The position numbers were made by a program, and so were the translations under genes. A model generated the notes under the pieces. The model did no database searches. It was not told where the DNA came from and saw nothing but the letters and a program-made list of their open reading frames with translations. This document shows positions 1 through 64,000 of a DNA stretch of 64,000 nucleotides, one piece after another. The stretch's first letter is position 1. Every line of letters starts with the position of its first letter. Origin of the DNA: Oceanibaculum indicum P24 (GTDB lineage: Bacteria > Pseudomonadota > Alphaproteobacteria > Oceanibaculales > Oceanibaculaceae); assembly GCF_000299935.1 (NCBI RefSeq), contig NZ_AMRL01000001.1:248001-312000 (forward strand). Direction: 5' to 3'.

Positions 1-460
1 CGCGGTCCGCGGCCCCGGCATGGGGGTCCGCCGAGGCCGCGCCCTCGACCACCACAGGGGAAAGCATGGTGGCGGAAGAGCTGCTCTCCGGCTGCGCCAG
101 GATCACCGCCCCGCTGGTGGTCATGCGGTAGCCAAGTGCAGTACCGGCCAGCAGCCGCTGCAGCGCCGCCTCCGCCGTCATGGTGCCGCTGACGCCCTTT
201 GTCGCGGCGCCGCGCACCACATCGCCATGGGCCGATACCTGGATGCCGGCCTGCTGGCCGAAGGCGGGCAACGCCTGCGCCAGCGGCTGGGCCGGAATGT
301 CGAAACGGCGCTGTTCGACCTGGGCGACCGCCCCTGATGTCTGCGCCTGTGAAGCACCCGGTACCGCCAGCGCCATGCCGATGGCCGTGCTGAACGCCAG
401 CGCCGCCAGCAGTGCCGCCCGTCCCGTCGAATTGTTCCTTGCCCGGATATGACCCGTCAT
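1..460 (-). CDS. TonB-dependent siderophore receptor, N-terminal part (C-terminus beyond window)
   Basis: The reading frame starts at ATG 460 and runs open to the window edge, so about 153 residues are visible. It begins with a positively charged stretch and a hydrophobic segment ending in GASQAQ, a signal peptide for the periplasm. An STN (secretin/TonB N-terminal) domain follows at about residues 48-100, starting RRFDIPAQPLAQALPAFGQQ. The STN domain is the signalling domain of FecA/FpvA-type receptors that report ligand binding to a FecR protein. The plug and barrel lie outside the window. It sits 137 bases downstream of fecR and fecI on the same strand, the usual fecI-fecR-receptor order. 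A Fur-like box lies 49-65 bases upstream. The ligand cannot be read from this part. Confidence 0.88.
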   Translation of the reverse strand, partial: MTGHIRARNNSTGRAALLAALAFSTAIGMALAVPGASQAQTSGAVAQVEQRRFDIPAQPLAQALPAFGQQAGIQVSAHGDVVRGAATKGVSGTMTAEAALQRLLAGTALGYRMTTSGAVILAQPESSSSATMLSPVVVEGAASADPHAGAADR

Positions 461-508
461 CGCCTTCGCTCCCCCATGAACAGCGGAAAAGCGCCGATCC
501 GCCCCCTT

Positions 509-525
509 TGCGAATACGACGCAAT
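509..525 (-). promoter_or_regulatory. Candidate Fur-like box before the TonB receptor
   Basis: The plus strand reads TGCGAATACGACGCAAT. It matches 12 of 17 positions of the Fur-type pattern TGCGAATGATTCGCATT, which I recall from alphaproteobacterial Fur sites. It lies between fecR and the receptor start. Taken alone it is weak; it gains weight because similar sites precede the other iron genes in this window. Confidence 0.4.
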
Positions 526-555
526 GTTAGTTTCTGACTTAAGGACGATGGCGCG

Positions 556-589
556 CGGACCGCTGTTCAGAAAAAACTGCAGAGGTCCG
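556..589. other. Hairpin between fecR and receptor gene
   Basis: CGGACC (556-561) pairs with GGTCCG (584-589). A second short stem, CTG/CAG, closes on an A-rich loop. It lies just after the fecR stop on the minus strand. It could be a processing or attenuation element between regulator and receptor. No T-run follows in the minus direction, so it is not a classic terminator for fecR. Confidence 0.35.
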
Positions 590-597
590 GATTTTTA

Positions 598-1620
598 TCA
601 GCTTCCGGAGATAATTGTGATCCAGGGGGACAGCCGGTACAGGCGTGCACCCTGCGCCTCGGCGATGGCCGCGAAGGCGGCGTCCGGGTCGGTCAGGCTG
701 TACACGCCGGTCAGCGGCTGCCGGGCGAGGCCATCCCCACGCAGGATGACGACGCCCTTATAATAGGGGCGCAGTTCCGCCACCGCCTCTGCCACCGGCA
801 TGTCGCGGGCGATCAGCCGCCCGTCCCGCCAGGCCGCGACTTCCTGCGGATTCATCCGGCCCTGCGCGCGCTTGCCGTCCGGTCCGACGCGTACCCAGCC
901 GCCTGCCGTCAGCACCGCCGTCTCGGCGGCATCGGTGACGCTGACTTTGCCCTCCCGCACGGCGACGCCGATGACATCCCGCATATCGCGGACCTCGAAG
1001 GCGGTGCCGAGCACCTTCGCCTCGACCCCGCCGGCCAACACCCGGAAGGGATGCGCCGGGTCCGGCGTCACCTCGAAAAAGGCCTGTCCGGCAAGCAGCG
1101 TGACAATGCGCCGGCCGCCCGTGAAATCGAGCGCGACCGCACTTTCCGGCGCCAGCTGGGCTCGGCTGCCATCGGCCAGCGTCAGCGTCGTGACCTGACC
1201 GCGCGGGCTGATGTGATCGGCATTCAGCCGCAGCGCGGCATCGGGCAGAAGGATGACCGCAAGGCAGGCCGCCATCGCCGCCGCCATGAGGGCCAGCGCC
1301 CGGCGGCGCTGGGGAAAGGAAACGATTTTGCCCCCAGTGGCAACTGGCGCGGCCTCTTCGGGGGTGCCTCCCCTCCCCGACCACGCCGCGCGGTGCCGGG
1401 GCGTGGCGAGGCCCATCACTGCGTGGGTATGAGCGATTTCCTCCCAGTCGCGGGCATGGGCAGGATCGGCGGCCAGCCAGCGCTCGAAATCGGCGTGCAG
1501 CGCCTCATCTTCAGGCGCATCCAGCAACGCGACCATCCAGTCGCTGGCCTTCGACGGCTGCATCCGATCCTCCCTGGCTGGCGCCGTCATTCCGGCGCGG
1601 CGGCTATCCTGCTGAGTCAT
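598..1620 (-). CDS. FecR-family anti-sigma/sigma regulator
   Basis: This 340-residue protein has the FecR layout: an N-terminal DUF4880-like cytoplasmic domain (DWMVALLDAPEDEALHADF and RDWEEIA), one membrane segment (ALALMAAAMAACLAVILL), then a periplasmic FecR domain (TLADGSRAQLAPESAVALDF, AGQAFFEV, VAVREGKVSV). FecR proteins take the signal from the receptor STN domain and control the partner ECF sigma factor at the inner membrane. I chose ATG 1620 (MTQQDSRR), which follows a GGAA stretch and lies 24 bases after the sigma gene stop. A GTG at 1641 and ATGs at 1590 and 1563 are alternatives. It sits between the sigma gene and the receptor in one transcription unit. Confidence 0.9.
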   Translation of the reverse strand: MTQQDSRRAGMTAPAREDRMQPSKASDWMVALLDAPEDEALHADFERWLAADPAHARDWEEIAHTHAVMGLATPRHRAAWSGRGGTPEEAAPVATGGKIVSFPQRRRALALMAAAMAACLAVILLPDAALRLNADHISPRGQVTTLTLADGSRAQLAPESAVALDFTGGRRIVTLLAGQAFFEVTPDPAHPFRVLAGGVEAKVLGTAFEVRDMRDVIGVAVREGKVSVTDAAETAVLTAGGWVRVGPDGKRAQGRMNPQEVAAWRDGRLIARDMPVAEAVAELRPYYKGVVILRGDGLARQPLTGVYSLTDPDAAFAAIAEAQGARLYRLSPWITIISGS

Positions 1621-1644
1621 AGACGTTCCAGCCCACGGCACCGT

Positions 1645-2232
1645 TCAGTCATTGCCATTTGGATCTTGCTGGCGGGCTTTCGGATAAAGCCGGGCGCGGC
1701 AATGCTCCAGCCCATCGGTGACCAGGCTGTGCGCGAGGCCGACAGAGATATCGAGGCGAGCCGCAATCTCCCGCAGGCTGCAACCACCGAAGCGATGCAT
1801 CTCCAGCGCGGTGCGCGTGCGCTCCGGCAGTTCGGCCATCGCCTGCATGACGAGCCTAAGTTCGCCGCGCGCGCCCACGACCGTTTCCGGCGACGGGCTG
1901 TCCGCGCCAAGCTGCCCCATGCTCTCCTCAGGATCGGGCGCCTGCCGGTCGCGCTCCCGGCTCAGCCGGCGGCGGAAATCGAGGGAGAGGTTGCGCACGA
2001 TCCGGTACAGATAGGCCAGCGGCTCACTCACTCCCTGCCCGCCGGCTTCCTGCTCCGCCGGCGCGGCATCGAAGCGCAGGAAGGCCTCCTGCACGACATC
2101 CTCGGCCTGGGCGCGGTCGCCGACGATCCTGCTGGCATAGTTCAGCAGCGCACCGCGATGCGCCAGGAACAGATCCAGCCTGTCCGGATTGCCAGCCAAA
2201 AGACGATTTCCCCTGCGCGTGCCATCATGCAT
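1645..2232 (-). CDS. ECF sigma factor, FecI type
   Basis: This 195-residue protein has sigma region 2 (DLFLAHRGALLNYAS, then RAQAEDVVQEAFLR and PLAYLYRIVRNLSLDFRRR) and region 4 (LPERTRTALEMHRFGG, LREIAARLDISVG, VTDGLEHCR). This is the compact two-domain form of extracytoplasmic-function sigma factors. Followed by fecR and a TonB receptor, it should direct RNA polymerase to the receptor gene when the external siderophore is present. A Fur-like palindrome lies 15-27 bases upstream of its ATG, so iron repression is likely. The shine-dalgarno sequence is weak. Confidence 0.92.
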   Translation of the reverse strand: MHDGTRRGNRLLAGNPDRLDLFLAHRGALLNYASRIVGDRAQAEDVVQEAFLRFDAAPAEQEAGGQGVSEPLAYLYRIVRNLSLDFRRRLSRERDRQAPDPEESMGQLGADSPSPETVVGARGELRLVMQAMAELPERTRTALEMHRFGGCSLREIAARLDISVGLAHSLVTDGLEHCRARLYPKARQQDPNGND

Positions 2233-2242
2233 TGCACTTCAA

Positions 2243-2259
2243 TGCGAGTGATTATCACT
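2243..2259. promoter_or_regulatory. Candidate Fur-like box upstream of fecI
   Basis: TGCGAGTGATTATCACT contains the perfect 6-1-6 palindrome AGTGATTATCACT (2247-2259) and matches 13 of 17 positions of TGCGAATGATTCGCATT. It lies immediately upstream of the sigma factor start, where a bound repressor would block the promoter or early transcription. Binding by Fur, rather than Irr or another iron regulator, is inferred. Confidence 0.5.
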
Positions 2260-2412
2260 TCCTTGACGCCACGCCAATCCATTCCCCGCCTCAAGCCCAG
2301 CAACGCAGATCAGCCATCCGGGCCAGCGGTCCCACCCCCGCTTGCATTTGCAATTCCAACCGCGCAAGGATTGCAACAAAGCCTCAAACATCGTCTCGAC
2401 TCTTCATTCGAT

Positions 2413-2434
2413 AATCAGCGACACAATCAGCGAC
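2413..2434 (+). repeat. Two tandem copies of a 10-bp word before the BNR gene
   Basis: AATCAGCGAC occurs at 2413-2422 and again at 2425-2434, a 12-bp period, directly before the ribosome-binding site of the gene at 2446. A GATAAT at 2410-2415 could be the -10 element of its promoter. The repeat may be an operator or may be chance. Confidence 0.3.
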
Positions 2435-2445
2435 GGGGAACAGGA

Positions 2446-5616
<3,171 letters not shown>

Positions 5617-5645
5617 GGCACGGCGGGGAAGGAACCGGACAGGCC

Positions 5646-6836
5646 ATGCTGAGACAGCCGGCGAGCTTCTGGCGCCTGTTCGGTGCCGACTTCATCCTGC
5701 GCACCGCCTATCAGATGGGCAAGACGCCGGTGCTGCCGCTGTTCGCAGCGGCCATCGGCGCCGGGCAGATGCTGATCGGCAGCATCGTGGCGGTGTCCAC
5801 GGTAACCGGCATGCTGCTGAAGCCTATGATCGGCGCCCTGTCGGACCGCTGGGGCCGCCGGCTGTGGCTGTGGCTGGCGCTGGCGGTGTTCGCCGGCACG
5901 CCCTTCCTCTACCAGTTCGTGACGACGCCGGACGAGCTGCTGGTGCTGCGGCTGTTCCACGGCACCGCGACTGCCATCTTCGGGCCGGTCACGCTGGCCT
6001 ACATCATCGAGATGGGGCGGGAGGAACGGGCCACCCGGCTCGGCTGGTTCGAGATGGCGCGGTCGGGCGGCTATTTCTTCGCGCCCGCCATCACCGGCTG
6101 GCTGCTGACCATCATGCCGCCGGAGCAGGTGTTCACCATCATCGGCGCGCTCAGCTGCCTTGCCTTCATTCCCGTCGCCTTCATGACGCATACGGACACG
6201 CCACTACAGGCGCAGCGGGAACATCGGCCCAGCCTGTGGCGGCAGCTCGCCACCGGCTTCAGCCATGCCGCCAGCCGCATTGAGCTGTGGTTCGCCAGCT
6301 GCCTTGAGGTGACGGTCTATTGCGTGACCTACGGGCTGAAGGCCTTCCTGCCGATCTTCGCGGTGCAGGAGGCAGGATTCAGCGTGCTGGCCGCCGGCCT
6401 GTTCTTCACCGTGCAGGAGGCCGCGCACATGCTGACCCGGCCCATCGGCGGGCGGCTGGGCGACCGGCGCGGCTACCTGCCGGCGATCTCCGGCGGCATG
6501 GCGGTGCTGGGGGCCGCCCTGCTGCTGCTGCCGACAACGACGACCGGGGCGGAGCTGGTCACCGTCGCGGTGCTGAGCGGCATCGCCCAGGGGCTGATCT
6601 TCCCCTCCACCGTGGCGCTGGTCGGCAACGCGGTCTCCGCCAGCCATACCGGCCTTGGGCTCGGCATGTACGGTACGATGAAGAATCTGGGCAAGGTGAT
6701 CGGCCCGATTGCGACCGGCGCCATGCTGGAGCTGCTGTCCTACGGCACCGTGTTCCGGGCGCTGGCTGGCTTCATCCTGGCGGTGGCGCTGTTCGTGCTG
6801 CTGACCCACCGCCAGCGTCAGCGCGTGTATGAGTAA
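5646..6836 (+). CDS. Major facilitator superfamily transporter
   Basis: This 396-residue protein is strongly hydrophobic, with about 12 membrane segments in two halves. The MFS motif A is GALSDRWGRRLWL between segments 2 and 3, with an echo (GGRLGDRRGYLP) in the second half. This is the drug/metabolite antiporter size class (DHA1-like), driven by the proton gradient in the inner membrane. It starts 29 bases after the BNR gene and may share its transcript. Its 3' end overlaps a strong two-way terminator. Substrate unknown. Confidence 0.85.
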   Translation: MLRQPASFWRLFGADFILRTAYQMGKTPVLPLFAAAIGAGQMLIGSIVAVSTVTGMLLKPMIGALSDRWGRRLWLWLALAVFAGTPFLYQFVTTPDELLVLRLFHGTATAIFGPVTLAYIIEMGREERATRLGWFEMARSGGYFFAPAITGWLLTIMPPEQVFTIIGALSCLAFIPVAFMTHTDTPLQAQREHRPSLWRQLATGFSHAASRIELWFASCLEVTVYCVTYGLKAFLPIFAVQEAGFSVLAAGLFFTVQEAAHMLTRPIGGRLGDRRGYLPAISGGMAVLGAALLLLPTTTTGAELVTVAVLSGIAQGLIFPSTVALVGNAVSASHTGLGLGMYGTMKNLGKVIGPIATGAMLELLSYGTVFRALAGFILAVALFVLLTHRQRQRVYE

Positions 6837-6863
6837 TCCGGGGCGCTAGCCGGCCCCGGATTA
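6834..6863. terminator. Bidirectional terminator hairpin between MFS and RND genes
   Basis: TAATCCGGGGC (6834-6844) and GCCCCGGATTA (6853-6863) form a perfect 11-bp stem with an 8-base loop. The TAA of the left arm is the MFS stop codon, and the RND stop lies four bases past the right arm. It stands between two converging genes and can serve both. There is no long T-run. Confidence 0.75.
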
Positions 6864-6866
6864 ATC

Positions 6867-9800
6867 TCAGACAGTCTGATCGGACGGCGGCAGGCTGTGC
6901 CCTGGCCCGGCCACCGGGCCGCAGACATGCTTCAGCGGACGGTTGCCCGCCAGACGGCGCAGCAGCACATAGAACACCGGCGTCAGGAAGATGCCGAAGA
7001 AGGTCACGCCGATCATGCCGGAGAACACGGCGATGCCCATGGCCTGGCGCATCTCCGCCCCCGCGCCGCTGGAAATCACCAGCGGCACCACGCCCATGAT
7101 GAAGGCCAGCGAGGTCATCAGGATCGGCCGCAGGCGCAGCCGGCTGGCCTCGATGGCGGCCTCCACCGGCTTCATGCCGGACAGTTCCAGCTCGCGGGCA
7201 AACTCCACGATCAGGATGGCGTTCTTCGCCGACAGCCCGACCAGCACGATCAATCCGATCTGCGTGAAGACGTTGTTGTCGCCGCCGCTGATCCACACGC
7301 CCGCCATCGCCGCCAGCAGCCCCATCGGCACGATCAGGATGATGGCGATGGGCAGGGTCAGGCTCTCGTACTGCGCGGCCAGCACCAGGAACACCAGCAG
7401 GATGGCCAGCGGGAAGACCAGGATGGCGGAATTGCCAGCCAGGATTTCCTGATAGGTCAGCTCCGTCCATTCATAGGCCATGCCCGGCGGCAGCGTCTCG
7501 GCGGCGATCCGGTCGATGGCGGCCTGCGCCTCGCCGGTGGAATAGCCGGGCGCGGCCCCGCCATTCACATCCGCTGACAGGAAGCCGTTATAGCGCATGG
7601 CGCGTTCCGGCCCCGCCGCCTCCTTCACCCGCAGCACGGCGGACAACGGCACCATCTCGCCATTGCTGGAGCGGACCTGCAGCCGGCCGATATCCTCGGC
7701 CCGCGCACGATATTCCGCATCAGCCTGCACACGGACCGAATAGGTACGGCCGAACTTGTTGAAATCATTCACATAGAGCGACCCCAGATAGATCTGCAGC
7801 GTCTCGAACACATCGGTCACGGAGACGCCCAGCTGGCGGGCTCGCGTGCGGTCGATATCGGCATAGAGCTGCGGCACATTCACCTGATAGCTGGAGAAGA
7901 TGCCGGCCAGCTCCGGCGTCTGGTAGGCGCGGGCGACGAAGGCCTTGGTCGCCTGGTCCAGCGCGGCATAGCCCTGGCCGGTGCGGTCCTCCAGCTGCAG
8001 CTTGAAGCCGCCGATGGTGCCAAGCCCCTGCACCGGCGGCGGCGGGAACATGGCGATGAACGCCTCCTCGATGCCGGCGAACTTCTGGTTCAGCTGCATG
8101 GCGATGGCGTTGCCGCCCAGCGCCGGGTCCTTGCGCAGGTGGAAATCGTCCAGCCCGACGAACACGATGCCGGAATTGGAACTGTTGGTGAAACCGTTGA
8201 TCGACAGGCCGGGAAAGGCAATGGCGTCGCGCACGCCCGGCTGCTGCAGGGCGATTTCACCCATCTGCCGGATCACCTCTTCCGTGCGGTCCAGCGTGGC
8301 GCCGTCGGGCAGCTGCGCGAAGCCCACCAGATACTGCTTGTCCTGGCCCGGCACGAAACCGCCCGGCACGCTCCTGAACAGGCCGACGGTCAATCCGACC
8401 AGCAGCAGATAGACTGCCATCATCAGCGTCTTGCGCGAGATCACGCCGCGCAGACCGTTGCCATAGGCGTTGGAGCCGCGGTTGAAGGCCCGGTTGAAGC
8501 CCCGGAACAGCCAGCCGAACAGCTTGTCCATGCCGCGGCTCAGCGCATCCTTCGGCGCGTGGTGCGACTTCAGCAGCAGCGCCGCCAGCGCCGGCGACAG
8601 CGTCAGCGAGTTGATCGCCGAGATGATGGTGGAGATCGAGATGGTCAGCGCGAACTGCTTGTAGAACTGGCCGGTCAGGCCGGTGATGAAGGCCAGCGGC
8701 ACGAACACCGCCACCAGCACCAGCGCAATGGCGATGATCGGGCCGGACACTTCGCGCATCGCGCGGTAGGTCGCCTCGATCGGGGTCAGCCCCTCCTCGA
8801 TGTTGCGCTCGACATTCTCCACCACGACGATGGCGTCATCGACCACGATGCCGATGGCCAGCACCAGCCCGAACAGAGTCAGCGCGTTGATCGAGAAGCC
8901 GAACACATACATCACCGCGAAGGTGCCGACGATGGAGACCGGCACCGCCAGCAGCGGGATGATCGAGGCGCGCCAGGTCTGCAGGAACAGGATCACCACC
9001 AGCACCACCAGCACGATGGCTTCCAGCAGCGTCATCACCACCGCGTCGATGGAGGCGCGCACGAACTGCGTGGTGTCATAGACGATCTGGTATTCCACGC
9101 CTTCCGGCATGTTCTGCTGGATTTCGTCCATCACCACGCGGACCTGGTCGGAGATCTCGATGGCGTTGGAACCGGGCGACTGGAACACCGGCACGGCGAC
9201 CGCCGGCTTGTTGTTCAGGAGCGAGCGCAGCGCATATTCCGCCGCGCCCATCTCGACCCGGGCGATGTCCTTCAGCCGGGTCACCTGCCCGTCCGCGCCG
9301 GACTTCACGATGATCTCGCCGAATTCCTCCTCGGTTTCCAGGCGGCCCTGTGCGTTCACCGAAAGCTGCAAATCGATGCCCGGCACGCTGGGCGACGCGC
9401 CCACCACGCCGGCGGCGGCCTGCACGTTCTGCGCGCGGATCTCGTTCACCACATCGCTGGCCGACAGGCCCAGCTCCGCCACCTTGTCGGGGTCGAGCCA
9501 GATGCGCATGGAATAGTCGCCGGAGCCGAACAGCTGCACATCGCCGACACCGTCGATACGCGCCAGCCGGTCCTTCACATTGAGGACGGCATAGTTGCGC
9601 AGATAGGTCATGTCATAGCGGTCATTCGGCGACAGCAGATGCACGACCATCATCAGGTCAGGTGAGCTTTTCACCGTGGTGATGCCAAGGCGGCGTACCT
9701 CCTCCGGCAGGCGCGGCTCGGCCTGTGAGACGCGGTTCTGCACCAGCTGCTGCGCCTTGTCCGGGTCGGTGCCCAGCTTGAAGGTGACGGTCAGCGTCAT

Positions 9801-10067
9801 CAGCCCGTCGGTGGTCGCCTGGCTGCTCATATAGAGCATGTCCTCGACGCCGTTGATCGCCTCCTCGATGGGGGTGGCCACCGTCTCGGCGATGACGCGC
9901 GGATTGGCGCCCGGATAATTGGCACGCACCACGATCTGCGGCGGCACCACCTCGGGATATTCCGACACCGGCATGGAGCGCAGCGCGATCAGGCCGGCCA
10001 CAAAGATCAGGACCGACAGAACGCCCGCGAAAATGGGACGGTCGATGAAGAATTTGGAGATATTCAT
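6867..10067 (-). CDS. RND multidrug efflux permease, HAE1 family
   Basis: This 1066-residue protein is full length for AcrB/MexB-type inner-membrane pumps. It starts MNISKFFIDRPIFAGVLSV, the family signature, and has the duplicated layout of large periplasmic loops between membrane segments 1-2 and 7-8. The proton-relay segment GIVVDDAIVVVENVERN in TM4 carries the paired Asp residues. It exports hydrophobic or amphipathic compounds by proton antiport in complex with a periplasmic adaptor and an outer-membrane channel. The adaptor gene lies 39 bases upstream on the same strand. No TolC-type channel gene is present, so an outside partner is needed. Control is probably by the divergent TetR gene at 11502. 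Confidence 0.95.
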   Translation of the reverse strand: MNISKFFIDRPIFAGVLSVLIFVAGLIALRSMPVSEYPEVVPPQIVVRANYPGANPRVIAETVATPIEEAINGVEDMLYMSSQATTDGLMTLTVTFKLGTDPDKAQQLVQNRVSQAEPRLPEEVRRLGITTVKSSPDLMMVVHLLSPNDRYDMTYLRNYAVLNVKDRLARIDGVGDVQLFGSGDYSMRIWLDPDKVAELGLSASDVVNEIRAQNVQAAAGVVGASPSVPGIDLQLSVNAQGRLETEEEFGEIIVKSGADGQVTRLKDIARVEMGAAEYALRSLLNNKPAVAVPVFQSPGSNAIEISDQVRVVMDEIQQNMPEGVEYQIVYDTTQFVRASIDAVVMTLLEAIVLVVLVVILFLQTWRASIIPLLAVPVSIVGTFAVMYVFGFSINALTLFGLVLAIGIVVDDAIVVVENVERNIEEGLTPIEATYRAMREVSGPIIAIALVLVAVFVPLAFITGLTGQFYKQFALTISISTIISAINSLTLSPALAALLLKSHHAPKDALSRGMDKLFGWLFRGFNRAFNRGSNAYGNGLRGVISRKTLMMAVYLLLVGLTVGLFRSVPGGFVPGQDKQYLVGFAQLPDGATLDRTEEVIRQMGEIALQQPGVRDAIAFPGLSINGFTNSSNSGIVFVGLDDFHLRKDPALGGNAIAMQLNQKFAGIEEAFIAMFPPPPVQGLGTIGGFKLQLEDRTGQGYAALDQATKAFVARAYQTPELAGIFSSYQVNVPQLYADIDRTRARQLGVSVTDVFETLQIYLGSLYVNDFNKFGRTYSVRVQADAEYRARAEDIGRLQVRSSNGEMVPLSAVLRVKEAAGPERAMRYNGFLSADVNGGAAPGYSTGEAQAAIDRIAAETLPPGMAYEWTELTYQEILAGNSAILVFPLAILLVFLVLAAQYESLTLPIAIILIVPMGLLAAMAGVWISGGDNNVFTQIGLIVLVGLSAKNAILIVEFARELELSGMKPVEAAIEASRLRLRPILMTSLAFIMGVVPLVISSGAGAEMRQAMGIAVFSGMIGVTFFGIFLTPVFYVLLRRLAGNRPLKHVCGPVAGPGHSLPPSDQTV

Positions 10068-10098
10068 GAAAACAGACTCCGCCCCGCAGCCCGGCTGA

Positions 10099-10117
10099 CG
10101 CAGCGCTTAGCGCTGCG
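10099..10117. other. Perfect hairpin over the adaptor stop codon
   Basis: CGCAGCGC (10099-10106) and GCGCTGCG (10110-10117) form an 8-bp stem, with the adaptor gene's stop codon as the three-base loop. It lies at the adaptor/permease junction. It may affect termination, message stability or the ratio of adaptor to permease. Confidence 0.5.
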
Positions 10118-11336
10118 CCACCGATGTGCTGCCGGCAGGCTTGGAAGGATTGTACATGCTGACCATCTGCGGGGCGACGACCGCGCCCGGCCGCACCCGA
10201 TGCAGGCCGTTCACGACGATGCGCTCGCCGGCTTCCAGCCCGGAGGTGACGACGCGCAGCCCGTCCTCGGTGGAGGCACCCAGCGCCACCTCGCGATAGC
10301 CCACCTTGTTCTCACCATCGACCACCAGCACGAACTTCTTGTCCTGGTCGGTACCGATGGCCCGTTCGGAGATCACCAGCAGCGAATCGGCCTTGGCCTC
10401 GCCCATGCGCAGCCGCACGAACTGGCCCGGCATCAGCAGCCCCTGGGAATTGTCGAACTGGGCCCGCACGCGCACCGTGCCGCTGCGGGCATCGACGGCA
10501 TTGTCGATCAGCTGCAGCTGGCCGGTATGGTCGGTGCCGCCGCTGCCAATGGTGCCCATCTGCACGGGAATGCGATCGATGGCGCCTGGCGTGCCCTGGG
10601 CGGCCAGATCGTGCAGCGACGCGCTGACGATCCGCTCATTCACGTCGAAGCCGGCATAGATCGGATCGACCGACACCAGATTGGTCAGCACCGGCGCGCC
10701 GGGACCGGCGGCCACGAGGTTGCCGACGGTGATCTCCAGCTTGCCGACGCGGCCGGAGACCGGCGCCTTGATCTCGGTATAGCCGAGATTGAGCTGGGCC
10801 GCCTGCAGCCCGGCCTGGGCGGCGCGCAGGTTGGCCACCGCCTCGGTATAGGCGCTGACCCGCTGATCGACGACGCTCTGCGAGATCGTGCCGCGGTTGG
10901 ACTGCTGGAGCTGCTGCGCGCGGTCACGCTCCTTGCGGGCGAAGGAGACGCGGGTTTCCGCCGCCGCCACCTCGGCCTGCAGCCGGGCGACCTCCGCCTT
11001 GTAGGGATCGGGATCGATGATGATGAGCAGGTCGCCCTTGCGGACCAGCCCGCCCTCGCGGAAATGCACCGACTGCACCGCGCCAGACACGCGCGAGCGG
11101 ATATCCACCCGCTCAACCGCTTCCAGCCGGCCGGAGAATTCATTCCACAGGCCGGTCTCGCGGCGCTCCACCGTCGCCACGGAGACAGGAACGGCGCTGG
11201 GGGCCTGCGCCGCCGGGGCCGGCGTATCGTCGGCCAGCACGGCATGCCAGCCTTGCGTGAGAAAGAGGCCGCCACCGGCTGCGGTGACGCCAAGGACGAG
11301 CGCGGCGCCCAGAAGGCGCCGTAAGGCCTTGTTCAT
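10107..11336 (-). CDS. RND efflux periplasmic adaptor (membrane fusion protein)
   Basis: This 409-residue protein starts with an uncleaved or cleaved hydrophobic segment (LLGAALVLGVTAAGGGLF). It then shows the adaptor order: a first lipoyl half (VDIRSRVSGAVQSVHFREGG, LVRKGDLLIIIDPDPY), a coiled-coil hairpin (VARLQAEVAAAETRVSFARK), a second lipoyl half (YTEIKAPVSGRVGKLE), a beta-barrel (PVQMGTIGSGGTDHTGQLQ) and a membrane-proximal domain (GERIVVNGLHRVRPGAVV). It links the RND permease encoded just downstream to an outer-membrane channel. It is transcribed away from the TetR gene at 11502 across a 165-bp region with an operator-like inverted repeat. Confidence 0.94.
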   Translation of the reverse strand: MNKALRRLLGAALVLGVTAAGGGLFLTQGWHAVLADDTPAPAAQAPSAVPVSVATVERRETGLWNEFSGRLEAVERVDIRSRVSGAVQSVHFREGGLVRKGDLLIIIDPDPYKAEVARLQAEVAAAETRVSFARKERDRAQQLQQSNRGTISQSVVDQRVSAYTEAVANLRAAQAGLQAAQLNLGYTEIKAPVSGRVGKLEITVGNLVAAGPGAPVLTNLVSVDPIYAGFDVNERIVSASLHDLAAQGTPGAIDRIPVQMGTIGSGGTDHTGQLQLIDNAVDARSGTVRVRAQFDNSQGLLMPGQFVRLRMGEAKADSLLVISERAIGTDQDKKFVLVVDGENKVGYREVALGASTEDGLRVVTSGLEAGERIVVNGLHRVRPGAVVAPQMVSMYNPSKPAGSTSVAQR

Positions 11337-11410
11337 ATGAGGACTCCTTGACCGGTGGTCGGTTCGCTGAGTGGCGGGGTGGCGCGGTCAAGGCCGGCTG
11401 CCCATCCAGT

Positions 11411-11430
11411 TCTGTAGCGTTTGTTACAGA
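11411..11430. promoter_or_regulatory. Candidate TetR operator in the efflux intergenic region
   Basis: TCTGTA (11411-11416) and TACAGA (11425-11430) form a perfect 6-8-6 inverted repeat between the adaptor and tetR genes. Size and position fit an operator for the TetR protein encoded at 11502, repressing both directions. The tetR gene itself has a strong ribosome-binding site, AAAAAAGGAGGA at about 11485. Confidence 0.5.
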
Positions 11431-11501
11431 TATGCCGCTGGACGGATACCGTCAAGCGAATTATATAGTGCTTAGTAAAAAATTAAAAAAGGAGGATCGC
11501 C

Positions 11502-12131
11502 ATGGCTAAGGGCCGTCCCCGCTCATTCGATATGGACGAGGCTCTCGACCGTGCCCTGAACCTGTTCTGGACCAAGGGCTACGAGGGTACCTCGCTGTCC
11601 GACCTGACGCAGGCGATGGGCATCAGCCCGCCAAGCCTCTATGCCGCCTTCGGCAACAAGGAGGAGCTGTTCCGCCGTGCGCTCGACCGGTACATGCAGG
11701 AAACCATCGACTTCGACGGCATCATGAGCGCGCCGACCGCCCGCGAAGTGGCGGAAAGGATGCTGCATATCAGCACCCAGATGGACCCGGAACGCCCGGC
11801 TGGCTGCCTGCTGGTGCAGGCGGCGCTGTCCTGCTCGGAAGCCTCCGACTCGGTACGCAAGGAGCTGATCGCCCGCCGCAAAGCCGGAGAGGACGCCCTG
11901 CGTACCCGTTTCGAGCGTGCCGTGCGCGAGGGCGACCTGCCGGCAACTGCCGACCCTGCCCTGCTGGCCGGTTACCTGACGGTCACCGCCGAGGGCATGG
12001 CCGTTCATGCCGCCAGCGGTGCCAGTCCAGAGACGCTGCGCGGCATTGCCAACGCCGCCCTCCAAGCCTGGTCCGTGCTGATTGCCGGCGACAAGAGAAG
12101 CGCTTCCCTGCCGGGTGAGGCGGCGGATTAA
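11502..12131 (+). CDS. TetR/AcrR-family repressor of the RND pump
   Basis: This 209-residue protein has an N-terminal helix-turn-helix (ALDRALNLFWTKGYEGTSLS, then LTQAMGISPPSLYAAFGNKE) and a variable helical ligand domain. The HTH wording (GISPPSLYAAFGNKEELF) is that of a TetR subgroup common beside efflux genes. It is divergent from the adaptor gene, the usual position of a local repressor released by pump substrates. The ATG at 11502 follows GGAGGATCGCC. Its stop codon lies in the loop of a terminator. Confidence 0.92.
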   Translation: MAKGRPRSFDMDEALDRALNLFWTKGYEGTSLSDLTQAMGISPPSLYAAFGNKEELFRRALDRYMQETIDFDGIMSAPTAREVAERMLHISTQMDPERPAGCLLVQAALSCSEASDSVRKELIARRKAGEDALRTRFERAVREGDLPATADPALLAGYLTVTAEGMAVHAASGASPETLRGIANAALQAWSVLIAGDKRSASLPGEAAD

Positions 12132-12141
12132 CCGCCGCCTC
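12117..12141. terminator. Bidirectional terminator between tetR and iorB
   Basis: GAGGCGGCGG (12117-12126) and CCGCCGCCTC (12132-12141) form a perfect 10-bp stem with the five-base loop ATTAA, which contains the tetR stop codon. It lies between converging genes, with the iorB-type gene ending at 12158 on the other strand. Confidence 0.7.
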
Positions 12142-12157
12142 TCTCCAACAACGCCGG

Positions 12158-14314
12158 TCACGCGGTCTCCCGCACCATCGGCAGACGCTCCGGCCGGCCA
12201 ACGCCCAGCCGGGCCATCGCATTGGCAACGGCGGGGCCGATGGGCGGCACGCCTGGCTCACCGACACCCGTGGGTGCCTCTGTCGAGGGCACGATGACGA
12301 CCTCGATTTCCGGCATCTCATCGATGCGCAGCGAACGGTAGGTATCGAAGTTGCGCTGCACCGGCTGGCCGCCATCCAGGGCCACCTCGGCATAGAGCAC
12401 ATGGCCCAGGCCATAGCCGATGCCGCCTTCGATCTGCGCCCGGATCACGTCCGGATTAACGGCGACGCCGCAATCGATGGCGCACCAGACCTTGTGCACC
12501 CTCGGCCCGTTATCGCCCATCGAGACCTCGGCGATCTGCGCGACATAGCTGCCGAAGCTCTCGACCGCCGCCACACCGCGCGCCCGTCCTTCCGCCGGAC
12601 GGCTGCCCGACCAGTCGGCAAGCTTCGCGACTTCCCGCAGCGCACCGGCCAGACGCGGCTTGTCCGCCATCAGCGCCAGACGGCCCTCGACCGGGTCCTG
12701 TCCGGTCTCCTCCAGCAACCGGTCGATGAAGCATTCGACCGCATAGCCGGTATGGGTATGGCCGACCGAACGCCACCAGAGCACAGGCACCGGGGATACC
12801 ACCGTGTGCAGGTCACAGCGGAAATTGGCGACCTTGTAGGGCAGTTCCCGCGCGCCTTCGACGGACGTGATATCGACGCCGTCACGCACCAGCATCTCCT
12901 CAAGCGCCGTGCCGCTCGCCAGCGACTGGCCGACGACGGTGTTACTCCAGCCGGTGATCCGGCCGTCCCTGATCGCGCCTTTCATGCGGTGCACGAAGAT
13001 GGAGCGGTAATAGCCGCCGGTGATGTCGTCCTCGCGGCTCCAGACCAGCTTCACCGGGCGGTTCGGGCCGATGGCCTTCGCCGCTTCTGCCAGTTCCACA
13101 GCGAACTCGGACTTACCCTGCGCTCGCCGGCCGAAGCTGCCGCCGCTGAGCAGCGTCTCCACCGTCACCCTGCCGGGCTCCAGCCCCAGCACCTTGGCGA
13201 TGCCCATATGGTCCAGCGTCTGCAGCTGGCTGCCGAAGCGGGCGCGGGCCGTCTGCCCGTCCCATTCCAGATAGCCGTCCAGAGGCTCCATCGGCGCGTG
13301 GGCGAGGTAGGGGAAGATATATTCCGCCTCAACGATCTTCGCGCCATCGCCAAAGGCCGCATCAGCATCGCCATGCGCCCCGGCGACCACGCCCGGCTTT
13401 TTGGCGAGTGCCCGGTATTCCTCGATCATCGCCTCGCTGCTGCGCGTCTCGGCGGTGCTGTCGTCCCACTCGACGGACAGTGCTTCGCGCCCCTTCAGCG
13501 CCGGCCACATGCCCTCGGCATAGACCGCGACGCCGGAGGACAGCTGCTTCACATCGACGACACCGCGCACCTTGCGGGCCGCACTGTCATCGAACCGCAC
13601 CAGCTTCGCACCGAAGCGCGGCGGCCGGGCGACCACCACGGTCAGCATGCCGGGCGTCTGGATGTCGATGGTGTATTCCGCTGTGCCGTTCACCTTGGCC
13701 GCGGTGTCCAGCTTGCGCAGCGCCTGCCCTTCCCTGCCGATCAGCTTGAAGGCAGACGGGTCTTTCAGCGCCACCTTCTCCGGCACCGGCAGGCCGGATG
13801 CGGCCTCGGCGAACTCACCGAACCGGCCGGTCTTGCCCGACGGATGGCGCAGCTGGCCGCGCTCGATGGTGATCTCGCCGGCTGGCACCTTCCAGCGCGC
13901 CGCAGCCGCCTGCACCAGCAAGGCGCGGGCCGTGGCGCCTGCCTGGCGCATCTGCATGTAGGAATTGGCGATGGCGGTAGAGCCGCCGGTGCCCTGCACG
14001 CCGAAGGCCAGGTTCTTGTAAAGCTCGACATTGGCAGGCGCATGCTCGGCACGCATCTGCGCCCAGTCGGCGTCCATCTCCTCGGCGACCAGGGTGCTGA
14101 GGCCGGTGAACGGCCCCTGGCCGAACTCGATATGCTTCACCAGCACGGTCACGGTGTCGTCAGCGCCGACCCGCACGAAGGCGTTCGGCGCGAAAGTGCC
14201 GCCCTTTGCCGGGGTGGCGGCCCGTGCCTTACCGCCCAGCGGCAATTGCAGGGCGAGGGTGAGGCCGACAGCGCCTTGCAGCACGGCACGGCGGGAAACG
14301 CGCATAGCAGTCAT
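12158..14314 (-). CDS. Isoquinoline 1-oxidoreductase-type molybdenum subunit (copy 1)
   Basis: This 718-residue protein belongs to the xanthine-dehydrogenase superfamily, IorB branch: a large subunit carrying molybdopterin cytosine dinucleotide. It begins with a twin-arginine signal ([20 protein letters not shown]), so it is exported folded to the periplasm. Two duplicated MoCo-binding halves follow, with [20 protein letters not shown] near the middle and the C-terminal [20 protein letters not shown] carrying the expected active-site Glu. It hydroxylates N-heterocycles or oxidises aldehydes, with electrons passing to its 2Fe-2S partner. That partner gene lies 3 bases upstream. No cytochrome or MoCo chaperone gene is adjacent. 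True substrate unknown. Confidence 0.9.
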
Positions 14315-14317
14315 GGA

Positions 14318-14779
14318 TCAGCCCTCCAGAGAACGGGCGGCGTCGTGGATCGCGGCCCGGATGCGGACATAGGTGGCGCAGCGGCACAGATTGCCGTTCA
14401 TTGCCGCGTCGATATCCGCGTCGGTCGGCTTGCGGTTCTCTGTCAGCAGGGCGACGGCGCTCATCACCTGGCCGGACTGGCAATAACCGCACTGCGGCAC
14501 GTCATGCGCGGTCCAGGCGGCCTGAACGGCGCGCGCCTCGGGGCTGGTGATCGCCTCGATGGTGGTCACCTCGCTGTCGGCGAGGGCCGAGACCGGGAAG
14601 ACGCAGGAACGCTGCGCCACGCCATCCACGAAGACGGTGCAGGCGCCGCACTGCGCCATGCCGCAGCCGAATTTGGTGCCGGTCAGGCCCAGCGTGTCGC
14701 GCAGGACCCAGAGCAAGGGGGTATCGTCATCGACATCGACGCTGTGCGTCTGGCCGTTGACCTTGAGCGTGGTGGACAT
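14318..14779 (-). CDS. Isoquinoline 1-oxidoreductase-type 2Fe-2S subunit (copy 1)
   Basis: This 153-residue protein carries two 2Fe-2S centres. The plant-ferredoxin type is [18 protein letters not shown] with a later Cys (QRSC). The second, helical one has [10 protein letters not shown] and [11 protein letters not shown]. It passes electrons from the molybdenum subunit encoded 3 bases downstream to an outside acceptor. I start it at ATG 14779 ([10 protein letters not shown]), which has GAGG upstream and matches the family start; an in-frame ATG at 14854 would add 25 unmatched residues. It lacks its own signal peptide and should be co-exported with the Tat-signal partner. Confidence 0.92.
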
Positions 14780-14894
14780 GGCTGCCTCACAGGTAGCTGG
14801 AATGGGACAAAACTGGTTGGACGCCGGAGGAACGGGGACGGCCGGCTCCTTCAAGCCGGTTTGCGTACAGCCGTTCCTCCTGTATGAGTTTTTG

Positions 14895-14966
14895 GGTGTC
14901 CAATCTTTTGTCGGACACCATATACTAATTAGACTCGATGGTCTTATCGAGTATAGTCCGTCTAAA
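14895..14966. promoter_or_regulatory. Operator region with three inverted repeats between ior copy 1 and tetR
   Basis: Three perfect inverted repeats crowd this divergent promoter region: GGTGTCC/GGACACC (14895-14901 and 14913-14919), ACTCGAT/ATCGAGT (14933-14939 and 14946-14952), and TTAGAC/GTCTAA (14929-14934 and 14959-14964), the last enclosing the second. A minus-strand TTGACA lies at 14981-14976, with TATACT at 14955-14950 (a long 20-bp spacer), as a possible promoter for the ior genes. The TetR protein at 14990 is the likely ligand of at least one repeat. Confidence 0.55.
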
Positions 14967-14989
14967 CGAAGCGTCTGTCAATACCCGCC

Positions 14990-15598
14990 ATGCGTCCAAT
15001 GAATGAAATTTGCGAGACAAGTGCGCTGACCAAGATGGAGCAGGTCGCCGATGCGGCGCGCCGGCTGTTCGCCCGCTATGGCTACAAGCGCACCTCGATG
15101 GATGATATTGCGCGTGAGGCCGGCGTTGCCAAGGCCACGCTCTATCTGCATTTCAAGGGCAAGGACGATGTGTTCCGCACGATGATGCGGCGCACTGCCG
15201 ATCTGGTGCTGACGCGCTGCGACGCGGCGCTGACCAGCGGCGCCCCCTTCGCCGAACGTCTGGAAGGCGTGCTGGGTGCCTATTACGGCACCTGGATCGA
15301 CCTGTTCGGCGACCCGGCCCATTGGGGCGAGCTGGTGCTGGTGAAGACGCAGATCGCCATGGACCAGGCGAAGGAGCTGGAAGGCCTGTATATCGACCGG
15401 TTCCGGGGCTTCCTGGCCAAGGCGGAAGCTGATGGCGAGATCGACCTGTCGCGCGCCGGCACCGATGCCGACCAGCTCTGCCAGACGCTGATGCAGGCGG
15501 CCCTGGGCGCCAAGAGCGGTACCCCGCCGACGCAGGAGGAATTCCGCCAGCGGATGCGCAACATCGCCCGGCTGGCCGCCGCCGCCCTGACGCGCTGA
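14990..15598 (+). CDS. TetR-family transcriptional regulator
   Basis: This 202-residue protein has a clear TetR HTH at about residues 17-62 (ADAARRLFARYGYKRTSMDD, then IAREAGVAKATLYLHFKGKD) and a TetR C-terminal domain. It is divergent from the ior copy 1 genes and lies 36 bases before the MpaB-sulfotransferase-catalase-like trio on its own strand. It may control either or both. The ATG at 14990 has no clear shine-dalgarno sequence, and ATG 14999 is an alternative. Ligand unknown. Confidence 0.9.
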   Translation: MRPMNEICETSALTKMEQVADAARRLFARYGYKRTSMDDIAREAGVAKATLYLHFKGKDDVFRTMMRRTADLVLTRCDAALTSGAPFAERLEGVLGAYYGTWIDLFGDPAHWGELVLVKTQIAMDQAKELEGLYIDRFRGFLAKAEADGEIDLSRAGTDADQLCQTLMQAALGAKSGTPPTQEEFRQRMRNIARLAAAALTR

Positions 15599-15634
15599 AA
15601 TCCCTGAAACACTGAGACAAGGCAGCCGATAGTC

Positions 15635-16807
15635 ATGGATATGCCGCACGACTATCGCGAAGGCCATGCCGCCGCGGTCCTGAAGAACCCGGTTCTCGCC
15701 GACCGCTACGTCGCGCACACCATGCTGGGCGACCCGCTGGCCGACGCGGCGGTGGCGGAATTGTCCCGCCATGCGCCGCAGCTGGCACAGGAATGGGTGC
15801 GCCTCGGCATGGATGAGGGGGCCGCCCGGCTGGCGGAGGCGCCGCCGGTGGTGCGCGATTTCTTCATAGAATCCGAGAAAGTGCCGGACTGGTTCGACGA
15901 GGCCGCGACGCTGCCGGGCTGCCGGGCCTTCTACCGCAATTCCGAGATGTTCGTCGGCGCCTTCGTCGCCGCCGTGCTGATCGAGGGGTTCTCGACCCTT
16001 ATCAGCCGGTCCTTCAGCATCACCGGTCGCATGGTCGATCAGGGTGTGCGGCGGCTGAAGCAGAACAACCGGCAACTGGTCGAAATCTTCCTGCCCGGCG
16101 GGCTTGACCGCTATGGCGAAGGCTGGAAACTGTCGGTCCGTATCCGCCTTGTCCATGCCCGCATCCGCCAGCTTCTCGCCCAGTCGGACGAGTGGGAATC
16201 GGCGGCCTGGGGTACGCCGCTCAGCTCCGCCCATATCGCGTTTGCGACGGCGGCCTTTTCGGGCCTGCTGCTGAAGCGCGCGCGCATGCTGGGCGTCGAG
16301 CTGTCGGCGGAGGAGCGCGACGCCTTCATGACGATCTGGCGCTATGCCGGTCATCTGATGGGGGTCGATCCCGCCCTGCAATGCGCAACCGAGGAAGAGG
16401 CGCTGACGCTGTACGAGATCGGGGCGATGTGCGAACCGCCGATCAGCCTCGACTCCATCCTGCTGGCGAACGGGCTGATCAATTCCGCGCCGCTGGTGGC
16501 CGGCATAGAGGAGCCGGCGGCGCGGCGGCGCCTGGCCCGGCGCATCTATCGCGTGTCGCGGGCGATGATCGGCGACGAGATGGCGGACGCACTGCGCTAC
16601 CCCGCCCTCAACACGACAGGGACGCTGCTGCTGTTCCGCCTGAAGGGCCGGGCCGAACGCCTGATGCACCGCTATTTCCCGAAGCTGGCGCAGCACCGCC
16701 AGCTCAGCCAGTTCCAGACCATGCTGAACGTGTCGCACTATGCCGATCAGGGTATCGGCTACCGGCTGCCCGGCCATGTGCATGCGGAAAAGGACGGTAC
16801 GATATGA
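15635..16807 (+). CDS. MpaB-type oxygenase (DUF2236 family)
   Basis: This 390-residue protein resembles the MpaB/latex-clearing-protein family (DUF2236), whose characterised members are b-type haem oxygenases that cleave prenyl chains or rubber. Seen here: SRSFSITGRMVDQGVRRLKQ at about residues 124-143, and the conserved RIRLVHARIR at 169-178, where His174 is the candidate haem ligand by analogy with Lcp. Acidic and aromatic segments (VPDWFDEA, FYRNSEMFVGAFVAAVLIEG) also fit. No signal peptide is evident. It overlaps the sulfotransferase gene by ATGA, so the two are translationally coupled. The start could also be the ATG two codons later. The substrate is unknown. Confidence 0.82.
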   Translation: MDMPHDYREGHAAAVLKNPVLADRYVAHTMLGDPLADAAVAELSRHAPQLAQEWVRLGMDEGAARLAEAPPVVRDFFIESEKVPDWFDEAATLPGCRAFYRNSEMFVGAFVAAVLIEGFSTLISRSFSITGRMVDQGVRRLKQNNRQLVEIFLPGGLDRYGEGWKLSVRIRLVHARIRQLLAQSDEWESAAWGTPLSSAHIAFATAAFSGLLLKRARMLGVELSAEERDAFMTIWRYAGHLMGVDPALQCATEEEALTLYEIGAMCEPPISLDSILLANGLINSAPLVAGIEEPAARRRLARRIYRVSRAMIGDEMADALRYPALNTTGTLLLFRLKGRAERLMHRYFPKLAQHRQLSQFQTMLNVSHYADQGIGYRLPGHVHAEKDGTI

Positions 16808-17844
16808 AACCCAACATTATTCCCCCCGTCCTGATCCTGAGTACCGGGCGCTGCGGCTCCACCATGGTGTCGGAGATGCTGAACCGGCATCCCGATGTGC
16901 TGAGCCTGTCGGAATTCTTCGTGCCGCTGGGGCAGAACGGCTTTGCCTGGGAAAATCCGACGGGCGAACGGATGTGGCAGACGCTGAGCCAGCAATCGCC
17001 ATCGCTGCACGCCATGCTGAAGGACGGGCTTGTCGTCGATGAGGGACTGTATCCGCATGACGACCCCAATTCCCGTTTCTCGGCGCACGACATGCCGCCG
17101 GTGATAGCAACCACGCTGCCGCACCTGACGCCCGACTATGAGGCACTGTATGACGCGCTGGAGCGCTTCGTGCGGCCGCTGCCGAAAGCGCCGCTGGCGG
17201 ACCAGTACAGGGCGCTGTTCGGCTATCTGATGGACCGGTTCGGCCGGCGGGTCTGGGTCGAGCGTTCCGGCGGATCGCTGATGCTGGCGGCCAAGCTGCT
17301 GAGGCTGTTCCCCGAGGCCCGGGTGGTGCATGTCTTCCGGGACGGGCGTGATACCGCCATCTCCATGAGCCGGCATCACAATTTCCGCGTGCTGCTGGCG
17401 ATCCACAAGAAATGCCGGCGGCTGGGTCTCGACCTGCGGCGCGACTTCCTGAAGGATCGCGGCAGCCCTGCCGGCATCTGGCTGGAGAAGCTGTTCTTCA
17501 GCGTCGTCGATACCGGCAAGCTGCTGCGCGAGGAGCCGGAGCTGGCGGAGTTCGGCGCGCTGTGGAGCGATATGATCCTGACCGGCGAGAAGATGCTAGG
17601 CCATCTGCCGCCCGAACGGCTGCTCAACCTGCGGTTCGAGGATGTGCAGCAGGCGCCGCGCGAGAAGCTGTCGGAGCTGATCCGCTTCATCGATCCGTCC
17701 CTGCACAACGAGGCGTGGCTGGAAGAGACGGCGGCGATGCTGCGCCCGACCCGCGCGAAATACACCGACCTGCCCGCCCCGCAACAGGCCGCGCTCACCC
17801 GTGCCTGTGCACCGGGGCTCAGGCATCTGGGTTATGCGGCATGA
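16804..17844 (+). CDS. Sulfotransferase family protein
   Basis: This 346-residue protein has the PAPS-binding P-loop-like motif LSTGRCGSTMVSEMLNRHP (STGRCGST at residues 13-20) near the N-terminus. The 3'-phosphate-binding segment VVHVFRDGRDTAISMSRHH lies at about residues 173-191. Members transfer sulfate from PAPS to hydroxyl or amino groups of carbohydrates, lipids or small molecules in the cytosol or at the membrane. It starts inside the stop of the MpaB gene and its own stop overlaps the next start (ATGA both times), so the three proteins are probably made together. The acceptor substrate is not predictable from sequence. Confidence 0.85.
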   Translation: MKPNIIPPVLILSTGRCGSTMVSEMLNRHPDVLSLSEFFVPLGQNGFAWENPTGERMWQTLSQQSPSLHAMLKDGLVVDEGLYPHDDPNSRFSAHDMPPVIATTLPHLTPDYEALYDALERFVRPLPKAPLADQYRALFGYLMDRFGRRVWVERSGGSLMLAAKLLRLFPEARVVHVFRDGRDTAISMSRHHNFRVLLAIHKKCRRLGLDLRRDFLKDRGSPAGIWLEKLFFSVVDTGKLLREEPELAEFGALWSDMILTGEKMLGHLPPERLLNLRFEDVQQAPREKLSELIRFIDPSLHNEAWLEETAAMLRPTRAKYTDLPAPQQAALTRACAPGLRHLGYAA

Positions 17845-18794
17845 ATGGGGGCTGCCCCCTGCACGGCATAGATCTGGAAGCTGTCCTGCGGATCGCCGCC
17901 CGCACCTTCCAGCACCCACGGCCGGACGGCACCCTGCCCCGGCAGTTTCACGAAAAGACCCACGCCTGCCTGTCCGGCACGCTGCGGATCAATCCGCCGG
18001 ATAATCCGGCCCTGCGGCACGGCCTGTTCGCTCAGGCCGGTCGCTATCCCGCCACGATCCGTTTTTCCAGTTCCTTCTTCGCCGACGACGAGGTGCCGGA
18101 CGGGCGTGGCATGGCCATCCGGCTGACCGGCGTGGACGGCGCCCCCGGCGGGCAGCAGGATTTCATCCTCATCAGCCAGGCGACCGCCCCGTTCCGCCAC
18201 TCGGCCGATGCCGCCGCCCTGTTCGCCGCGCTGGATGGCGTGCCCCGGATGACGCCGTTCAGCCTGTTGTCGCGCAGCTATATCCTGCCGGGCTTCGATC
18301 CCCGCCGCCTCCGCTGGCATTATCTGCAGCTGCTGTTCTCGACCGGTTTCACCCATGCCCGCAGACGCGGGCTGCACCGGCTTGCCTATTACAGCATCAC
18401 CCCCTACCGGCTGGGGGAGAGTGCGGCGAAATATATCTGCCGCCCGGATGCTGGTGCCTGGGACGGCCTGCGCGGCTACCGGCGGAGTTTCACCGAAAGG
18501 TTGCAGGCGGCCCTCGACCGGGGTGGCTTCGGTTTCGATTTCTGCCTGCAGCCCCGCGCGTCCGAAAGCGACCCCATCGACGATGCGGGTGTGACCTGGA
18601 AGGGGCCTGAGTTCCCCGTCGGTCGGCTGGAAATCCCGGCGCAGGATGTGAGCGCGGGCCTCACGCTTTCAGACGGGCTGGCCTTCAATCCCTGGAACTG
18701 CCTGCCCGACCATGAACCGCTGGGGTCGCTGAACCTTCTGCGGCGGCATGCCTACGCGGAATCGGCGAAGCGGCGGAACGCCAACACGCCTTAA
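17841..18794 (+). CDS. Short catalase-like haem protein
   Basis: This 317-residue protein looks like a reduced catalase fold of the SrpA/allene-oxide-synthase-like kind. Seen: FHEKTHACLSGTLRINP, with His41 as candidate distal His; RYPATIRFSSSFF (RFSS at 74-77); GRGMAIRLTGVDG; QQDFILISQA; and near the C-terminus LRRHAYAESAKRRNANTP, where Tyr305 in an R-x3-Y-x5-R setting is the candidate proximal haem ligand. Typical catalases are about 480 residues or longer, so this is a short form. Relatives act as peroxidases or on fatty-acid hydroperoxides; which applies here is open. I chose ATG 17841 because it overlaps the sulfotransferase stop as ATGA. Confidence 0.78.
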   Translation: MNGGCPLHGIDLEAVLRIAARTFQHPRPDGTLPRQFHEKTHACLSGTLRINPPDNPALRHGLFAQAGRYPATIRFSSSFFADDEVPDGRGMAIRLTGVDGAPGGQQDFILISQATAPFRHSADAAALFAALDGVPRMTPFSLLSRSYILPGFDPRRLRWHYLQLLFSTGFTHARRRGLHRLAYYSITPYRLGESAAKYICRPDAGAWDGLRGYRRSFTERLQAALDRGGFGFDFCLQPRASESDPIDDAGVTWKGPEFPVGRLEIPAQDVSAGLTLSDGLAFNPWNCLPDHEPLGSLNLLRRHAYAESAKRRNANTP

Positions 18795-18828
18795 CCGGAC
18801 CACGGCCTCACTTGCCCCCTCACTTGCC

Positions 18829-18845
18829 ATTGTCACTTATTCGCA
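18829..18845 (-). promoter_or_regulatory. Candidate Fur-like box upstream of PepSY operon
   Basis: Read on the minus strand this is TGCGAATAAGTGACAAT, matching 12 of 17 positions of TGCGAATGATTCGCATT, including all of TGCGAAT. It lies 47-63 bases before the start at 18892, a good repressor position. It supports an iron role for the operon downstream. Confidence 0.4.
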
Positions 18846-18891
18846 CTCGCGATATGTTTCGCGCTCTCGGACGCGTTTGGAGATCTGGAGC

Positions 18892-19194
18892 ATGGCAAGC
18901 TCGACACATACAGGCGGAGGCTGGCTGACGCCGCGGCGCACGCGCTGGCTGCTGGGCGGGCCGATGGCCATTCTGATCGCCATCCTGGCGATGGGGGCGA
19001 TGCCGCTGTGGTTTCCCGCCGGCGCGGCGGGCGTCGATCACCTGATCTTTCCGCTGATCCTGTTTCCAGCATTGTGGGCCATCCCCTTCTTCTACGCGAT
19101 CCTGGCGGAGAATCTGCGCCGCGCCACGCTGGTGATGACCGGCATTGCCATCCTCAACGCGGCGGGTATCGCCGTGCTCTGGACCGCTTCCTGA
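18892..19194 (+). CDS. Small membrane protein, first gene of PepSY/DUF3325 operon
   Basis: This 100-residue protein has three hydrophobic segments (GGPMAILIAILAMGAMPLWF, IFPLILFPALWAIPFFYAIL, LVMTGIAILNAAGIAVLW). I do not recognise a named domain. It occupies the position that a DUF3649-type small protein has in similar iron-related operons, ahead of a PepSY membrane protein and a DUF3325 protein. The ATG at 18892 follows CTGGAGC. It probably forms an inner-membrane complex with the next two gene products. Confidence 0.65.
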   Translation: MASSTHTGGGWLTPRRTRWLLGGPMAILIAILAMGAMPLWFPAGAAGVDHLIFPLILFPALWAIPFFYAILAENLRRATLVMTGIAILNAAGIAVLWTAS

Positions 19195-19207
19195 AGGACC
19201 GGAACCC

Positions 19208-20788
19208 ATGATCGAACTCTCACAGGCACGAAGCAAAAGGCTGCTGGCGGTGCATGGCTGGTCCGGCACGGTGCTGGGGCTGGCGCTCTATGTGGTGATC
19301 CTCACCGGCGCGGTGGTGGTCTTCGCACACGAGATCGGCACCTGGTCGGTCAGCGGCAGCCGGGCAGAGCAGCCGCTAGCGGTGCCGATGGACGCGAAGC
19401 TCCGCGAACTGGCCGCGCAGGTCGATCCGGAATATCTGGACGACATCAACCTGTTCCATAACGCCGCCGGGCACATCAGCGCCTTCTTCCACACGCATGG
19501 CGTGAAGGAGGATGGTCATCCGATGGAAAAGGGCGTGCGCTTCACCTTCGATCCAGTAACCGGCGAGACGCTGACGCGCCAGGAAGGCTATGCCGACGAA
19601 TTCGAGGAGCCGGTCAGCGGGCTGGAACGTTTCCTGGTCGATCTGCATGTGAACCTGCATGCGCCCAACCCGATTGGCCTCTATCTGACAGGCATTCTGG
19701 GCTTTGTCATGCTGGCGGCCGCCGTCTCCGGCTTCCTGCTGCACCGCCATCTGATCAAGGACCTGTTCGTGGCGCCGCGCCTGTCGAGCCGCCTGCTGAA
19801 TGCCCGCGACCGCCACATCCTGGCGGGCAGCTGGGGCCTGCCCTTTGCCTTCGTGCTGGCCTTCACCGGCGCCTTCCTCAGCTTTGCCGGCTCCATCGGC
19901 CTGATGACCATCAGCATGGTGGCGTTCGGCGGCGACCAGGAAAAGCTGATCGAGACCATCGTCGGGACGCCCGAGGGGGAGGATGCCACCCCGGCCCCGC
20001 TGGCCAATCTGGATGCGATGCTGCGGCAAGCCGCCGAGAAGTCGCACTCCGCGCCGGCCTTCGTGTCGATCATGCATTATGGCCGCGCCGATGCGCGGGT
20101 CTTCTCCTTCCATCTTGCCGGCGAAGGCGAACTGCAGAGCCAGCAGCATGTCTTCAAGGGCAGCGACGGTTCCTATCTCGGACCGAAGCCCACCCTCGGC
20201 ACCAAACCTTCGGCGGGCGATGCCGCCTTCACCCTGGTCAGCGTGCTGCATTTCGGCACCTTCGCCGGCCTGCTGTCGCGGGTGATCTGGTTCGCGCTGG
20301 GGCTGGCCATGTGTTACGTCACGCTGACTGGCCTGCAGCTCTGGCTGCGGCGGCGCGAGGACAGCCAGCTGTGGCGCCGGCTTGGACGGTCCGTGCCGAT
20401 CGTCGGCTATGGGCTGCCGATCGCGCTGGCCGCCAGCGGCATCGGATACCTGCTGGCGCTGCCCGCCGGAGCCGTGCTGTTCTGGACGCCCGCCGGCTTC
20501 CTGATCGCCTCCGGCCTCGCCATCATCCTCGGCTGCATCCTGCGCGATGAGGCGCTGCTGTACCGGCTCTACAGGGGGCTGCTGGGTGCCTCCCTCCTCG
20601 CCCTGCCCGTATTGCGCTGGCTGACCGGCGGTACCGGCTGGGGTCCGCTGATGGCAAACGGCAACGATATCGTGGTGCTGCTCGACCTGGCGCTGGCGAC
20701 TGGCGGCATCGGCTATCTCTATCTGTCCATCGCCCGCCGACCCGCTCCGCAATGGGGCGCCGACAAGCGCCCGGTAGCCGCCGAATGA
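19208..20788 (+). CDS. PepSY-associated membrane protein, probable siderophore-iron reductase
   Basis: This 526-residue protein has the PepSY_TM layout: an N-terminal membrane helix with a conserved His (LLAVHGWSGTVLGLALYVVI), a periplasmic PepSY region (RFTFDPVTGETLTRQEG), a second membrane segment with His pairs (FLVDLHVNLHAPNPIGLYLT, GFLLHRHLIKDLFV), a further periplasmic part and four or so C-terminal helices. Relatives such as FoxB or PiuB-like proteins reduce ferric siderophores at the inner membrane. The His residues in membrane helices are candidate haem ligands. I start at ATG 19208, after AAGGACCGGAACCC. The stop overlaps the next gene by ATGA. Confidence 0.85.
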   Translation: MIELSQARSKRLLAVHGWSGTVLGLALYVVILTGAVVVFAHEIGTWSVSGSRAEQPLAVPMDAKLRELAAQVDPEYLDDINLFHNAAGHISAFFHTHGVKEDGHPMEKGVRFTFDPVTGETLTRQEGYADEFEEPVSGLERFLVDLHVNLHAPNPIGLYLTGILGFVMLAAAVSGFLLHRHLIKDLFVAPRLSSRLLNARDRHILAGSWGLPFAFVLAFTGAFLSFAGSIGLMTISMVAFGGDQEKLIETIVGTPEGEDATPAPLANLDAMLRQAAEKSHSAPAFVSIMHYGRADARVFSFHLAGEGELQSQQHVFKGSDGSYLGPKPTLGTKPSAGDAAFTLVSVLHFGTFAGLLSRVIWFALGLAMCYVTLTGLQLWLRRREDSQLWRRLGRSVPIVGYGLPIALAASGIGYLLALPAGAVLFWTPAGFLIASGLAIILGCILRDEALLYRLYRGLLGASLLALPVLRWLTGGTGWGPLMANGNDIVVLLDLALATGGIGYLYLSIARRPAPQWGADKRPVAAE

Positions 20789-21060
20789 TGACCGTGACCG
20801 TGACTCTCGCGGCGATCCTGCTGTCGCTCGCCGGTATCGTGCTGCTGACCGCGACCGACCCGAAGCGCCGCCGCGTGTTCGGCCTGCCCGATGCGAAGCA
20901 CCGCCCCGCCGTGCTGGCCTGCCTGCTGATCCTGGCCCCCGGTGTCGCCCTGCTGATCGCCGGCCAGTCCGCCGCCTTCGTCATGTGGCTGGCTGCCGTC
21001 CCGCTTGCCGGATGGGCACTGGCCGCCATCCCGCCGGGAGCGCTCGGCCGGAAGCGCTGA
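20785..21060 (+). CDS. DUF3325-type small membrane protein
   Basis: This 91-residue protein has three predicted membrane helices and the segment ATDPKRRRVFGLPDAK between the first two. That resembles the charged loop of DUF3325 proteins, which normally follow a PepSY membrane protein in iron-uptake operons. The ATG at 20785 overlaps the PepSY stop; a second ATG follows at once at 20788. Biochemical role unknown; a subunit of the PepSY reductase is the likely reading. Confidence 0.72.
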   Translation: MMTVTVTLAAILLSLAGIVLLTATDPKRRRVFGLPDAKHRPAVLACLLILAPGVALLIAGQSAAFVMWLAAVPLAGWALAAIPPGALGRKR

Positions 21061-21078
21061 TCGGGTCCGGCGCGGCAG

Positions 21079-21969
21079 TCACGCCCTTTCGAGAATGCCC
21101 CGGTAGAAATCGAGGAAGGCACGCAGGGCCGGCGGCACATAGCGCCGGCTGGGGTAATAGATGTGCCAGGCCGGCAGGGTTGCAGCATAGTCTTCCAGCA
21201 GTCGGACCAGCCGGCCGGCCTGGACATGCGGCTCGGTATAGTGCCGCGCCAGACGGGCAATGCCGGCGCCGGCAATCGCGGCGGAGACGACATGCCGTGC
21301 GTCGTTCAGGATCAGCCGGCCTTCGGGCGTCATCACGAATTCCACGCCCGCCACCTCGAAGCGCCAGGAGAAGATGACGCCGCTGGGAAAGCGAATCCGG
21401 ATGCAGTCATGACTGGCAAGGTCCTCAGGATGTAACGGCTGGCCGTGCCGCGCGAGATAGTCCGGGCTGGCCACGACATCATAGACCTCCGGCTTGCCGA
21501 GCGGCATGGCGATCATGTCATTCGCCATCTCCAGCCCCAGCCGGACGCCGGCATCGAAGCCTTCCGCCACGATATCGATGACCCGCGCGTCCGAGATGAG
21601 CTCCAGCGACACCCTGGGATAGGCCGCCAGGAAGGCCGGCGCATGGGGCATGATGAGATGTTCCAGGGCCGGTGCCGGCACGCTGACCCGCACCACGCCG
21701 GAGGGCTGGCCGCTCAGGCTTTTGACCTGGGCGATGGCTGACTGAACGTCTTCGAAGGCAGGCTCCAGAAGCGATACTAGCAATTCGCCGGCCTCGGTCG
21801 GCGAGACGCTGCGCGTCGTGCGGTTCAGCAGGCGCAGTCCCAGCTCCTCTTCGAGGTTCCGCACGGACTGGCTGAGCGCCGGGCCTGTCACGCCGCGCTC
21901 CTGGGCGGCCCGCCGGAAGCTGCGCGTCCGTGCCACCACCAGGAAAGCCTCCAAATCGGCATAGCGCAT
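21079..21969 (-). CDS. LysR-family regulator of ior copy 2
   Basis: This 296-residue protein starts MRYADLEAFLVVARTRSFRR, with the winged HTH continuing AAQERGVTGPALSQSVRNLE, then LLNRTTRSVSPTEAG. The rest is a LysR substrate-binding domain. I chose ATG 21969, which has GAGGGG upstream and fits the family start; ATG 21996 would add nine unmatched residues. It is divergent from the second IorAB pair, the usual position for a LysR activator of its neighbours. A 15-bp palindrome with LysR-box shape lies between them. Confidence 0.92.
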   Translation of the reverse strand: MRYADLEAFLVVARTRSFRRAAQERGVTGPALSQSVRNLEEELGLRLLNRTTRSVSPTEAGELLVSLLEPAFEDVQSAIAQVKSLSGQPSGVVRVSVPAPALEHLIMPHAPAFLAAYPRVSLELISDARVIDIVAEGFDAGVRLGLEMANDMIAMPLGKPEVYDVVASPDYLARHGQPLHPEDLASHDCIRIRFPSGVIFSWRFEVAGVEFVMTPEGRLILNDARHVVSAAIAGAGIARLARHYTEPHVQAGRLVRLLEDYAATLPAWHIYYPSRRYVPPALRAFLDFYRGILERA

Positions 21970-21994
21970 GGTCACCCCTCTATAGATAAATTTC

Positions 21995-22009
21995 ACTTAT
22001 CAAATAAGT
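21995..22009. promoter_or_regulatory. Candidate LysR box
   Basis: ACTTATCAAATAAGT is a perfect 6-3-6 palindrome in the 133-bp region between the LysR gene and ior copy 2. Its T-rich/A-rich halves and size match the T-N11-A style of LysR recognition sites. It lies 26 bases from the LysR start and 93 from the iorA start. Confidence 0.5.
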
Positions 22010-22036
22010 TAGGAAAGGCAAATTAAAGTTTTCGGT

Positions 22037-22091
22037 CCTTTCAGCAATAGTGAAGCGAACAGCCTCACCCCCGATCTTTTCCGCTGAAAGG
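22037..22091 (+). promoter_or_regulatory. Leader inverted repeat covering the iorA copy 2 ribosome-binding site
   Basis: CCTTTCAGC (22037-22045) can pair perfectly with GCTGAAAGG (22083-22091). The right arm contains most of the AAAGGA shine-dalgarno sequence (22087-22092) for the ATG at 22103. If both arms are transcribed, folding would hide the ribosome-binding site. The 37-base loop makes the pairing optional rather than certain. Confidence 0.4.
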
Positions 22092-22102
22092 ATGACGCCG
22101 AC

Positions 22103-22555
22103 ATGATCAGCCTGAGCATCAACAACCAGCGCGTTGACGTAGAGACCGACCCCGGCACGCCGCTTCTGTGGGTATTGCGGGAGCATCTCGGCCTCGTCGG
22201 GACGCGCTTCGGCTGCGGCGCCGGAATGTGCGGCGCCTGCACGGTCCATATCGATGGCACGGCGTACTTCGCCTGCCAGACCCCGGTGGGCGATGTGGCC
22301 GATGGCCAGGTGGTGACCATCGAGGGGCTGTCGGACCAGGGCGACCATCCGGTTCAGCGCGCCTGGATCGCCGAGCAGGTGCCGCAATGCGGCTACTGCC
22401 AGTCCGGGCAGATCATGCGCGCCGCCGCGCTGCTGGCGCGCAACCCGAAGCCGAGCCGGGAGGAGATTGTCGAGGAAATGTCGGCAAACCTCTGCCGCTG
22501 CGGCACCTATGCGCGCATCGTACGGGCCATCGAACGCGCAGCCGAGGAGGCCTGA
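22103..22555 (+). CDS. Isoquinoline 1-oxidoreductase-type 2Fe-2S subunit (copy 2)
   Basis: This 150-residue protein is a second IorA-type electron-transfer subunit. It has the ferredoxin-like cluster motif [18 protein letters not shown] with a later Cys in FACQ, and the helical cluster motifs [10 protein letters not shown] and [12 protein letters not shown]. It pairs with the molybdenum subunit that starts 3 bases after its stop. Length is normal. It differs clearly from copy 1 in sequence, so the two pairs are old paralogues rather than a recent duplication. Confidence 0.93.
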
Positions 22556-22558
22556 GCC

Positions 22559-24748
22559 ATGATCCTCAAGGACATGAAACCCACCCGCCGCGGCTTCCTG
22601 GCCGGCAGCGGCACCCTCGCCTTCGCATTGCTGGCGGGCGGCGGCGTTTCCGTCATCCGGTCGGCGGCTGCGGAGCCTGCTGCGGCCGGCATCCGGGATA
22701 TCAATGGCTGGGTCGTGATCGAGCCGGACGGGTCGATCCTCATCCGCTTCGGCGCCGCCGAAATGGGACAGGGCGTCAATACCTCGCTGCCGATGATCGT
22801 CGCCGAAGAGCTGGATGCCGGCTGGTCCACCGTGAAGGCGGAGCAGGTCAGCATGGACCCCGATGGCATTTTCGGGAATCCCGGCTTCGGCGGCATCCTG
22901 TTCTCGGCGGGCAGTTCCTCGCTCGAAGGCTATTTCCAGCATCTGCGGCGGGCCGGAGCCACCGCGCGGCGGGTGCTGATCCACAGCGCGGCGGCCCATT
23001 GGGGTGTCTCCCCCGAACAGGTCACGACAGACTCCGGCGTGGTGGTGAACACCGCATCCGGCGCCCGGATGGGCTATGGCGAAGTGGCAGCGTTGCCGGC
23101 AATCGTGACCGAGGTGCCGGCGGTCGCTGATGCCGATCTGAAACCCCGGAAGGACTGGCGCATCATCGGCTCCGATCCGGGCCGGCTCGACATACCGGGC
23201 AAGACCCGGGGGGCCGCAATCTACTCGATCGATATCCGGTTGCCCGGCATGCTCTATGCCGCCCAACTGCAGGCACCGGTCGAAGGCGAAACGCCGGTCA
23301 CCGTCTCGGACCGCGCGGCGCGCGACCTGCCCGGCGTGGTGCAGATCGTCAAACTCGCCAACAGCGTGGCCGTACTCGCGGAACGCTGGGAGACGGCGCT
23401 CGCCGCACGCGATCTGCTGGACGTCAGCTGGAGCGCGAATTCCGAGTTCCGCCAATACAGCAGCGATCGCGAACTGGAGGAGCTTTCCCGGGCGGTGGAC
23501 GACCCGTCGCTGCCCGCCTTCCCATGGGAAAGCCGGGGCGATGCCGTAACGGCGCTGGCGCAGGGCACACGGAAGCATGCCGCGACCTACAGCACCACCC
23601 ATCTCTACCATGCCCAGATGGAGCCGCTGAATGCCGTCGCCTCAGTTGATGCGGATGGCAAGGGCGCGGAAGTCTGGCTGGGAACGCAAAGCCAGACGAT
23701 CTCCATCGGCGTGGCCACCGCCGTCCTGGGGACGACGCCTGACCGTATCCGCTTTCACGCCATGCAGATGGGCGGTGCCTTCGGCCGCCGGACCGTCTTC
23801 GCCCGCGACCTGCTGCGCGATGCGCTGCTGCTGTCGCGCGCGGCGGGACGGCCGGTGAAGCTGATGTGGACCCGGGAGGATGATGTGAAGAATGGCTGGC
23901 TGCGGCCGGCAACGGTCCATCGCCTCGAAGCGACGCTCGACGCCGATGGCACTGTCACGGCAATGCGCCACCGCGTCGCCTCGCCGTCGATCCTGCAATT
24001 CGCCTTTCCGCAACGCTGGAACCCGGAGACCGGTCGCGATGTCCTGGTCATGGAAGGCACCGAGAGTACCGACTACGCGATCCCGGATTTCCGCGCGGAG
24101 CATGTCATCACCCCGCGCCGCTGCCGCGTCTCGGCATGGCGTGGAATCGGCTGGGCCCCGAACTGCTTTGCCCGCGAATGTTTCATCGACGAGCTGGCGG
24201 AACAGGCCGGCAGCGATCCAGTCGCCTTCCGCCGGAAGCTGCTGCGCGACAGCCCGCGCGGCCTGGCGGTACTGGACGCCGTAGTCGCCATGGCCGGCTT
24301 CGGAAAGGCACCGCAGGGGCGCGCCCATGGCCTTTCCTTCGCCGGCTACAAGGAAACAAGGGGTGCCGGCGTCGCGGAAGTATCGGTCGAGAATGGCCGG
24401 TTCCGCGTGCATCGCTTCTGGGCAGCGGTCGATCCGGGCTTCGCCGTGCACCCGGACAATCTGCGGGCACAGGTCGAAGGCGGCATCCTGTTCGGGCTGT
24501 CCTCCCTGATGCGCGAACGCGCAAGCTATACGGATGGCATGATCGACCAGAGCAATTTCTACGATTATGAGCCGATCCGTATCGGCGAGATCCCGAAGAT
24601 CGAGGTGCGGATCGTCGAGTCCGACTCGGCCCCCAGCGGCGCGGGCGAGATCGGCGTCCCGATGACCGGCGCGGCCGTGGCGAATGCCATAAGGCTGCTG
24701 ACCGGCACGGCCCCGCGGCAGATGCCGTTCAACCTGGAACAGTCCTGA
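22559..24748 (+). CDS. Isoquinoline 1-oxidoreductase-type molybdenum subunit (copy 2)
   Basis: This 729-residue IorB-type large subunit has a twin-arginine signal (KPTRRGFLAGSGTLAFALLA). It also has the MoCo-binding segments AEMGQGVNTSLPMIVAEEL and MGGAFGRRTVFARD, and the C-terminal GAGEIGVPMTGAAVANAIRL with the expected Glu. It should hydroxylate N-heteroaromatics or oxidise aldehydes in the periplasm, together with the 2Fe-2S subunit just upstream. The ATG at 22559 follows GAGGAGGCCTGAGCC, and the Tat motif falls at a normal distance. Control is probably by the divergent LysR protein. No cytochrome or maturation gene accompanies it. Confidence 0.9.
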   Translation: MILKDMKPTRRGFLAGSGTLAFALLAGGGVSVIRSAAAEPAAAGIRDINGWVVIEPDGSILIRFGAAEMGQGVNTSLPMIVAEELDAGWSTVKAEQVSMDPDGIFGNPGFGGILFSAGSSSLEGYFQHLRRAGATARRVLIHSAAAHWGVSPEQVTTDSGVVVNTASGARMGYGEVAALPAIVTEVPAVADADLKPRKDWRIIGSDPGRLDIPGKTRGAAIYSIDIRLPGMLYAAQLQAPVEGETPVTVSDRAARDLPGVVQIVKLANSVAVLAERWETALAARDLLDVSWSANSEFRQYSSDRELEELSRAVDDPSLPAFPWESRGDAVTALAQGTRKHAATYSTTHLYHAQMEPLNAVASVDADGKGAEVWLGTQSQTISIGVATAVLGTTPDRIRFHAMQMGGAFGRRTVFARDLLRDALLLSRAAGRPVKLMWTREDDVKNGWLRPATVHRLEATLDADGTVTAMRHRVASPSILQFAFPQRWNPETGRDVLVMEGTESTDYAIPDFRAEHVITPRRCRVSAWRGIGWAPNCFARECFIDELAEQAGSDPVAFRRKLLRDSPRGLAVLDAVVAMAGFGKAPQGRAHGLSFAGYKETRGAGVAEVSVENGRFRVHRFWAAVDPGFAVHPDNLRAQVEGGILFGLSSLMRERASYTDGMIDQSNFYDYEPIRIGEIPKIEVRIVESDSAPSGAGEIGVPMTGAAVANAIRLLTGTAPRQMPFNLEQS

Positions 24749-24788
24749 CGCAATCTTGCGCCCCCTGACCCCGCCCCTGACCCCGCCC

Positions 24789-24820
24789 CTGGACCCTACG
24801 AATATCCGCCGTGGCTCTAG
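24789..24820 (+). promoter_or_regulatory. Candidate MocR operator before the aminotransferase gene
   Basis: Two half-sites in direct repeat, TGGACCCTA (24790) and TGGCTCTAG (24812), start 22 bp apart, two helical turns. The same arrangement with an identical CCGTGGCTCTA lies upstream of the MocR gene at 27704-27734. Direct repeats about two turns apart are the known style of MocR/GabR operators. The site is 61-92 bases before the start codon, upstream of a likely -10 near CATACT (24859), so activation fits. Confidence 0.6.
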
Positions 24821-24880
24821 GGGCGGCGCGGCTGTGAGAGTAGCTGTCAGGAAAGCGTCATACTTTCCGAGGACCGGCTC

Positions 24881-26197
24881 ATGACCCACATGCCCATCAC
24901 CATGGACAATCACTGGCTGCCCTTCACCAACAACCGGCTGTTTCATCAGGAGCCGCAGATCTTCGCGCGGGCGAAGGGCGTGCGCTACTGGACGCCGGAG
25001 GGCCAGGAAATCCTCGACGGGTCGTCCGGCCTGTTCTGCTCCGCCGCCGGGCATGGCCGGCCGGAGATCGCCGAGGCGGTCCACAAGCAGCTGATGGAGT
25101 TGGACTACACACCGCATTTCCAGCGCGCCGCCCCGGTCTCCTTCGAGCTGGCGCGCCGCCTGGCGGAAATCCTGCCGGAGGGCATCGACCGGCTGTTCTT
25201 CGGCTCCTCCGGATCGGAGGCCGTCGACAGCGCGATGAAGATCTGCCTCGCCTATCACCGGGCGCGCGGCGAGGCCCAACGCACCCGCTTCGTCTCCCGC
25301 TCCTGGGGCTATCACGGCGTCAATCTGGGCGGCACCTCGCTGGCCGGCATGGTCGGCAACCGCCGCGACTTCTCCGGCGTCACCTGCGATGTCGTGCATA
25401 TGCGCCACACCTGGAACGAGGAGCAGCGCTTCACCCGCAGCCAGCCGGAAGACGGCGCGCATCTGGCCGACGATCTGGAGGATATGTGCAAGACCTATGG
25501 CGGCGAGACCATCGCCGCCGTGTTCGTCGAGCCGATTGCCGGCTCCATCGGCACCATCGTGCCGCCGAAGGGCTATCTGCAGCGGCTGCGCCAGATCGCC
25601 GACAAGTACGGCATCCTGCTGGTGTTCGACGAGGTCATCACCGGCTTCGGGCGCACCGGCTCTGCCTTCGCCTCGCAGGAATTCGGCGTCACCCCGGACG
25701 TCATCACCATGGCGAAGGCGCTGACCAACGGCACCATCCCGATGAGCGCCGTCGCGGTGAAGACGGAAATCCAGAAGACCGTCATCGCCTCGGTCACGGC
25801 GGACCGGCCGGAACTGATGCATGGCTACACCTATTCCGCCCATCCGGTCGCCTGCGCCGCCGCCCTGGCCGCGCTGGACATCTACCGCGACGAGAAGCTG
25901 TTCGAGCGCGGCAAGTCCCTGTCCGATACCTTCCTGGATGGCGTGTTCGGCCTGCGCAACCTTCCGCAGGTCTATGATCTGCGCGGCCATGGCATGATGG
26001 CCGGCATCCAGCTGACGCCGGGCAAGGCGCCGGGCGAGAAGGGCTCCATCGTGCAGCGCCTGCTGTTCAAGGACGGGCTGCATGTGAAGGCAACCGGCGA
26101 TGCGCTGATCTTCGCGCCGGCGCTGGTCAGCGAGGAATCTGACCTGGAACAGATGGTCGACAGCCTGCGCCGGGTGCTGGGCCGCAGCGACCTCTAG
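24881..26197 (+). CDS. Class III omega-aminotransferase (pyruvate-type)
   Basis: This 438-residue protein is a full-length class III PLP aminotransferase. Seen: WTPEGQEILDGSSGLFCSAA; RLFFGSSGSEAVDSAMKICL for cofactor phosphate binding; SWGYHGVNLGG; LLVFDEVITGFGRTGSAF with the conserved Asp; and ITMAKALTNG with the PLP lysine. The overall wording is that of omega-amino-acid:pyruvate aminotransferases, which take beta-alanine, GABA or polyamine-derived amines. It lies tail to tail with a MocR regulator and near a polyamine-type ABC transporter, which suggests amine catabolism. The final TAG overlaps the MocR stop in a CTAG. Confidence 0.9.
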   Translation: MTHMPITMDNHWLPFTNNRLFHQEPQIFARAKGVRYWTPEGQEILDGSSGLFCSAAGHGRPEIAEAVHKQLMELDYTPHFQRAAPVSFELARRLAEILPEGIDRLFFGSSGSEAVDSAMKICLAYHRARGEAQRTRFVSRSWGYHGVNLGGTSLAGMVGNRRDFSGVTCDVVHMRHTWNEEQRFTRSQPEDGAHLADDLEDMCKTYGGETIAAVFVEPIAGSIGTIVPPKGYLQRLRQIADKYGILLVFDEVITGFGRTGSAFASQEFGVTPDVITMAKALTNGTIPMSAVAVKTEIQKTVIASVTADRPELMHGYTYSAHPVACAAALAALDIYRDEKLFERGKSLSDTFLDGVFGLRNLPQVYDLRGHGMMAGIQLTPGKAPGEKGSIVQRLLFKDGLHVKATGDALIFAPALVSEESDLEQMVDSLRRVLGRSDL

Positions 26198-27678
26198 CCC
26201 TTCAGGTCGCGGACGATCCCGGCCAGCAGCTTCAGCCCTGGCTCGATGGCTTCCAGCGGAATGGCGGCGAAGCCGAGGCGCAAGCGGTTCGCTGGCGGGT
26301 CGGCGCGCAGGTAGTGCACGTCGCCCGGCTCCACCAGCAGCCCGGCCTGCGCGGCGCGGGCCGCCACCTCCCGCGCCGACATGCCTTTGGGCAGGGTCAG
26401 CCAGATGGCCGAGCCGCCGGTCGTCATCGTCACGTCGCAGTCCGGCAGCAGCCGGGCGGCGGCGGCGAGCATGGTCTGCCATTTCTTCGACAGGCTGGCG
26501 CGCTGGCGGCGGATATGGGCGTCGAAATGCCCCTCTGCCAGGAAGATCGCCATGGCCCGCTGGTCCAGCGTGGAGGTGTGCCGGTACATCAGCCGGCGCA
26601 ACGCCCGCAATTCCGCGATCAGCGGCTGTTCGGCAACGATGAAGCCGAGGCGCAGCCCCGGAAACAGCGGCTTCGACAGGCTGCCGACATGGATCACCCG
26701 GCCGCTCTGGTCGAAGCTCTTCAGCGCCGGGCGCTGCGGGCCGACGAAGTTCAGCTCATGCTCGTAATCATCCTCCAGGATCAGGAAATCGTGGCGCTCC
26801 GCCGCTGAGAGCAGCGACATCCGCCGGTCCACCGTCATGGTCACGCTGGTCGGCGACTGGTGGCCTGGCGTGACATAGACAAGGCTGGCGCCGGCCAGCG
26901 CCTCGGTCACGCGGATGCCGTTGCCATCCACCTCATGCGCGCGCAGCACTGCCCCATGCGACAGGAAGATGTTGCGGGCATCGACATAGCCCGGCTCCTC
27001 CATATCGACCCGCGTGCCCGGCCCGCACAGCAGCACCGCGACCAGATAGAGCGCATTCTGCGCCCCGACGGTGACCAGCAGATTCTCCGGCTCGGTGCGG
27101 AAGCCGCGCTGCGGCAGCACCCGGCGGATGATCTGCTCGACCAGCATGGAATCGTCGGCGTCGATATGGTCCGCCATCCAGTCCCTTGAATGCAGCGTAG
27201 TGCCGGCAATGCGCACGCAATCCCGCCAGCGGCTGAGGGAGGTCTTGTCCGGTGCTGTCTGGCCATAGATGAAGGGATAGGGGAAATCGTGCCAGTTGGC
27301 CGGCTTCACGATGTTCTGCTGGCCGGAGAAGGACCGCCGCAGCCGGTGGCCGAAATCGACCGAGGAGGCCGCCGCCGGGATCAGGTTCCGCGCCCGGTCA
27401 TCCACCTTGATGTGGAGCTGTTCGCGGACATAGCGCTCATCGATGAAATAGCCGCGCCGGTTGACGGACTTCAGATAGCCGTCCTCGGCCAGCCGCTCAT
27501 AGACCAGCGTCACCGTGTTGCGAGAGACCCTGATGCGCTGCGCCATCACGCGCGTGGCCGGCAGCGGTTCGTGAAACGGCAGGGCGCCGGCCAGAATCGC
27601 CTCCACCAGCCGCTCCTGAATCTGCTGCTGCAGACGCTTGGCGGGATCGAGCGGCGCTGCGAAGAAGCGCTCTAGCAT
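26194..27678 (-). CDS. MocR-family regulator (GntR HTH plus aminotransferase-like domain)
   Basis: This 494-residue protein has an N-terminal GntR-type winged HTH (AAPLDPAKRLQQQIQERLVE, PLPATRVMAQRIRVSRNTVT, LAEDGYLKSVNRRGYFIDE). A fold type I aminotransferase-like domain follows, with FLILEDDYEHELNF and the PLP lysine motif GSLSKPLFPGLRLGF. MocR proteins bind PLP and sense amines or amino acids. It is divergent from the polyamine-type ABC transporter and convergent with the aminotransferase, and matching 22-bp-spaced direct repeats precede both its own gene and the aminotransferase. It probably controls all three. Confidence 0.94.
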   Translation of the reverse strand: MLERFFAAPLDPAKRLQQQIQERLVEAILAGALPFHEPLPATRVMAQRIRVSRNTVTLVYERLAEDGYLKSVNRRGYFIDERYVREQLHIKVDDRARNLIPAAASSVDFGHRLRRSFSGQQNIVKPANWHDFPYPFIYGQTAPDKTSLSRWRDCVRIAGTTLHSRDWMADHIDADDSMLVEQIIRRVLPQRGFRTEPENLLVTVGAQNALYLVAVLLCGPGTRVDMEEPGYVDARNIFLSHGAVLRAHEVDGNGIRVTEALAGASLVYVTPGHQSPTSVTMTVDRRMSLLSAAERHDFLILEDDYEHELNFVGPQRPALKSFDQSGRVIHVGSLSKPLFPGLRLGFIVAEQPLIAELRALRRLMYRHTSTLDQRAMAIFLAEGHFDAHIRRQRASLSKKWQTMLAAAARLLPDCDVTMTTGGSAIWLTLPKGMSAREVAARAAQAGLLVEPGDVHYLRADPPANRLRLGFAAIPLEAIEPGLKLLAGIVRDLKG

Positions 27679-27703
27679 GCGCCACAGGCGCGGTTGTCAG
27701 TCC

Positions 27704-27735
27704 CTGGCCCCATAGTTTTCAACCCGTGGCTCTAA
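27704..27735. promoter_or_regulatory. Candidate MocR operator between mocR and the ABC transporter
   Basis: Half-sites TGGCCCCATA (27705) and TGGCTCTAA (27727) begin exactly 22 bp apart, as at 24789-24820, and CCGTGGCTCTA (27724-27734) is identical in both places. It lies 26 bases upstream of the MocR start and about 150 bases upstream of the binding-protein gene. Autoregulation plus control of transport is the likely use. Confidence 0.6.
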
Positions 27736-27886
27736 GCCGCCTTGTTGCGGAGCAATAAGATTTTTGCAGTGCGGCAACGAAATCACAAGAACAGACACGC
27801 ACCGGGACAGACAGCACCCCGCGCCAAAGCGGGGGCGGCAATCGGCGGCACATTGAGGCCAGCCGGATAGAACAGGAGAATGGGAC

Positions 27887-29026
27887 ATGCGGAAAATCAG
27901 CTTCGGGACCAGTCTGGGACGGCGGACCTTCCTGAAATCCACGGCACTGGCCGGCGCCGGCCTTGCCATGCCGGCCATCGTCAGCCGGCGCGTGCTGGCC
28001 TCGTCGGGCGAGATCAACATCATGATGTGGTCGGACTATCTGCCGGAAAGCTTCGTGAAGGGCTTTTCCGACAAGACCGGCATCAAGATCAACTTCACCG
28101 GCATCGGCTCGAACGACGAGATCATCAACAAGCTGCGCGCCACCAATGGCGAGGGCTTCGACATCGTCACCCCGACGGTGAACCGCAACCCGCTATGGGC
28201 CGAGCTGAACCTGCTGCAGCCCTTTGACATGAAGCGGGTGCCGCTGGACAAGGTCAACCCGGCGATGGCGCTGGGCGAGGCGCACTGGAATTTCGGCGGC
28301 AAGGGCACGCACTGGCTGCCGCATATCTGGGGCACCGAGGGCGTGGCCTGGCGCACCGACGCGTTCAAGCCGGCTGGCGAGTTCCCCAGCTATTACGATG
28401 TCTGGGACGAGGCCAATGCCGGCAAGACCATGGGCCGCGCCCATTCGATGATGCTGGGCCTCGGCCTGGGGCTGGAGCGGCGCGGCGAGATGGCGCCGGG
28501 CTCGATCTGGGCAGCCTACAAGGACGAGACCAAGATGAAGGAGGTCTGGACCAAGCTGACCGAGACCGCCATCGCCAAGAAGAAGAACATCAAGCTGCTG
28601 TGGAACGATGCCGACGCGCAGAAGAACGGTCTGCTGAATGAGGGCGTCATTGTCGGCCAGACCTGGGACGGCCCACCCATTGCGCTGAAGACCGCCGGCG
28701 AGCCGGTCATGTACCGCGCCCCGGTCGAGGGCGCGATGGCCTGGGTGGACGGCCTCGCCATGCCCGTCGGTGCCAAGAATATCGACCAGATCTACGCCTT
28801 CATCGAAGCCGCCTACGACGCCAAGCTGGCCGGCGAGGCGATCAAGAGCCACGGCTATAACTCGCCGGTCCTGGGCGCCGACAAGTATGGCGGCGAGGTC
28901 TATGCCAAGAATTTCGCCGATGCCTATCCCGGCGACGCGCTGGCCAAGCTGAACCCCTGGCCGGCGGAAATGCCCTGGTACGCCAAGACACGCACGGAGT
29001 TCGTGAACAAGTTCATGAGCGCCTGA
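27887..29026 (+). CDS. Polyamine-type ABC transporter substrate-binding protein
   Basis: This 379-residue protein starts with a twin-arginine signal (GRRTFLKSTALAGAGLAMPA), so it is exported to the periplasm. The mature part has the PotD/PotF-type opening INIMMWSDYLPESFVKGFSD and TPTVNRNPLWAELNLLQPFD, then HIWGTEGVAWRTDAF. Family 1 binding proteins of this type carry spermidine, putrescine or related cations, and sometimes other small organic ions. The ATG follows AGGAGAATGGGAC. A strong GC hairpin lies between this gene and the ATPase gene, so it is probably made in excess over the membrane parts. Its MocR-controlled neighbours support an amine substrate. Confidence 0.88.
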   Translation: MRKISFGTSLGRRTFLKSTALAGAGLAMPAIVSRRVLASSGEINIMMWSDYLPESFVKGFSDKTGIKINFTGIGSNDEIINKLRATNGEGFDIVTPTVNRNPLWAELNLLQPFDMKRVPLDKVNPAMALGEAHWNFGGKGTHWLPHIWGTEGVAWRTDAFKPAGEFPSYYDVWDEANAGKTMGRAHSMMLGLGLGLERRGEMAPGSIWAAYKDETKMKEVWTKLTETAIAKKKNIKLLWNDADAQKNGLLNEGVIVGQTWDGPPIALKTAGEPVMYRAPVEGAMAWVDGLAMPVGAKNIDQIYAFIEAAYDAKLAGEAIKSHGYNSPVLGADKYGGEVYAKNFADAYPGDALAKLNPWPAEMPWYAKTRTEFVNKFMSA

Positions 29027-29038
29027 CCCTGATCCCGT

Positions 29039-29080
29039 CCGGTCCCGGCTGCCTTTCGCACAGAGGGGCGGCCGGGCCGG
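29039..29080 (+). other. Post-binding-protein hairpin in polyamine ABC operon
   Basis: CCGGTCCCGGCTGCC (29039-29053) pairs with GGCGGCCGGGCCGG (29067-29080), with one bulged base and one G-U pair, giving about 14 bp. It starts 12 bases after the stop of the binding-protein gene and 74 bases before the ATPase gene. No T-run follows. Such hairpins typically protect or partly terminate the upstream message. Confidence 0.55.
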
Positions 29081-29109
29081 AAGCGATGCGTGCGACGCGG
29101 CCTCTGCGA

Positions 29110-29144
29110 TTATCCGGCTGCGGCGCCTCCACATCACCGGATAA
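29110..29144 (+). other. Second inverted repeat before the ATPase gene
   Basis: TTATCCGG (29110-29117) and CCGGATAA (29137-29144) are an 8-bp perfect inverted repeat, ending 9 bases before the ATPase start codon. The right arm lies next to the AAGGG ribosome-binding site, so pairing could reduce ATPase translation. Alternatively it marks a processing site. Confidence 0.35.
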
Positions 29145-29153
29145 GGGTGTGCA

Positions 29154-30260
29154 ATGACCACCAGGGATATCCTGCTCGATCACGTCAGCATCCGGTTCGG
29201 CGCCTATACGGCGGTGGACAATGCCTATCTGACGATCAAGGGCGGGGAGTTCTTTTCCTTCCTCGGCCCGTCGGGCTGCGGCAAGACCACGCTGCTGCGC
29301 TGCATCTCCGGCTTCGTCGATCCCAGCGAAGGCCGCGTGCTGATCGGCGGCAAGGACATGGGCGGTGTCGGGCCGAACAAGCGCCCGACCGCGCTGATCT
29401 TCCAGAACCTGGCGCTGTTCCCGCTGATGAGCGTGGCGGAGAACATCGCCTTCCCGCTGGAGGTACGCGGCGTCGGCCGCAAGGAACGGCGCAAACGCGC
29501 CGACGAACTGCTGGAGCTGATCGCCCTGCCCGGCACCGGCGACAAGAAGGTGCATGAACTGTCCGGCGGCCAGCGGCAGCGTGTCGCCATCGCCCGCGCG
29601 CTGGCGGTGGAGCCCGATATATTGCTGCTGGACGAGCCGCTGTCGGCACTCGACCTGAAGCTGCGCCAGCATATGCGCAGCGAGCTGCGCGCGATCCAGC
29701 AGCGGGTCGGCCTGACCTTCATCTACATCACCCACGATCAGGGCGAGGCGCTGACCATGTCGGACCGAGTCGCCGTGATGAATCGCGGTGTGATCGAACA
29801 GATCGGCGATCCGGAGTCGGTCTATGAGCGCCCGAAGACCGCCTTCGTCGCCGCCTTCGTCGGGGAGACCAACCAGATACCCGGCATCATCGCCGGCCAG
29901 GACGGGCAGATCGCCGTGCTGGACACGCCGCTTGGGCGGCTGTCGGGCCGCGCCGGCGGCGGCCGCTCCTACAAGCAAGGCGACCGCTGCCTGCTGTTCA
30001 TCCGCCCGGAAAGGCTGCGGCTGGCCGACCCCGCCGGTGACGGTGTCAACCGGATCGCCGCCCGCCATGTGACGGAGGAATTCGAGGGCAGCATCCGCCA
30101 CCTGTTCCTGAAGGCGGAAGGCCATGAGCTGCGCGTCAGCCTGGTGAATGATGGCAGCATGGCCACGTCGCGCCGTGCGGACGATACCGTCACTGTCACC
30201 TTCGATGCCGGCTTCGCCATGGTGCTGCCGGAGGACGGCGCGCCGGACGGTGCCGCATGA
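29154..30260 (+). CDS. Polyamine-type ABC transporter ATPase
   Basis: This 368-residue ATPase of the PotA/PotG class has Walker A GPSGCGKTTLLRCISGF, Q-loop IFQNLALFPLMSVAENIAFP, signature LSGGQRQRVAIARALAVEPD, Walker B ILLLDEPLSALD and H-loop YITHDQGEALTMSD. A C-terminal TOBE-like domain follows. It drives the two permeases encoded next, starting with an ATGA overlap at 30257. It differs from the sugar-type ATPase at 46875 and the third ATPase at 61331. Confidence 0.93.
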   Translation: MTTRDILLDHVSIRFGAYTAVDNAYLTIKGGEFFSFLGPSGCGKTTLLRCISGFVDPSEGRVLIGGKDMGGVGPNKRPTALIFQNLALFPLMSVAENIAFPLEVRGVGRKERRKRADELLELIALPGTGDKKVHELSGGQRQRVAIARALAVEPDILLLDEPLSALDLKLRQHMRSELRAIQQRVGLTFIYITHDQGEALTMSDRVAVMNRGVIEQIGDPESVYERPKTAFVAAFVGETNQIPGIIAGQDGQIAVLDTPLGRLSGRAGGGRSYKQGDRCLLFIRPERLRLADPAGDGVNRIAARHVTEEFEGSIRHLFLKAEGHELRVSLVNDGSMATSRRADDTVTVTFDAGFAMVLPEDGAPDGAA

Positions 30261-31183
30261 TTCAGGCGCTGCGCACCGCCTTCGATAATCTGGCCGGCCG
30301 GCATGGTCTGGGCGTCGCCCTTTTCGTCGGCGCGGCGGTCTTCCTGTGGGTGCTGGTGCTGATCGTGCTGCCGCAGCTTTCCATGCTGGATTTTTCCTTC
30401 CGGCATAATCTGCCGCCGCCGGAGATTGGCGGCCCGAACGATGTCTATACGCTGGACAATTACCGCTATTTCCTGATCGGCCCCGATGCCGGGCTGAACA
30501 GCCTGGATATCGGCGTGCTGCTGCGCACTATCCTGGCCGCGCTGTTCGTGACGCTGATCGATATCGCGCTGTGCTACCCCATCGCCTTCATCCTCGCCCA
30601 TTCGGCCCGGGGCGTGGCGGTGCGGCTGATGGTGATCGGCCTCATTGTGCCGTTCTGGGTGAACGAGATTCTGCGCGCCTTCGCCTTCCGCGTGCTGTTC
30701 GGCACCACCGGCCTGATCAACGGCGTCGGCATGGGGCTGGGCCTGTGGGAGGCACCCATCGACTTCATCCGCGCCGATGTCGCGCTCTATGCCGGGCTGA
30801 CCTACGCCTACATCCTTTTGATGGTGTTCCCTATCTACAACGCGGTCGAGGCGCTGGACCGCAACCAGATCGAAGCCGCGCGCGACATGGGGGCCAGCTG
30901 GTGGCGGGTGCATTGGCGCGTCGTGCTGCCGGTCGCCAAGCCCGGCATCGCCTCGGGCGCCACCATGGTGTTCATGCTGACCGCCGGCGCGCTGGCCGCA
31001 CCGCAGATTCTGGGCGGCCCGTCAAACCTGTGGTTCACCCAGCTGATCTACCAATGGTTCAACGAGGCCGGCGACTGGCCGCGCGGCGCCGCCTACGCCA
31101 CCATCCTGCTCGTCGTGTGCCTCAGCTTCGTGCTGATGACGATGCGCCTCTTCAGGGTCTCCATCGGGGCGATCGGGCGATGA
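30257..31183 (+). CDS. Polyamine-type ABC permease, PotB-like
   Basis: This 308-residue inner-membrane permease has six predicted helices. The EAA loop that contacts the ATPase is EAARDMGASWWRVHWRVVLP. The first helix (LFVGAAVFLWVLVLIVLPQL) and the loop NLPPPEIGGPNDVYTLDNYR fit PotB-like subunits. It is overlapped by 4 bases at both ends by the ATPase and second permease genes, so the operon is tightly coupled. Confidence 0.92.
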   Translation: MIQALRTAFDNLAGRHGLGVALFVGAAVFLWVLVLIVLPQLSMLDFSFRHNLPPPEIGGPNDVYTLDNYRYFLIGPDAGLNSLDIGVLLRTILAALFVTLIDIALCYPIAFILAHSARGVAVRLMVIGLIVPFWVNEILRAFAFRVLFGTTGLINGVGMGLGLWEAPIDFIRADVALYAGLTYAYILLMVFPIYNAVEALDRNQIEAARDMGASWWRVHWRVVLPVAKPGIASGATMVFMLTAGALAAPQILGGPSNLWFTQLIYQWFNEAGDWPRGAAYATILLVVCLSFVLMTMRLFRVSIGAIGR

Positions 31184-32322
31184 GGCGCTTCACCGGCGAC
31201 GGCGCGTTCGCGGCGGGATTTTCCTTGCTGTTCTTCGCCTTCCTGTTCGGGCCGCTGATCATCATGGTGATCACCGCCTTCAACTCCTCCGCCTTCCCCA
31301 GGATCACGCCCTGGGAATGTTTCACCACGGACTGGTTCAGCGTCCTCATCGACAATCAGCGGCTGATGGCGGGGCTGGTCATCAGCATCGGCATCGGCAT
31401 CGGCGTGGTGGCGCTGTCCGTCCCCATCGGGCTGGCGGGTGCACTGGCGCTCAGCGAGATCGGCCCACGCCTGCGCTCCGCCCTTTATGCCGTGCTCATC
31501 ACGCCGATCCTGATTCCCGGCGTGGTGCTGGGCATCTCCACCCTCGTCTTCTGGGGCGGCCTCGCGCGGATGCTGGGCGTAGGCTATGGCAGCGGCTTCT
31601 ATAACGGCATCTTCCTGACGCTGCTGGGCCAGGCGACCTTCATCTCGGCCTATGCCATGCTGATCTTCATGGCGCGGCTGCAGCGCTTCGACGCCACACT
31701 GACCGAGGCTGCGCTCGATCTCGGCGCCACGCCCGGCCAGGCCTTCCGGCGGATCATGCTGCCCTTCCTGAAGCCGGCCATCGGCTCGGCCGCCTTCCTT
31801 ACCCTGCTGGCCTCCTTCGAGAACTACAACACCACCGTCTTCACCATCCTGTCGGACAATACCTTCACTACGGCGCTGGCCTCCAAGGTGCGGCACGGCA
31901 CCGACCCCTCGCTGTCGGCGCTGGCGGTCATCATCATCGGCCTGACGCTGATCGGCGCCATGGTGCATGAGGCCTATATCCGCCGGCAGGAGCTGTTGCG
32001 CACCGGCCGCCCCCGGATATCGCGGCTCTATGCCAATCCGGTGACGCGGGCGCTGACCCATCCGGCAGGCGTGGCCACCGTGCTGGTGCTGCTGGCCGCC
32101 GGCCTCGTCTGGCAGGGCAGCCGGCACGATTCCGCCGCCTGCATCGCCGACATCGCCGCCGAGAAGCGGGCACTGCAGGAGAAGCTGCTGGAGCAGCAGC
32201 GCCAGTCGGCCCCACCACCAGCCCCGGCTACGTCCGGAGGGGCGGCCTCAGGCAACCCCTCGCCGTTCGGCGGGGCGTTCGGCGGCGATGCCCTGCGGCC
32301 GGGGGCAACCCCTACCCGTTAG
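31180..32322 (+). CDS. Polyamine-type ABC permease, PotC-like, with long C-terminal extension
   Basis: The first ~270 of 380 residues are a standard PotC-like permease: LFFAFLFGPLIIMVITAFNS, an EAA loop TEAALDLGATPGQAFRRIML, and six helices. After IRRQELLRTGRPRISRLYAN comes an unusual extension of about 95 residues. It holds an extra hydrophobic segment (GVATVLVLLAAGLVW), a charged coiled-coil-like stretch (AAEKRALQEKLLEQQRQ) and a Pro/Ala/Gly-rich tail. Most PotC proteins stop near 265-285 residues. The extension is in frame with the permease and has the same base composition, so it looks real rather than a frameshift. Start ATG 31180 overlaps the previous stop. Confidence 0.88.
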   Translation: MRRFTGDGAFAAGFSLLFFAFLFGPLIIMVITAFNSSAFPRITPWECFTTDWFSVLIDNQRLMAGLVISIGIGIGVVALSVPIGLAGALALSEIGPRLRSALYAVLITPILIPGVVLGISTLVFWGGLARMLGVGYGSGFYNGIFLTLLGQATFISAYAMLIFMARLQRFDATLTEAALDLGATPGQAFRRIMLPFLKPAIGSAAFLTLLASFENYNTTVFTILSDNTFTTALASKVRHGTDPSLSALAVIIIGLTLIGAMVHEAYIRRQELLRTGRPRISRLYANPVTRALTHPAGVATVLVLLAAGLVWQGSRHDSAACIADIAAEKRALQEKLLEQQRQSAPPPAPATSGGAASGNPSPFGGAFGGDALRPGATPTR

Positions 32323-32324
32323 GC

Positions 32325-33086
32325 CTACTTCGCCGTCCAGCCGCCATCGACCAGCAGCATGGAGCCGGTGCAGAAGCTGCTCTCCTCGCTGGCCAGGAAC
32401 AGGATGGCGTTGGCGATCTCCTGCGGCTTGCCCAGCCGCTTCATCGCCTGGCGCTTCTCCAGCCCGTCGCGCAGCGCCGCCGCATCGTTGCTCTTGCGGA
32501 AAATCTCGTCGAAATAGGGCGATTCGATCGTGCCGGGCGCCACGCAGTTCACCCGGATATTGGCGTCCACATGATCCAGCGCCATGGCTCGCGTTAGTGA
32601 GGCGACCGCGCCCTTGGACGCGCAATAGGCCGCGCGGTTCGGGATGCCGACCTTGGAGACGGTCGAGGCGGTGTTCACGATCACCCCGCCGCCCTGCTTC
32701 TCCATGATCGGGATGGCGTGCTTGCAGCCATAGAACACGCCATTGACGTTCACCGACATCAGCGCATCCCAGTCTTCCTCTGTGGTGTTCACCACCGTGC
32801 CGGCGATGCCATAGCCGGCATTGTTCACCAGAATATCCAGCCGCCCGTGGCGTGCAGCGACATCCTCGACCATCGCCTTCACGGCCGTCGAATCGGCGAC
32901 GTTTACGGCCAAAGCCTCGCCCTTGCCGCCGGCCTGTTTCAGCTCCTCGGCAACCTTGGCGGCTGCCTCCGCATTGCGGTCGGCGACGACGACGTACGCC
33001 CCTTCACGGGCAAAGGTCAGGCAGGTGGCGTGGCCGATACCGGAGCCGCCGCCGGTGACGATGGCGATCTTGTCTTTCAGGCGCAT
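32325..33086 (-). CDS. Short-chain dehydrogenase/reductase (TRAP operon)
   Basis: This 253-residue classical SDR has the NAD(P) motif VTGGGSGIGHATCLTFAREG, then ADRNAE after beta-2 (the Asp favours NAD over NADP), NNAGYGIAG, the catalytic Ser region (VNTASTVSKVGIPN) and YCASKGA with Tyr and Lys. It ends ILFLASEESSFCTGSMLLVD, as in FabG-like and sugar or steroid dehydrogenases. It lies 33 bases after the TRAP large permease on the same strand and so probably oxidises or reduces the imported compound. Substrate unknown. Confidence 0.88.
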   Translation of the reverse strand: MRLKDKIAIVTGGGSGIGHATCLTFAREGAYVVVADRNAEAAAKVAEELKQAGGKGEALAVNVADSTAVKAMVEDVAARHGRLDILVNNAGYGIAGTVVNTTEEDWDALMSVNVNGVFYGCKHAIPIMEKQGGGVIVNTASTVSKVGIPNRAAYCASKGAVASLTRAMALDHVDANIRVNCVAPGTIESPYFDEIFRKSNDAAALRDGLEKRQAMKRLGKPQEIANAILFLASEESSFCTGSMLLVDGGWTAK

Positions 33087-33119
33087 GGTTTTCTCTTTCT
33101 TCTGCGGAAAGCGGGTTGG

Positions 33120-34442
33120 TCAGTTCATGCTGTAGAGCATCTTGGGCAGCCAGGTCGCCAGTGCGGGGAAGAAGAACACCAGCGCCAGCGTGAGTATCTG
33201 CATGCAGATAAAAGGAATCACGCCCTTGTACATATGCATGAGGGTGATGCTGGGCGGCGCGATGGCGCGCAGGTAGAAGATTGCGGGCGCCATCGGCGGG
33301 GTGAGGTAGCTGGTCTGCAGGATCACCAGGAACAGCACCGAGAACCACAGCGGGTCGATGCCGTACAGCTTCACCAGCGGAATCGCGATCGGGATAACGA
33401 TCAGCACAATGGAGATCAGCTCCAGCACGAAGCCGGCCAGGAAGGTCATGAACAGGATCAGCGCCACTGCCGGCCAGCCGGCGAGCCCATATTCCGCCAG
33501 GAGCTTCTGGATCGCCACCATGCCGCCCGAGGCATAGAACACGCCGGCGAACATGCTACCGCCCAGCACGATCAGCAGGATCATCGCGGTAATGGAGAGC
33601 GTGCGATACAACGCCTCCTTCAGCATCGGCAGGCTGAACTGGCGGTAGATGAAGCACAGCAGGATGCTGCCGAAGGCGCCAGTGGCAGCGGCCTCCGTTG
33701 GCGTCGCCCAGCCCAGCAGAATCGTGCCCAGCACAGCGCAGATAAGGAAGACCGGCGGCAGCAGCGCCACGAAGGTGATGCGCAGTTTCTCGGCAAGCGG
33801 GATATCGTCTTCCGGTCCGGCCGCCTCGCGCGGAGCCAGCGACGGATTAAGCGTGCAGGCGATGACGATATAAGCCAGGAACAGGCCCGACATGATGAGG
33901 CCGGGAAACATGATGCCGGCGAACAGATCGCCCACCGGAATATCGGCGACCGGCGCCAGCACGACGACGATCACCGAGGGCGGGATGATGGTACCCAGCG
34001 ATCCGCCGGCGCAGATCGTGCCGGAGATCAGGCCCTTGTCGTAGGCGTATTTCATCATCGCCGGGATCGCCAGCATGCCAACCACAGTCTCGGTGGCCCC
34101 AGTAATGCCAGTCGCGGCAGCGAACACGGTACACATGATGACGCTGCCGATGGCGAGGCCGCCCGGCAGGCGCCTGGTCCACAGATGGATAGCGTCGAAC
34201 AGCCGGCTGGCGATGCCGGAGCGCTCCAGCAGTGCGCCCATGAAGACGAACAGCGGAATGGCGCCAAGGATGTAGTTGGTCGAGACGTCATCGACCTTGG
34301 AGATGAACTGGGCGACCGCCGCGTCGCCGAAGCGCAGCAGGCCGAAGACCAGCGCCACGCTCATCAGCGAGAAGGCGATGGGAATACCGGCGGCGACGAA
34401 GACAAGCAGCGCCGGGAACATCCAGAGGGCAAGACCAGTCAT
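33120..34442 (-). CDS. TRAP transporter large permease (DctM type)
   Basis: This 440-residue inner-membrane protein has about 12 helices typical of DctM: PALLVFVAAGIPIAFSLMSV at the start, GGLAIGSVIMCTVFAAATG, and repeated elevator-domain segments such as AGGSLGTIIPPSVIVVVLAP and SYLTPPMAPAIFYLRAIAPP. It moves the substrate with a sodium or proton gradient, using the DctP binding protein. Its ATG overlaps the DctQ stop. Confidence 0.94.
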   Translation of the reverse strand: MTGLALWMFPALLVFVAAGIPIAFSLMSVALVFGLLRFGDAAVAQFISKVDDVSTNYILGAIPLFVFMGALLERSGIASRLFDAIHLWTRRLPGGLAIGSVIMCTVFAAATGITGATETVVGMLAIPAMMKYAYDKGLISGTICAGGSLGTIIPPSVIVVVLAPVADIPVGDLFAGIMFPGLIMSGLFLAYIVIACTLNPSLAPREAAGPEDDIPLAEKLRITFVALLPPVFLICAVLGTILLGWATPTEAAATGAFGSILLCFIYRQFSLPMLKEALYRTLSITAMILLIVLGGSMFAGVFYASGGMVAIQKLLAEYGLAGWPAVALILFMTFLAGFVLELISIVLIVIPIAIPLVKLYGIDPLWFSVLFLVILQTSYLTPPMAPAIFYLRAIAPPSITLMHMYKGVIPFICMQILTLALVFFFPALATWLPKMLYSMN

Positions 34443-34951
34443 GATCGGCTATCCGTCGCGTCGCTGGCAAACAGCGCCTGAAGGTTCTTGGCGAATTCGA
34501 TCAGCACCTGCAACAGGAACACCGCAAAGCCGACGACCAGCACCACCCGGTAAGGCCATATCTGCGGATTCCAGGCTGACTGGCCGGTGCCTTCGCTACT
34601 GACATAGGCGCGCACCAGATAACCCCACAGCCCCCAGGTCAGCCAGGCAACGCAAGGAATGAAGAAGCAATAGCCGATGACGTTCACCAGCGCCTTGCCG
34701 CGCGGCGGCAGATTGCCATGCAGCACGTCCACGGTGACATGCTGTCGCACTTTCAGCGCATGGGCCATGCCCAGCATGAAGATCGCGCCCATCATCATGT
34801 AGCCCAGTTCATAGGCCCAGAAGGTCGGCGCGGAAAACAGGTAGCGGCTCATCACCTCGTAAACCATCGCCAGGATCAGCGGGATGATGAGGATAACGCC
34901 GATGACCGCAGCCGCATCGGTCACCCGCTCCAGGGTCCGCAGCAATCGCAT
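34439..34951 (-). CDS. TRAP transporter small permease (DctQ type)
   Basis: This 170-residue protein has four membrane helices. It has the DctQ features LILAMVYEVMSRYLFSAPTFWA and MVYE/ELGYMMMGAIFMLGMA, then VTVDVLHGNLPPRGKALVNV. I start it at ATG 34951 (MRLLRTLERV), which has GAGGGGCAT upstream; ATG 34996 would add a 15-residue head overlapping the intergenic hairpin. It is the structural partner of the DctM protein encoded with a 4-base overlap downstream. Confidence 0.92.
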   Translation of the reverse strand: MRLLRTLERVTDAAAVIGVILIIPLILAMVYEVMSRYLFSAPTFWAYELGYMMMGAIFMLGMAHALKVRQHVTVDVLHGNLPPRGKALVNVIGYCFFIPCVAWLTWGLWGYLVRAYVSSEGTGQSAWNPQIWPYRVVLVVGFAVFLLQVLIEFAKNLQALFASDATDSRS

Positions 34952-34978
34952 ATGCCCCTCGGTGTCTGGTTGCGTCGA

Positions 34979-35006
34979 AGGGCGGGCGGCCAGCACCGCC
35001 CGCCCT
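34979..35006 (-). other. Perfect 11-bp hairpin between dctP and dctQ
   Basis: AGGGCGGGCGG (34979-34989) and CCGCCCGCCCT (34996-35006) pair perfectly around a six-base loop. It lies 17 bases after the dctP stop and 27 bases before the dctQ start on the minus strand. With no T-run, it should mainly stabilise the dctP message or cause partial termination, giving excess binding protein. Confidence 0.6.
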
Positions 35007-35023
35007 GTAGCATGGGCTTCGGT

Positions 35024-36100
35024 TTACTGCTGCGTGATGCCGATCGGCAGACGGAACTTCGACCAGTTGGCGATGTCCTTCTGGAAGGCGCGCTGATGCT
35101 CATAGGCCTTCTTGAACCAGGCATTGCTGGCGGACTGCTTGTCCGCCCACTTGAAGGACGCTTCCTTGGCAGCGGCAATGAAGCTGGGGTCCAGCTGCAC
35201 AAACTCGTTGCCACCCTGGCTGGTGAGGAACTTGTAGCCCTCGATGTCGTCCTTGCCGTAGCCGATGAAGGTTTCGTAGGTGGTCAGCTTGCCGGCCAGC
35301 TCGATCAGCCCCTTGTCCTTGTCGGACAGCTTGGCCCAGGCATCCTTGTTGAACATGCACTCATGCGCGCCCGATGGCTGATGGACGCCCGGCGTCACGA
35401 TGTACTTGGCAATCTTGTGGAAACCGGCCGACATGTTGATGCCGGGCCCGCCCCACTCGATGCCGTCCACAACCTTGCGCTCCAGCGCCGGGAACACTTC
35501 CGAACCCGCCATGACGACGGTGGAGGCGCCCAGTTCGGTCGCGATCTCGGCCCAAGCGCCGGAGGTGCGGACCTTCATGCCCTTGTAGTCCTCCAGCGTG
35601 CGCACCGGCTTGTGCGAATGCATGAAGATTTCGGTTTCCAGAATGCCGCAGGGAACAACAACGACGTTCGAGACTTCCTGGCGCCATTGCTTCCACAGCT
35701 CCGCGCCGCCGGCATTGTAGAGCCAGAGCATGTATTCTTCCGGCGTCAGGCCGCCCGACCAGCCGCCGAAGATGACGCCTGTACGGTCGATGCCCCAGTC
35801 ATAGGCGGGCCAGTTGTGGCCGACCTCGGCGACGCCACTCTGCACCGTCTCGGTGACTTTGAGCGCGCTGCCCAGGGTGCCGGCGGGGAACACGTTGATC
35901 TTCACCCGCCCATCGGTCATCTGGCCGACCAGCTCGGCGAAGCGCTTGGCGCCCAGATCAATCCAGTGGCCGCCGGCCCAGGGGGTGGCCATGCTCCACT
36001 CGACATTTTGCGCCTTGGCGGCCGGCACCAGGGAAATGCCGACAGCCAGAGCAGCGCCCGCGGCCAGGGTACGCAAACCTGCCTTTTTCCAGAACGTCAT
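35024..36100 (-). CDS. TRAP transporter substrate-binding protein (DctP type)
   Basis: This 358-residue periplasmic protein has an N-terminal signal peptide ending in AAKAQNVEW. Its DctP/TakP-like body has SMATPWAGGHWIDLGAKRFA, INVFPAGTLGSALKVTETVQ, PVRTLEDYKGMKVRTSGAWA, and EVFPALERKVVDGIEWGGPG. These families bind organic acids; the LEDYKGMKVR arginine usually contacts the carboxylate. The ATG follows GCAGGAGGCTATTCG. A 16-bp palindrome lies about 69-84 bases upstream. The exact acid cannot be read; the surrounding catabolic genes suggest one that is activated to a CoA thioester. Confidence 0.92.
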   Translation of the reverse strand: MTFWKKAGLRTLAAGAALAVGISLVPAAKAQNVEWSMATPWAGGHWIDLGAKRFAELVGQMTDGRVKINVFPAGTLGSALKVTETVQSGVAEVGHNWPAYDWGIDRTGVIFGGWSGGLTPEEYMLWLYNAGGAELWKQWRQEVSNVVVVPCGILETEIFMHSHKPVRTLEDYKGMKVRTSGAWAEIATELGASTVVMAGSEVFPALERKVVDGIEWGGPGINMSAGFHKIAKYIVTPGVHQPSGAHECMFNKDAWAKLSDKDKGLIELAGKLTTYETFIGYGKDDIEGYKFLTSQGGNEFVQLDPSFIAAAKEASFKWADKQSASNAWFKKAYEHQRAFQKDIANWSKFRLPIGITQQ

Positions 36101-36168
36101 CGAATAGCCTCCTGCTGTTTGGGAATTATTTTGATGCCGGTTTCAGGGAACCGTTATGAAAAGACTAA

Positions 36169-36184
36169 CTGACAAGTTTGTCAG
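36169..36184. promoter_or_regulatory. 16-bp palindrome upstream of TRAP operon
   Basis: CTGACAAGTTTGTCAG is a 7-2-7 perfect palindrome, 69-84 bases before the dctP start. Its shape fits a dimeric regulator such as a GntR/FadR-type protein. No such regulator gene is in the window, so the owner is unknown. Confidence 0.5.
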
Positions 36185-36210
36185 GTGTCCATTCGGATAC
36201 ATAAGGAAGG

Positions 36211-36235
36211 GATAAAATTTCTCGCACTTGCGAAA
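36211..36235 (-). terminator. Terminator after the aldolase-to-SDR operon
   Basis: On the minus strand TTTCGC (36235-36230) pairs with GCGAGA (36225-36220) around a short loop, with one G-U pair, and is followed by AATTTTATC. It lies 12 bases after the SDR stop at 36247 and before the TRAP operon promoter, so it probably separates the two units. Confidence 0.5.
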
Positions 36236-36246
36236 AAGCCGCCCGG

Positions 36247-37011
36247 TCAGCTGGTCCAGAGGCCGCCGGTGATGTTGATCGACTGGCCGGTCATGTAGTC
36301 GGATTCGTCCGAGGCCAGGAAGCAGACCAGCCGGGCGACATCGTTCGGCAGGCCCAGCCGGCCCATCGGGATGGTATTCACCCGGTCCTTCGCCATCGGC
36401 AGGCCCAGTGCCTGATGCTGCGCTTCCGATTCGTCGCGCATCTTTGTCTCGACGATCAGGCCTGGGCAGACCGCATTCACGGTGATGCCGTGCGGCGCCA
36501 TCTCCATCGCCAGGCTCTGCGTCACGCCGATGACCGCGAACTTGCTGGCGCAATAGGCGCTGTAATTGGCAATCGCCTTCTTGCCGAGCCAGGAGGCCAT
36601 GTTGATGACCCGGCCCTGCTTGCGGGCCACCATACCGGGCAGCACCGCGCGGCAGGTCCAGAAGATGCCGTCCACATTCACGGCGAAGCTGTCGCGCCAG
36701 TCCTTCGGGTCCATCTCGGTCAACGCGCCGAGACGCAGGATGCCGGCGCTGTTCACCAGCACATCGACATGGCCCAGCGCCTTCACGAGCTGACCGGCCG
36801 CCGCCGTGACCGAGGCCTCGTCGGTGACGTCGCCGACCGCGATATGGGCGTCGCGGCCCAGCGCGCGTACCGCTGCCGCCGTCTCCTCCGATGGCTCGCG
36901 GTCCAGCAGGCCAATGTCGCAGCCTTCCCTGGCGAGGCGCAGGGCCGTGGCGCGGCCGATGCCATTGGCTGCCCCTGTGATAAGCGCCTTCCTGCCGGTG
37001 AGTTCGTACAT
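36247..37011 (-). CDS. Short-chain dehydrogenase/reductase (aldolase operon)
   Basis: This 254-residue classical SDR has ITGAANGIGRATALRLAREG, LLDREPSEETA (Asp, NAD-type), NSAGILRLG, the catalytic Ser region INMASWLGKKAIAN, YCASKFA, and the C-terminal YMTGQSINITGGLWTS. It is the last gene of a four-gene operon, 5 bases after the FAD dehydrogenase. It probably oxidises or reduces a hydroxyl/keto group on a pathway intermediate. It resembles the SDR at 32325 in family but is not a recent copy. Confidence 0.88.
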   Translation of the reverse strand: MYELTGRKALITGAANGIGRATALRLAREGCDIGLLDREPSEETAAAVRALGRDAHIAVGDVTDEASVTAAAGQLVKALGHVDVLVNSAGILRLGALTEMDPKDWRDSFAVNVDGIFWTCRAVLPGMVARKQGRVINMASWLGKKAIANYSAYCASKFAVIGVTQSLAMEMAPHGITVNAVCPGLIVETKMRDESEAQHQALGLPMAKDRVNTIPMGRLGLPNDVARLVCFLASDESDYMTGQSINITGGLWTS

Positions 37012-37016
37012 GGCGG

Positions 37017-38516
37017 TCAGTCTTCCTTTGTTGTGACGGGGGATAAAAAAGCGGCATTGCGGCCGGCGATCCGGCCCGAGGCAAACGCCCAGCCCAGATG
37101 GTGGCCATGACCTTCGAGCAGCAGCCCGCCCTGGCCGGCGGAGCCGGCGGCAAACAGACCGGGGACCGGCTGTTCACCGGCACCGATGACGGCAAGGTCG
37201 GGGGTGACACGCAGGCCGCCTTCGGTGAAGACGACCCAGGGCCTGGCGGGGCCGAGCGCATAATAGGGACCGGCACCGAAGGCGGGCCGGCCCTTGCGGT
37301 CACCCGCATTATACTCGGCGACTGTCGCGGCCAAAGCCGCCGCGGACACACTGATCTTTACAGCCAGCGCCTCCAGCGTTTCCGCCTTGTGAGTGATGTC
37401 GCGGCGATTGCGGGCATAGTCCGGCAGATAGGCATAGGCGACGCCGGGCGCGGTGGAGACGTAATGCGGCCAGCCGACGAACTTCGCCGCCATCGCGCCA
37501 TCCAGCAGGATGAAGGCGGTCTGGTCCGTCTGCTTCGCCATCGCATATTCAGGCTTCGCCAGCTCGTCACAGAAACGCTGGCCTTCCCGGTTCACCATGA
37601 TCCCGCCCTCGCGGAACAGCCCGTACGAGGGAGCGAGGTAGGTAGTGACGAAGGACATCAGGAAGGGCCGCAGCAGGGATGCAGGCAACGCGTCCATCAT
37701 CAGCTTCACCAGCCGGGCGAAGGCCGGAATCGGCGGAACCTTAATGATCCAGCTGGCGCGCGGCGGGGCAATGAAGCGGATTTCCGGCCCCCAGGCGAGA
37801 TCGCCATTGGCGACGCTGGCGCCGATTTCCTCGCCCAGCTTCTGACCATCGCCTGTGCTGGTGGTGTTGATTGCCGGGATGCCGGCCATCTCCGGCGGCA
37901 GGTGTCGCCCCCGCAAGGCATCCTCGGCGGCGCTGATATCGCCGGTCGCCAGCACCAAGCCGCGCCGGGCACGGATGATCTCCTGCCCGCCCGGCCCCTC
38001 CACCTGCATGCCGACCGCGCGGCCATCCTCGATAATCAGACGGCGCACGGCGCATGAGGTGCGGATGATAACGCCCTCGCGCCGGCAATGGCGGGAGAGC
38101 TGGTGGATGAACGCGCCGGAGTGCGGCAGCACCTGATGCAGGCGCGGCACGCGGTGCGGTGGTTCCGGCACCGGCTTCATGAAGACAAGGCCCAGGTCTG
38201 TGAGAAAGCGCATGGTTTCCGGCATGGCATCGACCAGAATCCGGCGCAGCACCGGATTGTCGCGGTTGGCGCGGTCGCCATGGAATTTCGGCATGTCATC
38301 GAAATGCGCGTCGGGCTCGTCCTCGATGCCGGCCTGCCGCTGCTGCAGCGTGGCGCTGGCGCAGATCGAACCGACCGACATGCCGGACGTGCCGCCCAGC
38401 TTCGGGTTCTTCTCGATGAGCACGACCGCGCGGCCCAGCCGTGCTGCCGACAGGGCGGCCATCAGCCCGGTACCGCCGCCGCCCGCCACCAGCACATCCG
38501 TCTCGCTGACCCGCAT
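37017..38516 (-). CDS. FAD-dependent dehydrogenase, fumarate reductase/3-ketosteroid dehydrogenase-like
   Basis: This 499-residue flavoprotein has the FAD-binding GXGXXG-type motif DVLVAGGGGTGLMAALSAAR and LIEKNPKLGGTSGMSVGSIC. It also has RRGLVLATGDISAAEDALRG and the C-terminal GLFAAGSAGQGGLLLEGHGH for FAD closure. This is the FAD_binding_2 family of fumarate reductase, 3-ketosteroid delta1-dehydrogenase and related enzymes that remove or add hydrogen across a C-C bond next to a carbonyl. No signal peptide. It lies 3 bases after an old-yellow-enzyme-type reductase, which suggests two redox steps on an alicyclic or unsaturated substrate. Confidence 0.85.
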   Translation of the reverse strand: MRVSETDVLVAGGGGTGLMAALSAARLGRAVVLIEKNPKLGGTSGMSVGSICASATLQQRQAGIEDEPDAHFDDMPKFHGDRANRDNPVLRRILVDAMPETMRFLTDLGLVFMKPVPEPPHRVPRLHQVLPHSGAFIHQLSRHCRREGVIIRTSCAVRRLIIEDGRAVGMQVEGPGGQEIIRARRGLVLATGDISAAEDALRGRHLPPEMAGIPAINTTSTGDGQKLGEEIGASVANGDLAWGPEIRFIAPPRASWIIKVPPIPAFARLVKLMMDALPASLLRPFLMSFVTTYLAPSYGLFREGGIMVNREGQRFCDELAKPEYAMAKQTDQTAFILLDGAMAAKFVGWPHYVSTAPGVAYAYLPDYARNRRDITHKAETLEALAVKISVSAAALAATVAEYNAGDRKGRPAFGAGPYYALGPARPWVVFTEGGLRVTPDLAVIGAGEQPVPGLFAAGSAGQGGLLLEGHGHHLGWAFASGRIAGRNAAFLSPVTTKED

Positions 38517-38519
38517 CGC

Positions 38520-40244
38520 CTATACCCTCTCGTCCAGCGCCGCCGGATCGCCCAGCAGGGCGGCGGCAAAGGCGCTCTGTATCGCTGGCATTGCCTTGCC
38601 GGCCCGGCGGGCATCACCGATCACCTCGATTTTCTGGCCGGGCCGCACCGGGAACCGGTTGCCGGTTCCGTATCGGGCGCGGTGATAGAACCAGTCGCGG
38701 AGGCCCGGCCGGGTCATTAGCCTAGCGAGGCCCGGCCATTTGCCGGCCCCGGCACGCAGCAGGGCAGGAACAGCGAGGCCAAGACCATGGCGGTAGGCGG
38801 CACCCGTCGCCACGACGATGCGGTCGAAACCGTCCAGAAGGGCGGGGTCATTTGTGACATCGGTGCCGGTGCGAATGACGACTCCCTTGTCGCGGCAGGC
38901 GCGTTCCAGCGCCGCGATATAGGCCCGGAAGCTGCCTTCGCGGGTCTCCACCTCCTGGAATTTCGGCGCGAGACCGGCCAGCCGGAAGCTGCCGCCCAGC
39001 TGATCGCCGCGCTCGAACAAGGTCACCTGATTGTCTTCCGCGACCAGCGAGGCGTAGCTAAGGCCGGCTGGCCCGCCGCCGACCACCGCGATCTTCTCAC
39101 CGCCCGGCGGCCGTCCGTTGGCAAACAGCAGCTCCCGCCCGACCGTCGGGTTCACTAGGCAATGCAGCCTGCCGCCGCCGCGCATGCCATCGACGCAGCT
39201 GTTGCAGGCGAGGCAGCGCCGCACAGCCTTGCCCTCCTTCGCCTTGCTCACCCAGTCGGGATCGGCCAGCAGCGGGCGGCCCAGCGCGATGAAATCCACT
39301 TCGCCGGACGCCACCGCCTGCCGCGCCAGATCGGGATCGCCCAGATTGCCGACCGCGATCACCGGTACATTGACCACCCGCCTGATCTTCCGCGCGAAAT
39401 CGAGGAACGGTGCCTCGCCCATCCACATCGGCGGGATCATCCGCGCGGCGGAGGGAAGCGAGCGGTAATGCCCAGCCGAGACATGGATGGCGTCGGCCCC
39501 AGCCTCGGCGGCCCAGACCGCGATCTGGAACCCGTCCTTGAAGGGCAACCCTTCCGGGAAATAATCCTCCACCGTCAGCCGATAGATCACGCCGATCCCC
39601 GGCGCCTCCGCCTTGATCCGCCGTGTGATCTCCAGCCCGAAGCGCGCCCGGTTCTCCAGGCTGCCGCCATATTCGTCGGTGCGGATATTCTCGGCGGGCG
39701 TGTGGAACTGCGAGATCAGATAGCCATGCGAGGCATGGATCTCCACGCAGTCGAAACCGGCACGCCTTGCCCGGTCGGCGGCTTCGACATAGGCGCGGAT
39801 AGTCTGTTCGATGCGCGCCTTCGTCATCGCCTCCGGCACGATGGTCTCCATCGTGATCTCCAGCACCGGATGCGGCACGGCGGAGGGCGCAATCGGCGTC
39901 TCGCCGCAGATATCCTTGCGGGTGTGGCCGCCGCCATGGCCAAGCTGGATGCTGGCGGCGGAGCCTTCCTCATGGATCATCGCAACCAGCCGGCTCAGGC
40001 CCGGCAGGAACCGGTCGTCATAGAGGCCAAGCTCGTGGAAGCGGTGCCGCCCGGCCTTTTCCGGCGCCGCCATCTCCACGGTGATGAGGCCGACGCCGCC
40101 GCGTGCGCGGGCCCGGTAATAGGCCATGCCGTCCTCGGTGACGAAACCCTGCGCATCGGCGGCGCGGGTCGTCATCGAGGCCATCACGACACGGTTGGGG
40201 AGCGTCGCCGGGCCGATCCGGCCCGGCGCGAACAGGTCGGCCAT
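38520..40244 (-). CDS. NADH:flavin oxidoreductase, 2,4-dienoyl-CoA reductase/BaiCD-like
   Basis: This 574-residue protein has three parts. There is an FMN-binding TIM barrel (LFAPGRIGPATLPNRVVMAS, IQLGHGGGHTRKDICG, DCVEIHASHGYLISQFHTPA, EYGGSLENRARFGLEI). A 4Fe-4S cluster follows (RRCLACNSCVDGMRGGGRLH, then Cys). The last part is a dinucleotide-binding domain (EKIAVVGGGPAGLSYASLVA). This is the layout of E. coli FadH, trimethylamine dehydrogenase and clostridial BaiCD/BaiH. It reduces an enone or dienoyl-CoA-type double bond. It lies 12 bases after the aldolase-like gene in the same operon. Confidence 0.92.
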   Translation of the reverse strand: MADLFAPGRIGPATLPNRVVMASMTTRAADAQGFVTEDGMAYYRARARGGVGLITVEMAAPEKAGRHRFHELGLYDDRFLPGLSRLVAMIHEEGSAASIQLGHGGGHTRKDICGETPIAPSAVPHPVLEITMETIVPEAMTKARIEQTIRAYVEAADRARRAGFDCVEIHASHGYLISQFHTPAENIRTDEYGGSLENRARFGLEITRRIKAEAPGIGVIYRLTVEDYFPEGLPFKDGFQIAVWAAEAGADAIHVSAGHYRSLPSAARMIPPMWMGEAPFLDFARKIRRVVNVPVIAVGNLGDPDLARQAVASGEVDFIALGRPLLADPDWVSKAKEGKAVRRCLACNSCVDGMRGGGRLHCLVNPTVGRELLFANGRPPGGEKIAVVGGGPAGLSYASLVAEDNQVTLFERGDQLGGSFRLAGLAPKFQEVETREGSFRAYIAALERACRDKGVVIRTGTDVTNDPALLDGFDRIVVATGAAYRHGLGLAVPALLRAGAGKWPGLARLMTRPGLRDWFYHRARYGTGNRFPVRPGQKIEVIGDARRAGKAMPAIQSAFAAALLGDPAALDERV

Positions 40245-40256
40245 GGTCGGGGCGCC

Positions 40257-41222
40257 TTACTCGGCGGCGAGCGGCATTGCCCCGTCGCGGCCGATGCCGG
40301 CCTGATTCAGCGCCGCGCGCAGGCGCGACAGCTCGCCCGCCGACAGCTTCATCAGCGGCGGGCGCATCACCGCCTTCTCCACCCGGTCCAGCATCACCAG
40401 GCATTCCTTCATGCGGTTGTGCATGTCGAGGAAGGGCGGAGAATAGAAGGCCTGCGCCAGCGGATAGATGCGGTCGTTGATCGCCTGCGCCTTCGCCAGA
40501 TCCTTGGCCTGCACCGCCTCGAACAGCGCCACCTGAAGATCGGGGATCACGCTGCCGGCACCGGACAGCAGCCCGCCGGCGCCCATGGTCAGCGAGGCCA
40601 TCAGCCAGGAGGAATGGGTGGTCAGCACCGTCACCGGGCGCGGCAGCTTCTGGAAGGTGCGGATGTGCTTCTCATGCAGCATCGCATCGTTCGACCAGTC
40701 CTTGATCGCCTTGATCGAGGGCACTTCCTCGAACAGCTTCAGCAGCGTCTCGAACGGATAGCCGAGGCCCGTGCCCATCGGATACTGGAACAGGATGATC
40801 GGCAGGTCGGTGGCATCGGCGATCATCCTGAAATGCGCGAGGGCCATCTCCGGCCGCAGCTGGCCGCCCATGGTCATGCTCTGCGGCGGAAACACCAGCA
40901 GGCAGGAGGCGCCGGCCTCGTCCGCCATCTTCGCAAGGCGCGCGGCTTCGTGGCTGCCATCGGCATAGATGCCGTTGATCAGCGGAATACGGTCGCCCAT
41001 CTCGTCCAGGCAGAATTCCAGGATGCGCTTCTGCTCGTCGAAGGTGCAGGCATGCACTTCCGAGGCGTGGCCGTTCACCGTGACGGCGGCAAGGCCGGGC
41101 GTCGCCGCGACATGCGCGTTATGGCGGCGGGATTCCTTCTCGTTGATCGAATAATCGTCGTTCAGCGCCAGCAGGGTCGCCGGAATCACGCCCTTCGGCT
41201 GGAAGTCCTTGAAGCGTCGCAT
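40257..41222 (-). CDS. Dihydrodipicolinate synthase-family aldolase/lyase
   Basis: This 321-residue class I aldolase superfamily protein forms a TIM barrel with Schiff-base chemistry. Seen: a front GVIPATLLALNDDYSINEKE, VTVNGHASEVHACTFDEQKR (in place of GTTGE), IILFQYPMGTGLGYP (the catalytic Tyr position) and PSIKAIKDWSNDAML (the Schiff-base Lys). It could be a hydratase-aldolase or lyase forming pyruvate from a keto acid; true DapA is less likely given this catabolic setting. It heads the operon, with GGGAGGAAAAG before its ATG. A nearly symmetric site lies 71-88 bases upstream. Confidence 0.85.
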   Translation of the reverse strand: MRRFKDFQPKGVIPATLLALNDDYSINEKESRRHNAHVAATPGLAAVTVNGHASEVHACTFDEQKRILEFCLDEMGDRIPLINGIYADGSHEAARLAKMADEAGASCLLVFPPQSMTMGGQLRPEMALAHFRMIADATDLPIILFQYPMGTGLGYPFETLLKLFEEVPSIKAIKDWSNDAMLHEKHIRTFQKLPRPVTVLTTHSSWLMASLTMGAGGLLSGAGSVIPDLQVALFEAVQAKDLAKAQAINDRIYPLAQAFYSPPFLDMHNRMKECLVMLDRVEKAVMRPPLMKLSAGELSRLRAALNQAGIGRDGAMPLAAE

Positions 41223-41292
41223 CTTTTCCTCCCATTCGATGACGGGGCGCCGGTCGTGGCGGCGCCGTCTCCCATATCAGTATGCCATGATA

Positions 41293-41310
41293 CTGACTTA
41301 TGTGTAAGTC
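41293..41310. promoter_or_regulatory. Inverted-repeat site upstream of the aldolase operon
   Basis: CTGACTTATGTGTAAGTC has arms GACTTA/TAAGTC around TGTG. Its reverse complement matches 13 of 18 bases of 44630-44647, in front of the CoA-transferase genes. That suggests, without proving, shared control of the two operons. Confidence 0.4.
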
Positions 41311-41349
41311 GGGAGCCGGCACATTCCGTCATGGGCCTTCGCGCTGACG

Positions 41350-42147
41350 TCATACCGGCCCATCCACCACCCGGCCGATGAAATCGCGGATCACCGACAG
41401 CACTGCCTCCGGTGCCTCCAGATGGGGAACATGGCCGCAACCGGGCAACAGCAGGGTTTCCACCGGGCCGGAGACGCCGGCACGGATCGCCTCCAGCTGG
41501 GCCGGGCTGCCATGCGCATCCTCCGCCCCCTGCATGGCCAGCACCGGGCAGCGTATGTCCCGCAGATCGTCCAGCATCGACCAGGCCCGCATGGTGGGCC
41601 GGGTCCAGACATCCAGCCAGCCGCGCACCAGCCGTTCCGTACGGTCGCCATGATGCCGGGCGAGCCGCGCGAGGAATTCCGGGTCGTCCTGCCAGCGCGC
41701 CTTTACGCTGGCTAGCCCAGCCTGGGTCGCGGGCTCCAGCATCACATGCGCGGCCAGCGTCACGCAGGCGACGGGACGGGCGGGAAAGATCGAGGCGAAA
41801 TAGAGTGCGATGGTGCCGCCATCGCTGTGCCCGACCAGAAGCGGCTTTTTGATACCGCAGGCGGCCAGCAGTTCGGGCAGCGCCCATTCCGCCGCGATCT
41901 TCAGGAAATCGTCCGGGCGCGGCAATTCCAGAGGCTCGGAGCCACCATGGCCATAGCGGTCATAGACCAGCCCCGGCAGGCCGGTCGCGGCGCACAGATT
42001 GGCCGGGAAACCACGCCATTGCGTGATGCTGCCCAGCCCTTCATGCAGGAACACCAGCACCGGCCGTTCGGGATCAAACGTCCCCAGCCGGCGCAGGCGA
42101 AGCCGGCGGCTGCCCGCGATCAGATACTCATAGGCATCGTCATTCAT
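41350..42147 (-). CDS. Alpha/beta hydrolase
   Basis: This 265-residue alpha/beta hydrolase has LVFLHEGLGSITQWRGFP (HG oxyanion region), the nucleophile elbow VGHSDGGTIALYFA with Ser, an Asp in MQGAEDAHGSPAQ and a His in GCGHVPHLEAPEAV. The three residues make a normal Ser-Asp-His triad. It lies 12 bases after the second CoA-transferase in one operon. A role as thioesterase, ester hydrolase or C-C bond hydrolase on the pathway substrate is possible; the sequence does not decide. No signal peptide. Confidence 0.88.
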   Translation of the reverse strand: MNDDAYEYLIAGSRRLRLRRLGTFDPERPVLVFLHEGLGSITQWRGFPANLCAATGLPGLVYDRYGHGGSEPLELPRPDDFLKIAAEWALPELLAACGIKKPLLVGHSDGGTIALYFASIFPARPVACVTLAAHVMLEPATQAGLASVKARWQDDPEFLARLARHHGDRTERLVRGWLDVWTRPTMRAWSMLDDLRDIRCPVLAMQGAEDAHGSPAQLEAIRAGVSGPVETLLLPGCGHVPHLEAPEAVLSVIRDFIGRVVDGPV

Positions 42148-42159
42148 CAGGTCCTGCCA

Positions 42160-43359
42160 TCAGCCCTCGCCCAGCAGCGCCGCCCCCTCGGCGGCCATGG
42201 CGCGAATATCATCCGCCGAATAGCCCAGCTCCGCCAGAATTTCGGCGCTCTGCGCGCCCAGCTTCTGCGGCGGCAGGCGTACCTCCGCCGTCTCGCCATC
42301 ATAGCGCACCGGATGGTTGACCAGCGTGACCGGGCTGCCGGTCGCGCCCTCGACGGTGACGAAGCTGCCATTGTGCTTCACCTGCGGGTCGGCGGCGACC
42401 TCCGCATAGCCGTTCACGCGCGAGAACCAGATCTTCTTCGGCTCCAGCAGCGCCGCCCAGTCCGCATAGGGGCGGGTGGGGAAGAGCTGGTCCAGCAGGG
42501 CGGCCACCTCCTCCCGCCGCGCAAAAGCTTCCGCGTCCGGGATGGCGGCAATCTCGGCGCTGCCCATCGCCTCGCCCAGCCCCTTCAGGCTGGCCAGCGA
42601 GATGGCGATGTGTCCGTCCTGCACCGGATAGATGCCGTAGGGTGCTGCATAGTACCAGCCGCCGATGCGGTGCGGCGGCGTGACGTCGTGGGGGCGGTCG
42701 GCATTCAGGAAGTTGATGAAGGACTCCATCTGCAAATCGATGGCCGCGGACAGCAGGTTCACATCGACGCGGCAGCCCTTGCCGGTGCGGGTGCGGCGCA
42801 GCAGCGCGCCAAGAATGCCCATCGCCAGCAGAGCCGCGCCATGATGATCGGCGACCGATACGCCGACCGCGCGCGGGCCGGTCGTCGCCTCGCCGGTGAT
42901 CGCGGCCAGCCCGCTCATCGCCTGGATCAGCAGGTCCTGCCCCGGCTTCTCGGCATAGGGGCCGTCTGGCCCGTAGCCGGAAGCGGCGGCGTAGATCAGC
43001 CCCGGATTGGCTTTTTTCAGCGCCTCGTAGCCCAGTCCCAGCTTCTCCATCACGCCGGGGCGGAAATTCTCACACACGACATCGGCGCTCTCGGCCAGCT
43101 TGCGCGCGGCCTCCCGGCCCTTCTCCGACTTCAGGTCGAGGGCGATGGAGCGCTTGTTGCGGTTGCCGGTCAGGAACAGCGACGCCTGGCCATCCACGAA
43201 CACGCCGACCCCGCCGCCGAACTGGCGCTGAAAGGCGCCTTCCAGCGGCTCGACAGAGATCACGTCCGCACCCATGTCGGCCAGCGCCTGCATGGAGACC
43301 GGCCCCAGCAGGAAATGGTTGAAGCTGACGATCTTCACGCCATCCAGCAGATCGAGCAT
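42160..43359 (-). CDS. Class III CoA-transferase (CaiB/BaiF family), first downstream copy
   Basis: This 399-residue family III CoA-transferase has GVKIVSFNHFLLGPVSMQAL, ADMGADVISVEPLEG, FLTGNRNKRSIALDLKSEKG and DVVCENFRPGVMEKLGLGYE. The segment VGVSVADHHGAALLAMG carries the candidate catalytic Asp, which forms an aspartyl-CoA anhydride in family members. It moves CoA between carboxylic acids without ATP. It is 15 bases after a related copy. Two CoA-transferases side by side may form a heteromer or serve two acids. Confidence 0.92.
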   Translation of the reverse strand: MLDLLDGVKIVSFNHFLLGPVSMQALADMGADVISVEPLEGAFQRQFGGGVGVFVDGQASLFLTGNRNKRSIALDLKSEKGREAARKLAESADVVCENFRPGVMEKLGLGYEALKKANPGLIYAAASGYGPDGPYAEKPGQDLLIQAMSGLAAITGEATTGPRAVGVSVADHHGAALLAMGILGALLRRTRTGKGCRVDVNLLSAAIDLQMESFINFLNADRPHDVTPPHRIGGWYYAAPYGIYPVQDGHIAISLASLKGLGEAMGSAEIAAIPDAEAFARREEVAALLDQLFPTRPYADWAALLEPKKIWFSRVNGYAEVAADPQVKHNGSFVTVEGATGSPVTLVNHPVRYDGETAEVRLPPQKLGAQSAEILAELGYSADDIRAMAAEGAALLGEG

Positions 43360-43374
43360 CGCTCTGTCCTCTCC

Positions 43375-44598
43375 CTATTCCGCCGCCCTGGTGCCACCAC
43401 CGGGCATATCCGCCGTTGGCGCGAACACCGCCCCTTCGTCCAGCAGCGCCGCCACCTCCTCCGCCGCGAAACCCGCTTCCTCCAACACGGACCGGCTGTG
43501 CGCGCCAGGCTGCAGGGCAAAGCCGGTGAAGCCCGGCAGCTTGCCGTCATAGCGCAGCGGGTGGTTGACCAGCGTGACGGTGACGCCGTTCACATCGACA
43601 TCGCGGAAGGTCTCGTTGTGGAGGAGCTGCGGGTTGCGGCGCAGATCGTCGAAATCCTCGACGCGCGCGAACCACAGCCGGTGCGCCTCCAGCTTCGCCG
43701 CGATCTCCGCATAGGTCAGCGGCGCCAACACCTCCGCCACTGCCGCGATATAGGCGTCACGCCCGTCATAGGCGTTGCGGCCGATAAAGGCGCGCAGGGC
43801 CGCGCTGTCCAACGCCTCGGCCAGCTTGTCGGGCGGGTTCAGCGACAGCACCATATGGCCGTCAGCAATCTGATAGACGCCATAGGGCGCCTCATGGAAC
43901 CAGGTCGCCAGCCGTTCATCGCGATCCAGCGCGGCGCGGCCCCGGTTGCTGGCGTAATAGGTCACCAGCGATTCACTCTGCAGATCGACCCCGGCGGCCA
44001 GCAGATTGGCCTCGACATGGGTGCCCTCCCCGGTCTTCAGAAATTTCGCATAGGCGCCAACGATACCCAATGCCAGCAGTGCCGCCCCATGCTGGTCAGC
44101 CGCGGCACAGCCCACCGCCGTCGGGCCGCGCCGCCCGCCGGTGCCGGCGATCAGGCCACTCATCGCCTGGATCAGCAGGTCCTGCCCCGGCCGACTGGCA
44201 TAGGGGCCGGTGGTTCCGAACCCCGACGCCGAGGCATAGATGATGTCCGGCTTTTCCGACTTTACCGCCGCATAGCCGAACCCCAGCCGGTCCAGCGTGC
44301 CGGGACGGAAATTCTCCACCACCGCATGGCTCTGCCGGATCAGCCGATAGACCACCTCCTTCGCCTTCGGATGCTTCAGATCGATGGCCAGGCTGCGGGC
44401 GTCGCGGTTGGCCGACAGGAAGAAGGCGCTGACACCGCCGGCCTTGGCGCGGTCCGCGCCGGCCCAGTGGCGCTCATAGGCGCCCTGCGGCGGTTCGATC
44501 TTCACCACCTCCGCCCCCATGTCGGACAGGTACTGTGTGGCTGCCGGCCCCTGCAGGAAATGGCAGAAGCTGACGATTTTCATGCCGTTCAGAAGCAC
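43375..44598 (-). CDS. Class III CoA-transferase (CaiB/BaiF family), promoter-proximal copy
   Basis: This 407-residue paralogue of the next gene starts GMKIVSFCHFLQGPAATQYL. It continues with SDMGAEVVKIEPPQGAYERH, LSANRDARSLAIDLKHPKAK, HAVVENFRPGTLDRLGFGYA, and VGCAAADQHGAALLALG, with Asp at the catalytic position. It is the first gene of the operon, divergent from the SDR/enoyl-CoA hydratase pair at 44704. The 105-bp region between contains a LacI-like operator. Confidence 0.92.
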   Translation of the reverse strand: MLLNGMKIVSFCHFLQGPAATQYLSDMGAEVVKIEPPQGAYERHWAGADRAKAGGVSAFFLSANRDARSLAIDLKHPKAKEVVYRLIRQSHAVVENFRPGTLDRLGFGYAAVKSEKPDIIYASASGFGTTGPYASRPGQDLLIQAMSGLIAGTGGRRGPTAVGCAAADQHGAALLALGIVGAYAKFLKTGEGTHVEANLLAAGVDLQSESLVTYYASNRGRAALDRDERLATWFHEAPYGVYQIADGHMVLSLNPPDKLAEALDSAALRAFIGRNAYDGRDAYIAAVAEVLAPLTYAEIAAKLEAHRLWFARVEDFDDLRRNPQLLHNETFRDVDVNGVTVTLVNHPLRYDGKLPGFTGFALQPGAHSRSVLEEAGFAAEEVAALLDEGAVFAPTADMPGGGTRAAE

Positions 44599-44623
44599 AG
44601 CTCAGACCTTTCTGATTCCGGGA

Positions 44624-44637
44624 AGAAAACGCTTACA
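44624..44637. promoter_or_regulatory. Candidate LacI operator between CoA-transferase and SDR genes
   Basis: AGAAAACGCTTACA matches 12 of 14 bases of TGTAAACGCTTACA at 54685. The core AAAACGCTTACA is intact, but the left outer bases are not symmetric. If bound by the LacI protein encoded at 51606, it would link the CoA genes to the sugar-type ABC and uronate genes. Confidence 0.4.
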
Positions 44638-44703
44638 TGCAAGTCAGCCATTGCTAGACTGCCTGAAAATCCAATGGGCTGAAAATCCAACGGGGAGGAC
44701 GCG

Positions 44704-45456
44704 ATGACCGCCACAACATCCCATCTCGACGGCAAGGTCGCCCTGGTCACCGGCGCGGGCGCCGGCATCGGCCGGGCCACCGCCCTGGCACTGGCCGGTC
44801 GCGGTGTGAAGGTAATCTGCGCCGGCCGCACCGAGGCCAGCCTGCGCAAGGTTGCCGACGCCTGCGGCAGTACGGCTCATGTGCTGACACTGGATGTCGG
44901 CGACCCGGCCAGCGTCGCCGGACTGCTGGACCGGCTGCCTGACGAATTTCGCGCCATCGACATCCTTGTGAACAATGCCGGGCATGACAGCGGCGGGCGC
45001 CAGCGCTTCGATACCGGCCGCATCGAGGATTGGGCCAGCATCATCGACACCAACGTCACCGGCATGATGCGGGTGTGCCACGCCATCCTGCCGGGCATGG
45101 TGCAGCGCGGCAGCGGTCATGTTGTAAATATCGGCTCCACCTCGGCCTTCCGCTCCTATCCCGGCGGCAGCGCCTACACCACCTCCAAGGCTGCCGTGCA
45201 TATGTTCTGCGAAGGGCTGCAGCAGGATTACCGCGACAGCAACATCCGCATCACCGAGATCCTGCCCGGACTGACCCGCACCGATTTCGCTGCCACACGG
45301 GTGGGCGGCGATCCTGTCAAAGGCAAAGCCTATTACGATGCCGCCCCGATGACGCTGGACCCGGGCGATATCGCGCGCGGCATTCTCTACGCGCTGGACC
45401 AGCCGCCACACTGCACGGTCTCGCAGCTCGTCATCACCCCGACCCAGGAACCCTGA
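44704..45456 (+). CDS. Short-chain dehydrogenase/reductase (YdfG-like)
   Basis: This 250-residue classical SDR has VTGAGAGIGRATALALAGRG, CAGRTEASLRK (Arg after beta-2, NADP-type), NNAGHDSGG, INIGSTSAF-like VNIGSTSAFRSYPG, and YTTSKAAVHMFCEGLQQDYR. The ending (ILPGLTRTDF, GDIARGILYALDQPPHCTVS) is typical of YdfG-like 3-hydroxy acid dehydrogenases. The ATG follows GGGGAGGACGCG. It precedes an enoyl-CoA hydratase by 9 bases. Confidence 0.88.
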   Translation: MTATTSHLDGKVALVTGAGAGIGRATALALAGRGVKVICAGRTEASLRKVADACGSTAHVLTLDVGDPASVAGLLDRLPDEFRAIDILVNNAGHDSGGRQRFDTGRIEDWASIIDTNVTGMMRVCHAILPGMVQRGSGHVVNIGSTSAFRSYPGGSAYTTSKAAVHMFCEGLQQDYRDSNIRITEILPGLTRTDFAATRVGGDPVKGKAYYDAAPMTLDPGDIARGILYALDQPPHCTVSQLVITPTQEP

Positions 45457-45465
45457 GGCCCCGTC

Positions 45466-46239
45466 ATGAGCGATCTCGTCCTCTCCACCCTCGATTCGAA
45501 CGGCGTGTTGCATCTGCGGCTGAACCGGCCCGAAGCGCGCAACGCGCTGAGTCGCCCGCTGATATCGGCGCTGGCCGGTGCGCTCAGAGCCGCCGCCACC
45601 GACGAGACGGTGCGCGTCGTGCTGCTGTCCGGCGGCGAGAAGCAGTTCTGCGCCGGTGCCGACATCAAGGAATTCGTCGCCGAGGGCGGTGCCGTGCTGG
45701 AAGACCGGCAGCGCATCGAGAACTGGGCCGCCATCGAAGCCTTCCCGAAGCCGATGATCGCGGCGGTCGAGGGCTATGCCTTTGGCGGCGGCTTCGAGCT
45801 GGCGCTGCTGGCCGACTTCATCATCGCGGCGGACAATGCCCGCTTCGGCTTTCCGGAGATCAATCTCGGCCTGTTCCCCGGCGATGGTGGCACCCAGCGC
45901 GCCGCACGCACCGCCGGCAAGGCGCTTGCCATGAAGCTCATCCTGACCGGGGAGCCGATCGACGCCGCAACCGCGCTGGATGCCGGGCTGGTGGCCGAAC
46001 TGGTGCCCGCTGGCGATGCCGAGGCGCGTGCCGGGGCGCTGGCGGCGCTGATCGCGGCCAAGCCGCCGATTGCGCTGCGTCTCGCCAAGGCGTCGATACT
46101 GGCCGCGTTCGAAGTACCGCTGGCCGCCGGCCTGTTGCAGGAACGCCAGCTGATCGCCCGTGCCTTCGCCACCGAGGACCGGCTGGAGGGCGTCACCGCC
46201 TTCAAGGAGAAGCGCCCGCCGGTTTTTCGCGGACGGTGA
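45466..46239 (+). CDS. Enoyl-CoA hydratase/isomerase
   Basis: This 257-residue crotonase-fold protein has LRLNRPEARNALSRPLISAL, the oxyanion-hole segments FCAGADIKEFVAEG and VEGYAFGGGFELALLADFII, and the conserved PEINLGLFPGDGGTQRAART. The second catalytic Glu is present in the PEINLGL region; the first position is replaced by LLADF-type wording, so hydratase versus isomerase activity is open. It acts on CoA thioesters and fits the two CoA-transferases transcribed the other way. Confidence 0.88.
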   Translation: MSDLVLSTLDSNGVLHLRLNRPEARNALSRPLISALAGALRAAATDETVRVVLLSGGEKQFCAGADIKEFVAEGGAVLEDRQRIENWAAIEAFPKPMIAAVEGYAFGGGFELALLADFIIAADNARFGFPEINLGLFPGDGGTQRAARTAGKALAMKLILTGEPIDAATALDAGLVAELVPAGDAEARAGALAALIAAKPPIALRLAKASILAAFEVPLAAGLLQERQLIARAFATEDRLEGVTAFKEKRPPVFRGR

Positions 46240-46409
46240 AGAGGGGGCCGTTGAAACTCTGGAAAAAAGAGGCCTCCCCCCGCCCGGCACCAAAGCACCA
46301 GACAGGGGGAGCAGGGAGGCAAAGCTGCCGCCAGGGTTGGTGGCCGCGGAATACGCAACAGGGGCGTACAAAGACATGGACCCGGCCATGATACGGCAGC
46401 TTCGCAGGG

Positions 46410-46862
46410 TCACTCCGCCGCCTTGGCGGCGTTAGCGACCCATTTCAGAATATGGTTTCCGACCGCCACCAGCTCCCCGTCCTGGTTGGTGATCGAAATG
46501 TCGGAGGTGGAGCGGCGGCGCGCCGCATCGACGGCGGCGATGCGATAGACCACGGTGATAGTATCGCCGATGAACACCGGCGCCAGGAAGCGGATGCGGT
46601 CATAGCCAAGCGATACCGCCGTCTCCTCCCCGCCGGTGCTGCCGGCAAGGTCGATCATCATGGTCGAGGCGGTGGACATGAAGCCCACCATCAGCGCGCC
46701 ATGGGCGATGCGCCGCCCATAGCTCGACTTGCGCATGAATTCCTCGTTCACGTGGTTGCCGGACAGATCGCCGGTGATGCCGGCGAAAAGATAGACATCG
46801 CTTTCCCCCACGGTCTTGGAAAAGCGTACCTCGTCGCCCGGCTTCACATAGAAGTCGCCCAT
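46410..46862 (-). CDS. MaoC-type hot-dog-fold hydratase
   Basis: This 150-residue protein has the MaoC/(R)-specific enoyl-CoA hydratase signature: VGESDVYLFAGITGDLSGNH, VNEEFM, with Asp and His in the catalytic positions, then RIAHGALMVGFMSTASTMMI and YDRIRFLAPVFIGDTITV. It hydrates trans-enoyl-CoA or a related unsaturated acyl compound. It lies 12 bases after the sugar-type ABC ATPase as the last gene of that operon, an unusual place, and faces the enoyl-CoA hydratase gene. The ATG follows GGGAGGCAGTCG. Confidence 0.88.
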   Translation of the reverse strand: MGDFYVKPGDEVRFSKTVGESDVYLFAGITGDLSGNHVNEEFMRKSSYGRRIAHGALMVGFMSTASTMMIDLAGSTGGEETAVSLGYDRIRFLAPVFIGDTITVVYRIAAVDAARRRSTSDISITNQDGELVAVGNHILKWVANAAKAAE

Positions 46863-46874
46863 CGACTGCCTCCC

Positions 46875-48029
46875 TCAGGACACATGCCGCAGCGGTGCCG
46901 CCTGCCCGCCGGACCCGCCGCTGCCGGCCGACCAGAGCACCGGCCCGTTATCGCCCGCCGCGAACAGATGCACACGGTCGATGGCGATGGAGAACCGCCC
47001 GGCATCGCCGCCGCGCAGATGCAGGTCGGGATCGACGCCGGCCGCCATGACCGAATGATCGCCGATCCGCACCTCGACCAGCTGCTGCGCGCCCAGCTGT
47101 TCGGTCAGCACGATGCTGCCGTCCAGCCGGATCACCGAGTCACCGCTTTCCTCGCCCAGCACCAGATGTTCGGGGCGCATGCCCATCACCAGCTTCTGGC
47201 CCTTCTGGCCGGCCAGTGCGGCCGACATGGCGTCGGGCAGGCGGATATCCGGGCCAAAGCCGGAGAGGGCAAGCCCGCCCTTGGCCTCCGTCACCGTGAC
47301 CTCGACGAAATTCATCGCCGGAGAGCCGAGGAAGCCGGCAACGAAGCGGTTTGCCGGCGTGCGGTAGAGCTGCAACGGCGTGCCGATCTGCTGCACCAGC
47401 CCGTCCTTCATCACGACGATACGGTCGCCCAGCGTCATCGCCTCCACCTGGTCATGGGTGACATAGATCGAGGTGGTGGCGACGCGGGTGCGCAGCTCCT
47501 TCAGCTCGATGCGCATCTGCGCGCGCAGCTTGGCGTCAAGGTTGGACAGCGGTTCATCGAACAGGAACACCGCCGGGTTGCGCACGATGCAGCGGCCCAG
47601 TGCCACGCGCTGCTGCTGGCCGCCTGACAGCTGCTTGGGCTTGCGGCCCATAAGCGGCTCGATGCCGAGAATGGCGGCCGCCCGGTCGATCTCCTTGCGG
47701 ATATCGGCCTCCGGCACCTTCCGGTTGCGCAGGCCGAAGGCCAGATTGTCGTACACCGTCATATGCTGGTAGAGCGCGTAGTTCTGGAACACCATGGCGA
47801 TGTCCCGGTCGCGCGGCGGCAGGTCGTTGACCACACGGCCGCCAATCTCGATGATGCCGCCGCTGATTTCCTCCAGCCCGGCGACCATGCGGAGCGTGGT
47901 GGACTTGCCGCAGCCGGACGGGCCGACCAGCACGACGAATTCCTCGTCGGCGACGGTGAGGTCCACATCGTGCACGGCATGCACCGGGCCGTAGCGCTTG
48001 TTGACCTGGGTAAGCTTTACTTCTGCCAT
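46875..48029 (-). CDS. Sugar-type ABC transporter ATPase (UgpC/MalK family)
   Basis: This 384-residue ATPase starts MAEVKLTQVNKRYGPVHAVH. It has Walker A GPSGCGKSTTLRMVAGL, the Q-loop FQNYALYQHMTVYDNLAFGL, signature LSGGQQQRVALGRCIVRNPA, Walker B VFLFDEPLSNLDAKLR and H-loop YVTHDQVEAMTLGD. A C-terminal OB/TOBE regulatory domain follows. It energises the two permeases encoded upstream in the operon. MalK-type ATPases can be shared among several CUT1 transporters. Confidence 0.94.
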   Translation of the reverse strand: MAEVKLTQVNKRYGPVHAVHDVDLTVADEEFVVLVGPSGCGKSTTLRMVAGLEEISGGIIEIGGRVVNDLPPRDRDIAMVFQNYALYQHMTVYDNLAFGLRNRKVPEADIRKEIDRAAAILGIEPLMGRKPKQLSGGQQQRVALGRCIVRNPAVFLFDEPLSNLDAKLRAQMRIELKELRTRVATTSIYVTHDQVEAMTLGDRIVVMKDGLVQQIGTPLQLYRTPANRFVAGFLGSPAMNFVEVTVTEAKGGLALSGFGPDIRLPDAMSAALAGQKGQKLVMGMRPEHLVLGEESGDSVIRLDGSIVLTEQLGAQQLVEVRIGDHSVMAAGVDPDLHLRGGDAGRFSIAIDRVHLFAAGDNGPVLWSAGSGGSGGQAAPLRHVS

Positions 48030-48068
48030 TTCGCGTTATCCGCTTTTCTGGGTTGTTTTGAGAGCGCG

Positions 48069-48929
48069 TCAGACCTTCAGGCCGCGCACCACGTATTTCT
48101 GTCCGAAGACCGCGACGATCAGCGCCGGCACCATCGCCATCGCGGCGGTGGCGCTCATCAGGTTCCACTCGGTGCCCAGCTCGCTGACGAACTGCGCCAT
48201 CACCACCGTGATCATCGGCGTGTTGTGGCTGGTCAGGATCAGCGCGAACAGGAACTCGTTCCAGGTCCACAGCCAGCACAGGATGCTCAAGGCCGCGATG
48301 CCCGGCATGGCCGCCGGCAGTGCCACCCGCACGAAGGCGCCCCAGCGGGTGCAGCCATCGATCAGCGCCGCCGATTCCATCGACGGGTCGATGCCGTCGA
48401 AGAAGCCCTTCATCAGCCAGGAGAAGAAGCAGATATGCACGGCGATGTGCGGCAGCAGCAGGCCGAGATAGCTGTCGAAGATGCCCCACCACTGGGTCAC
48501 GAAATACAGCGGCAGCACCCAGGTGATGTAGGGCACGGTGCGGAAGATGTAGATCGTCCCGAACCAGGCATTGGCCAGCTTGCCGGTGAAGCGCGACAGC
48601 ATGTAGCCGCTGGTCACCGTCACCGCCAGCGACAGCACGGTGGCCAGGGTGGCGATGATGAAGCTGTTGATGAAGGCATGGACCACCACCTCCTGCTCCA
48701 GCACCTCGGCATAGTTGGCCAGCGTGAATTCCAGCCCGCGATGCACGTAATAGACGCCCCAGGCCGGCCGCAGCGAGGTGAGGATCAGCCAGAACACAGG
48801 AAAGGCGAACAGCAGCAGCACGGCAGCGACGCATAGCAGGAAGAATACCCGCTTACCGCCGGGCGCCAGCGCGTCCAGGAAGCTGCCGCGCTTTGGCGTG
48901 GTGTAGCCGGTATCGGTGGCAACGCTCAT
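48069..48929 (-). CDS. Sugar-type ABC permease (MalG-like)
   Basis: This 286-residue inner-membrane permease has six helices. Its EAA loop is ESAALIDGCTRWGAFVRVAL with LPAAMPGIAALSILCWLWTW. I start it at ATG 48929 (MSVATDTGYTTPKRG), which has GGAGGTGTCGCG upstream and overlaps the MalF-type stop by ATGA. The frame is open further upstream but lies inside the MalF gene. Length is normal for CUT1 MalG-type subunits. Confidence 0.92.
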   Translation of the reverse strand: MSVATDTGYTTPKRGSFLDALAPGGKRVFFLLCVAAVLLLFAFPVFWLILTSLRPAWGVYYVHRGLEFTLANYAEVLEQEVVVHAFINSFIIATLATVLSLAVTVTSGYMLSRFTGKLANAWFGTIYIFRTVPYITWVLPLYFVTQWWGIFDSYLGLLLPHIAVHICFFSWLMKGFFDGIDPSMESAALIDGCTRWGAFVRVALPAAMPGIAALSILCWLWTWNEFLFALILTSHNTPMITVVMAQFVSELGTEWNLMSATAAMAMVPALIVAVFGQKYVVRGLKV

Positions 48930-49894
48930 CGCGACACCTCCATGAAACGGTTGAGCAGCTTGTAGAGGCCCCAGCCCAGCAGGCCGATGATGACCGCGCC
49001 GACCATCGCGGCGGCGGTGCCGCGCCCGAAATTCAGGAACACGAAGGCCTCGGTATAGGCGTAGATGCTGAACACCTCGGTCTGGCGGGCCGGGCCGCCG
49101 CCGGTGATGACCCACACCTGGTCGAAGGTTCTGAAACAGTCGATGGAGCGGATGACGATGCACACCGCCATCACCGGCCGCAGCATCGGCAAGGTTACAT
49201 GGGTGAACACCCGCCACTTGCCGGCCGCATCGATGGCGGCGGCCTCGTAGGGCTCCTTCGGCAGGCTGCGCAGCCCGGCCAGCAGGATGATGGTGAACCA
49301 GGGCGCCCACAGCCAGACATCGGCAAAGACGATGATGGCGAAGCTGGGCCAGCGGTCGGACAGCCAGGCGATCGGGCCGAAGCCCAGCCCTTCCCAGACC
49401 GCCGCGACCACGCCGAACTGGTCGTTGAAAATCCAGCGCATCATCATCGAGGCGATCACCGGCGCCACCATCAGCGGCAACAGGATCACCGTCTGCACCA
49501 CGGCATGGCCGAAGAAATGACGGTTCAGCAGATGGGCCAGCGCCAGCCCGATCATCAGGCCGATGCTGACGGAGCAGAACATCAGCAGCAGCGTGTTGGG
49601 CAGCACCAGATACAGGAAATTCGGATCGGTCAGAATATAGGCGTAATGCTCGAAGCCGACCCAGGTCCGCTGCGGGTCATAGAGCGCCCAGTCGCGGAAG
49701 CTGGCATTGGCGCCGATCAGGATCGGCAGCACCTGGAACAGCAGGAGCATGATGCCCGAAGGGGCGAGCAGCAGCAGGCTAAAGCGGGTCTTTTCGTCGA
49801 ACAGCGCCCGCTTGCGGCCACGCCCTCCGGTGCCGGGTGTCCCCGGGGCATTGCGCCCCGGGGTCCCGTCTAGGGTGTGATTGTCTATCGCCAT
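48926..49894 (-). CDS. Sugar-type ABC permease (MalF-like)
   Basis: This 322-residue permease has a polar, Gly/Pro-rich N-terminus (GTPGRNAPGTPGTGGRGRKR), then helix 1 (FSLLLLAPSGIMLLLFQVLP), further helices, and the EAA loop YEAAAIDAAGKWRVFTHVTL. I start it at ATG 49894 (MAIDNHTLDG), 16 bases after the binding-protein stop; ATG 49981 would overlap the binding-protein gene by 71 bases. The odd N-terminal repeat is encoded by a strong hairpin. Confidence 0.9.
   Translation of the reverse strand: MAIDNHTLDGTPGRNAPGTPGTGGRGRKRALFDEKTRFSLLLLAPSGIMLLLFQVLPILIGANASFRDWALYDPQRTWVGFEHYAYILTDPNFLYLVLPNTLLLMFCSVSIGLMIGLALAHLLNRHFFGHAVVQTVILLPLMVAPVIASMMMRWIFNDQFGVVAAVWEGLGFGPIAWLSDRWPSFAIIVFADVWLWAPWFTIILLAGLRSLPKEPYEAAAIDAAGKWRVFTHVTLPMLRPVMAVCIVIRSIDCFRTFDQVWVITGGGPARQTEVFSIYAYTEAFVFLNFGRGTAAAMVGAVIIGLLGWGLYKLLNRFMEVSR
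49841..49863 (-). other. GC hairpin inside the malF-like 5' coding region
   Basis: CCCCGGGGC (49841-49849) and GCCCCGGGG (49855-49863) form a perfect 9-bp stem around five bases, starting about 31 bases into the MalF-type gene and about 47 bases after the binding-protein stop. Its location resembles the post-binding-protein hairpins at 29039 and 34979, though here it is within coding sequence. Confidence 0.45.
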
Positions 49895-49910
49895 TGTTTC
49901 CGGGCCGTGG

Positions 49911-51221
49911 TTACTGGCCGGCGTTGGCGGCCTGATGGACCTTGTCCATGCCAGCCTCCAGACCCTTGGCGATATCCTCACGCTTGCCCTTCAGAATGCC
50001 GATCATGACATCCGAATAGGCCTTGTGGACGGCTGGCCAGGCCGGGAAGTAATAGGCCGAGTGGGTGCCGACATTCTGGTCGAACACCGCGTTCTTCAAC
50101 TGGGCGAAGACCGGGTCCTTCTTTTCCAGCGCCGCCCAGGCGTCCAGGCTCGGGGGCGGACCACCGGTCTCTTCCCACATCTTCATCTGCCCCTCGACGT
50201 CGGTCAGCATGGCACCCAGGATTTCCTTGGCCGCCTTCTGCCGTTCCGCCGGCACGCCCTTGGGAATGCCCCAGCCCCAGATCTCGTTCCAGGCGAAGGG
50301 CTTGTCGGAACGCGGGCCCATCGGCTGCGGCGCCATGCCGACCTTGCCGGCGATGCGCGACTTCTTCGGATTGTTGAAATCGCCGAAATGCGTGGAATCG
50401 ACCAGCGTGAAGGCAGCGTCGCCGGCCATGAAGATGGCGTTCGCCTCGTCACGCGTGTAGGTGGTCATCGCCTCCGGGCTGATCTTGTGGGTGTGCAGCG
50501 CATCCCACCAGAACTCCACATATTCCTTGGTGCAGGGCTCGGTCAGCGCTGGCGTCCAGCCGGCCGCGGCCAGCTTCTTGTTGTCGCGCTCCCACAACGG
50601 CTTGAAGATGTCGCACTTGTTGCCCCACATGGTCCACCACAGGGAGAACCAGGTGTTGTTCATGGCCATGCCGCCGACATAGCCCCACTTCACCTTGCCT
50701 TCCTTCTGCAGCCGCTGGCCGACCTTTACCAGCTCGTCCCAGGTAGTGGGGACTTCTTCCGGCTTCACCAGATCGGTGCGGTAGAAGAAGGTGCCGACCG
50801 TATGGGCCGCCGGTACCGCGCTGACCTTGCCATCCTCGTCATAGAAGGCATCGAGCGGATGCTTGGCGACGCGGTCCATGCCCGGCACATCGTCCATGCG
50901 GGCAACCCATTTGATCCAGAGCTGGCCCCAGTCGTCATTGTGCCAGATGATGTCGAACTGGTCGTTTCCAGAGGTGAGCGTGGCGGTGACCTTCTCCTGG
51001 AAGATGGAGTAGGCCATCGGGATCTTGACCAGCTTGATCCCCTTCTTCGTCGCCCATTTGTCCATGATGGACACGCTGGCCTCTAGGATCGGGTTCTTCA
51101 TGTAACCGATCTTCAGCTCCTTCACCTCAGCCCTCGCCGGGGCCGCGGAGAAGGCTGTCAGGGCAACAGCGCCGACCGCCAAGGCGGATAGCGTGCCCTT
51201 CAGCATCTTTCCTACCGACAT
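49911..51221 (-). CDS. Sugar-type ABC transporter substrate-binding protein
   Basis: This 436-residue periplasmic protein has a Sec signal peptide (LSALAVGAVALTAFSAAPAR, then AEVKELKIGY) and a family 1 extracellular solute-binding fold. Seen are ISIMD-like EASVSIMDKWATKKGIKLVK, FDIIWHNDDWGQLWIKWVAR, TVGTFFYRTDLVKPEEVPTT and WGWGIPKGVPAERQKAAKEI. Such CUT1 proteins bind oligosaccharides, sugar acids or polyols. The ATG follows CTAAGGGAGGAACCAC. A TTGACA box and a perfect LacI operator lie upstream, and uronate-type enzymes are nearby, so a sugar acid is a fair guess. Confidence 0.9.
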   Translation of the reverse strand: MSVGKMLKGTLSALAVGAVALTAFSAAPARAEVKELKIGYMKNPILEASVSIMDKWATKKGIKLVKIPMAYSIFQEKVTATLTSGNDQFDIIWHNDDWGQLWIKWVARMDDVPGMDRVAKHPLDAFYDEDGKVSAVPAAHTVGTFFYRTDLVKPEEVPTTWDELVKVGQRLQKEGKVKWGYVGGMAMNNTWFSLWWTMWGNKCDIFKPLWERDNKKLAAAGWTPALTEPCTKEYVEFWWDALHTHKISPEAMTTYTRDEANAIFMAGDAAFTLVDSTHFGDFNNPKKSRIAGKVGMAPQPMGPRSDKPFAWNEIWGWGIPKGVPAERQKAAKEILGAMLTDVEGQMKMWEETGGPPPSLDAWAALEKKDPVFAQLKNAVFDQNVGTHSAYYFPAWPAVHKAYSDVMIGILKGKREDIAKGLEAGMDKVHQAANAGQ

Positions 51222-51374
51222 GTGGTTCCTCCCTTAGGATCCGTTGAATGCGGCTTGTTCCGCGCTTTTGCGGCTCCGCACCTGCAACGCCCGGCTGTTC
51301 TGAGTCTGTGGGCGCCGTCGTTCCGGGGGCGCTTGTCCGGTCCCGTCCCTTGCGGGTATCTGCCGGAGATTTTT

Positions 51375-51388
51375 TGTAAGCGCTTACA
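51375..51388. promoter_or_regulatory. LacI-family operator for the sugar ABC operon
   Basis: TGTAAGCGCTTACA is a perfect 14-bp palindrome with the central CG typical of LacI-family sites. It lies 154-167 bases upstream of the binding-protein start, just downstream of a TTGACA promoter element. It is near-identical to the site at 54685. Confidence 0.75.
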
Positions 51389-51585
51389 GAAACGCTAGAA
51401 GATGATTGCGCGTGCTGTCAAGCGCACGCATGACATTTTCCTAAATAAGAAATTTTCGACCTTCCGAGACAAGCCTCCAGGACTCCCTGTCTGCGCCATT
51501 CCTGGACAGAAAGCCTTGTCGCAGCGCACAAAAAAGTCGCCTCAAACCGTCCCTTGCGCTAGATTGGCAAGAGCAATTAGGACAT

Positions 51586-51599
51586 GGAAAGCGCTTACG
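51586..51599. promoter_or_regulatory. LacI-family operator at the lacI gene
   Basis: GGAAAGCGCTTACG shares the core AAGCGCTTAC with the perfect operator at 51375. It ends 6 bases before the lacI start codon, where binding would block transcription or translation start, so it points to autoregulation. Confidence 0.6.
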
Positions 51600-51605
51600 G
51601 ATTGC

Positions 51606-52646
51606 ATGGCCCAGCTTAGCGATGTTGCGAAACGCGCCGGCGTTTCAACCGCCTCCGTCTCCCGCGTGCTGAACCACCCGGACAAGGTGAGTGCCCGCAT
51701 CCGCGAGAAGGTCACCCAGGCGATGGAGGAACTGGGCTATGTGCGCGACGGCGCTGCCCGGGCGCTGGCCTCGCGGCGTTCCTACTCCATCGGCTCGGTG
51801 GTGCCGACCATCGGTATCGGCATCTTCGCCAGCGGCGTGGAACGGCTGCAGCAACGGCTGAAGGAATATGGCTACCAGCTGCTGATCGCCACCACCCAAT
51901 ATGACGCCACGAAGGAGCTGGAAGCCGTGCGCGCCCTGCTGGAACGCGGCGTGGACGGGGTACAGCTGGTTGGCCAGCAGCACGATCCGCGCGTCTATGC
52001 CCTGCTGAAGGGGCGCGGCATCCCCTATGTGAACACCTACCAGTACGACGCCGAGAACGAGCATCCCTCAATCGGCTTCGACAATTACCGCAGCGCCTGG
52101 GACCTGATGCGCCATCTGATGGAGCTGGGGCACCGCAATGTCGGCATCATCACCAGCCCGACGCGGCTGAATGACCGCATCTCAGCGCGCCTCGACGGCA
52201 TGCTGGCCTGCCTGAAATCCTATGGCATCGACCAGCCCTCCAGCCGGGTCATCGAGGTGGCGCACAAGCTGGCCGACGGGCGCAGTGCGACCCGCGCGCT
52301 GATGCGCAGCCACCCTGAGCTGACGGCGATCTGCGGCACCGCCGACGCGCTGGCCATCGGCGCGCTGTTCGAGTTGCGCACCATGGGCATATCGGTGCCG
52401 GGCGAGGTCTCGGTCGCCGGCTATGACGATCTGGAGATTGTGCGCCATCTCGACCCCACCCTCACCACCGTGCATGTGCCGGTGGAGGAGATCGGCATGC
52501 GCGTCGCCGACTATCTGCTGGGCTGCATCGAGGGCCGCGCCATGCCGATGAAGACGGAACTGGAAGCCACGCTGGTCCTGCGCGACTCGACCGCGCGGGT
52601 GCGCACTGCCATGACAGTGGCCAGAAGCGCCGCGGGACAGTCCTAG
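51606..52646 (+). CDS. LacI-family transcriptional regulator
   Basis: This 346-residue protein has an N-terminal LacI HTH (MAQLSDVAKRAGVSTASVSR, VLNHPDKVSARIREKV), a hinge helix (ARALASRRSYSIGSVVP) and a periplasmic-binding-protein-like effector domain ending AGYDDLEIVRHLDPTLTTVH. The start at ATG 51606 places the HTH at residue 3, as in the family; the open frame upstream is promoter DNA. Operators with the central CG bracket its own gene, the ABC operon and the uronate pair. The inducer is probably the sugar acid or a product. Confidence 0.94.
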   Translation: MAQLSDVAKRAGVSTASVSRVLNHPDKVSARIREKVTQAMEELGYVRDGAARALASRRSYSIGSVVPTIGIGIFASGVERLQQRLKEYGYQLLIATTQYDATKELEAVRALLERGVDGVQLVGQQHDPRVYALLKGRGIPYVNTYQYDAENEHPSIGFDNYRSAWDLMRHLMELGHRNVGIITSPTRLNDRISARLDGMLACLKSYGIDQPSSRVIEVAHKLADGRSATRALMRSHPELTAICGTADALAIGALFELRTMGISVPGEVSVAGYDDLEIVRHLDPTLTTVHVPVEEIGMRVADYLLGCIEGRAMPMKTELEATLVLRDSTARVRTAMTVARSAAGQS

Positions 52647-52651
52647 GGCGC

Positions 52652-53464
52652 CTAGCCGATCTTCGCTAGGTCGCCGTCGAACTCCATGGCGCAATATTCG
52701 CCGCCATGGAACAGGCGCTCGGTCAGCGGCTCGTCCTCCGGCTGCATCGCCACCAGTATTTCCGCCGCATACTCCTCCGCATTATCCTGCGGCCGGTAGC
52801 CGATGCGCGCGGCCAGACTGTCGTGCCACTTGTTGCGGCTGTTGGCCGACACGCCATAGATGATCTCGAAATGGATGCCCGCCGCCCGCAGGCAGACATC
52901 GACCAGATGCACGCAATCGCGGTGGCTGAGCCAGGTGTTCAGCATGCGCACATTCTTCGGCTTCGGCTGGAAGGAGCCGATGCGCAGATTGATGATCTCC
53001 ATGCCATGCTTGTCGGCATAGAGCCGGCCCATCGCCTCGCCGAACACCTTGGAGACGCCATAGCGGCCATCAGGCCGCGGCGGCACGGTCTCATCGATGT
53101 GCCGGCCGCGCGGATGAAAGCCGATCGTGTGGTTGGAGCTGGCGAAGACGATGCGCTTCACCCCCTGCCGTCGGGCCGCCTCATAGGTGTTGTGGAGGCC
53201 GATGATGTTGTTGGCGAGGATAGGCTCCCAGGGCTGCTCGACCGGGGTGCCGGCCAGATGCACCACCGCATCGACATCCTTCATCGCCGCTTCCAGCCCG
53301 GCGAGGTCGGCGAGGTCGAGGCCTTCCACCACCTCCTCGCCCTTCTGCGCCGGACCGAGCGCCGCCCGGTCCGTCACCCGCACGACCGGATAGCGGCCGC
53401 GCAGCCCCTCGCGCAGCACATTTCCGATAGCGCCGGCGGCGCCGGTGATCAGGATGCGGTGCAT
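52652..53464 (-). CDS. udh: Uronate dehydrogenase-like NAD-dependent dehydrogenase
   Basis: This 270-residue extended-SDR-type protein has RILITGAAGAIGNVLREGLR, DLADLAGLEAAMKDVDAVVH, IIGLHNTYEAARRQGVKRIV, FASSNHTIGFHPRGRHIDE, the active-site YGVSKVFGEAMGRLYADKHG and LRIGSFQPKPKNVRMLNTWL. These segments closely follow uronate dehydrogenase (EC 1.1.1.203), which oxidises galacturonate or glucuronate to the aldarolactone. I start it at ATG 53464 because AAGGAGGA stands before it; ATG 53494 would add 10 residues and overlap the previous gene. It follows an enolase-superfamily gene. Another hexose or uronate-like sugar remains possible. Confidence 0.82.
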   Translation of the reverse strand: MHRILITGAAGAIGNVLREGLRGRYPVVRVTDRAALGPAQKGEEVVEGLDLADLAGLEAAMKDVDAVVHLAGTPVEQPWEPILANNIIGLHNTYEAARRQGVKRIVFASSNHTIGFHPRGRHIDETVPPRPDGRYGVSKVFGEAMGRLYADKHGMEIINLRIGSFQPKPKNVRMLNTWLSHRDCVHLVDVCLRAAGIHFEIIYGVSANSRNKWHDSLAARIGYRPQDNAEEYAAEILVAMQPEDEPLTERLFHGGEYCAMEFDGDLAKIG

Positions 53465-53490
53465 GTCTTCCTCCTTCGGTAGCGTGTTCC

Positions 53491-54639
53491 TCAAGCGGCC
53501 CGGGCGCTGTTATGGCCGACGCTGACCCAGCCGCTGCCGTACTTTGCCACCGCCTGCTCGTCGAAATCGAAGCCGATGCCGGGGGCGTCCGGCAGTTTCA
53601 GATTGCCCTTGTCGAATTCCAGCTGCCTTCCGACCAGACGACGGAAATTCAGCACCTGATCGTCGAGGAAGAACTCCACGAACTGCCCGTTCGAGGAAGA
53701 GGCCACCAGATGCACATGCAGGTCGTGGAACCAGTGCGGGCAGATCTTCACGCCATAGCCAGCTGCAAGCGCGGCGATGCGGCGGAACTCGCTGATGCCG
53801 CCGCAGACCAGCGCATCAGTCTGCAGGATGCCGGCACCGCCCTTCTCCAGCAGCTCCTTGTGCCGCCAGCGGCCATATTCGATCTCGCCGGTCGCCACGG
53901 TGACCGGGGTACGCGCCGCCAGCCTTGCATGATTGTCGATGTCGTCCGGGCTGAACGGCTCCTCGATCCAGTAGGGATCGTAGGGCTCGTACCGGCGCAT
54001 GTATTCCAGTGCCGTCGGCAGGTCTTCCCAGGCATTGTTGGCGTCCAGCATCAGCAGGATATCCTCGCCGATGGCCTCGCGCGCGGCGGCGATGCGCTTT
54101 TCCTCGCCCGCCGGATCGAGCCGACCAACCTTGATCTTCACCGCCTTGAAGCCCTTGGCGACATAGCCCGCCACCTCCTCGCCCAGCATGGCCGGAGTCT
54201 TGCCGTCCAGGTAATAGCCGCCGCTGGCATAGGCCGGCACGCTCTTGTCCGCCGACCCGCCGAGATACTGCCAGAGCGGCATGCCGGCGGCGCGCGCATT
54301 GCGGTCCCAGATCGCCACGTCGATGGCCGACAGCGCGCGCATGACCGTGCCCATGCGGCCCTGCAGCAGCGATTCTTGGTACATGTCCTTCCAGATCTTC
54401 TCGACCGTCAGCGGGTCCTTGCCGACCACGATGGGGCCCAGCAGCTCCTCCACCGCGATCTGCCCCAGCCGCCCGGCGGCGCTGCCGACATAGCAGAAGC
54501 CCAGCCCCTCCACCCCGTCGTCAGTGCGCACCTTCACCAGCAGGTAATGCCGGTCATGCACCATGCGGGTGGAAAAGGCCGTCGCCTTGTCCAGCGGGAC
54601 GCGGGCAACGGTGCAGGAAACCTGCTCGATCTTGCTCAT
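53491..54639 (-). CDS. Enolase-superfamily dehydratase/cycloisomerase (mandelate racemase group)
   Basis: This 382-residue protein has the superfamily residues in order: KxK base (FKAVKIKVG, Lys168/Lys170), metal ligands Asp199 (LMLDANNAW), Glu226 (YWIEEPF) and Glu252 (GEIEYG), then Asp275 and His302 (VKICPHWFHDLHV) of the second base. With a KxK and a His-Asp pair it belongs to the mandelate-racemase type that includes sugar-acid dehydratases and galactarolactone cycloisomerase. Its neighbour is a uronate dehydrogenase-like gene, so the aldarolactone or a sugar acid is the likely substrate. The ATG follows GGGAGGTCCC, and a perfect LacI half-arrangement precedes it. Confidence 0.86.
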   Translation of the reverse strand: MSKIEQVSCTVARVPLDKATAFSTRMVHDRHYLLVKVRTDDGVEGLGFCYVGSAAGRLGQIAVEELLGPIVVGKDPLTVEKIWKDMYQESLLQGRMGTVMRALSAIDVAIWDRNARAAGMPLWQYLGGSADKSVPAYASGGYYLDGKTPAMLGEEVAGYVAKGFKAVKIKVGRLDPAGEEKRIAAAREAIGEDILLMLDANNAWEDLPTALEYMRRYEPYDPYWIEEPFSPDDIDNHARLAARTPVTVATGEIEYGRWRHKELLEKGGAGILQTDALVCGGISEFRRIAALAAGYGVKICPHWFHDLHVHLVASSSNGQFVEFFLDDQVLNFRRLVGRQLEFDKGNLKLPDAPGIGFDFDEQAVAKYGSGWVSVGHNSARAA

Positions 54640-54684
54640 GGGACCTCCCTCATCTGCGATCCCGGCCTTCTGGGGGACCGAATT

Positions 54685-54698
54685 TGTAAACGCTTACA
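54685..54698. promoter_or_regulatory. LacI-family operator of the uronate pair
   Basis: TGTAAACGCTTACA differs from the perfect palindrome at 51375 by one base. It is 46-59 bases upstream of the enolase-superfamily start. On the minus strand, TTGACA (54728-54723) is followed after 17 bp by GTAGCG and then this operator, the same order as at the ABC operon. Confidence 0.7.
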
Positions 54699-54777
54699 TC
54701 GCTACGCCATAGGGCGTTGGCTTGTCAACCGGGGGGCTGGATGCCATCGCGTTTCATGCCAGCCTGCCGCTTTTGTT

Positions 54778-54794
54778 TGCGAGCGATTCGCATA
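54778..54794. promoter_or_regulatory. Candidate Fur-like box upstream of second fecI
   Basis: TGCGAGCGATTCGCATA matches 14 of 17 positions of TGCGAATGATTCGCATT, with mirrored TGCGA/TCGCA arms. It lies 51-67 bases before the sigma factor start at 54845, where iron-bound Fur could repress. Confidence 0.55.
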
Positions 54795-54844
54795 TGCACT
54801 ACGCTGCCGGGATCGTCACACGACCCTGAACATCCCCTCGGCTC

Positions 54845-55381
54845 ATGACAGATTCCGGGCTGCTGCAGGCCTATCGCGACCATGAATGGGAATTGCTGCG
54901 CTTCCTTGCCCGGCGGCTGGGCTCGCCGGCAACGGCGGCGGACATCGCGCATGACCTCTATGTGAAGCTGCTGGGCGAACCGGAGCTGCCGCAGATTCGC
55001 GACAGCAAGGCCTATCTGTTCGGCATGGCGGCCAATCTGGCGACCGATCATCTGCGGGTGGAGCGCCGGCGTGGCGAAATCCTGGCGGAGATCGACGGGC
55101 TGGTCTGGCGCCGCCGCGACGAGATGACGCCCGAACGGCATGCGTTGGCCCGCGCCGAACTGGCTTTCCTCGCCACGGAAATCGCCGGACTGCCGCCGCG
55201 CTGCCGCGAAATCTTCCGCCTGCACCGCTATGAGGGGCTGACGCAGCCGCAAATTGCCGACCGGCTGGGGGTCGGCATCACCACGGTTTACAAAGACCTG
55301 AAGCTGGCGCTGGAAACCATGCTGCGCGCCCGGCAACGCTTCCGCGCAACCGCGCCACAAGATAAAGGCCACCGGAAATGA
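54845..55381 (+). CDS. ECF sigma factor, FecI type (second)
   Basis: This 178-residue ECF sigma factor has region 2 (YRDHEWELLRFLARRLGSPA, TAADIAHDLYVKLL, SKAYLFGMAANLATDHLRVE) and region 4 (LPPRCREIFRLHRYEGLTQP, QIADRLGVGITTVYKDLKLA). It should transcribe the downstream TonB receptor gene when the partner FecR is triggered. Its gene is followed at 55440 by fecR and at 56539 by the receptor, the standard order. No obvious shine-dalgarno sequence precedes ATG 54845. Confidence 0.92.
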   Translation: MTDSGLLQAYRDHEWELLRFLARRLGSPATAADIAHDLYVKLLGEPELPQIRDSKAYLFGMAANLATDHLRVERRRGEILAEIDGLVWRRRDEMTPERHALARAELAFLATEIAGLPPRCREIFRLHRYEGLTQPQIADRLGVGITTVYKDLKLALETMLRARQRFRATAPQDKGHRK

Positions 55382-55439
55382 CGGCCCCGCTCGTCTATTC
55401 TGTGAACACCAGCCCGACACGCCCTTCATCGCCCCTTCG

Positions 55440-56423
55440 ATGCCAGCCAGAGTGACTGCCTTGTCCCAGCCGATATCGCCCGATCCCGTCGAGCAGGCCG
55501 CACAGGACTGGTTCCTGCGGCTGACCGCCGGCGATATGGACACGGCAGATCTGCAAAGCTTCCGTGACTGGCGGCAGGCCGATCCCCGGCATGAGGCGGC
55601 CTTCCGGGAGGTGCGCGCGCTGTGGAACGATCTCGACCCGCTGGAGCCGGCTTTTGCACCGGCAGCCAACGAGACGGCGACCCATCGCATCCGCCCGCGC
55701 CTGTTCCGGCCCGGCGCCGTGGCCGCGGTTACTGCGCTCGCCGCCTGCCTGCTGCTGTTCGTGGCCACGACACCCGACCTGCTGCTGATGATCGAGGCGG
55801 ATTACCGGACAGATCGCGGCGAACAGGCGAGCGTGACCCTGCCGGACGGCACGGTTGCGCATCTGAACACTGGCAGCGCGCTGGATGTCCGCTACAGCGA
55901 TGGCCGGCGCGAGGTCGCCCTGCTGACCGGCGAGGCGTGGTTCGACGTCGCCAGGGACACGGAGCGCCCGTTCAGCGTGCTGGCGCTGGGCGGCAACAGC
56001 ACGGCGGTCGGCACCGCCTATGCCGTGCGCGACAGGGACGGCATCGCCACCGTGACGGTGACGGAGGGCACGGTCCGGGTCACCCCCGGCAAGGGCGGAG
56101 ACGGCCAGCTGCTCCACGCCGGCCAGCGCATCGCCTATCGCGCGGATGGCGGTATCGGTCCGATGGAGCGCGTGGACATGGACGCCGCCACCGCTTGGCG
56201 CCGCGGCATGATCCTGCTGCGGGATCGCCCCTTCACCGAGGCGCTGGAGGAAATCGGCCGCTATCATCCAGGCCGTATCCTGCTGCTGGGCGACGAGACG
56301 AAGCTGGGCCGGGTCACGGCCCGCCTGTCGCTCGGCGCGCTCGACAGCGGCATCGACGCGCTGGCCGCCACCCACGGCCTCTCTGTCATCCGGCTGACCG
56401 ACTATCTGGTCATCCTGCGCTGA
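55440..56423 (+). CDS. FecR-family regulator (second)
   Basis: This 327-residue protein has a DUF4880-like head (VEQAAQDWFLRLTAGDMDTA, LQSFRDWRQADPRHEAAFRE), one membrane segment (VAAVTALAACLLLFVATTP) and a periplasmic FecR domain (LPDGTVAHLNTGSALDVRYS, LLTGEAWFDVARDTERPFSV, VTEGTVRVTPG). It connects the STN domain of the receptor at 56539 to the sigma factor at 54845. The start at ATG 55440 lacks a clear shine-dalgarno sequence. It is not closely similar to the first FecR at 598. Confidence 0.9.
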   Translation: MPARVTALSQPISPDPVEQAAQDWFLRLTAGDMDTADLQSFRDWRQADPRHEAAFREVRALWNDLDPLEPAFAPAANETATHRIRPRLFRPGAVAAVTALAACLLLFVATTPDLLLMIEADYRTDRGEQASVTLPDGTVAHLNTGSALDVRYSDGRREVALLTGEAWFDVARDTERPFSVLALGGNSTAVGTAYAVRDRDGIATVTVTEGTVRVTPGKGGDGQLLHAGQRIAYRADGGIGPMERVDMDAATAWRRGMILLRDRPFTEALEEIGRYHPGRILLLGDETKLGRVTARLSLGALDSGIDALAATHGLSVIRLTDYLVILR

Positions 56424-56471
56424 GCGCAAAAAAATCTAAAAATCCGCACCGGTTTTCCCGCGCCCGCTCGC

Positions 56472-56483
56472 TCTATGCATAGA
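56472..56483. promoter_or_regulatory. 12-bp palindrome upstream of second TonB receptor
   Basis: TCTATGCATAGA is a perfect palindrome, 56-67 bases before the receptor start and 6 bases before the Fur-like box. It may be an operator or part of the ECF promoter; its role is unknown. Confidence 0.3.
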
Positions 56484-56488
56484 CGACA

Positions 56489-56505
56489 CGCGAATGCGTT
56501 GCATT
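56489..56505. promoter_or_regulatory. Candidate Fur-like box before second TonB receptor
   Basis: CGCGAATGCGTTGCATT matches 13 of 17 positions of TGCGAATGATTCGCATT and contains most of the perfect 6-3-6 palindrome GAATGCGTTGCATTC (56492-56506). It is 34-50 bases upstream of the receptor start. Confidence 0.5.
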
Positions 56506-56538
56506 CCTATTATCTGAATTGTCGAAGGGGAACGATCG

Positions 56539-59043
56539 ATGCGGGGCGAGATTTCTAATCCGAAGGCCGGCAAGGCTATGCCGGGACGACACCGGAAGCT
56601 GGCGCAGGCACTATTGGCTGGCACGATGCTGAGCACGCTGGCCATCGCCGGTGCTGCCAGCGCCACCCAGCCGGCCAGTGCCCAGCAAGTCGCCCAGGCG
56701 GAAGCCGTGCATGACTTCGCCATCGCGCCGCAGCCGCTGGCCGGGGCGCTGGACCGCTTCGCCGAGCGGACCGGCCTGTCCTTCGCCTATCGCTCCGATG
56801 CCGTCGCCGGCCTCTCCTCCCCCGGCGTGAGCGGCAGCTTCACCGCGACCGAAGGGCTGCGCCGCCTGCTGGCCGGCACCGGCACTGCCTTCCAGTTCAC
56901 CGGCGCCAGCACGGTGACGATCACCCGGCCGCAGGCGCAAGGCGCGGTGACGCTGGATACCGTCGCTGTCGAAGGCCGCCGTGCACCGGAGACCGCCACA
57001 GGCCCGGTCGAGGGCTATGTCGCGACGCGTAGCGCCACCGGCACCAAGACCGACACGCCGCTGATCGAGACGCCGCAGGCGATCAATGTCGTCACCCGCG
57101 ACCAGATGGAGGCGCAGGGCTCCACCACCGTGACCGAAAGCCTGCGCTACACGCCGGGCGTCATCGCGCAGTACGGCAACAACGATGTCCGGCACGACTG
57201 GCTGACGGTGCGCGGCTTCACGCCAGGGCGCTATCTGGACGGGCTGCGCCTGCCGTTCGGCGCGCGCGGCTATTCCCAGCCCCGGATCGAGCCCTTCGGG
57301 CTGGAGCGTGTCGAGGTGCTGAAGGGCCCGGCCTCGCTGCTCTACGGGCAGGGCAATCCCGGCGGCATCGTGAACATGGTGAAGAAGCGCCCGACCGAGG
57401 AGGAGGTCCGCGAAATCGAGCTGCAGACCGGTAGCTTCGACCGCATGCAGGCCGGCATCGATCTCGGCGGCAAGGCCAATGAGGAGGGCACGCTGCTCTA
57501 CCGCATGGTGGCGCTGGGCCGGAAATCGGACACCCAGTTCAACTATGTCGAGGAGGAGAAGACCTATGTCGCCCCCTCGCTGACCTGGCTGGCCGGCGAG
57601 GACACGAAGATCACCTTCTTCGGCGAATATCAGGAGATCGACGCCCCGGGCGGCGGCGGCGCGCCGGCCCTGCCGGCGGTCGGCACGCTGTATCCCGGCA
57701 GCCAGGGCACGCTGCCGCGCGAGACCTTCGTGGGCGAGCCGGGCTATGACCATTTCAACAACAAGCAGTGGTTCGTCGGCTACGAGCTGGATCACCGCAT
57801 CGACGACACCTGGTCGCTGCGCCAGAATCTGCGCTATGGCGATGTCGATACCGACAGCCAGCGCGTGCAGGCCTATTGCGCAACCACGCCCTGCGATCCC
57901 TCCATGCTCGGCCGCTATGCCTGGGCCTTTCCGGAAAGTGCGCGGATGCTGACCGTGGACAATCAGGCGGTGGCCGATTTCCGCACCGGCAGCGTGGCCC
58001 ACAAGGCGCTGGTCGGCTTCGATTATTCCTATGAGGACAGCACCTTCGAGGAATCGCAGCTGACCTTCCTGACCACCCCGTTCGATGCCTATAACCCGAC
58101 CTACGGGGTACCGGTCAGCCGGCCTGGCACCGGCATGCGGATCGACCAGGAACGCCGGCAGATCGGCCTTTACCTACAGGACCAGATGAAGATCGACCGG
58201 CTGACCCTGGTGCTCGGCGGGCGCTATGACATGGCCGATACGGATACCCGCACCCAGACCGCGACATCCGATGCCAGCGTGGCACAGGATGACCGGGCCT
58301 TCACCGGCCGCGTCGGCGCGGTTTACAATTTCGACAATGGGCTGGCCCCCTATGCCAGCTATTCGACCTCCTTCCAGCCGGCCAGCGGCACCGACAGCAG
58401 CGGCAGCGCCTTCGACCCGACCGAGGGCGAGCAGTTCGAGGTCGGCGTGAAGTACCAGCCCACGGGCGGGCGCAGCTTCGTCACCCTGTCGGTCTATCAG
58501 CTGACGCAGCAAAATGTGCTGACCCCCGATCCCGCCAACACGCGCTTCAACACCCAGACCGGCGAAGTGCGGATGCGCGGGCTGGAGCTGGAGGGCAAGG
58601 CGCAGCTGACCAGCGGCCTGTCGCTGATCGCCTCCTACGCCTATACCGACAGCGAGATCACCAAGGCCAACGCCAACGCGTCAGGCGTCAGCACCGAGGG
58701 CAATCGCCTTGCCTTCGTGCCGGAGCATCAGGCCGCCGCCTGGCTGGACTATGAAGTATCGTCCGGCCCGCTGGATGGTCTCGGCTTCGGGGCCGGCGCA
58801 CGCTATATCGGCCAGACCTACGGGGACAATGCGAATAATTACGACGTTCCGGGCTACACGCTGGTCGATGCCGGCATCCGCTACGACCTCGGCAAGCTGG
58901 GCGCGTCGCTGGAGGGCGTAACGGTGGCGCTGGATGCCAGCAACCTGTTCGACAAGGACTATGTCGCAACCTGCCTGTCCGCCACCGGCTGCTATATGGG
59001 CGTGGGCCGGACGGTCTATGCGACGCTGAAATACAGCTGGTAA
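56539..59043 (+). CDS. TonB-dependent siderophore receptor with STN domain
   Basis: This 834-residue outer-membrane protein has an N-terminal signal segment (LLAGTMLSTLAIAGAASATQ) and a signalling STN domain (HDFAIAPQPLAGALDRFAER and GLRRLLAGTGTAFQFTGAST). A plug follows (LIETPQAINVVTRDQMEAQG, LTVRGFTPGRYLDGLRLPFG, VEVLKGPASLLYGQGNPGGI), then a long beta-barrel ending with VGRTVYATLKYSW and its C-terminal aromatic residue. Length and plug wording match ferric-siderophore receptors of the FpvA/FhuE type. It has AAGGGGAACGATCG before the ATG and a Fur-like box upstream. The siderophore is unknown. Confidence 0.93.
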   Translation: MRGEISNPKAGKAMPGRHRKLAQALLAGTMLSTLAIAGAASATQPASAQQVAQAEAVHDFAIAPQPLAGALDRFAERTGLSFAYRSDAVAGLSSPGVSGSFTATEGLRRLLAGTGTAFQFTGASTVTITRPQAQGAVTLDTVAVEGRRAPETATGPVEGYVATRSATGTKTDTPLIETPQAINVVTRDQMEAQGSTTVTESLRYTPGVIAQYGNNDVRHDWLTVRGFTPGRYLDGLRLPFGARGYSQPRIEPFGLERVEVLKGPASLLYGQGNPGGIVNMVKKRPTEEEVREIELQTGSFDRMQAGIDLGGKANEEGTLLYRMVALGRKSDTQFNYVEEEKTYVAPSLTWLAGEDTKITFFGEYQEIDAPGGGGAPALPAVGTLYPGSQGTLPRETFVGEPGYDHFNNKQWFVGYELDHRIDDTWSLRQNLRYGDVDTDSQRVQAYCATTPCDPSMLGRYAWAFPESARMLTVDNQAVADFRTGSVAHKALVGFDYSYEDSTFEESQLTFLTTPFDAYNPTYGVPVSRPGTGMRIDQERRQIGLYLQDQMKIDRLTLVLGGRYDMADTDTRTQTATSDASVAQDDRAFTGRVGAVYNFDNGLAPYASYSTSFQPASGTDSSGSAFDPTEGEQFEVGVKYQPTGGRSFVTLSVYQLTQQNVLTPDPANTRFNTQTGEVRMRGLELEGKAQLTSGLSLIASYAYTDSEITKANANASGVSTEGNRLAFVPEHQAAAWLDYEVSSGPLDGLGFGAGARYIGQTYGDNANNYDVPGYTLVDAGIRYDLGKLGASLEGVTVALDASNLFDKDYVATCLSATGCYMGVGRTVYATLKYSW

Positions 59044-59061
59044 GCAGCACCCGGACAGCAA

Positions 59062-59103
59062 AAGGGCCGGTGCGGATGGCAGGAAGCCACCGCATCGGCC
59101 CTT
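59062..59103 (+). terminator. Terminator after the TonB receptor
   Basis: AAGGGCCGGTGCGG starts a long stem that pairs with CCGCATCGGCCCTT (59090-59103), with one G-U and a small bulge, and continues inward to a short loop. It begins 19 bases past the receptor stop and lies before the oppositely oriented nitrile hydratase beta gene. It can serve both directions; the T-run is short. Confidence 0.65.
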
Positions 59104-59141
59104 ACTGTTGTACGCCGATGTTCCGGCTTAATGCTCCGCGA

Positions 59142-59759
59142 TTATTCCGCCGGATCCAGGTAGCTCTCGAAGACGCCGACATGCACGGTCGCGGGATCGG
59201 CGGCCTGCGGCCACAGCTCCTGCGAGTCGAACGCGACATCGTAGGTCGGCTCATCCTGGGACTGGAGATTGTGCGCGGCGGCATCCGGAAACGGATAGGC
59301 CGGCGTAATGCCGACGACGACACCGCACTTGCCGCGAATATAGCCCGGCATGCGGACATGGCCCGACACGAACTCGTTCTTCACCCGGACCCTGTCACCG
59401 ACAGCGAAGGTCTGGCGCGGCTCTGCGTTCGGCCGCCCCTCGGCGCTGGGCAGGGCCAGCGGGAAGGCCCCGCCCGCCAGCTTCTCCAGCTCTTCCCGCG
59501 TGACGACACCCTTCTCGACGCAAAGCGTGGCAAAGCCGGTCAGCGACCGTTCGTAGTAACAGGCCGACAGGTAATGGCGCGGGTCCATCCGTTCGATGGC
59601 ATGGCGGTATTCGTCCATGTTCATGATACCGAGGCGCACCCCCAGCCCGTAGAGGGCGTTCGCCCGCGGCTCCCACGGCGCCTTGAACACCGCCCGACCT
59701 TCCGCATAGCGCACCGGGCCGAAGCCCTGCTTCCCGCCCAGATCATGCACGCCGTCCAT
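59142..59759 (-). CDS. nthB: Nitrile hydratase beta subunit
   Basis: This 205-residue protein starts MDGVHDLGGKQGFGPVRYAE, the classic beta-subunit head. It ends with an SH3-like domain (FAVGDRVRVKNEFVSGHVRM, PGYIRGKCGVVVGITPAYPF, PTYDVAFDSQELW). With the alpha subunit it forms the heterodimer that hydrates nitriles to amides in the cytoplasm. I start it at ATG 59759 (GGAGGAGAGACGG upstream); ATG 59795 would add 12 residues before the conserved start. It is 16 bases after alpha, and no activator gene follows. Confidence 0.93.
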   Translation of the reverse strand: MDGVHDLGGKQGFGPVRYAEGRAVFKAPWEPRANALYGLGVRLGIMNMDEYRHAIERMDPRHYLSACYYERSLTGFATLCVEKGVVTREELEKLAGGAFPLALPSAEGRPNAEPRQTFAVGDRVRVKNEFVSGHVRMPGYIRGKCGVVVGITPAYPFPDAAAHNLQSQDEPTYDVAFDSQELWPQAADPATVHVGVFESYLDPAE

Positions 59760-59775
59760 CCGTCTCTCCTCCGGC

Positions 59776-60378
59776 TCAGCGGTAAAGGGCCTCAAGACGC
59801 GACACGCCGATCATGGAATCCTTGGTCACGATCTCGCGCAGCTTGTCTTCCGGCCAGCCGATGGTCTCCTCCGGCTGTACCGGCAGGACCATGTAGCGGG
59901 TATCCGTGGTCGTATCCCAGACCTTGATGTCGATCTCATAGGGGAGGTCCAGCCCCATCTCACGCAGAACGGTGCGCGACTGGCGCACCAGGCGGGAGCG
60001 GTACTCGAAATCCTTGTACCAGCCCGGCGGCAGCCCGATGATGGTGAAGGCGGTACAGGAACACAGCGTGCAGCAGATCACATTCTGCAGCGTCGGGGTG
60101 TTCTCCAGCACGACCAGATGCTTGTGGTGGGGCGGCATGGCGAGGCCAAGTTCCGTAACAGCGGCCTTGCCGTTCTCAAGCAGCCGGCGCTTGAAATCGG
60201 CATCGGTCCAAGCCCGGGCGACCACCTTTGCGCCGTTCTCCGGCACCCAGTTCTCCTCGGCATTGTGGACGACGGCGTCCACATCCTCGGTACGGACGAG
60301 ATTGCGTTCGACGAAAGCCTGCTCCAGTGCCGCGACGCGCCGTTCGACCGGCGCTGCTCTCTGATCGGTGGAAGCCAT
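59776..60378 (-). CDS. nthA: Nitrile hydratase alpha subunit, cobalt type
   Basis: This 200-residue subunit carries the metal-binding motif CTLCSC (Cys103-Cys108). The Thr in the second position points to a low-spin cobalt centre, whereas iron enzymes have Ser there. Around it are NVICCTLCSCTAFTIIGLPP and GWYKDFEYRSRLVRQSRTVL, followed by the conserved WDTTTDTRYMVLP. Residue 102 is a further Cys where many homologues have Val. The alpha-beta gene order is retained. The cobalt insertion helper usually found next to these genes is missing in the window. Confidence 0.93.
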   Translation of the reverse strand: MASTDQRAAPVERRVAALEQAFVERNLVRTEDVDAVVHNAEENWVPENGAKVVARAWTDADFKRRLLENGKAAVTELGLAMPPHHKHLVVLENTPTLQNVICCTLCSCTAFTIIGLPPGWYKDFEYRSRLVRQSRTVLREMGLDLPYEIDIKVWDTTTDTRYMVLPVQPEETIGWPEDKLREIVTKDSMIGVSRLEALYR

Positions 60379-60494
60379 GGGTCCTGACCTCTGACGGGAA
60401 TGACGGAGGATTCAGCCGGGATTCCCAGCCAAATCCTGCACTCGGCCCCGATGGTAGCCGAAGGGACTTCAACTGGAAACCATGGTCCGCGCGT

Positions 60495-61310
60495 TCAGGC
60501 TGCCGGTGAACCGTCCCTGAACAGGTAGGGACCGTCGAAGTCACCGATATAGCTCTGATGGGTGACGAGGCCGGCCGGCGTCCAGCTGTGCAGGTGGATG
60601 GCCGGCGGCTCCATGACGAAGGCGGACGGGCCGCCGGGCCGCAAATCCATCGCCACCTGATGCGCCGGGCTGGGCGCAACGCTGACCGGCGTGCCGTGCC
60701 ACACCGCCTGGATCGGCCGGTGCAGATGGCCGCACAGCACGCGCTGGACCTGGCCGTGCTGGCTGAGAACCTTGCCCAGCGCCTCCGCGCCCTGCAGCAG
60801 GCCGATCCTGTCCATATGCGCGATGCCGGTCGGGAAAGGCGGGTGATGCAGCATGACCAGCGTCGGGCGCTCGGGCTGCTCGGCCAGCCGGTCGGCAAGC
60901 CAGCCCAGCCGGCCCGCGCACAGCTCGCCATGGCTGCGGCCCGGCGTCACCGTGTCCAGCGCCAGCAGGCGCAGCGGATGTTCCTCGATGGCGTACTGAA
61001 TCCAATCCCCGCCCTGCGCAAGATAGGCATGATCCGGGAAGCCGGCGCGCAGCGTGCCGCGCTCGTCATGATTGCCCGGCATCAGATAGACTGGCATCGA
61101 CAACGGCGCCAGGATGTCGCGCAGGATGGCATATTCCCCGGCACTGCCTTCATCCACCAGATCGCCGGTCATGACGACGATGTCCGGGCGCGGCTCCATC
61201 GCGTTCACATGCGCCACCGCGCGTTCCAGAAAGGCGGCGGTATCGACCCGGTTATAGGCCGGCTTGCGCTCACGGGTGATATGGGTGTCGGTGATCTGGG
61301 CGATCAGCAT
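60495..61310 (-). CDS. Metallophosphoesterase, cAMP/GpdQ-like phosphodiesterase
   Basis: This 271-residue protein has the two-metal phosphoesterase motifs in order: DTH (Asp8, His10), GDLVDEG (Asp50), PGNHDERG (Asn80, His81), MLHHPPFP and CGHLHRPI. The length and wording match class III nucleotide or glycerophosphodiester phosphodiesterases such as CpdA and GpdQ. It is co-transcribed with, and 20 bases after, an ABC ATPase, so it may act on the imported phosphodiester. No signal peptide, so it works in the cytoplasm. Whether cAMP is a substrate is open. Confidence 0.9.
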   Translation of the reverse strand: MLIAQITDTHITRERKPAYNRVDTAAFLERAVAHVNAMEPRPDIVVMTGDLVDEGSAGEYAILRDILAPLSMPVYLMPGNHDERGTLRAGFPDHAYLAQGGDWIQYAIEEHPLRLLALDTVTPGRSHGELCAGRLGWLADRLAEQPERPTLVMLHHPPFPTGIAHMDRIGLLQGAEALGKVLSQHGQVQRVLCGHLHRPIQAVWHGTPVSVAPSPAHQVAMDLRPGGPSAFVMEPPAIHLHSWTPAGLVTHQSYIGDFDGPYLFRDGSPAA

Positions 61311-61330
61311 GTCTCGGTCCTGGTTGGAAA

Positions 61331-62371
61331 TTAATCGGAAAGCGGGATCAGGGCGTCGGCATCGAAGGTCAGGCGTACAGCATCGCCGGACGCGATCTCG
61401 ATGCGGTTGGGTACATCGGCAATCAGCGGTTCCGGCGCTGCGCCCCCGACAATAAGCCGCTGGCGGTCGCCAAGGAAGAAGGCGGAGATCACCGTACCGG
61501 TCAGGGCAGCCATGCCCTCTTCCGCAAGCCGCAGCGATTCCGGACGCAGCGCCGCTTCGACCGGCCCGTCCGGGCCGGCCCAGGGCAGGTTGCCGCCGGG
61601 CAGTTCCAGCACGCCGTTGCGCGCCGTGCCGGACAGCCGGTTCATGGAGCCGATGAAATCGGCGACGAAGCGGTCGGCGGGTTTCAGATAGATATCGCGC
61701 GGACGGCCGATCTGCGCCACCCGTCCCTTGCTCATGACGACGATGCGGTCGCCCAGCGCCATCGCCTCCGCCTGATCGTGCGTCACATAGATCGCGGTGA
61801 TGCCGAGGCGCCGCAGCAGCCGGTCGATCTCCAGCCGCAGATCCTCGCGCAGCTTGGCGTCCAGCGCCGTCAGCGGCTCGTCCAGCAGCAACACGCGCGG
61901 CTCCACGGCCAGCGCCCGGGCCAGCGCGACGCGCTGCCGCTGGCCACCGGACAGCTGGTCGATGGGCCGGTCGGCCAGCTCCGTGATGCGCATCATCTCC
62001 AGCATCTCGGCAACACGGCGGCGACGGTCGGAGTCCGGCACGCGCCTGATCTTCAGCCCATAGGCGATATTGCCTGCGACGCTCATATTCGGGAATAGCG
62101 CATAGGACTGGAACACCATGCCGACATTGCGCTTCTCGATGGGCAGCGCCGTCACATCCTCATCGCCGAACAGGATACGTCCGCCGGCATCCGGCATTTC
62201 CAGCCCGGCGATCAGCCGCAGGGTCGTGGTCTTGCCGCAGCCCGAGGGGCCGAGGAATACCAGCGTCTCGCCGGCATTGACCTCCAGGTCCAGCGGCTCC
62301 AGCGCGCGGGTGCCATCGGGAAAGGTCTTGGCGCAGCCGGCCAGGCGGATACGGGTTCCGGTCATTGTCAT
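61331..62371 (-). CDS. ABC transporter ATPase (PotA/FbpC-type)
   Basis: This 346-residue ATPase has GPSGCGKTTTLRLIAGLEMP, FQSYALFPNMSVAGNIAYGL, LSGGQRQRVALARALAVEPR, VLLLDEPLTALDAKLREDLR and YVTHDQAEAMALGD. A C-terminal TOBE region follows (RPRDIYLKPADRFVADFIGS). It pairs with two permeases encoded upstream. Such transporters carry phosphonates, iron, polyamines or phosphodiesters; the adjacent phosphodiesterase favours an organophosphate. It is separate from the ATPases at 29154 and 46875. Confidence 0.92.
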   Translation of the reverse strand: MTMTGTRIRLAGCAKTFPDGTRALEPLDLEVNAGETLVFLGPSGCGKTTTLRLIAGLEMPDAGGRILFGDEDVTALPIEKRNVGMVFQSYALFPNMSVAGNIAYGLKIRRVPDSDRRRRVAEMLEMMRITELADRPIDQLSGGQRQRVALARALAVEPRVLLLDEPLTALDAKLREDLRLEIDRLLRRLGITAIYVTHDQAEAMALGDRIVVMSKGRVAQIGRPRDIYLKPADRFVADFIGSMNRLSGTARNGVLELPGGNLPWAGPDGPVEAALRPESLRLAEEGMAALTGTVISAFFLGDRQRLIVGGAAPEPLIADVPNRIEIASGDAVRLTFDADALIPLSD

Positions 62372-62373
62372 CT

Positions 62374-63165
62374 TTAGGTTTCCTTGCGCCGGCGCGGGCG
62401 CGACAGGGCCTGCATCGCCAGCAGCAGCGGCAGGATCATCACGAAGAAGATCAGCGTATAGGCGCTGCCGATCTCCAGCCGCATTGAGGCGTAGCTGTCG
62501 GCCAGCCCGACCGGCAGGGTCTTGGTCAGCGGCGTGTGCAGCATCCAGGTCAGGTTGAATTCACCGATGGACAGCGTGACCACCATCAGCGAGCCGGCGA
62601 GGATGCCCGACCGGCAGTTCGGCAGGATCACGCCGAAGAAACGCTGCGGGAAACTGGCGCCCAGGCTGCGCGCCCCCTCCTCCAGCGTCTTCAGATCGAT
62701 GGAGGACAGCACCGCCAGCACGGCGCGGATCATGAACGGCAGGGTGAACAGCACATGCCCGACCAGGATGAAGGCAGCGCTGGTGCGGAATTCGCGGAAG
62801 CCGCCATAGGCGATCAGCAGCGCCAGCGCGGTGGCGAGGCCCGGCACGGCGACTGGCACCACCAGCAGTTCCTCGATCAGCCGGGTCAGCCGCGACGGGC
62901 GGCGCGCCAGCGCATAGGCCGCCGGCACGCCGAGGATAAGGGTGCAGACGAGGCAGGCCAGCGCCAGCCCCAGCGACAGGGCCAGCGTGTCGGCATAGAG
63001 GTCCAGCACCTGCCACACCCAGCGCAGCGTCAGGCCGCTGCTGATGCCCTGAAAGAAATTCGCCGTGACGCCGGCCAGCATCGACATCAGCACCGGCACC
63101 ACCAGGAAGGCCGCGACCAGCAGAGTCAGCGCCAGTTGCACCGTGAACAGGAAGGGGCGGTTCAT
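62374..63165 (-). CDS. ABC transporter permease (second)
   Basis: This 263-residue inner-membrane permease has six helices. Its EAA loop is LEEGARSLGASFPQRFFGVI. I start it at ATG 63165 (MNRPFLFTVQLALTLLVAAF), which has GTGAGGCG upstream and begins 4 bases after the previous gene's stop; ATG 63186 would overlap that gene by 17 bases. It is followed 2 bases later by the ATPase. Confidence 0.9.
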   Translation of the reverse strand: MNRPFLFTVQLALTLLVAAFLVVPVLMSMLAGVTANFFQGISSGLTLRWVWQVLDLYADTLALSLGLALACLVCTLILGVPAAYALARRPSRLTRLIEELLVVPVAVPGLATALALLIAYGGFREFRTSAAFILVGHVLFTLPFMIRAVLAVLSSIDLKTLEEGARSLGASFPQRFFGVILPNCRSGILAGSLMVVTLSIGEFNLTWMLHTPLTKTLPVGLADSYASMRLEIGSAYTLIFFVMILPLLLAMQALSRPRRRKET

Positions 63166-63169
63166 CGCC

Positions 63170-63994
63170 TCACCCCGCCGCCGCAACGGAACTGCCGGCC
63201 GCCGTCCGGGCCAGCGCCAGCACCGCCCAGGTGATGAGGCCGAGAATCAGGCTCAGCGCCGCCGCCATGGCGATGTTCGCGTGCAGCGTGAACTCCGTAT
63301 AGATCACCATCGGCAGCACATCAATGTTGGTCGCCAGGGTGAAGGCGGTGCCGAACGCGCCCATCGAGGTCGCGAAGCAGATCGCGCCCGACGACAGAAG
63401 CGCCGGCAGCAGGCCGGGCAGGATGACGTCGCGGGTAACGGCGAAGGTGGAGGCGCCCAGCGAGCGCGCCGCCTCCTCCAGCCTTCGGTCCAGCTTCCCG
63501 GCGGAGGCCATGACGGTCAGGATGACGCGCGGGATGGAGAAATAGAGATAACCCAGGAACAGCCCCGCCATCGAATAGGCGAAGACCAGCTTAGAGCCGC
63601 TCAGCGCCTGGGTCAGGTCGCCGATCAGCCCCTGCCGTCCGGCCAGCATGATGACCAGGAAACCGACCACCACGCCGGGAAAGGACAGCGGCAGCGTCAT
63701 GATGCCGATCAGTACGGCACGGCCGGGGAAGCGGTTGCGTTCCAGGAACAGGCCGCACACCGCGCACAGAACCAGCGTCGCCAGCGTCACCCCGGCAGAC
63801 AGCAGCACGGTGGCGATCAGGCTTTCGCGATAGCGCGGGTTGGTCAGGATCGCGGCATAGGCCGACAGGCCGTCCGGCCCGGTTCCCGCCGCCAGCGCCA
63901 GCCGGCCGATGGGCAGCAGGAAGAAGGCGCAGAACACCAGCAGCGCCGGGGCCAGCAGCATCGCCAGCAGGAAATTGTCGCGTTTGTCTGACAT
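63170..63994 (-). CDS. ABC transporter permease (first)
   Basis: This 274-residue inner-membrane permease starts SDKRDNFLLAMLLAPALLVF. It has the EAA loop LEEAARSLGASTFAVTRDVI and the membrane segments of the same family as the next gene. It is complete, its start codon lying 6 bases from the window end. The expected periplasmic binding-protein gene is not in the window and most likely lies beyond the right edge. Confidence 0.9.
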   Translation of the reverse strand: MSDKRDNFLLAMLLAPALLVFCAFFLLPIGRLALAAGTGPDGLSAYAAILTNPRYRESLIATVLLSAGVTLATLVLCAVCGLFLERNRFPGRAVLIGIMTLPLSFPGVVVGFLVIMLAGRQGLIGDLTQALSGSKLVFAYSMAGLFLGYLYFSIPRVILTVMASAGKLDRRLEEAARSLGASTFAVTRDVILPGLLPALLSSGAICFATSMGAFGTAFTLATNIDVLPMVIYTEFTLHANIAMAAALSLILGLITWAVLALARTAAGSSVAAAG

Positions 63995-64000
63995 GGAGAC

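Follow-up and report, generated by a model that had tools for sequence, protein, structure and literature searches.

The window, by which we mean the whole 64-kb stretch of DNA that was analysed, carries on its plus strand a TetR gene followed in order by genes for an MpaB/Lcp-type oxygenase (MpaB), a sulfotransferase and a short catalase-like protein, which we call CatL. The locus comprises the following features:

12158..14314, minus strand: molybdopterin-binding subunit of a molybdenum hydroxylase (PF02738 E 6e-29, PF20256 E 8e-27)
14318..14779, minus strand, the ORF start possibly lying up to 14854: 2Fe-2S subunit of the same molybdenum hydroxylase (PF01799 E 3e-28)
14921..14964, no strand assigned: inverted repeat with the core ACTCGAT-n6-ATCGAGT in the divergent promoter region, overlapping a sigma-70-like match
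14990..15598, plus strand: TetR-family regulator (PF00440 E 5e-19), 36 bases ahead of MpaB
15635..16807, plus strand: MpaB/Lcp-type haem oxygenase, 390 aa (PF09995 E 4e-22; Z 30.4 to LCP; expected haem residues R140 and H174)
16804..16807, plus strand: 4-nt ATGA stop/start overlap of MpaB and sulfotransferase, a 4-nt overlap kept in homologues
16804..17844, plus strand: PAPS-type sulfotransferase, 346 aa (PF13469 E 1e-18; motifs STGRCGST and RDGRD)
17841..17844, plus strand: 4-nt ATGA stop/start overlap of sulfotransferase and CatL, likewise kept in homologues
17841..18794, plus strand: CatL, short catalase-fold protein, 317 aa (matched by profile to catalases and to the MAP 33-kDa protein; Z 25.0 for the model against coral AOS; H37 distal, Y305 proximal, with R34, R74, R301 and R312)

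The original prediction had the gene calls and the layout right: three genes joined by two ATGA overlaps, the TetR gene just before them, and divergent molybdenum hydroxylase genes, with both subunits on the minus strand. The inverted repeat is a candidate TetR site, and the molybdenum hydroxylase may be an aldehyde-oxidising partner of the trio. Neither Rfam nor tRNA scanning of the window gave a match. The trio is accessory, occurring in a single species out of the four in the genus; its GC content resembles that of the flanking DNA, so composition gives no signal of recent transfer.

MpaB scored 79.8 bits against PF09995 (MPAB_Lcp_cat; curated cut-off 23), and in a profile search of the PDB the rubber oxygenase LCP was the sole match. 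The predicted model (pLDDT 88) matched LCP at Z 30.4 and t-anethole oxygenase at Z 18.4. R140 and H174 were invariant in 19 sequences and align with R164 and H198, the haem residues of Lcp (PMC6311187). Family and fold thus suggest that MpaB is a b-haem enzyme that uses O2 on a C=C bond. Asn144, nearly invariant in the MpaB group, takes the place of Lcp T168, leaving the R164/T168/H198 triad of Lcp incomplete, so the chemistry of MpaB may differ from that of Lcp. Unlike Lcp, MpaB has an N-terminus (MDMPHDYREGHAAAVL) in which inspection by eye found neither a twin arginine nor a hydrophobic stretch, and so no sign of a Tat export signal. Among other relatives, MpaB of mycophenolic acid biosynthesis cleaves a farnesyl chain (PMC12724181). 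MpaB/MpaB', Nro1 (a bacterial alkene-cleaving enzyme of the MpaB family) and, by fold, t-anethole oxygenase share family or fold with the window protein and attack C=C bonds oxidatively. These relatives differ in setting, fungal MpaB being ER-bound and Nro1 membrane-bound, and the portions of their descriptions available mention no sulfotransferase partner.

The middle protein scored 68.7 bits against PF13469 (cut-off 27) and carries the PAPS-binding motifs that had been predicted for it, STGRCGST and RDGRD, most positions of which were invariant among eight homologues. Genes of PAPS metabolism lie near its relatives: tblastn at homologue loci gave CysD in 10 and CysNC in 14, the latter including several partial matches, and NCBIfam identified PAPS-synthesis genes at two loci. 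A cysQ gene, for PAP removal, adjoins the trio in Thalassobaculum and G380, and an APS kinase gene (apsK) is present in the window's own genome. The motifs, and indirectly the CysD, CysNC and CysQ neighbours of relatives, support sulfate transfer by this protein, in line with the claim that the pathway includes a sulfation, and we consider it likely that the product is sulfated.

CatL had no Pfam or NCBIfam match, and its sequence alone gave only a weak match in the PDB (E 0.32). By profile it is a catalase homologue, matching catalases and the 33-kDa protein of M. avium paratuberculosis (MAP), and a Foldseek search with its predicted model (pLDDT 83) reached E 3.5e-15. The model matched coral allene oxide synthase (AOS) at Z 25.0, the MAP 33-kDa protein at 24.4 and true catalases at 23-24, as expected of the shortened catalase fold originally proposed; these gaps, within about 1-2 Z, are too small for choosing a nearest type. 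R34, H37, R74, R301, Y305 and R312 are invariant among relatives. His41, which had been put forward as the distal haem residue, is Tyr in the G275 trio and absent from two other trio homologues; in Methylovulum position 41 is not His. The distal His is instead His37, which aligns with that of catalase within an R34-x-x-H37 motif invariant in 19 relatives. The C-terminal Tyr305 was correctly named as the proximal residue and belongs to an invariant R301-x-x-x-Y305. The arginines we take, by catalase numbering, to be equivalents of the haem-propionate arginines of catalase. Judged from these residues, CatL appears to keep the haem pocket whose absence would have told against the proposal.

CatL has the short catalase core, distal His and proximal Tyr of the MAP 33-kDa protein (3e4w/3e4y) and coral AOS (1u5u, 3dy5), at Z 24-25. 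It differs in having no lipoxygenase fusion, in varying at the position of catalase Asn148 (Ser112 in CatL, and Asn, Ser or Asp elsewhere among the trios) and in sharing an operon with oxygenase and sulfotransferase genes. Ser112, the length of 317 aa and the missing Pfam catalase match set it apart from monofunctional catalases.

Scanning the sulfotransferase alignment against about 85,000 GTDB species genomes yielded 79 loci in about ten phyla; because the loci were seeded from the sulfotransferase and include related MAGs, the counts describe this sulfotransferase family and not bacteria at large. Gene callers misplace some genes at high-GC loci, and adjacency was scored by profile-aligned coordinates instead of ORF ends. 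The immediate neighbour of the sulfotransferase was MpaB at 44 of the 79 loci, a P450 at 13 and CatL at 9. Records came from phyla including Pseudomonadota, Verrucomicrobiota, Gemmatimonadota, Nitrospirota, Acidobacteriota, Chloroflexota, Rhodothermota, Tectimicrobiota, Latescibacterota and Binatota, with the CatL-bearing loci in Alpha- and Gammaproteobacteria and Verrucomicrobiota. Among 385 genomes of the class, close relatives of the sulfotransferase (49-64%) in G275, G380, G261, G036 and G262 all adjoin an MpaB homologue; G184 has two sulfotransferase copies with a more distant MpaB nearby. The three genes do recur together, contrary to the neighbourhood result that would have refuted the original proposal, with CatL in a subset only.

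At eight of nine CatL loci examined, both junctions are overlaps of exactly 4 nt; only a Verrucomicrobiia genome departs from this, with gaps of 17 and 10 nt. Tistlia consotensis has the order MpaB-sulfotransferase-CatL-sulfotransferase-CatL, with a 254-nt gap ahead of the second sulfotransferase. Trees of MpaB, sulfotransferase and CatL share 6, 4 and 4 of 8 splits, where about 0.2 would be expected by chance, with correlations of 0.88-0.91 between their identity matrices. The sulfotransferases of the trios group together in a single supported clade (99/95) whose 18 rows come from Alpha- and Gammaproteobacteria as well as Verrucomicrobiota, a distribution that suggests horizontal spread of the cassette. 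The three proteins come from different superfamilies, and CatL relatives also occur alone, as would be seen if the genes were adjacent by coincidence and had no joint function. That reading is already contradicted by the neighbourhood data, given the recurrence across phyla, the conserved overlaps and the agreeing trees, and we regard it as extremely improbable. Since the layout recurs in unrelated genomes more than chance would allow, the three genes almost certainly form a conserved unit. Some of the solitary CatL relatives are plasmid-borne, beside genes annotated 'peroxidase family'; these are not relatives of the trio as such, as none of the five plasmid regions opened had MpaB and sulfotransferase annotated.

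A gene loss in Tistrella bears on the same question. In this genus the CatL gene is unlinked to the MpaB-sulfotransferase pair. Tistrella G261 and G036 have MpaB2-MpaB1-sulfotransferase and an intact CatL. In G164, MpaB2 is kept and MpaB1 and the sulfotransferase are gone from between flanks that still align, and CatL is without codons about 69-138. This single event in one genus ties CatL to the pair even where the genes are not linked. Together with the conserved linkage and overlaps and the agreeing trees, it gives good support to the original proposal that the three proteins act in one pathway.

CatL is missing from most MpaB-sulfotransferase pairs, so the core reaction can do without it. 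It might be an accessory that merely protects a two-enzyme MpaB-sulfotransferase pathway from peroxide without forming any product itself, and a KatG-type catalase-peroxidase gene precedes one MpaB homologue. One report also describes a preparation of an MpaB-family enzyme that was activated by H2O2 (PMC12724181). Both the exact 4-nt coupling of CatL to the sulfotransferase at eight of nine loci and the decay of the unlinked CatL where MpaB and the sulfotransferase were lost point instead to a dedicated role, and the variable Asn148 position also sits poorly with simple protection. We think a purely protective role rather unlikely, though it deserves serious consideration.

Oxygenases other than MpaB are found beside the same sulfotransferase family. 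At several loci a P450 stands in for MpaB or occurs alongside it, and at L131 a 799-aa ORF is a natural fusion of a P450 with this sulfotransferase. An analogous pair makes the sulfomenaquinone of Mycobacterium tuberculosis, CYP128-Stf3 (PMC7404182). Like the trio, CYP128A1-Stf3 pairs an oxygenase with a sulfotransferase, oxidising and then sulfating a prenyl lipid, and P450 genes flank several of the homologues. Unlike CYP128A1, the oxygenase here belongs to PF09995, P450s occurring only at other loci, and no catalase-fold partner is described for CYP128A1-Stf3.

Squalene genes offer a further hint as to substrate. In Thalassobaculaceae (L107, L121 and G380), hpnC-hpnD-hpnE lie directly downstream of the trio, and at L107 the CatL/hpnC junction is itself an ATGA overlap. 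At L129, an independent MpaB-sulfotransferase locus, hpnC and hpnD are close by, on the opposite strand. The linkage is confined to this one family and one independent locus. The mere presence of hpnD was uninformative as a test for squalene, HpnD-family matches occurring in 72% of the 385 sampled genomes. The original reading is supported in part: a joint pathway and sulfation are supported, the third protein may handle the peroxide, and a prenyl or isoprenoid substrate is supported only indirectly, by the Lcp-type fold, the hpnCDE genes downstream in Thalassobaculaceae and the RND transporters beside MpaB homologues. We judge an isoprenoid lipid substrate plausible, at somewhat below an even chance.

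Given these observations, we propose that the trio is a co-translated, horizontally spread tailoring cassette whose product would be a sulfated, oxidised lipid made from an unsaturated, probably isoprenoid substrate; we hold this reading as a whole to be about as probable as its negation. The substrate, the order of steps, the product and the role of CatL are our inference. First, MpaB, as a b-haem enzyme, would react O2 with a C=C bond in an unsaturated chain that is probably isoprenoid, of squalene/hopanoid type or a polyprenyl, and form a carbonyl or some other oxygenated compound. CatL would then turn over a peroxide tied to this step, either a lipid hydroperoxide, as coral AOS or a hydroperoxide lyase does, or H2O2. 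Finally, the sulfotransferase would transfer sulfate from PAPS onto a hydroxyl carried by either the substrate or the product. In the window's genome the divergent molybdenum hydroxylase may oxidise the aldehyde, as OxiAB does beside lcp in rubber-degrading Streptomyces. A point against this scheme is that C=C cleavage gives carbonyls, yet a sulfotransferase usually needs a hydroxyl; the substrate would therefore have to be hydroxylated already, or another enzyme would have to supply the hydroxyl.

The comparison with lcp also raises a catabolic alternative. One study describes Lcp rubber oxygenase clusters in Streptomyces in which lcp lies with oxiA/oxiB and a TetR gene (PMC9108482). The window shares with these clusters the PF09995 haem oxygenase fold (Z 30.4), the haem Arg and His, and a nearby molybdenum hydroxylase and TetR gene; it differs in that the available portions of the Lcp cluster descriptions mention no sulfotransferase or catalase-like gene. 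The trio could accordingly be a catabolic or detoxifying cassette, in which MpaB would cleave an alkene or isoprenoid from the environment, the molybdenum hydroxylase oxidise the resulting aldehyde, CatL remove peroxide, the sulfotransferase conjugate the product for export and TetR sense the substrate. This would fit the accessory distribution within the genus and the molybdenum hydroxylases found beside the trio not only in the window but also at L111, L112 and in Thalassobaculum/G380. The TetR gene was not found at any other locus searched, however, and the molybdenum hydroxylases, at 33-34% alike, resemble one another no more than two paralogues within the window do; as they are not orthologous, we treat them as possible partners only. 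Sulfation would be costly for catabolism, and the PAPS- and squalene-synthesis genes nearby suggest biosynthesis, making a catabolic role unlikely.

The structural matches of CatL suggest another route, via oxylipins, in which the MpaB-type enzyme would make a fatty-acid hydroperoxide, CatL would convert it in the manner of an allene oxide synthase or a hydroperoxide lyase, and sulfation of the resulting oxylipin would follow. Catalase-fold AOS and HPL are known (PMC5617202), coral AOS is among the best matches of CatL at Z 25.0, and the plasmid-borne CatL relatives neighbour 'peroxidase family' genes. The weight of the AOS match is reduced by the MAP 33-kDa protein and true catalases lying within about 1-2 Z. 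Moreover, PF09995 enzymes with described reactions cleave C=C bonds and do not form fatty-acid hydroperoxides, as far as the available parts of those descriptions go, and zero fatty-acid genes were identified at the trio loci examined. We therefore rate an oxylipin product as doubtful, less probable even than catabolism.

Each protein's superfamily, and oxygenase-sulfotransferase pairs as such, are already known. The open-access papers searched describe no system that combines a PF09995 oxygenase with a sulfotransferase and a catalase-fold partner, which agrees with the earlier claim of no described system. If the tailoring-cassette reading is true, it would connect sulfated-lipid biosynthesis with the MpaB/Lcp haem oxygenases, most of whose bacterial members are uncharacterised, and would place a catalase-fold enzyme in a new setting. 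It would also give a defined operon for a product hunt in Thalassobaculum litoreum, Tistlia consotensis and Methylovulum psychrotolerans. The pattern of an oxygenase (MpaB or P450) beside the same sulfotransferase family would then make sulfated products predictable from genomes. A bolder extension, which we offer tentatively and think improbable in full, is that the cassette is responsible for a new and widespread lipid class, namely isoprenoids of squalene/hopanoid or polyprenyl origin that are oxidatively modified and sulfated. About ten phyla would make them, sponge-associated lineages among them, and CatL would be a new catalase-fold enzyme that converts hydroperoxides.

MpaB homologues without the sulfotransferase have MMPL/RND transporter genes next downstream, identified by NCBIfam or Pfam in G280, G357, G078, G364 and G366. 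A Pfam sterol-sensing domain was matched in all three transporters scanned with Pfam (L073, L078 and L080). In G187, a gene of like position and size to these transporter genes lies next to an MpaB homologue.

In the divergent promoter region between the TetR-trio genes and the first molybdenum hydroxylase pair, we found two inverted repeats, which are candidate TetR sites:

14895-14919, inverted repeat 1
14921-14964, inverted repeat 2

Some 3.3 kb beyond the trio, on its downstream side, the window carries another molybdenum hydroxylase pair (22103-24748), encoding an Fe-S subunit of 150 aa and a MoCo subunit of 729 aa. The large subunits of the window's two molybdenum hydroxylases are 35% alike.

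In the Tistrella species that lacks MpaB1-ST (genome G164), the gene for CatL, the short catalase-fold protein of the trio, has lost roughly 70 codons from its interior (L088, C1:382132-382846). Elsewhere, an ORF of Rhizobium pRlvC annotated as a LodA/GoxA-type CTQ oxidase contains a catalase-like region (L009:4848-7862), and further long ORFs at loci L098, L100 and L101 also match the C-terminal half of CatL. Plasmids of Methylobacterium and Paracoccus carry CatL relatives next to 'peroxidase family' genes (L006:4422-6990; L007:5989-8573), whose products are possible hydroperoxide-forming partners.

At five loci, MpaB homologues without the sulfotransferase are followed downstream by genes for MMPL/RND transporters with weak similarity to HpnN:

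L072:3828-6248, transporter
L073:8111-10528, transporter, sterol-sensing domain match
L078:8644-10974, transporter, sterol-sensing domain match
L080:4647-7094, transporter, sterol-sensing domain match
L081:4162-6489, transporter

In genome G364 of the class sample, a KatG-type catalase-peroxidase gene directly precedes an MpaB homologue (L076:4072-7858). In a Gemmatimonadetes MAG, a single 799-aa ORF (L131:8624-11020) joins a P450 (residues 19-411) to a sulfotransferase of the trio's family.
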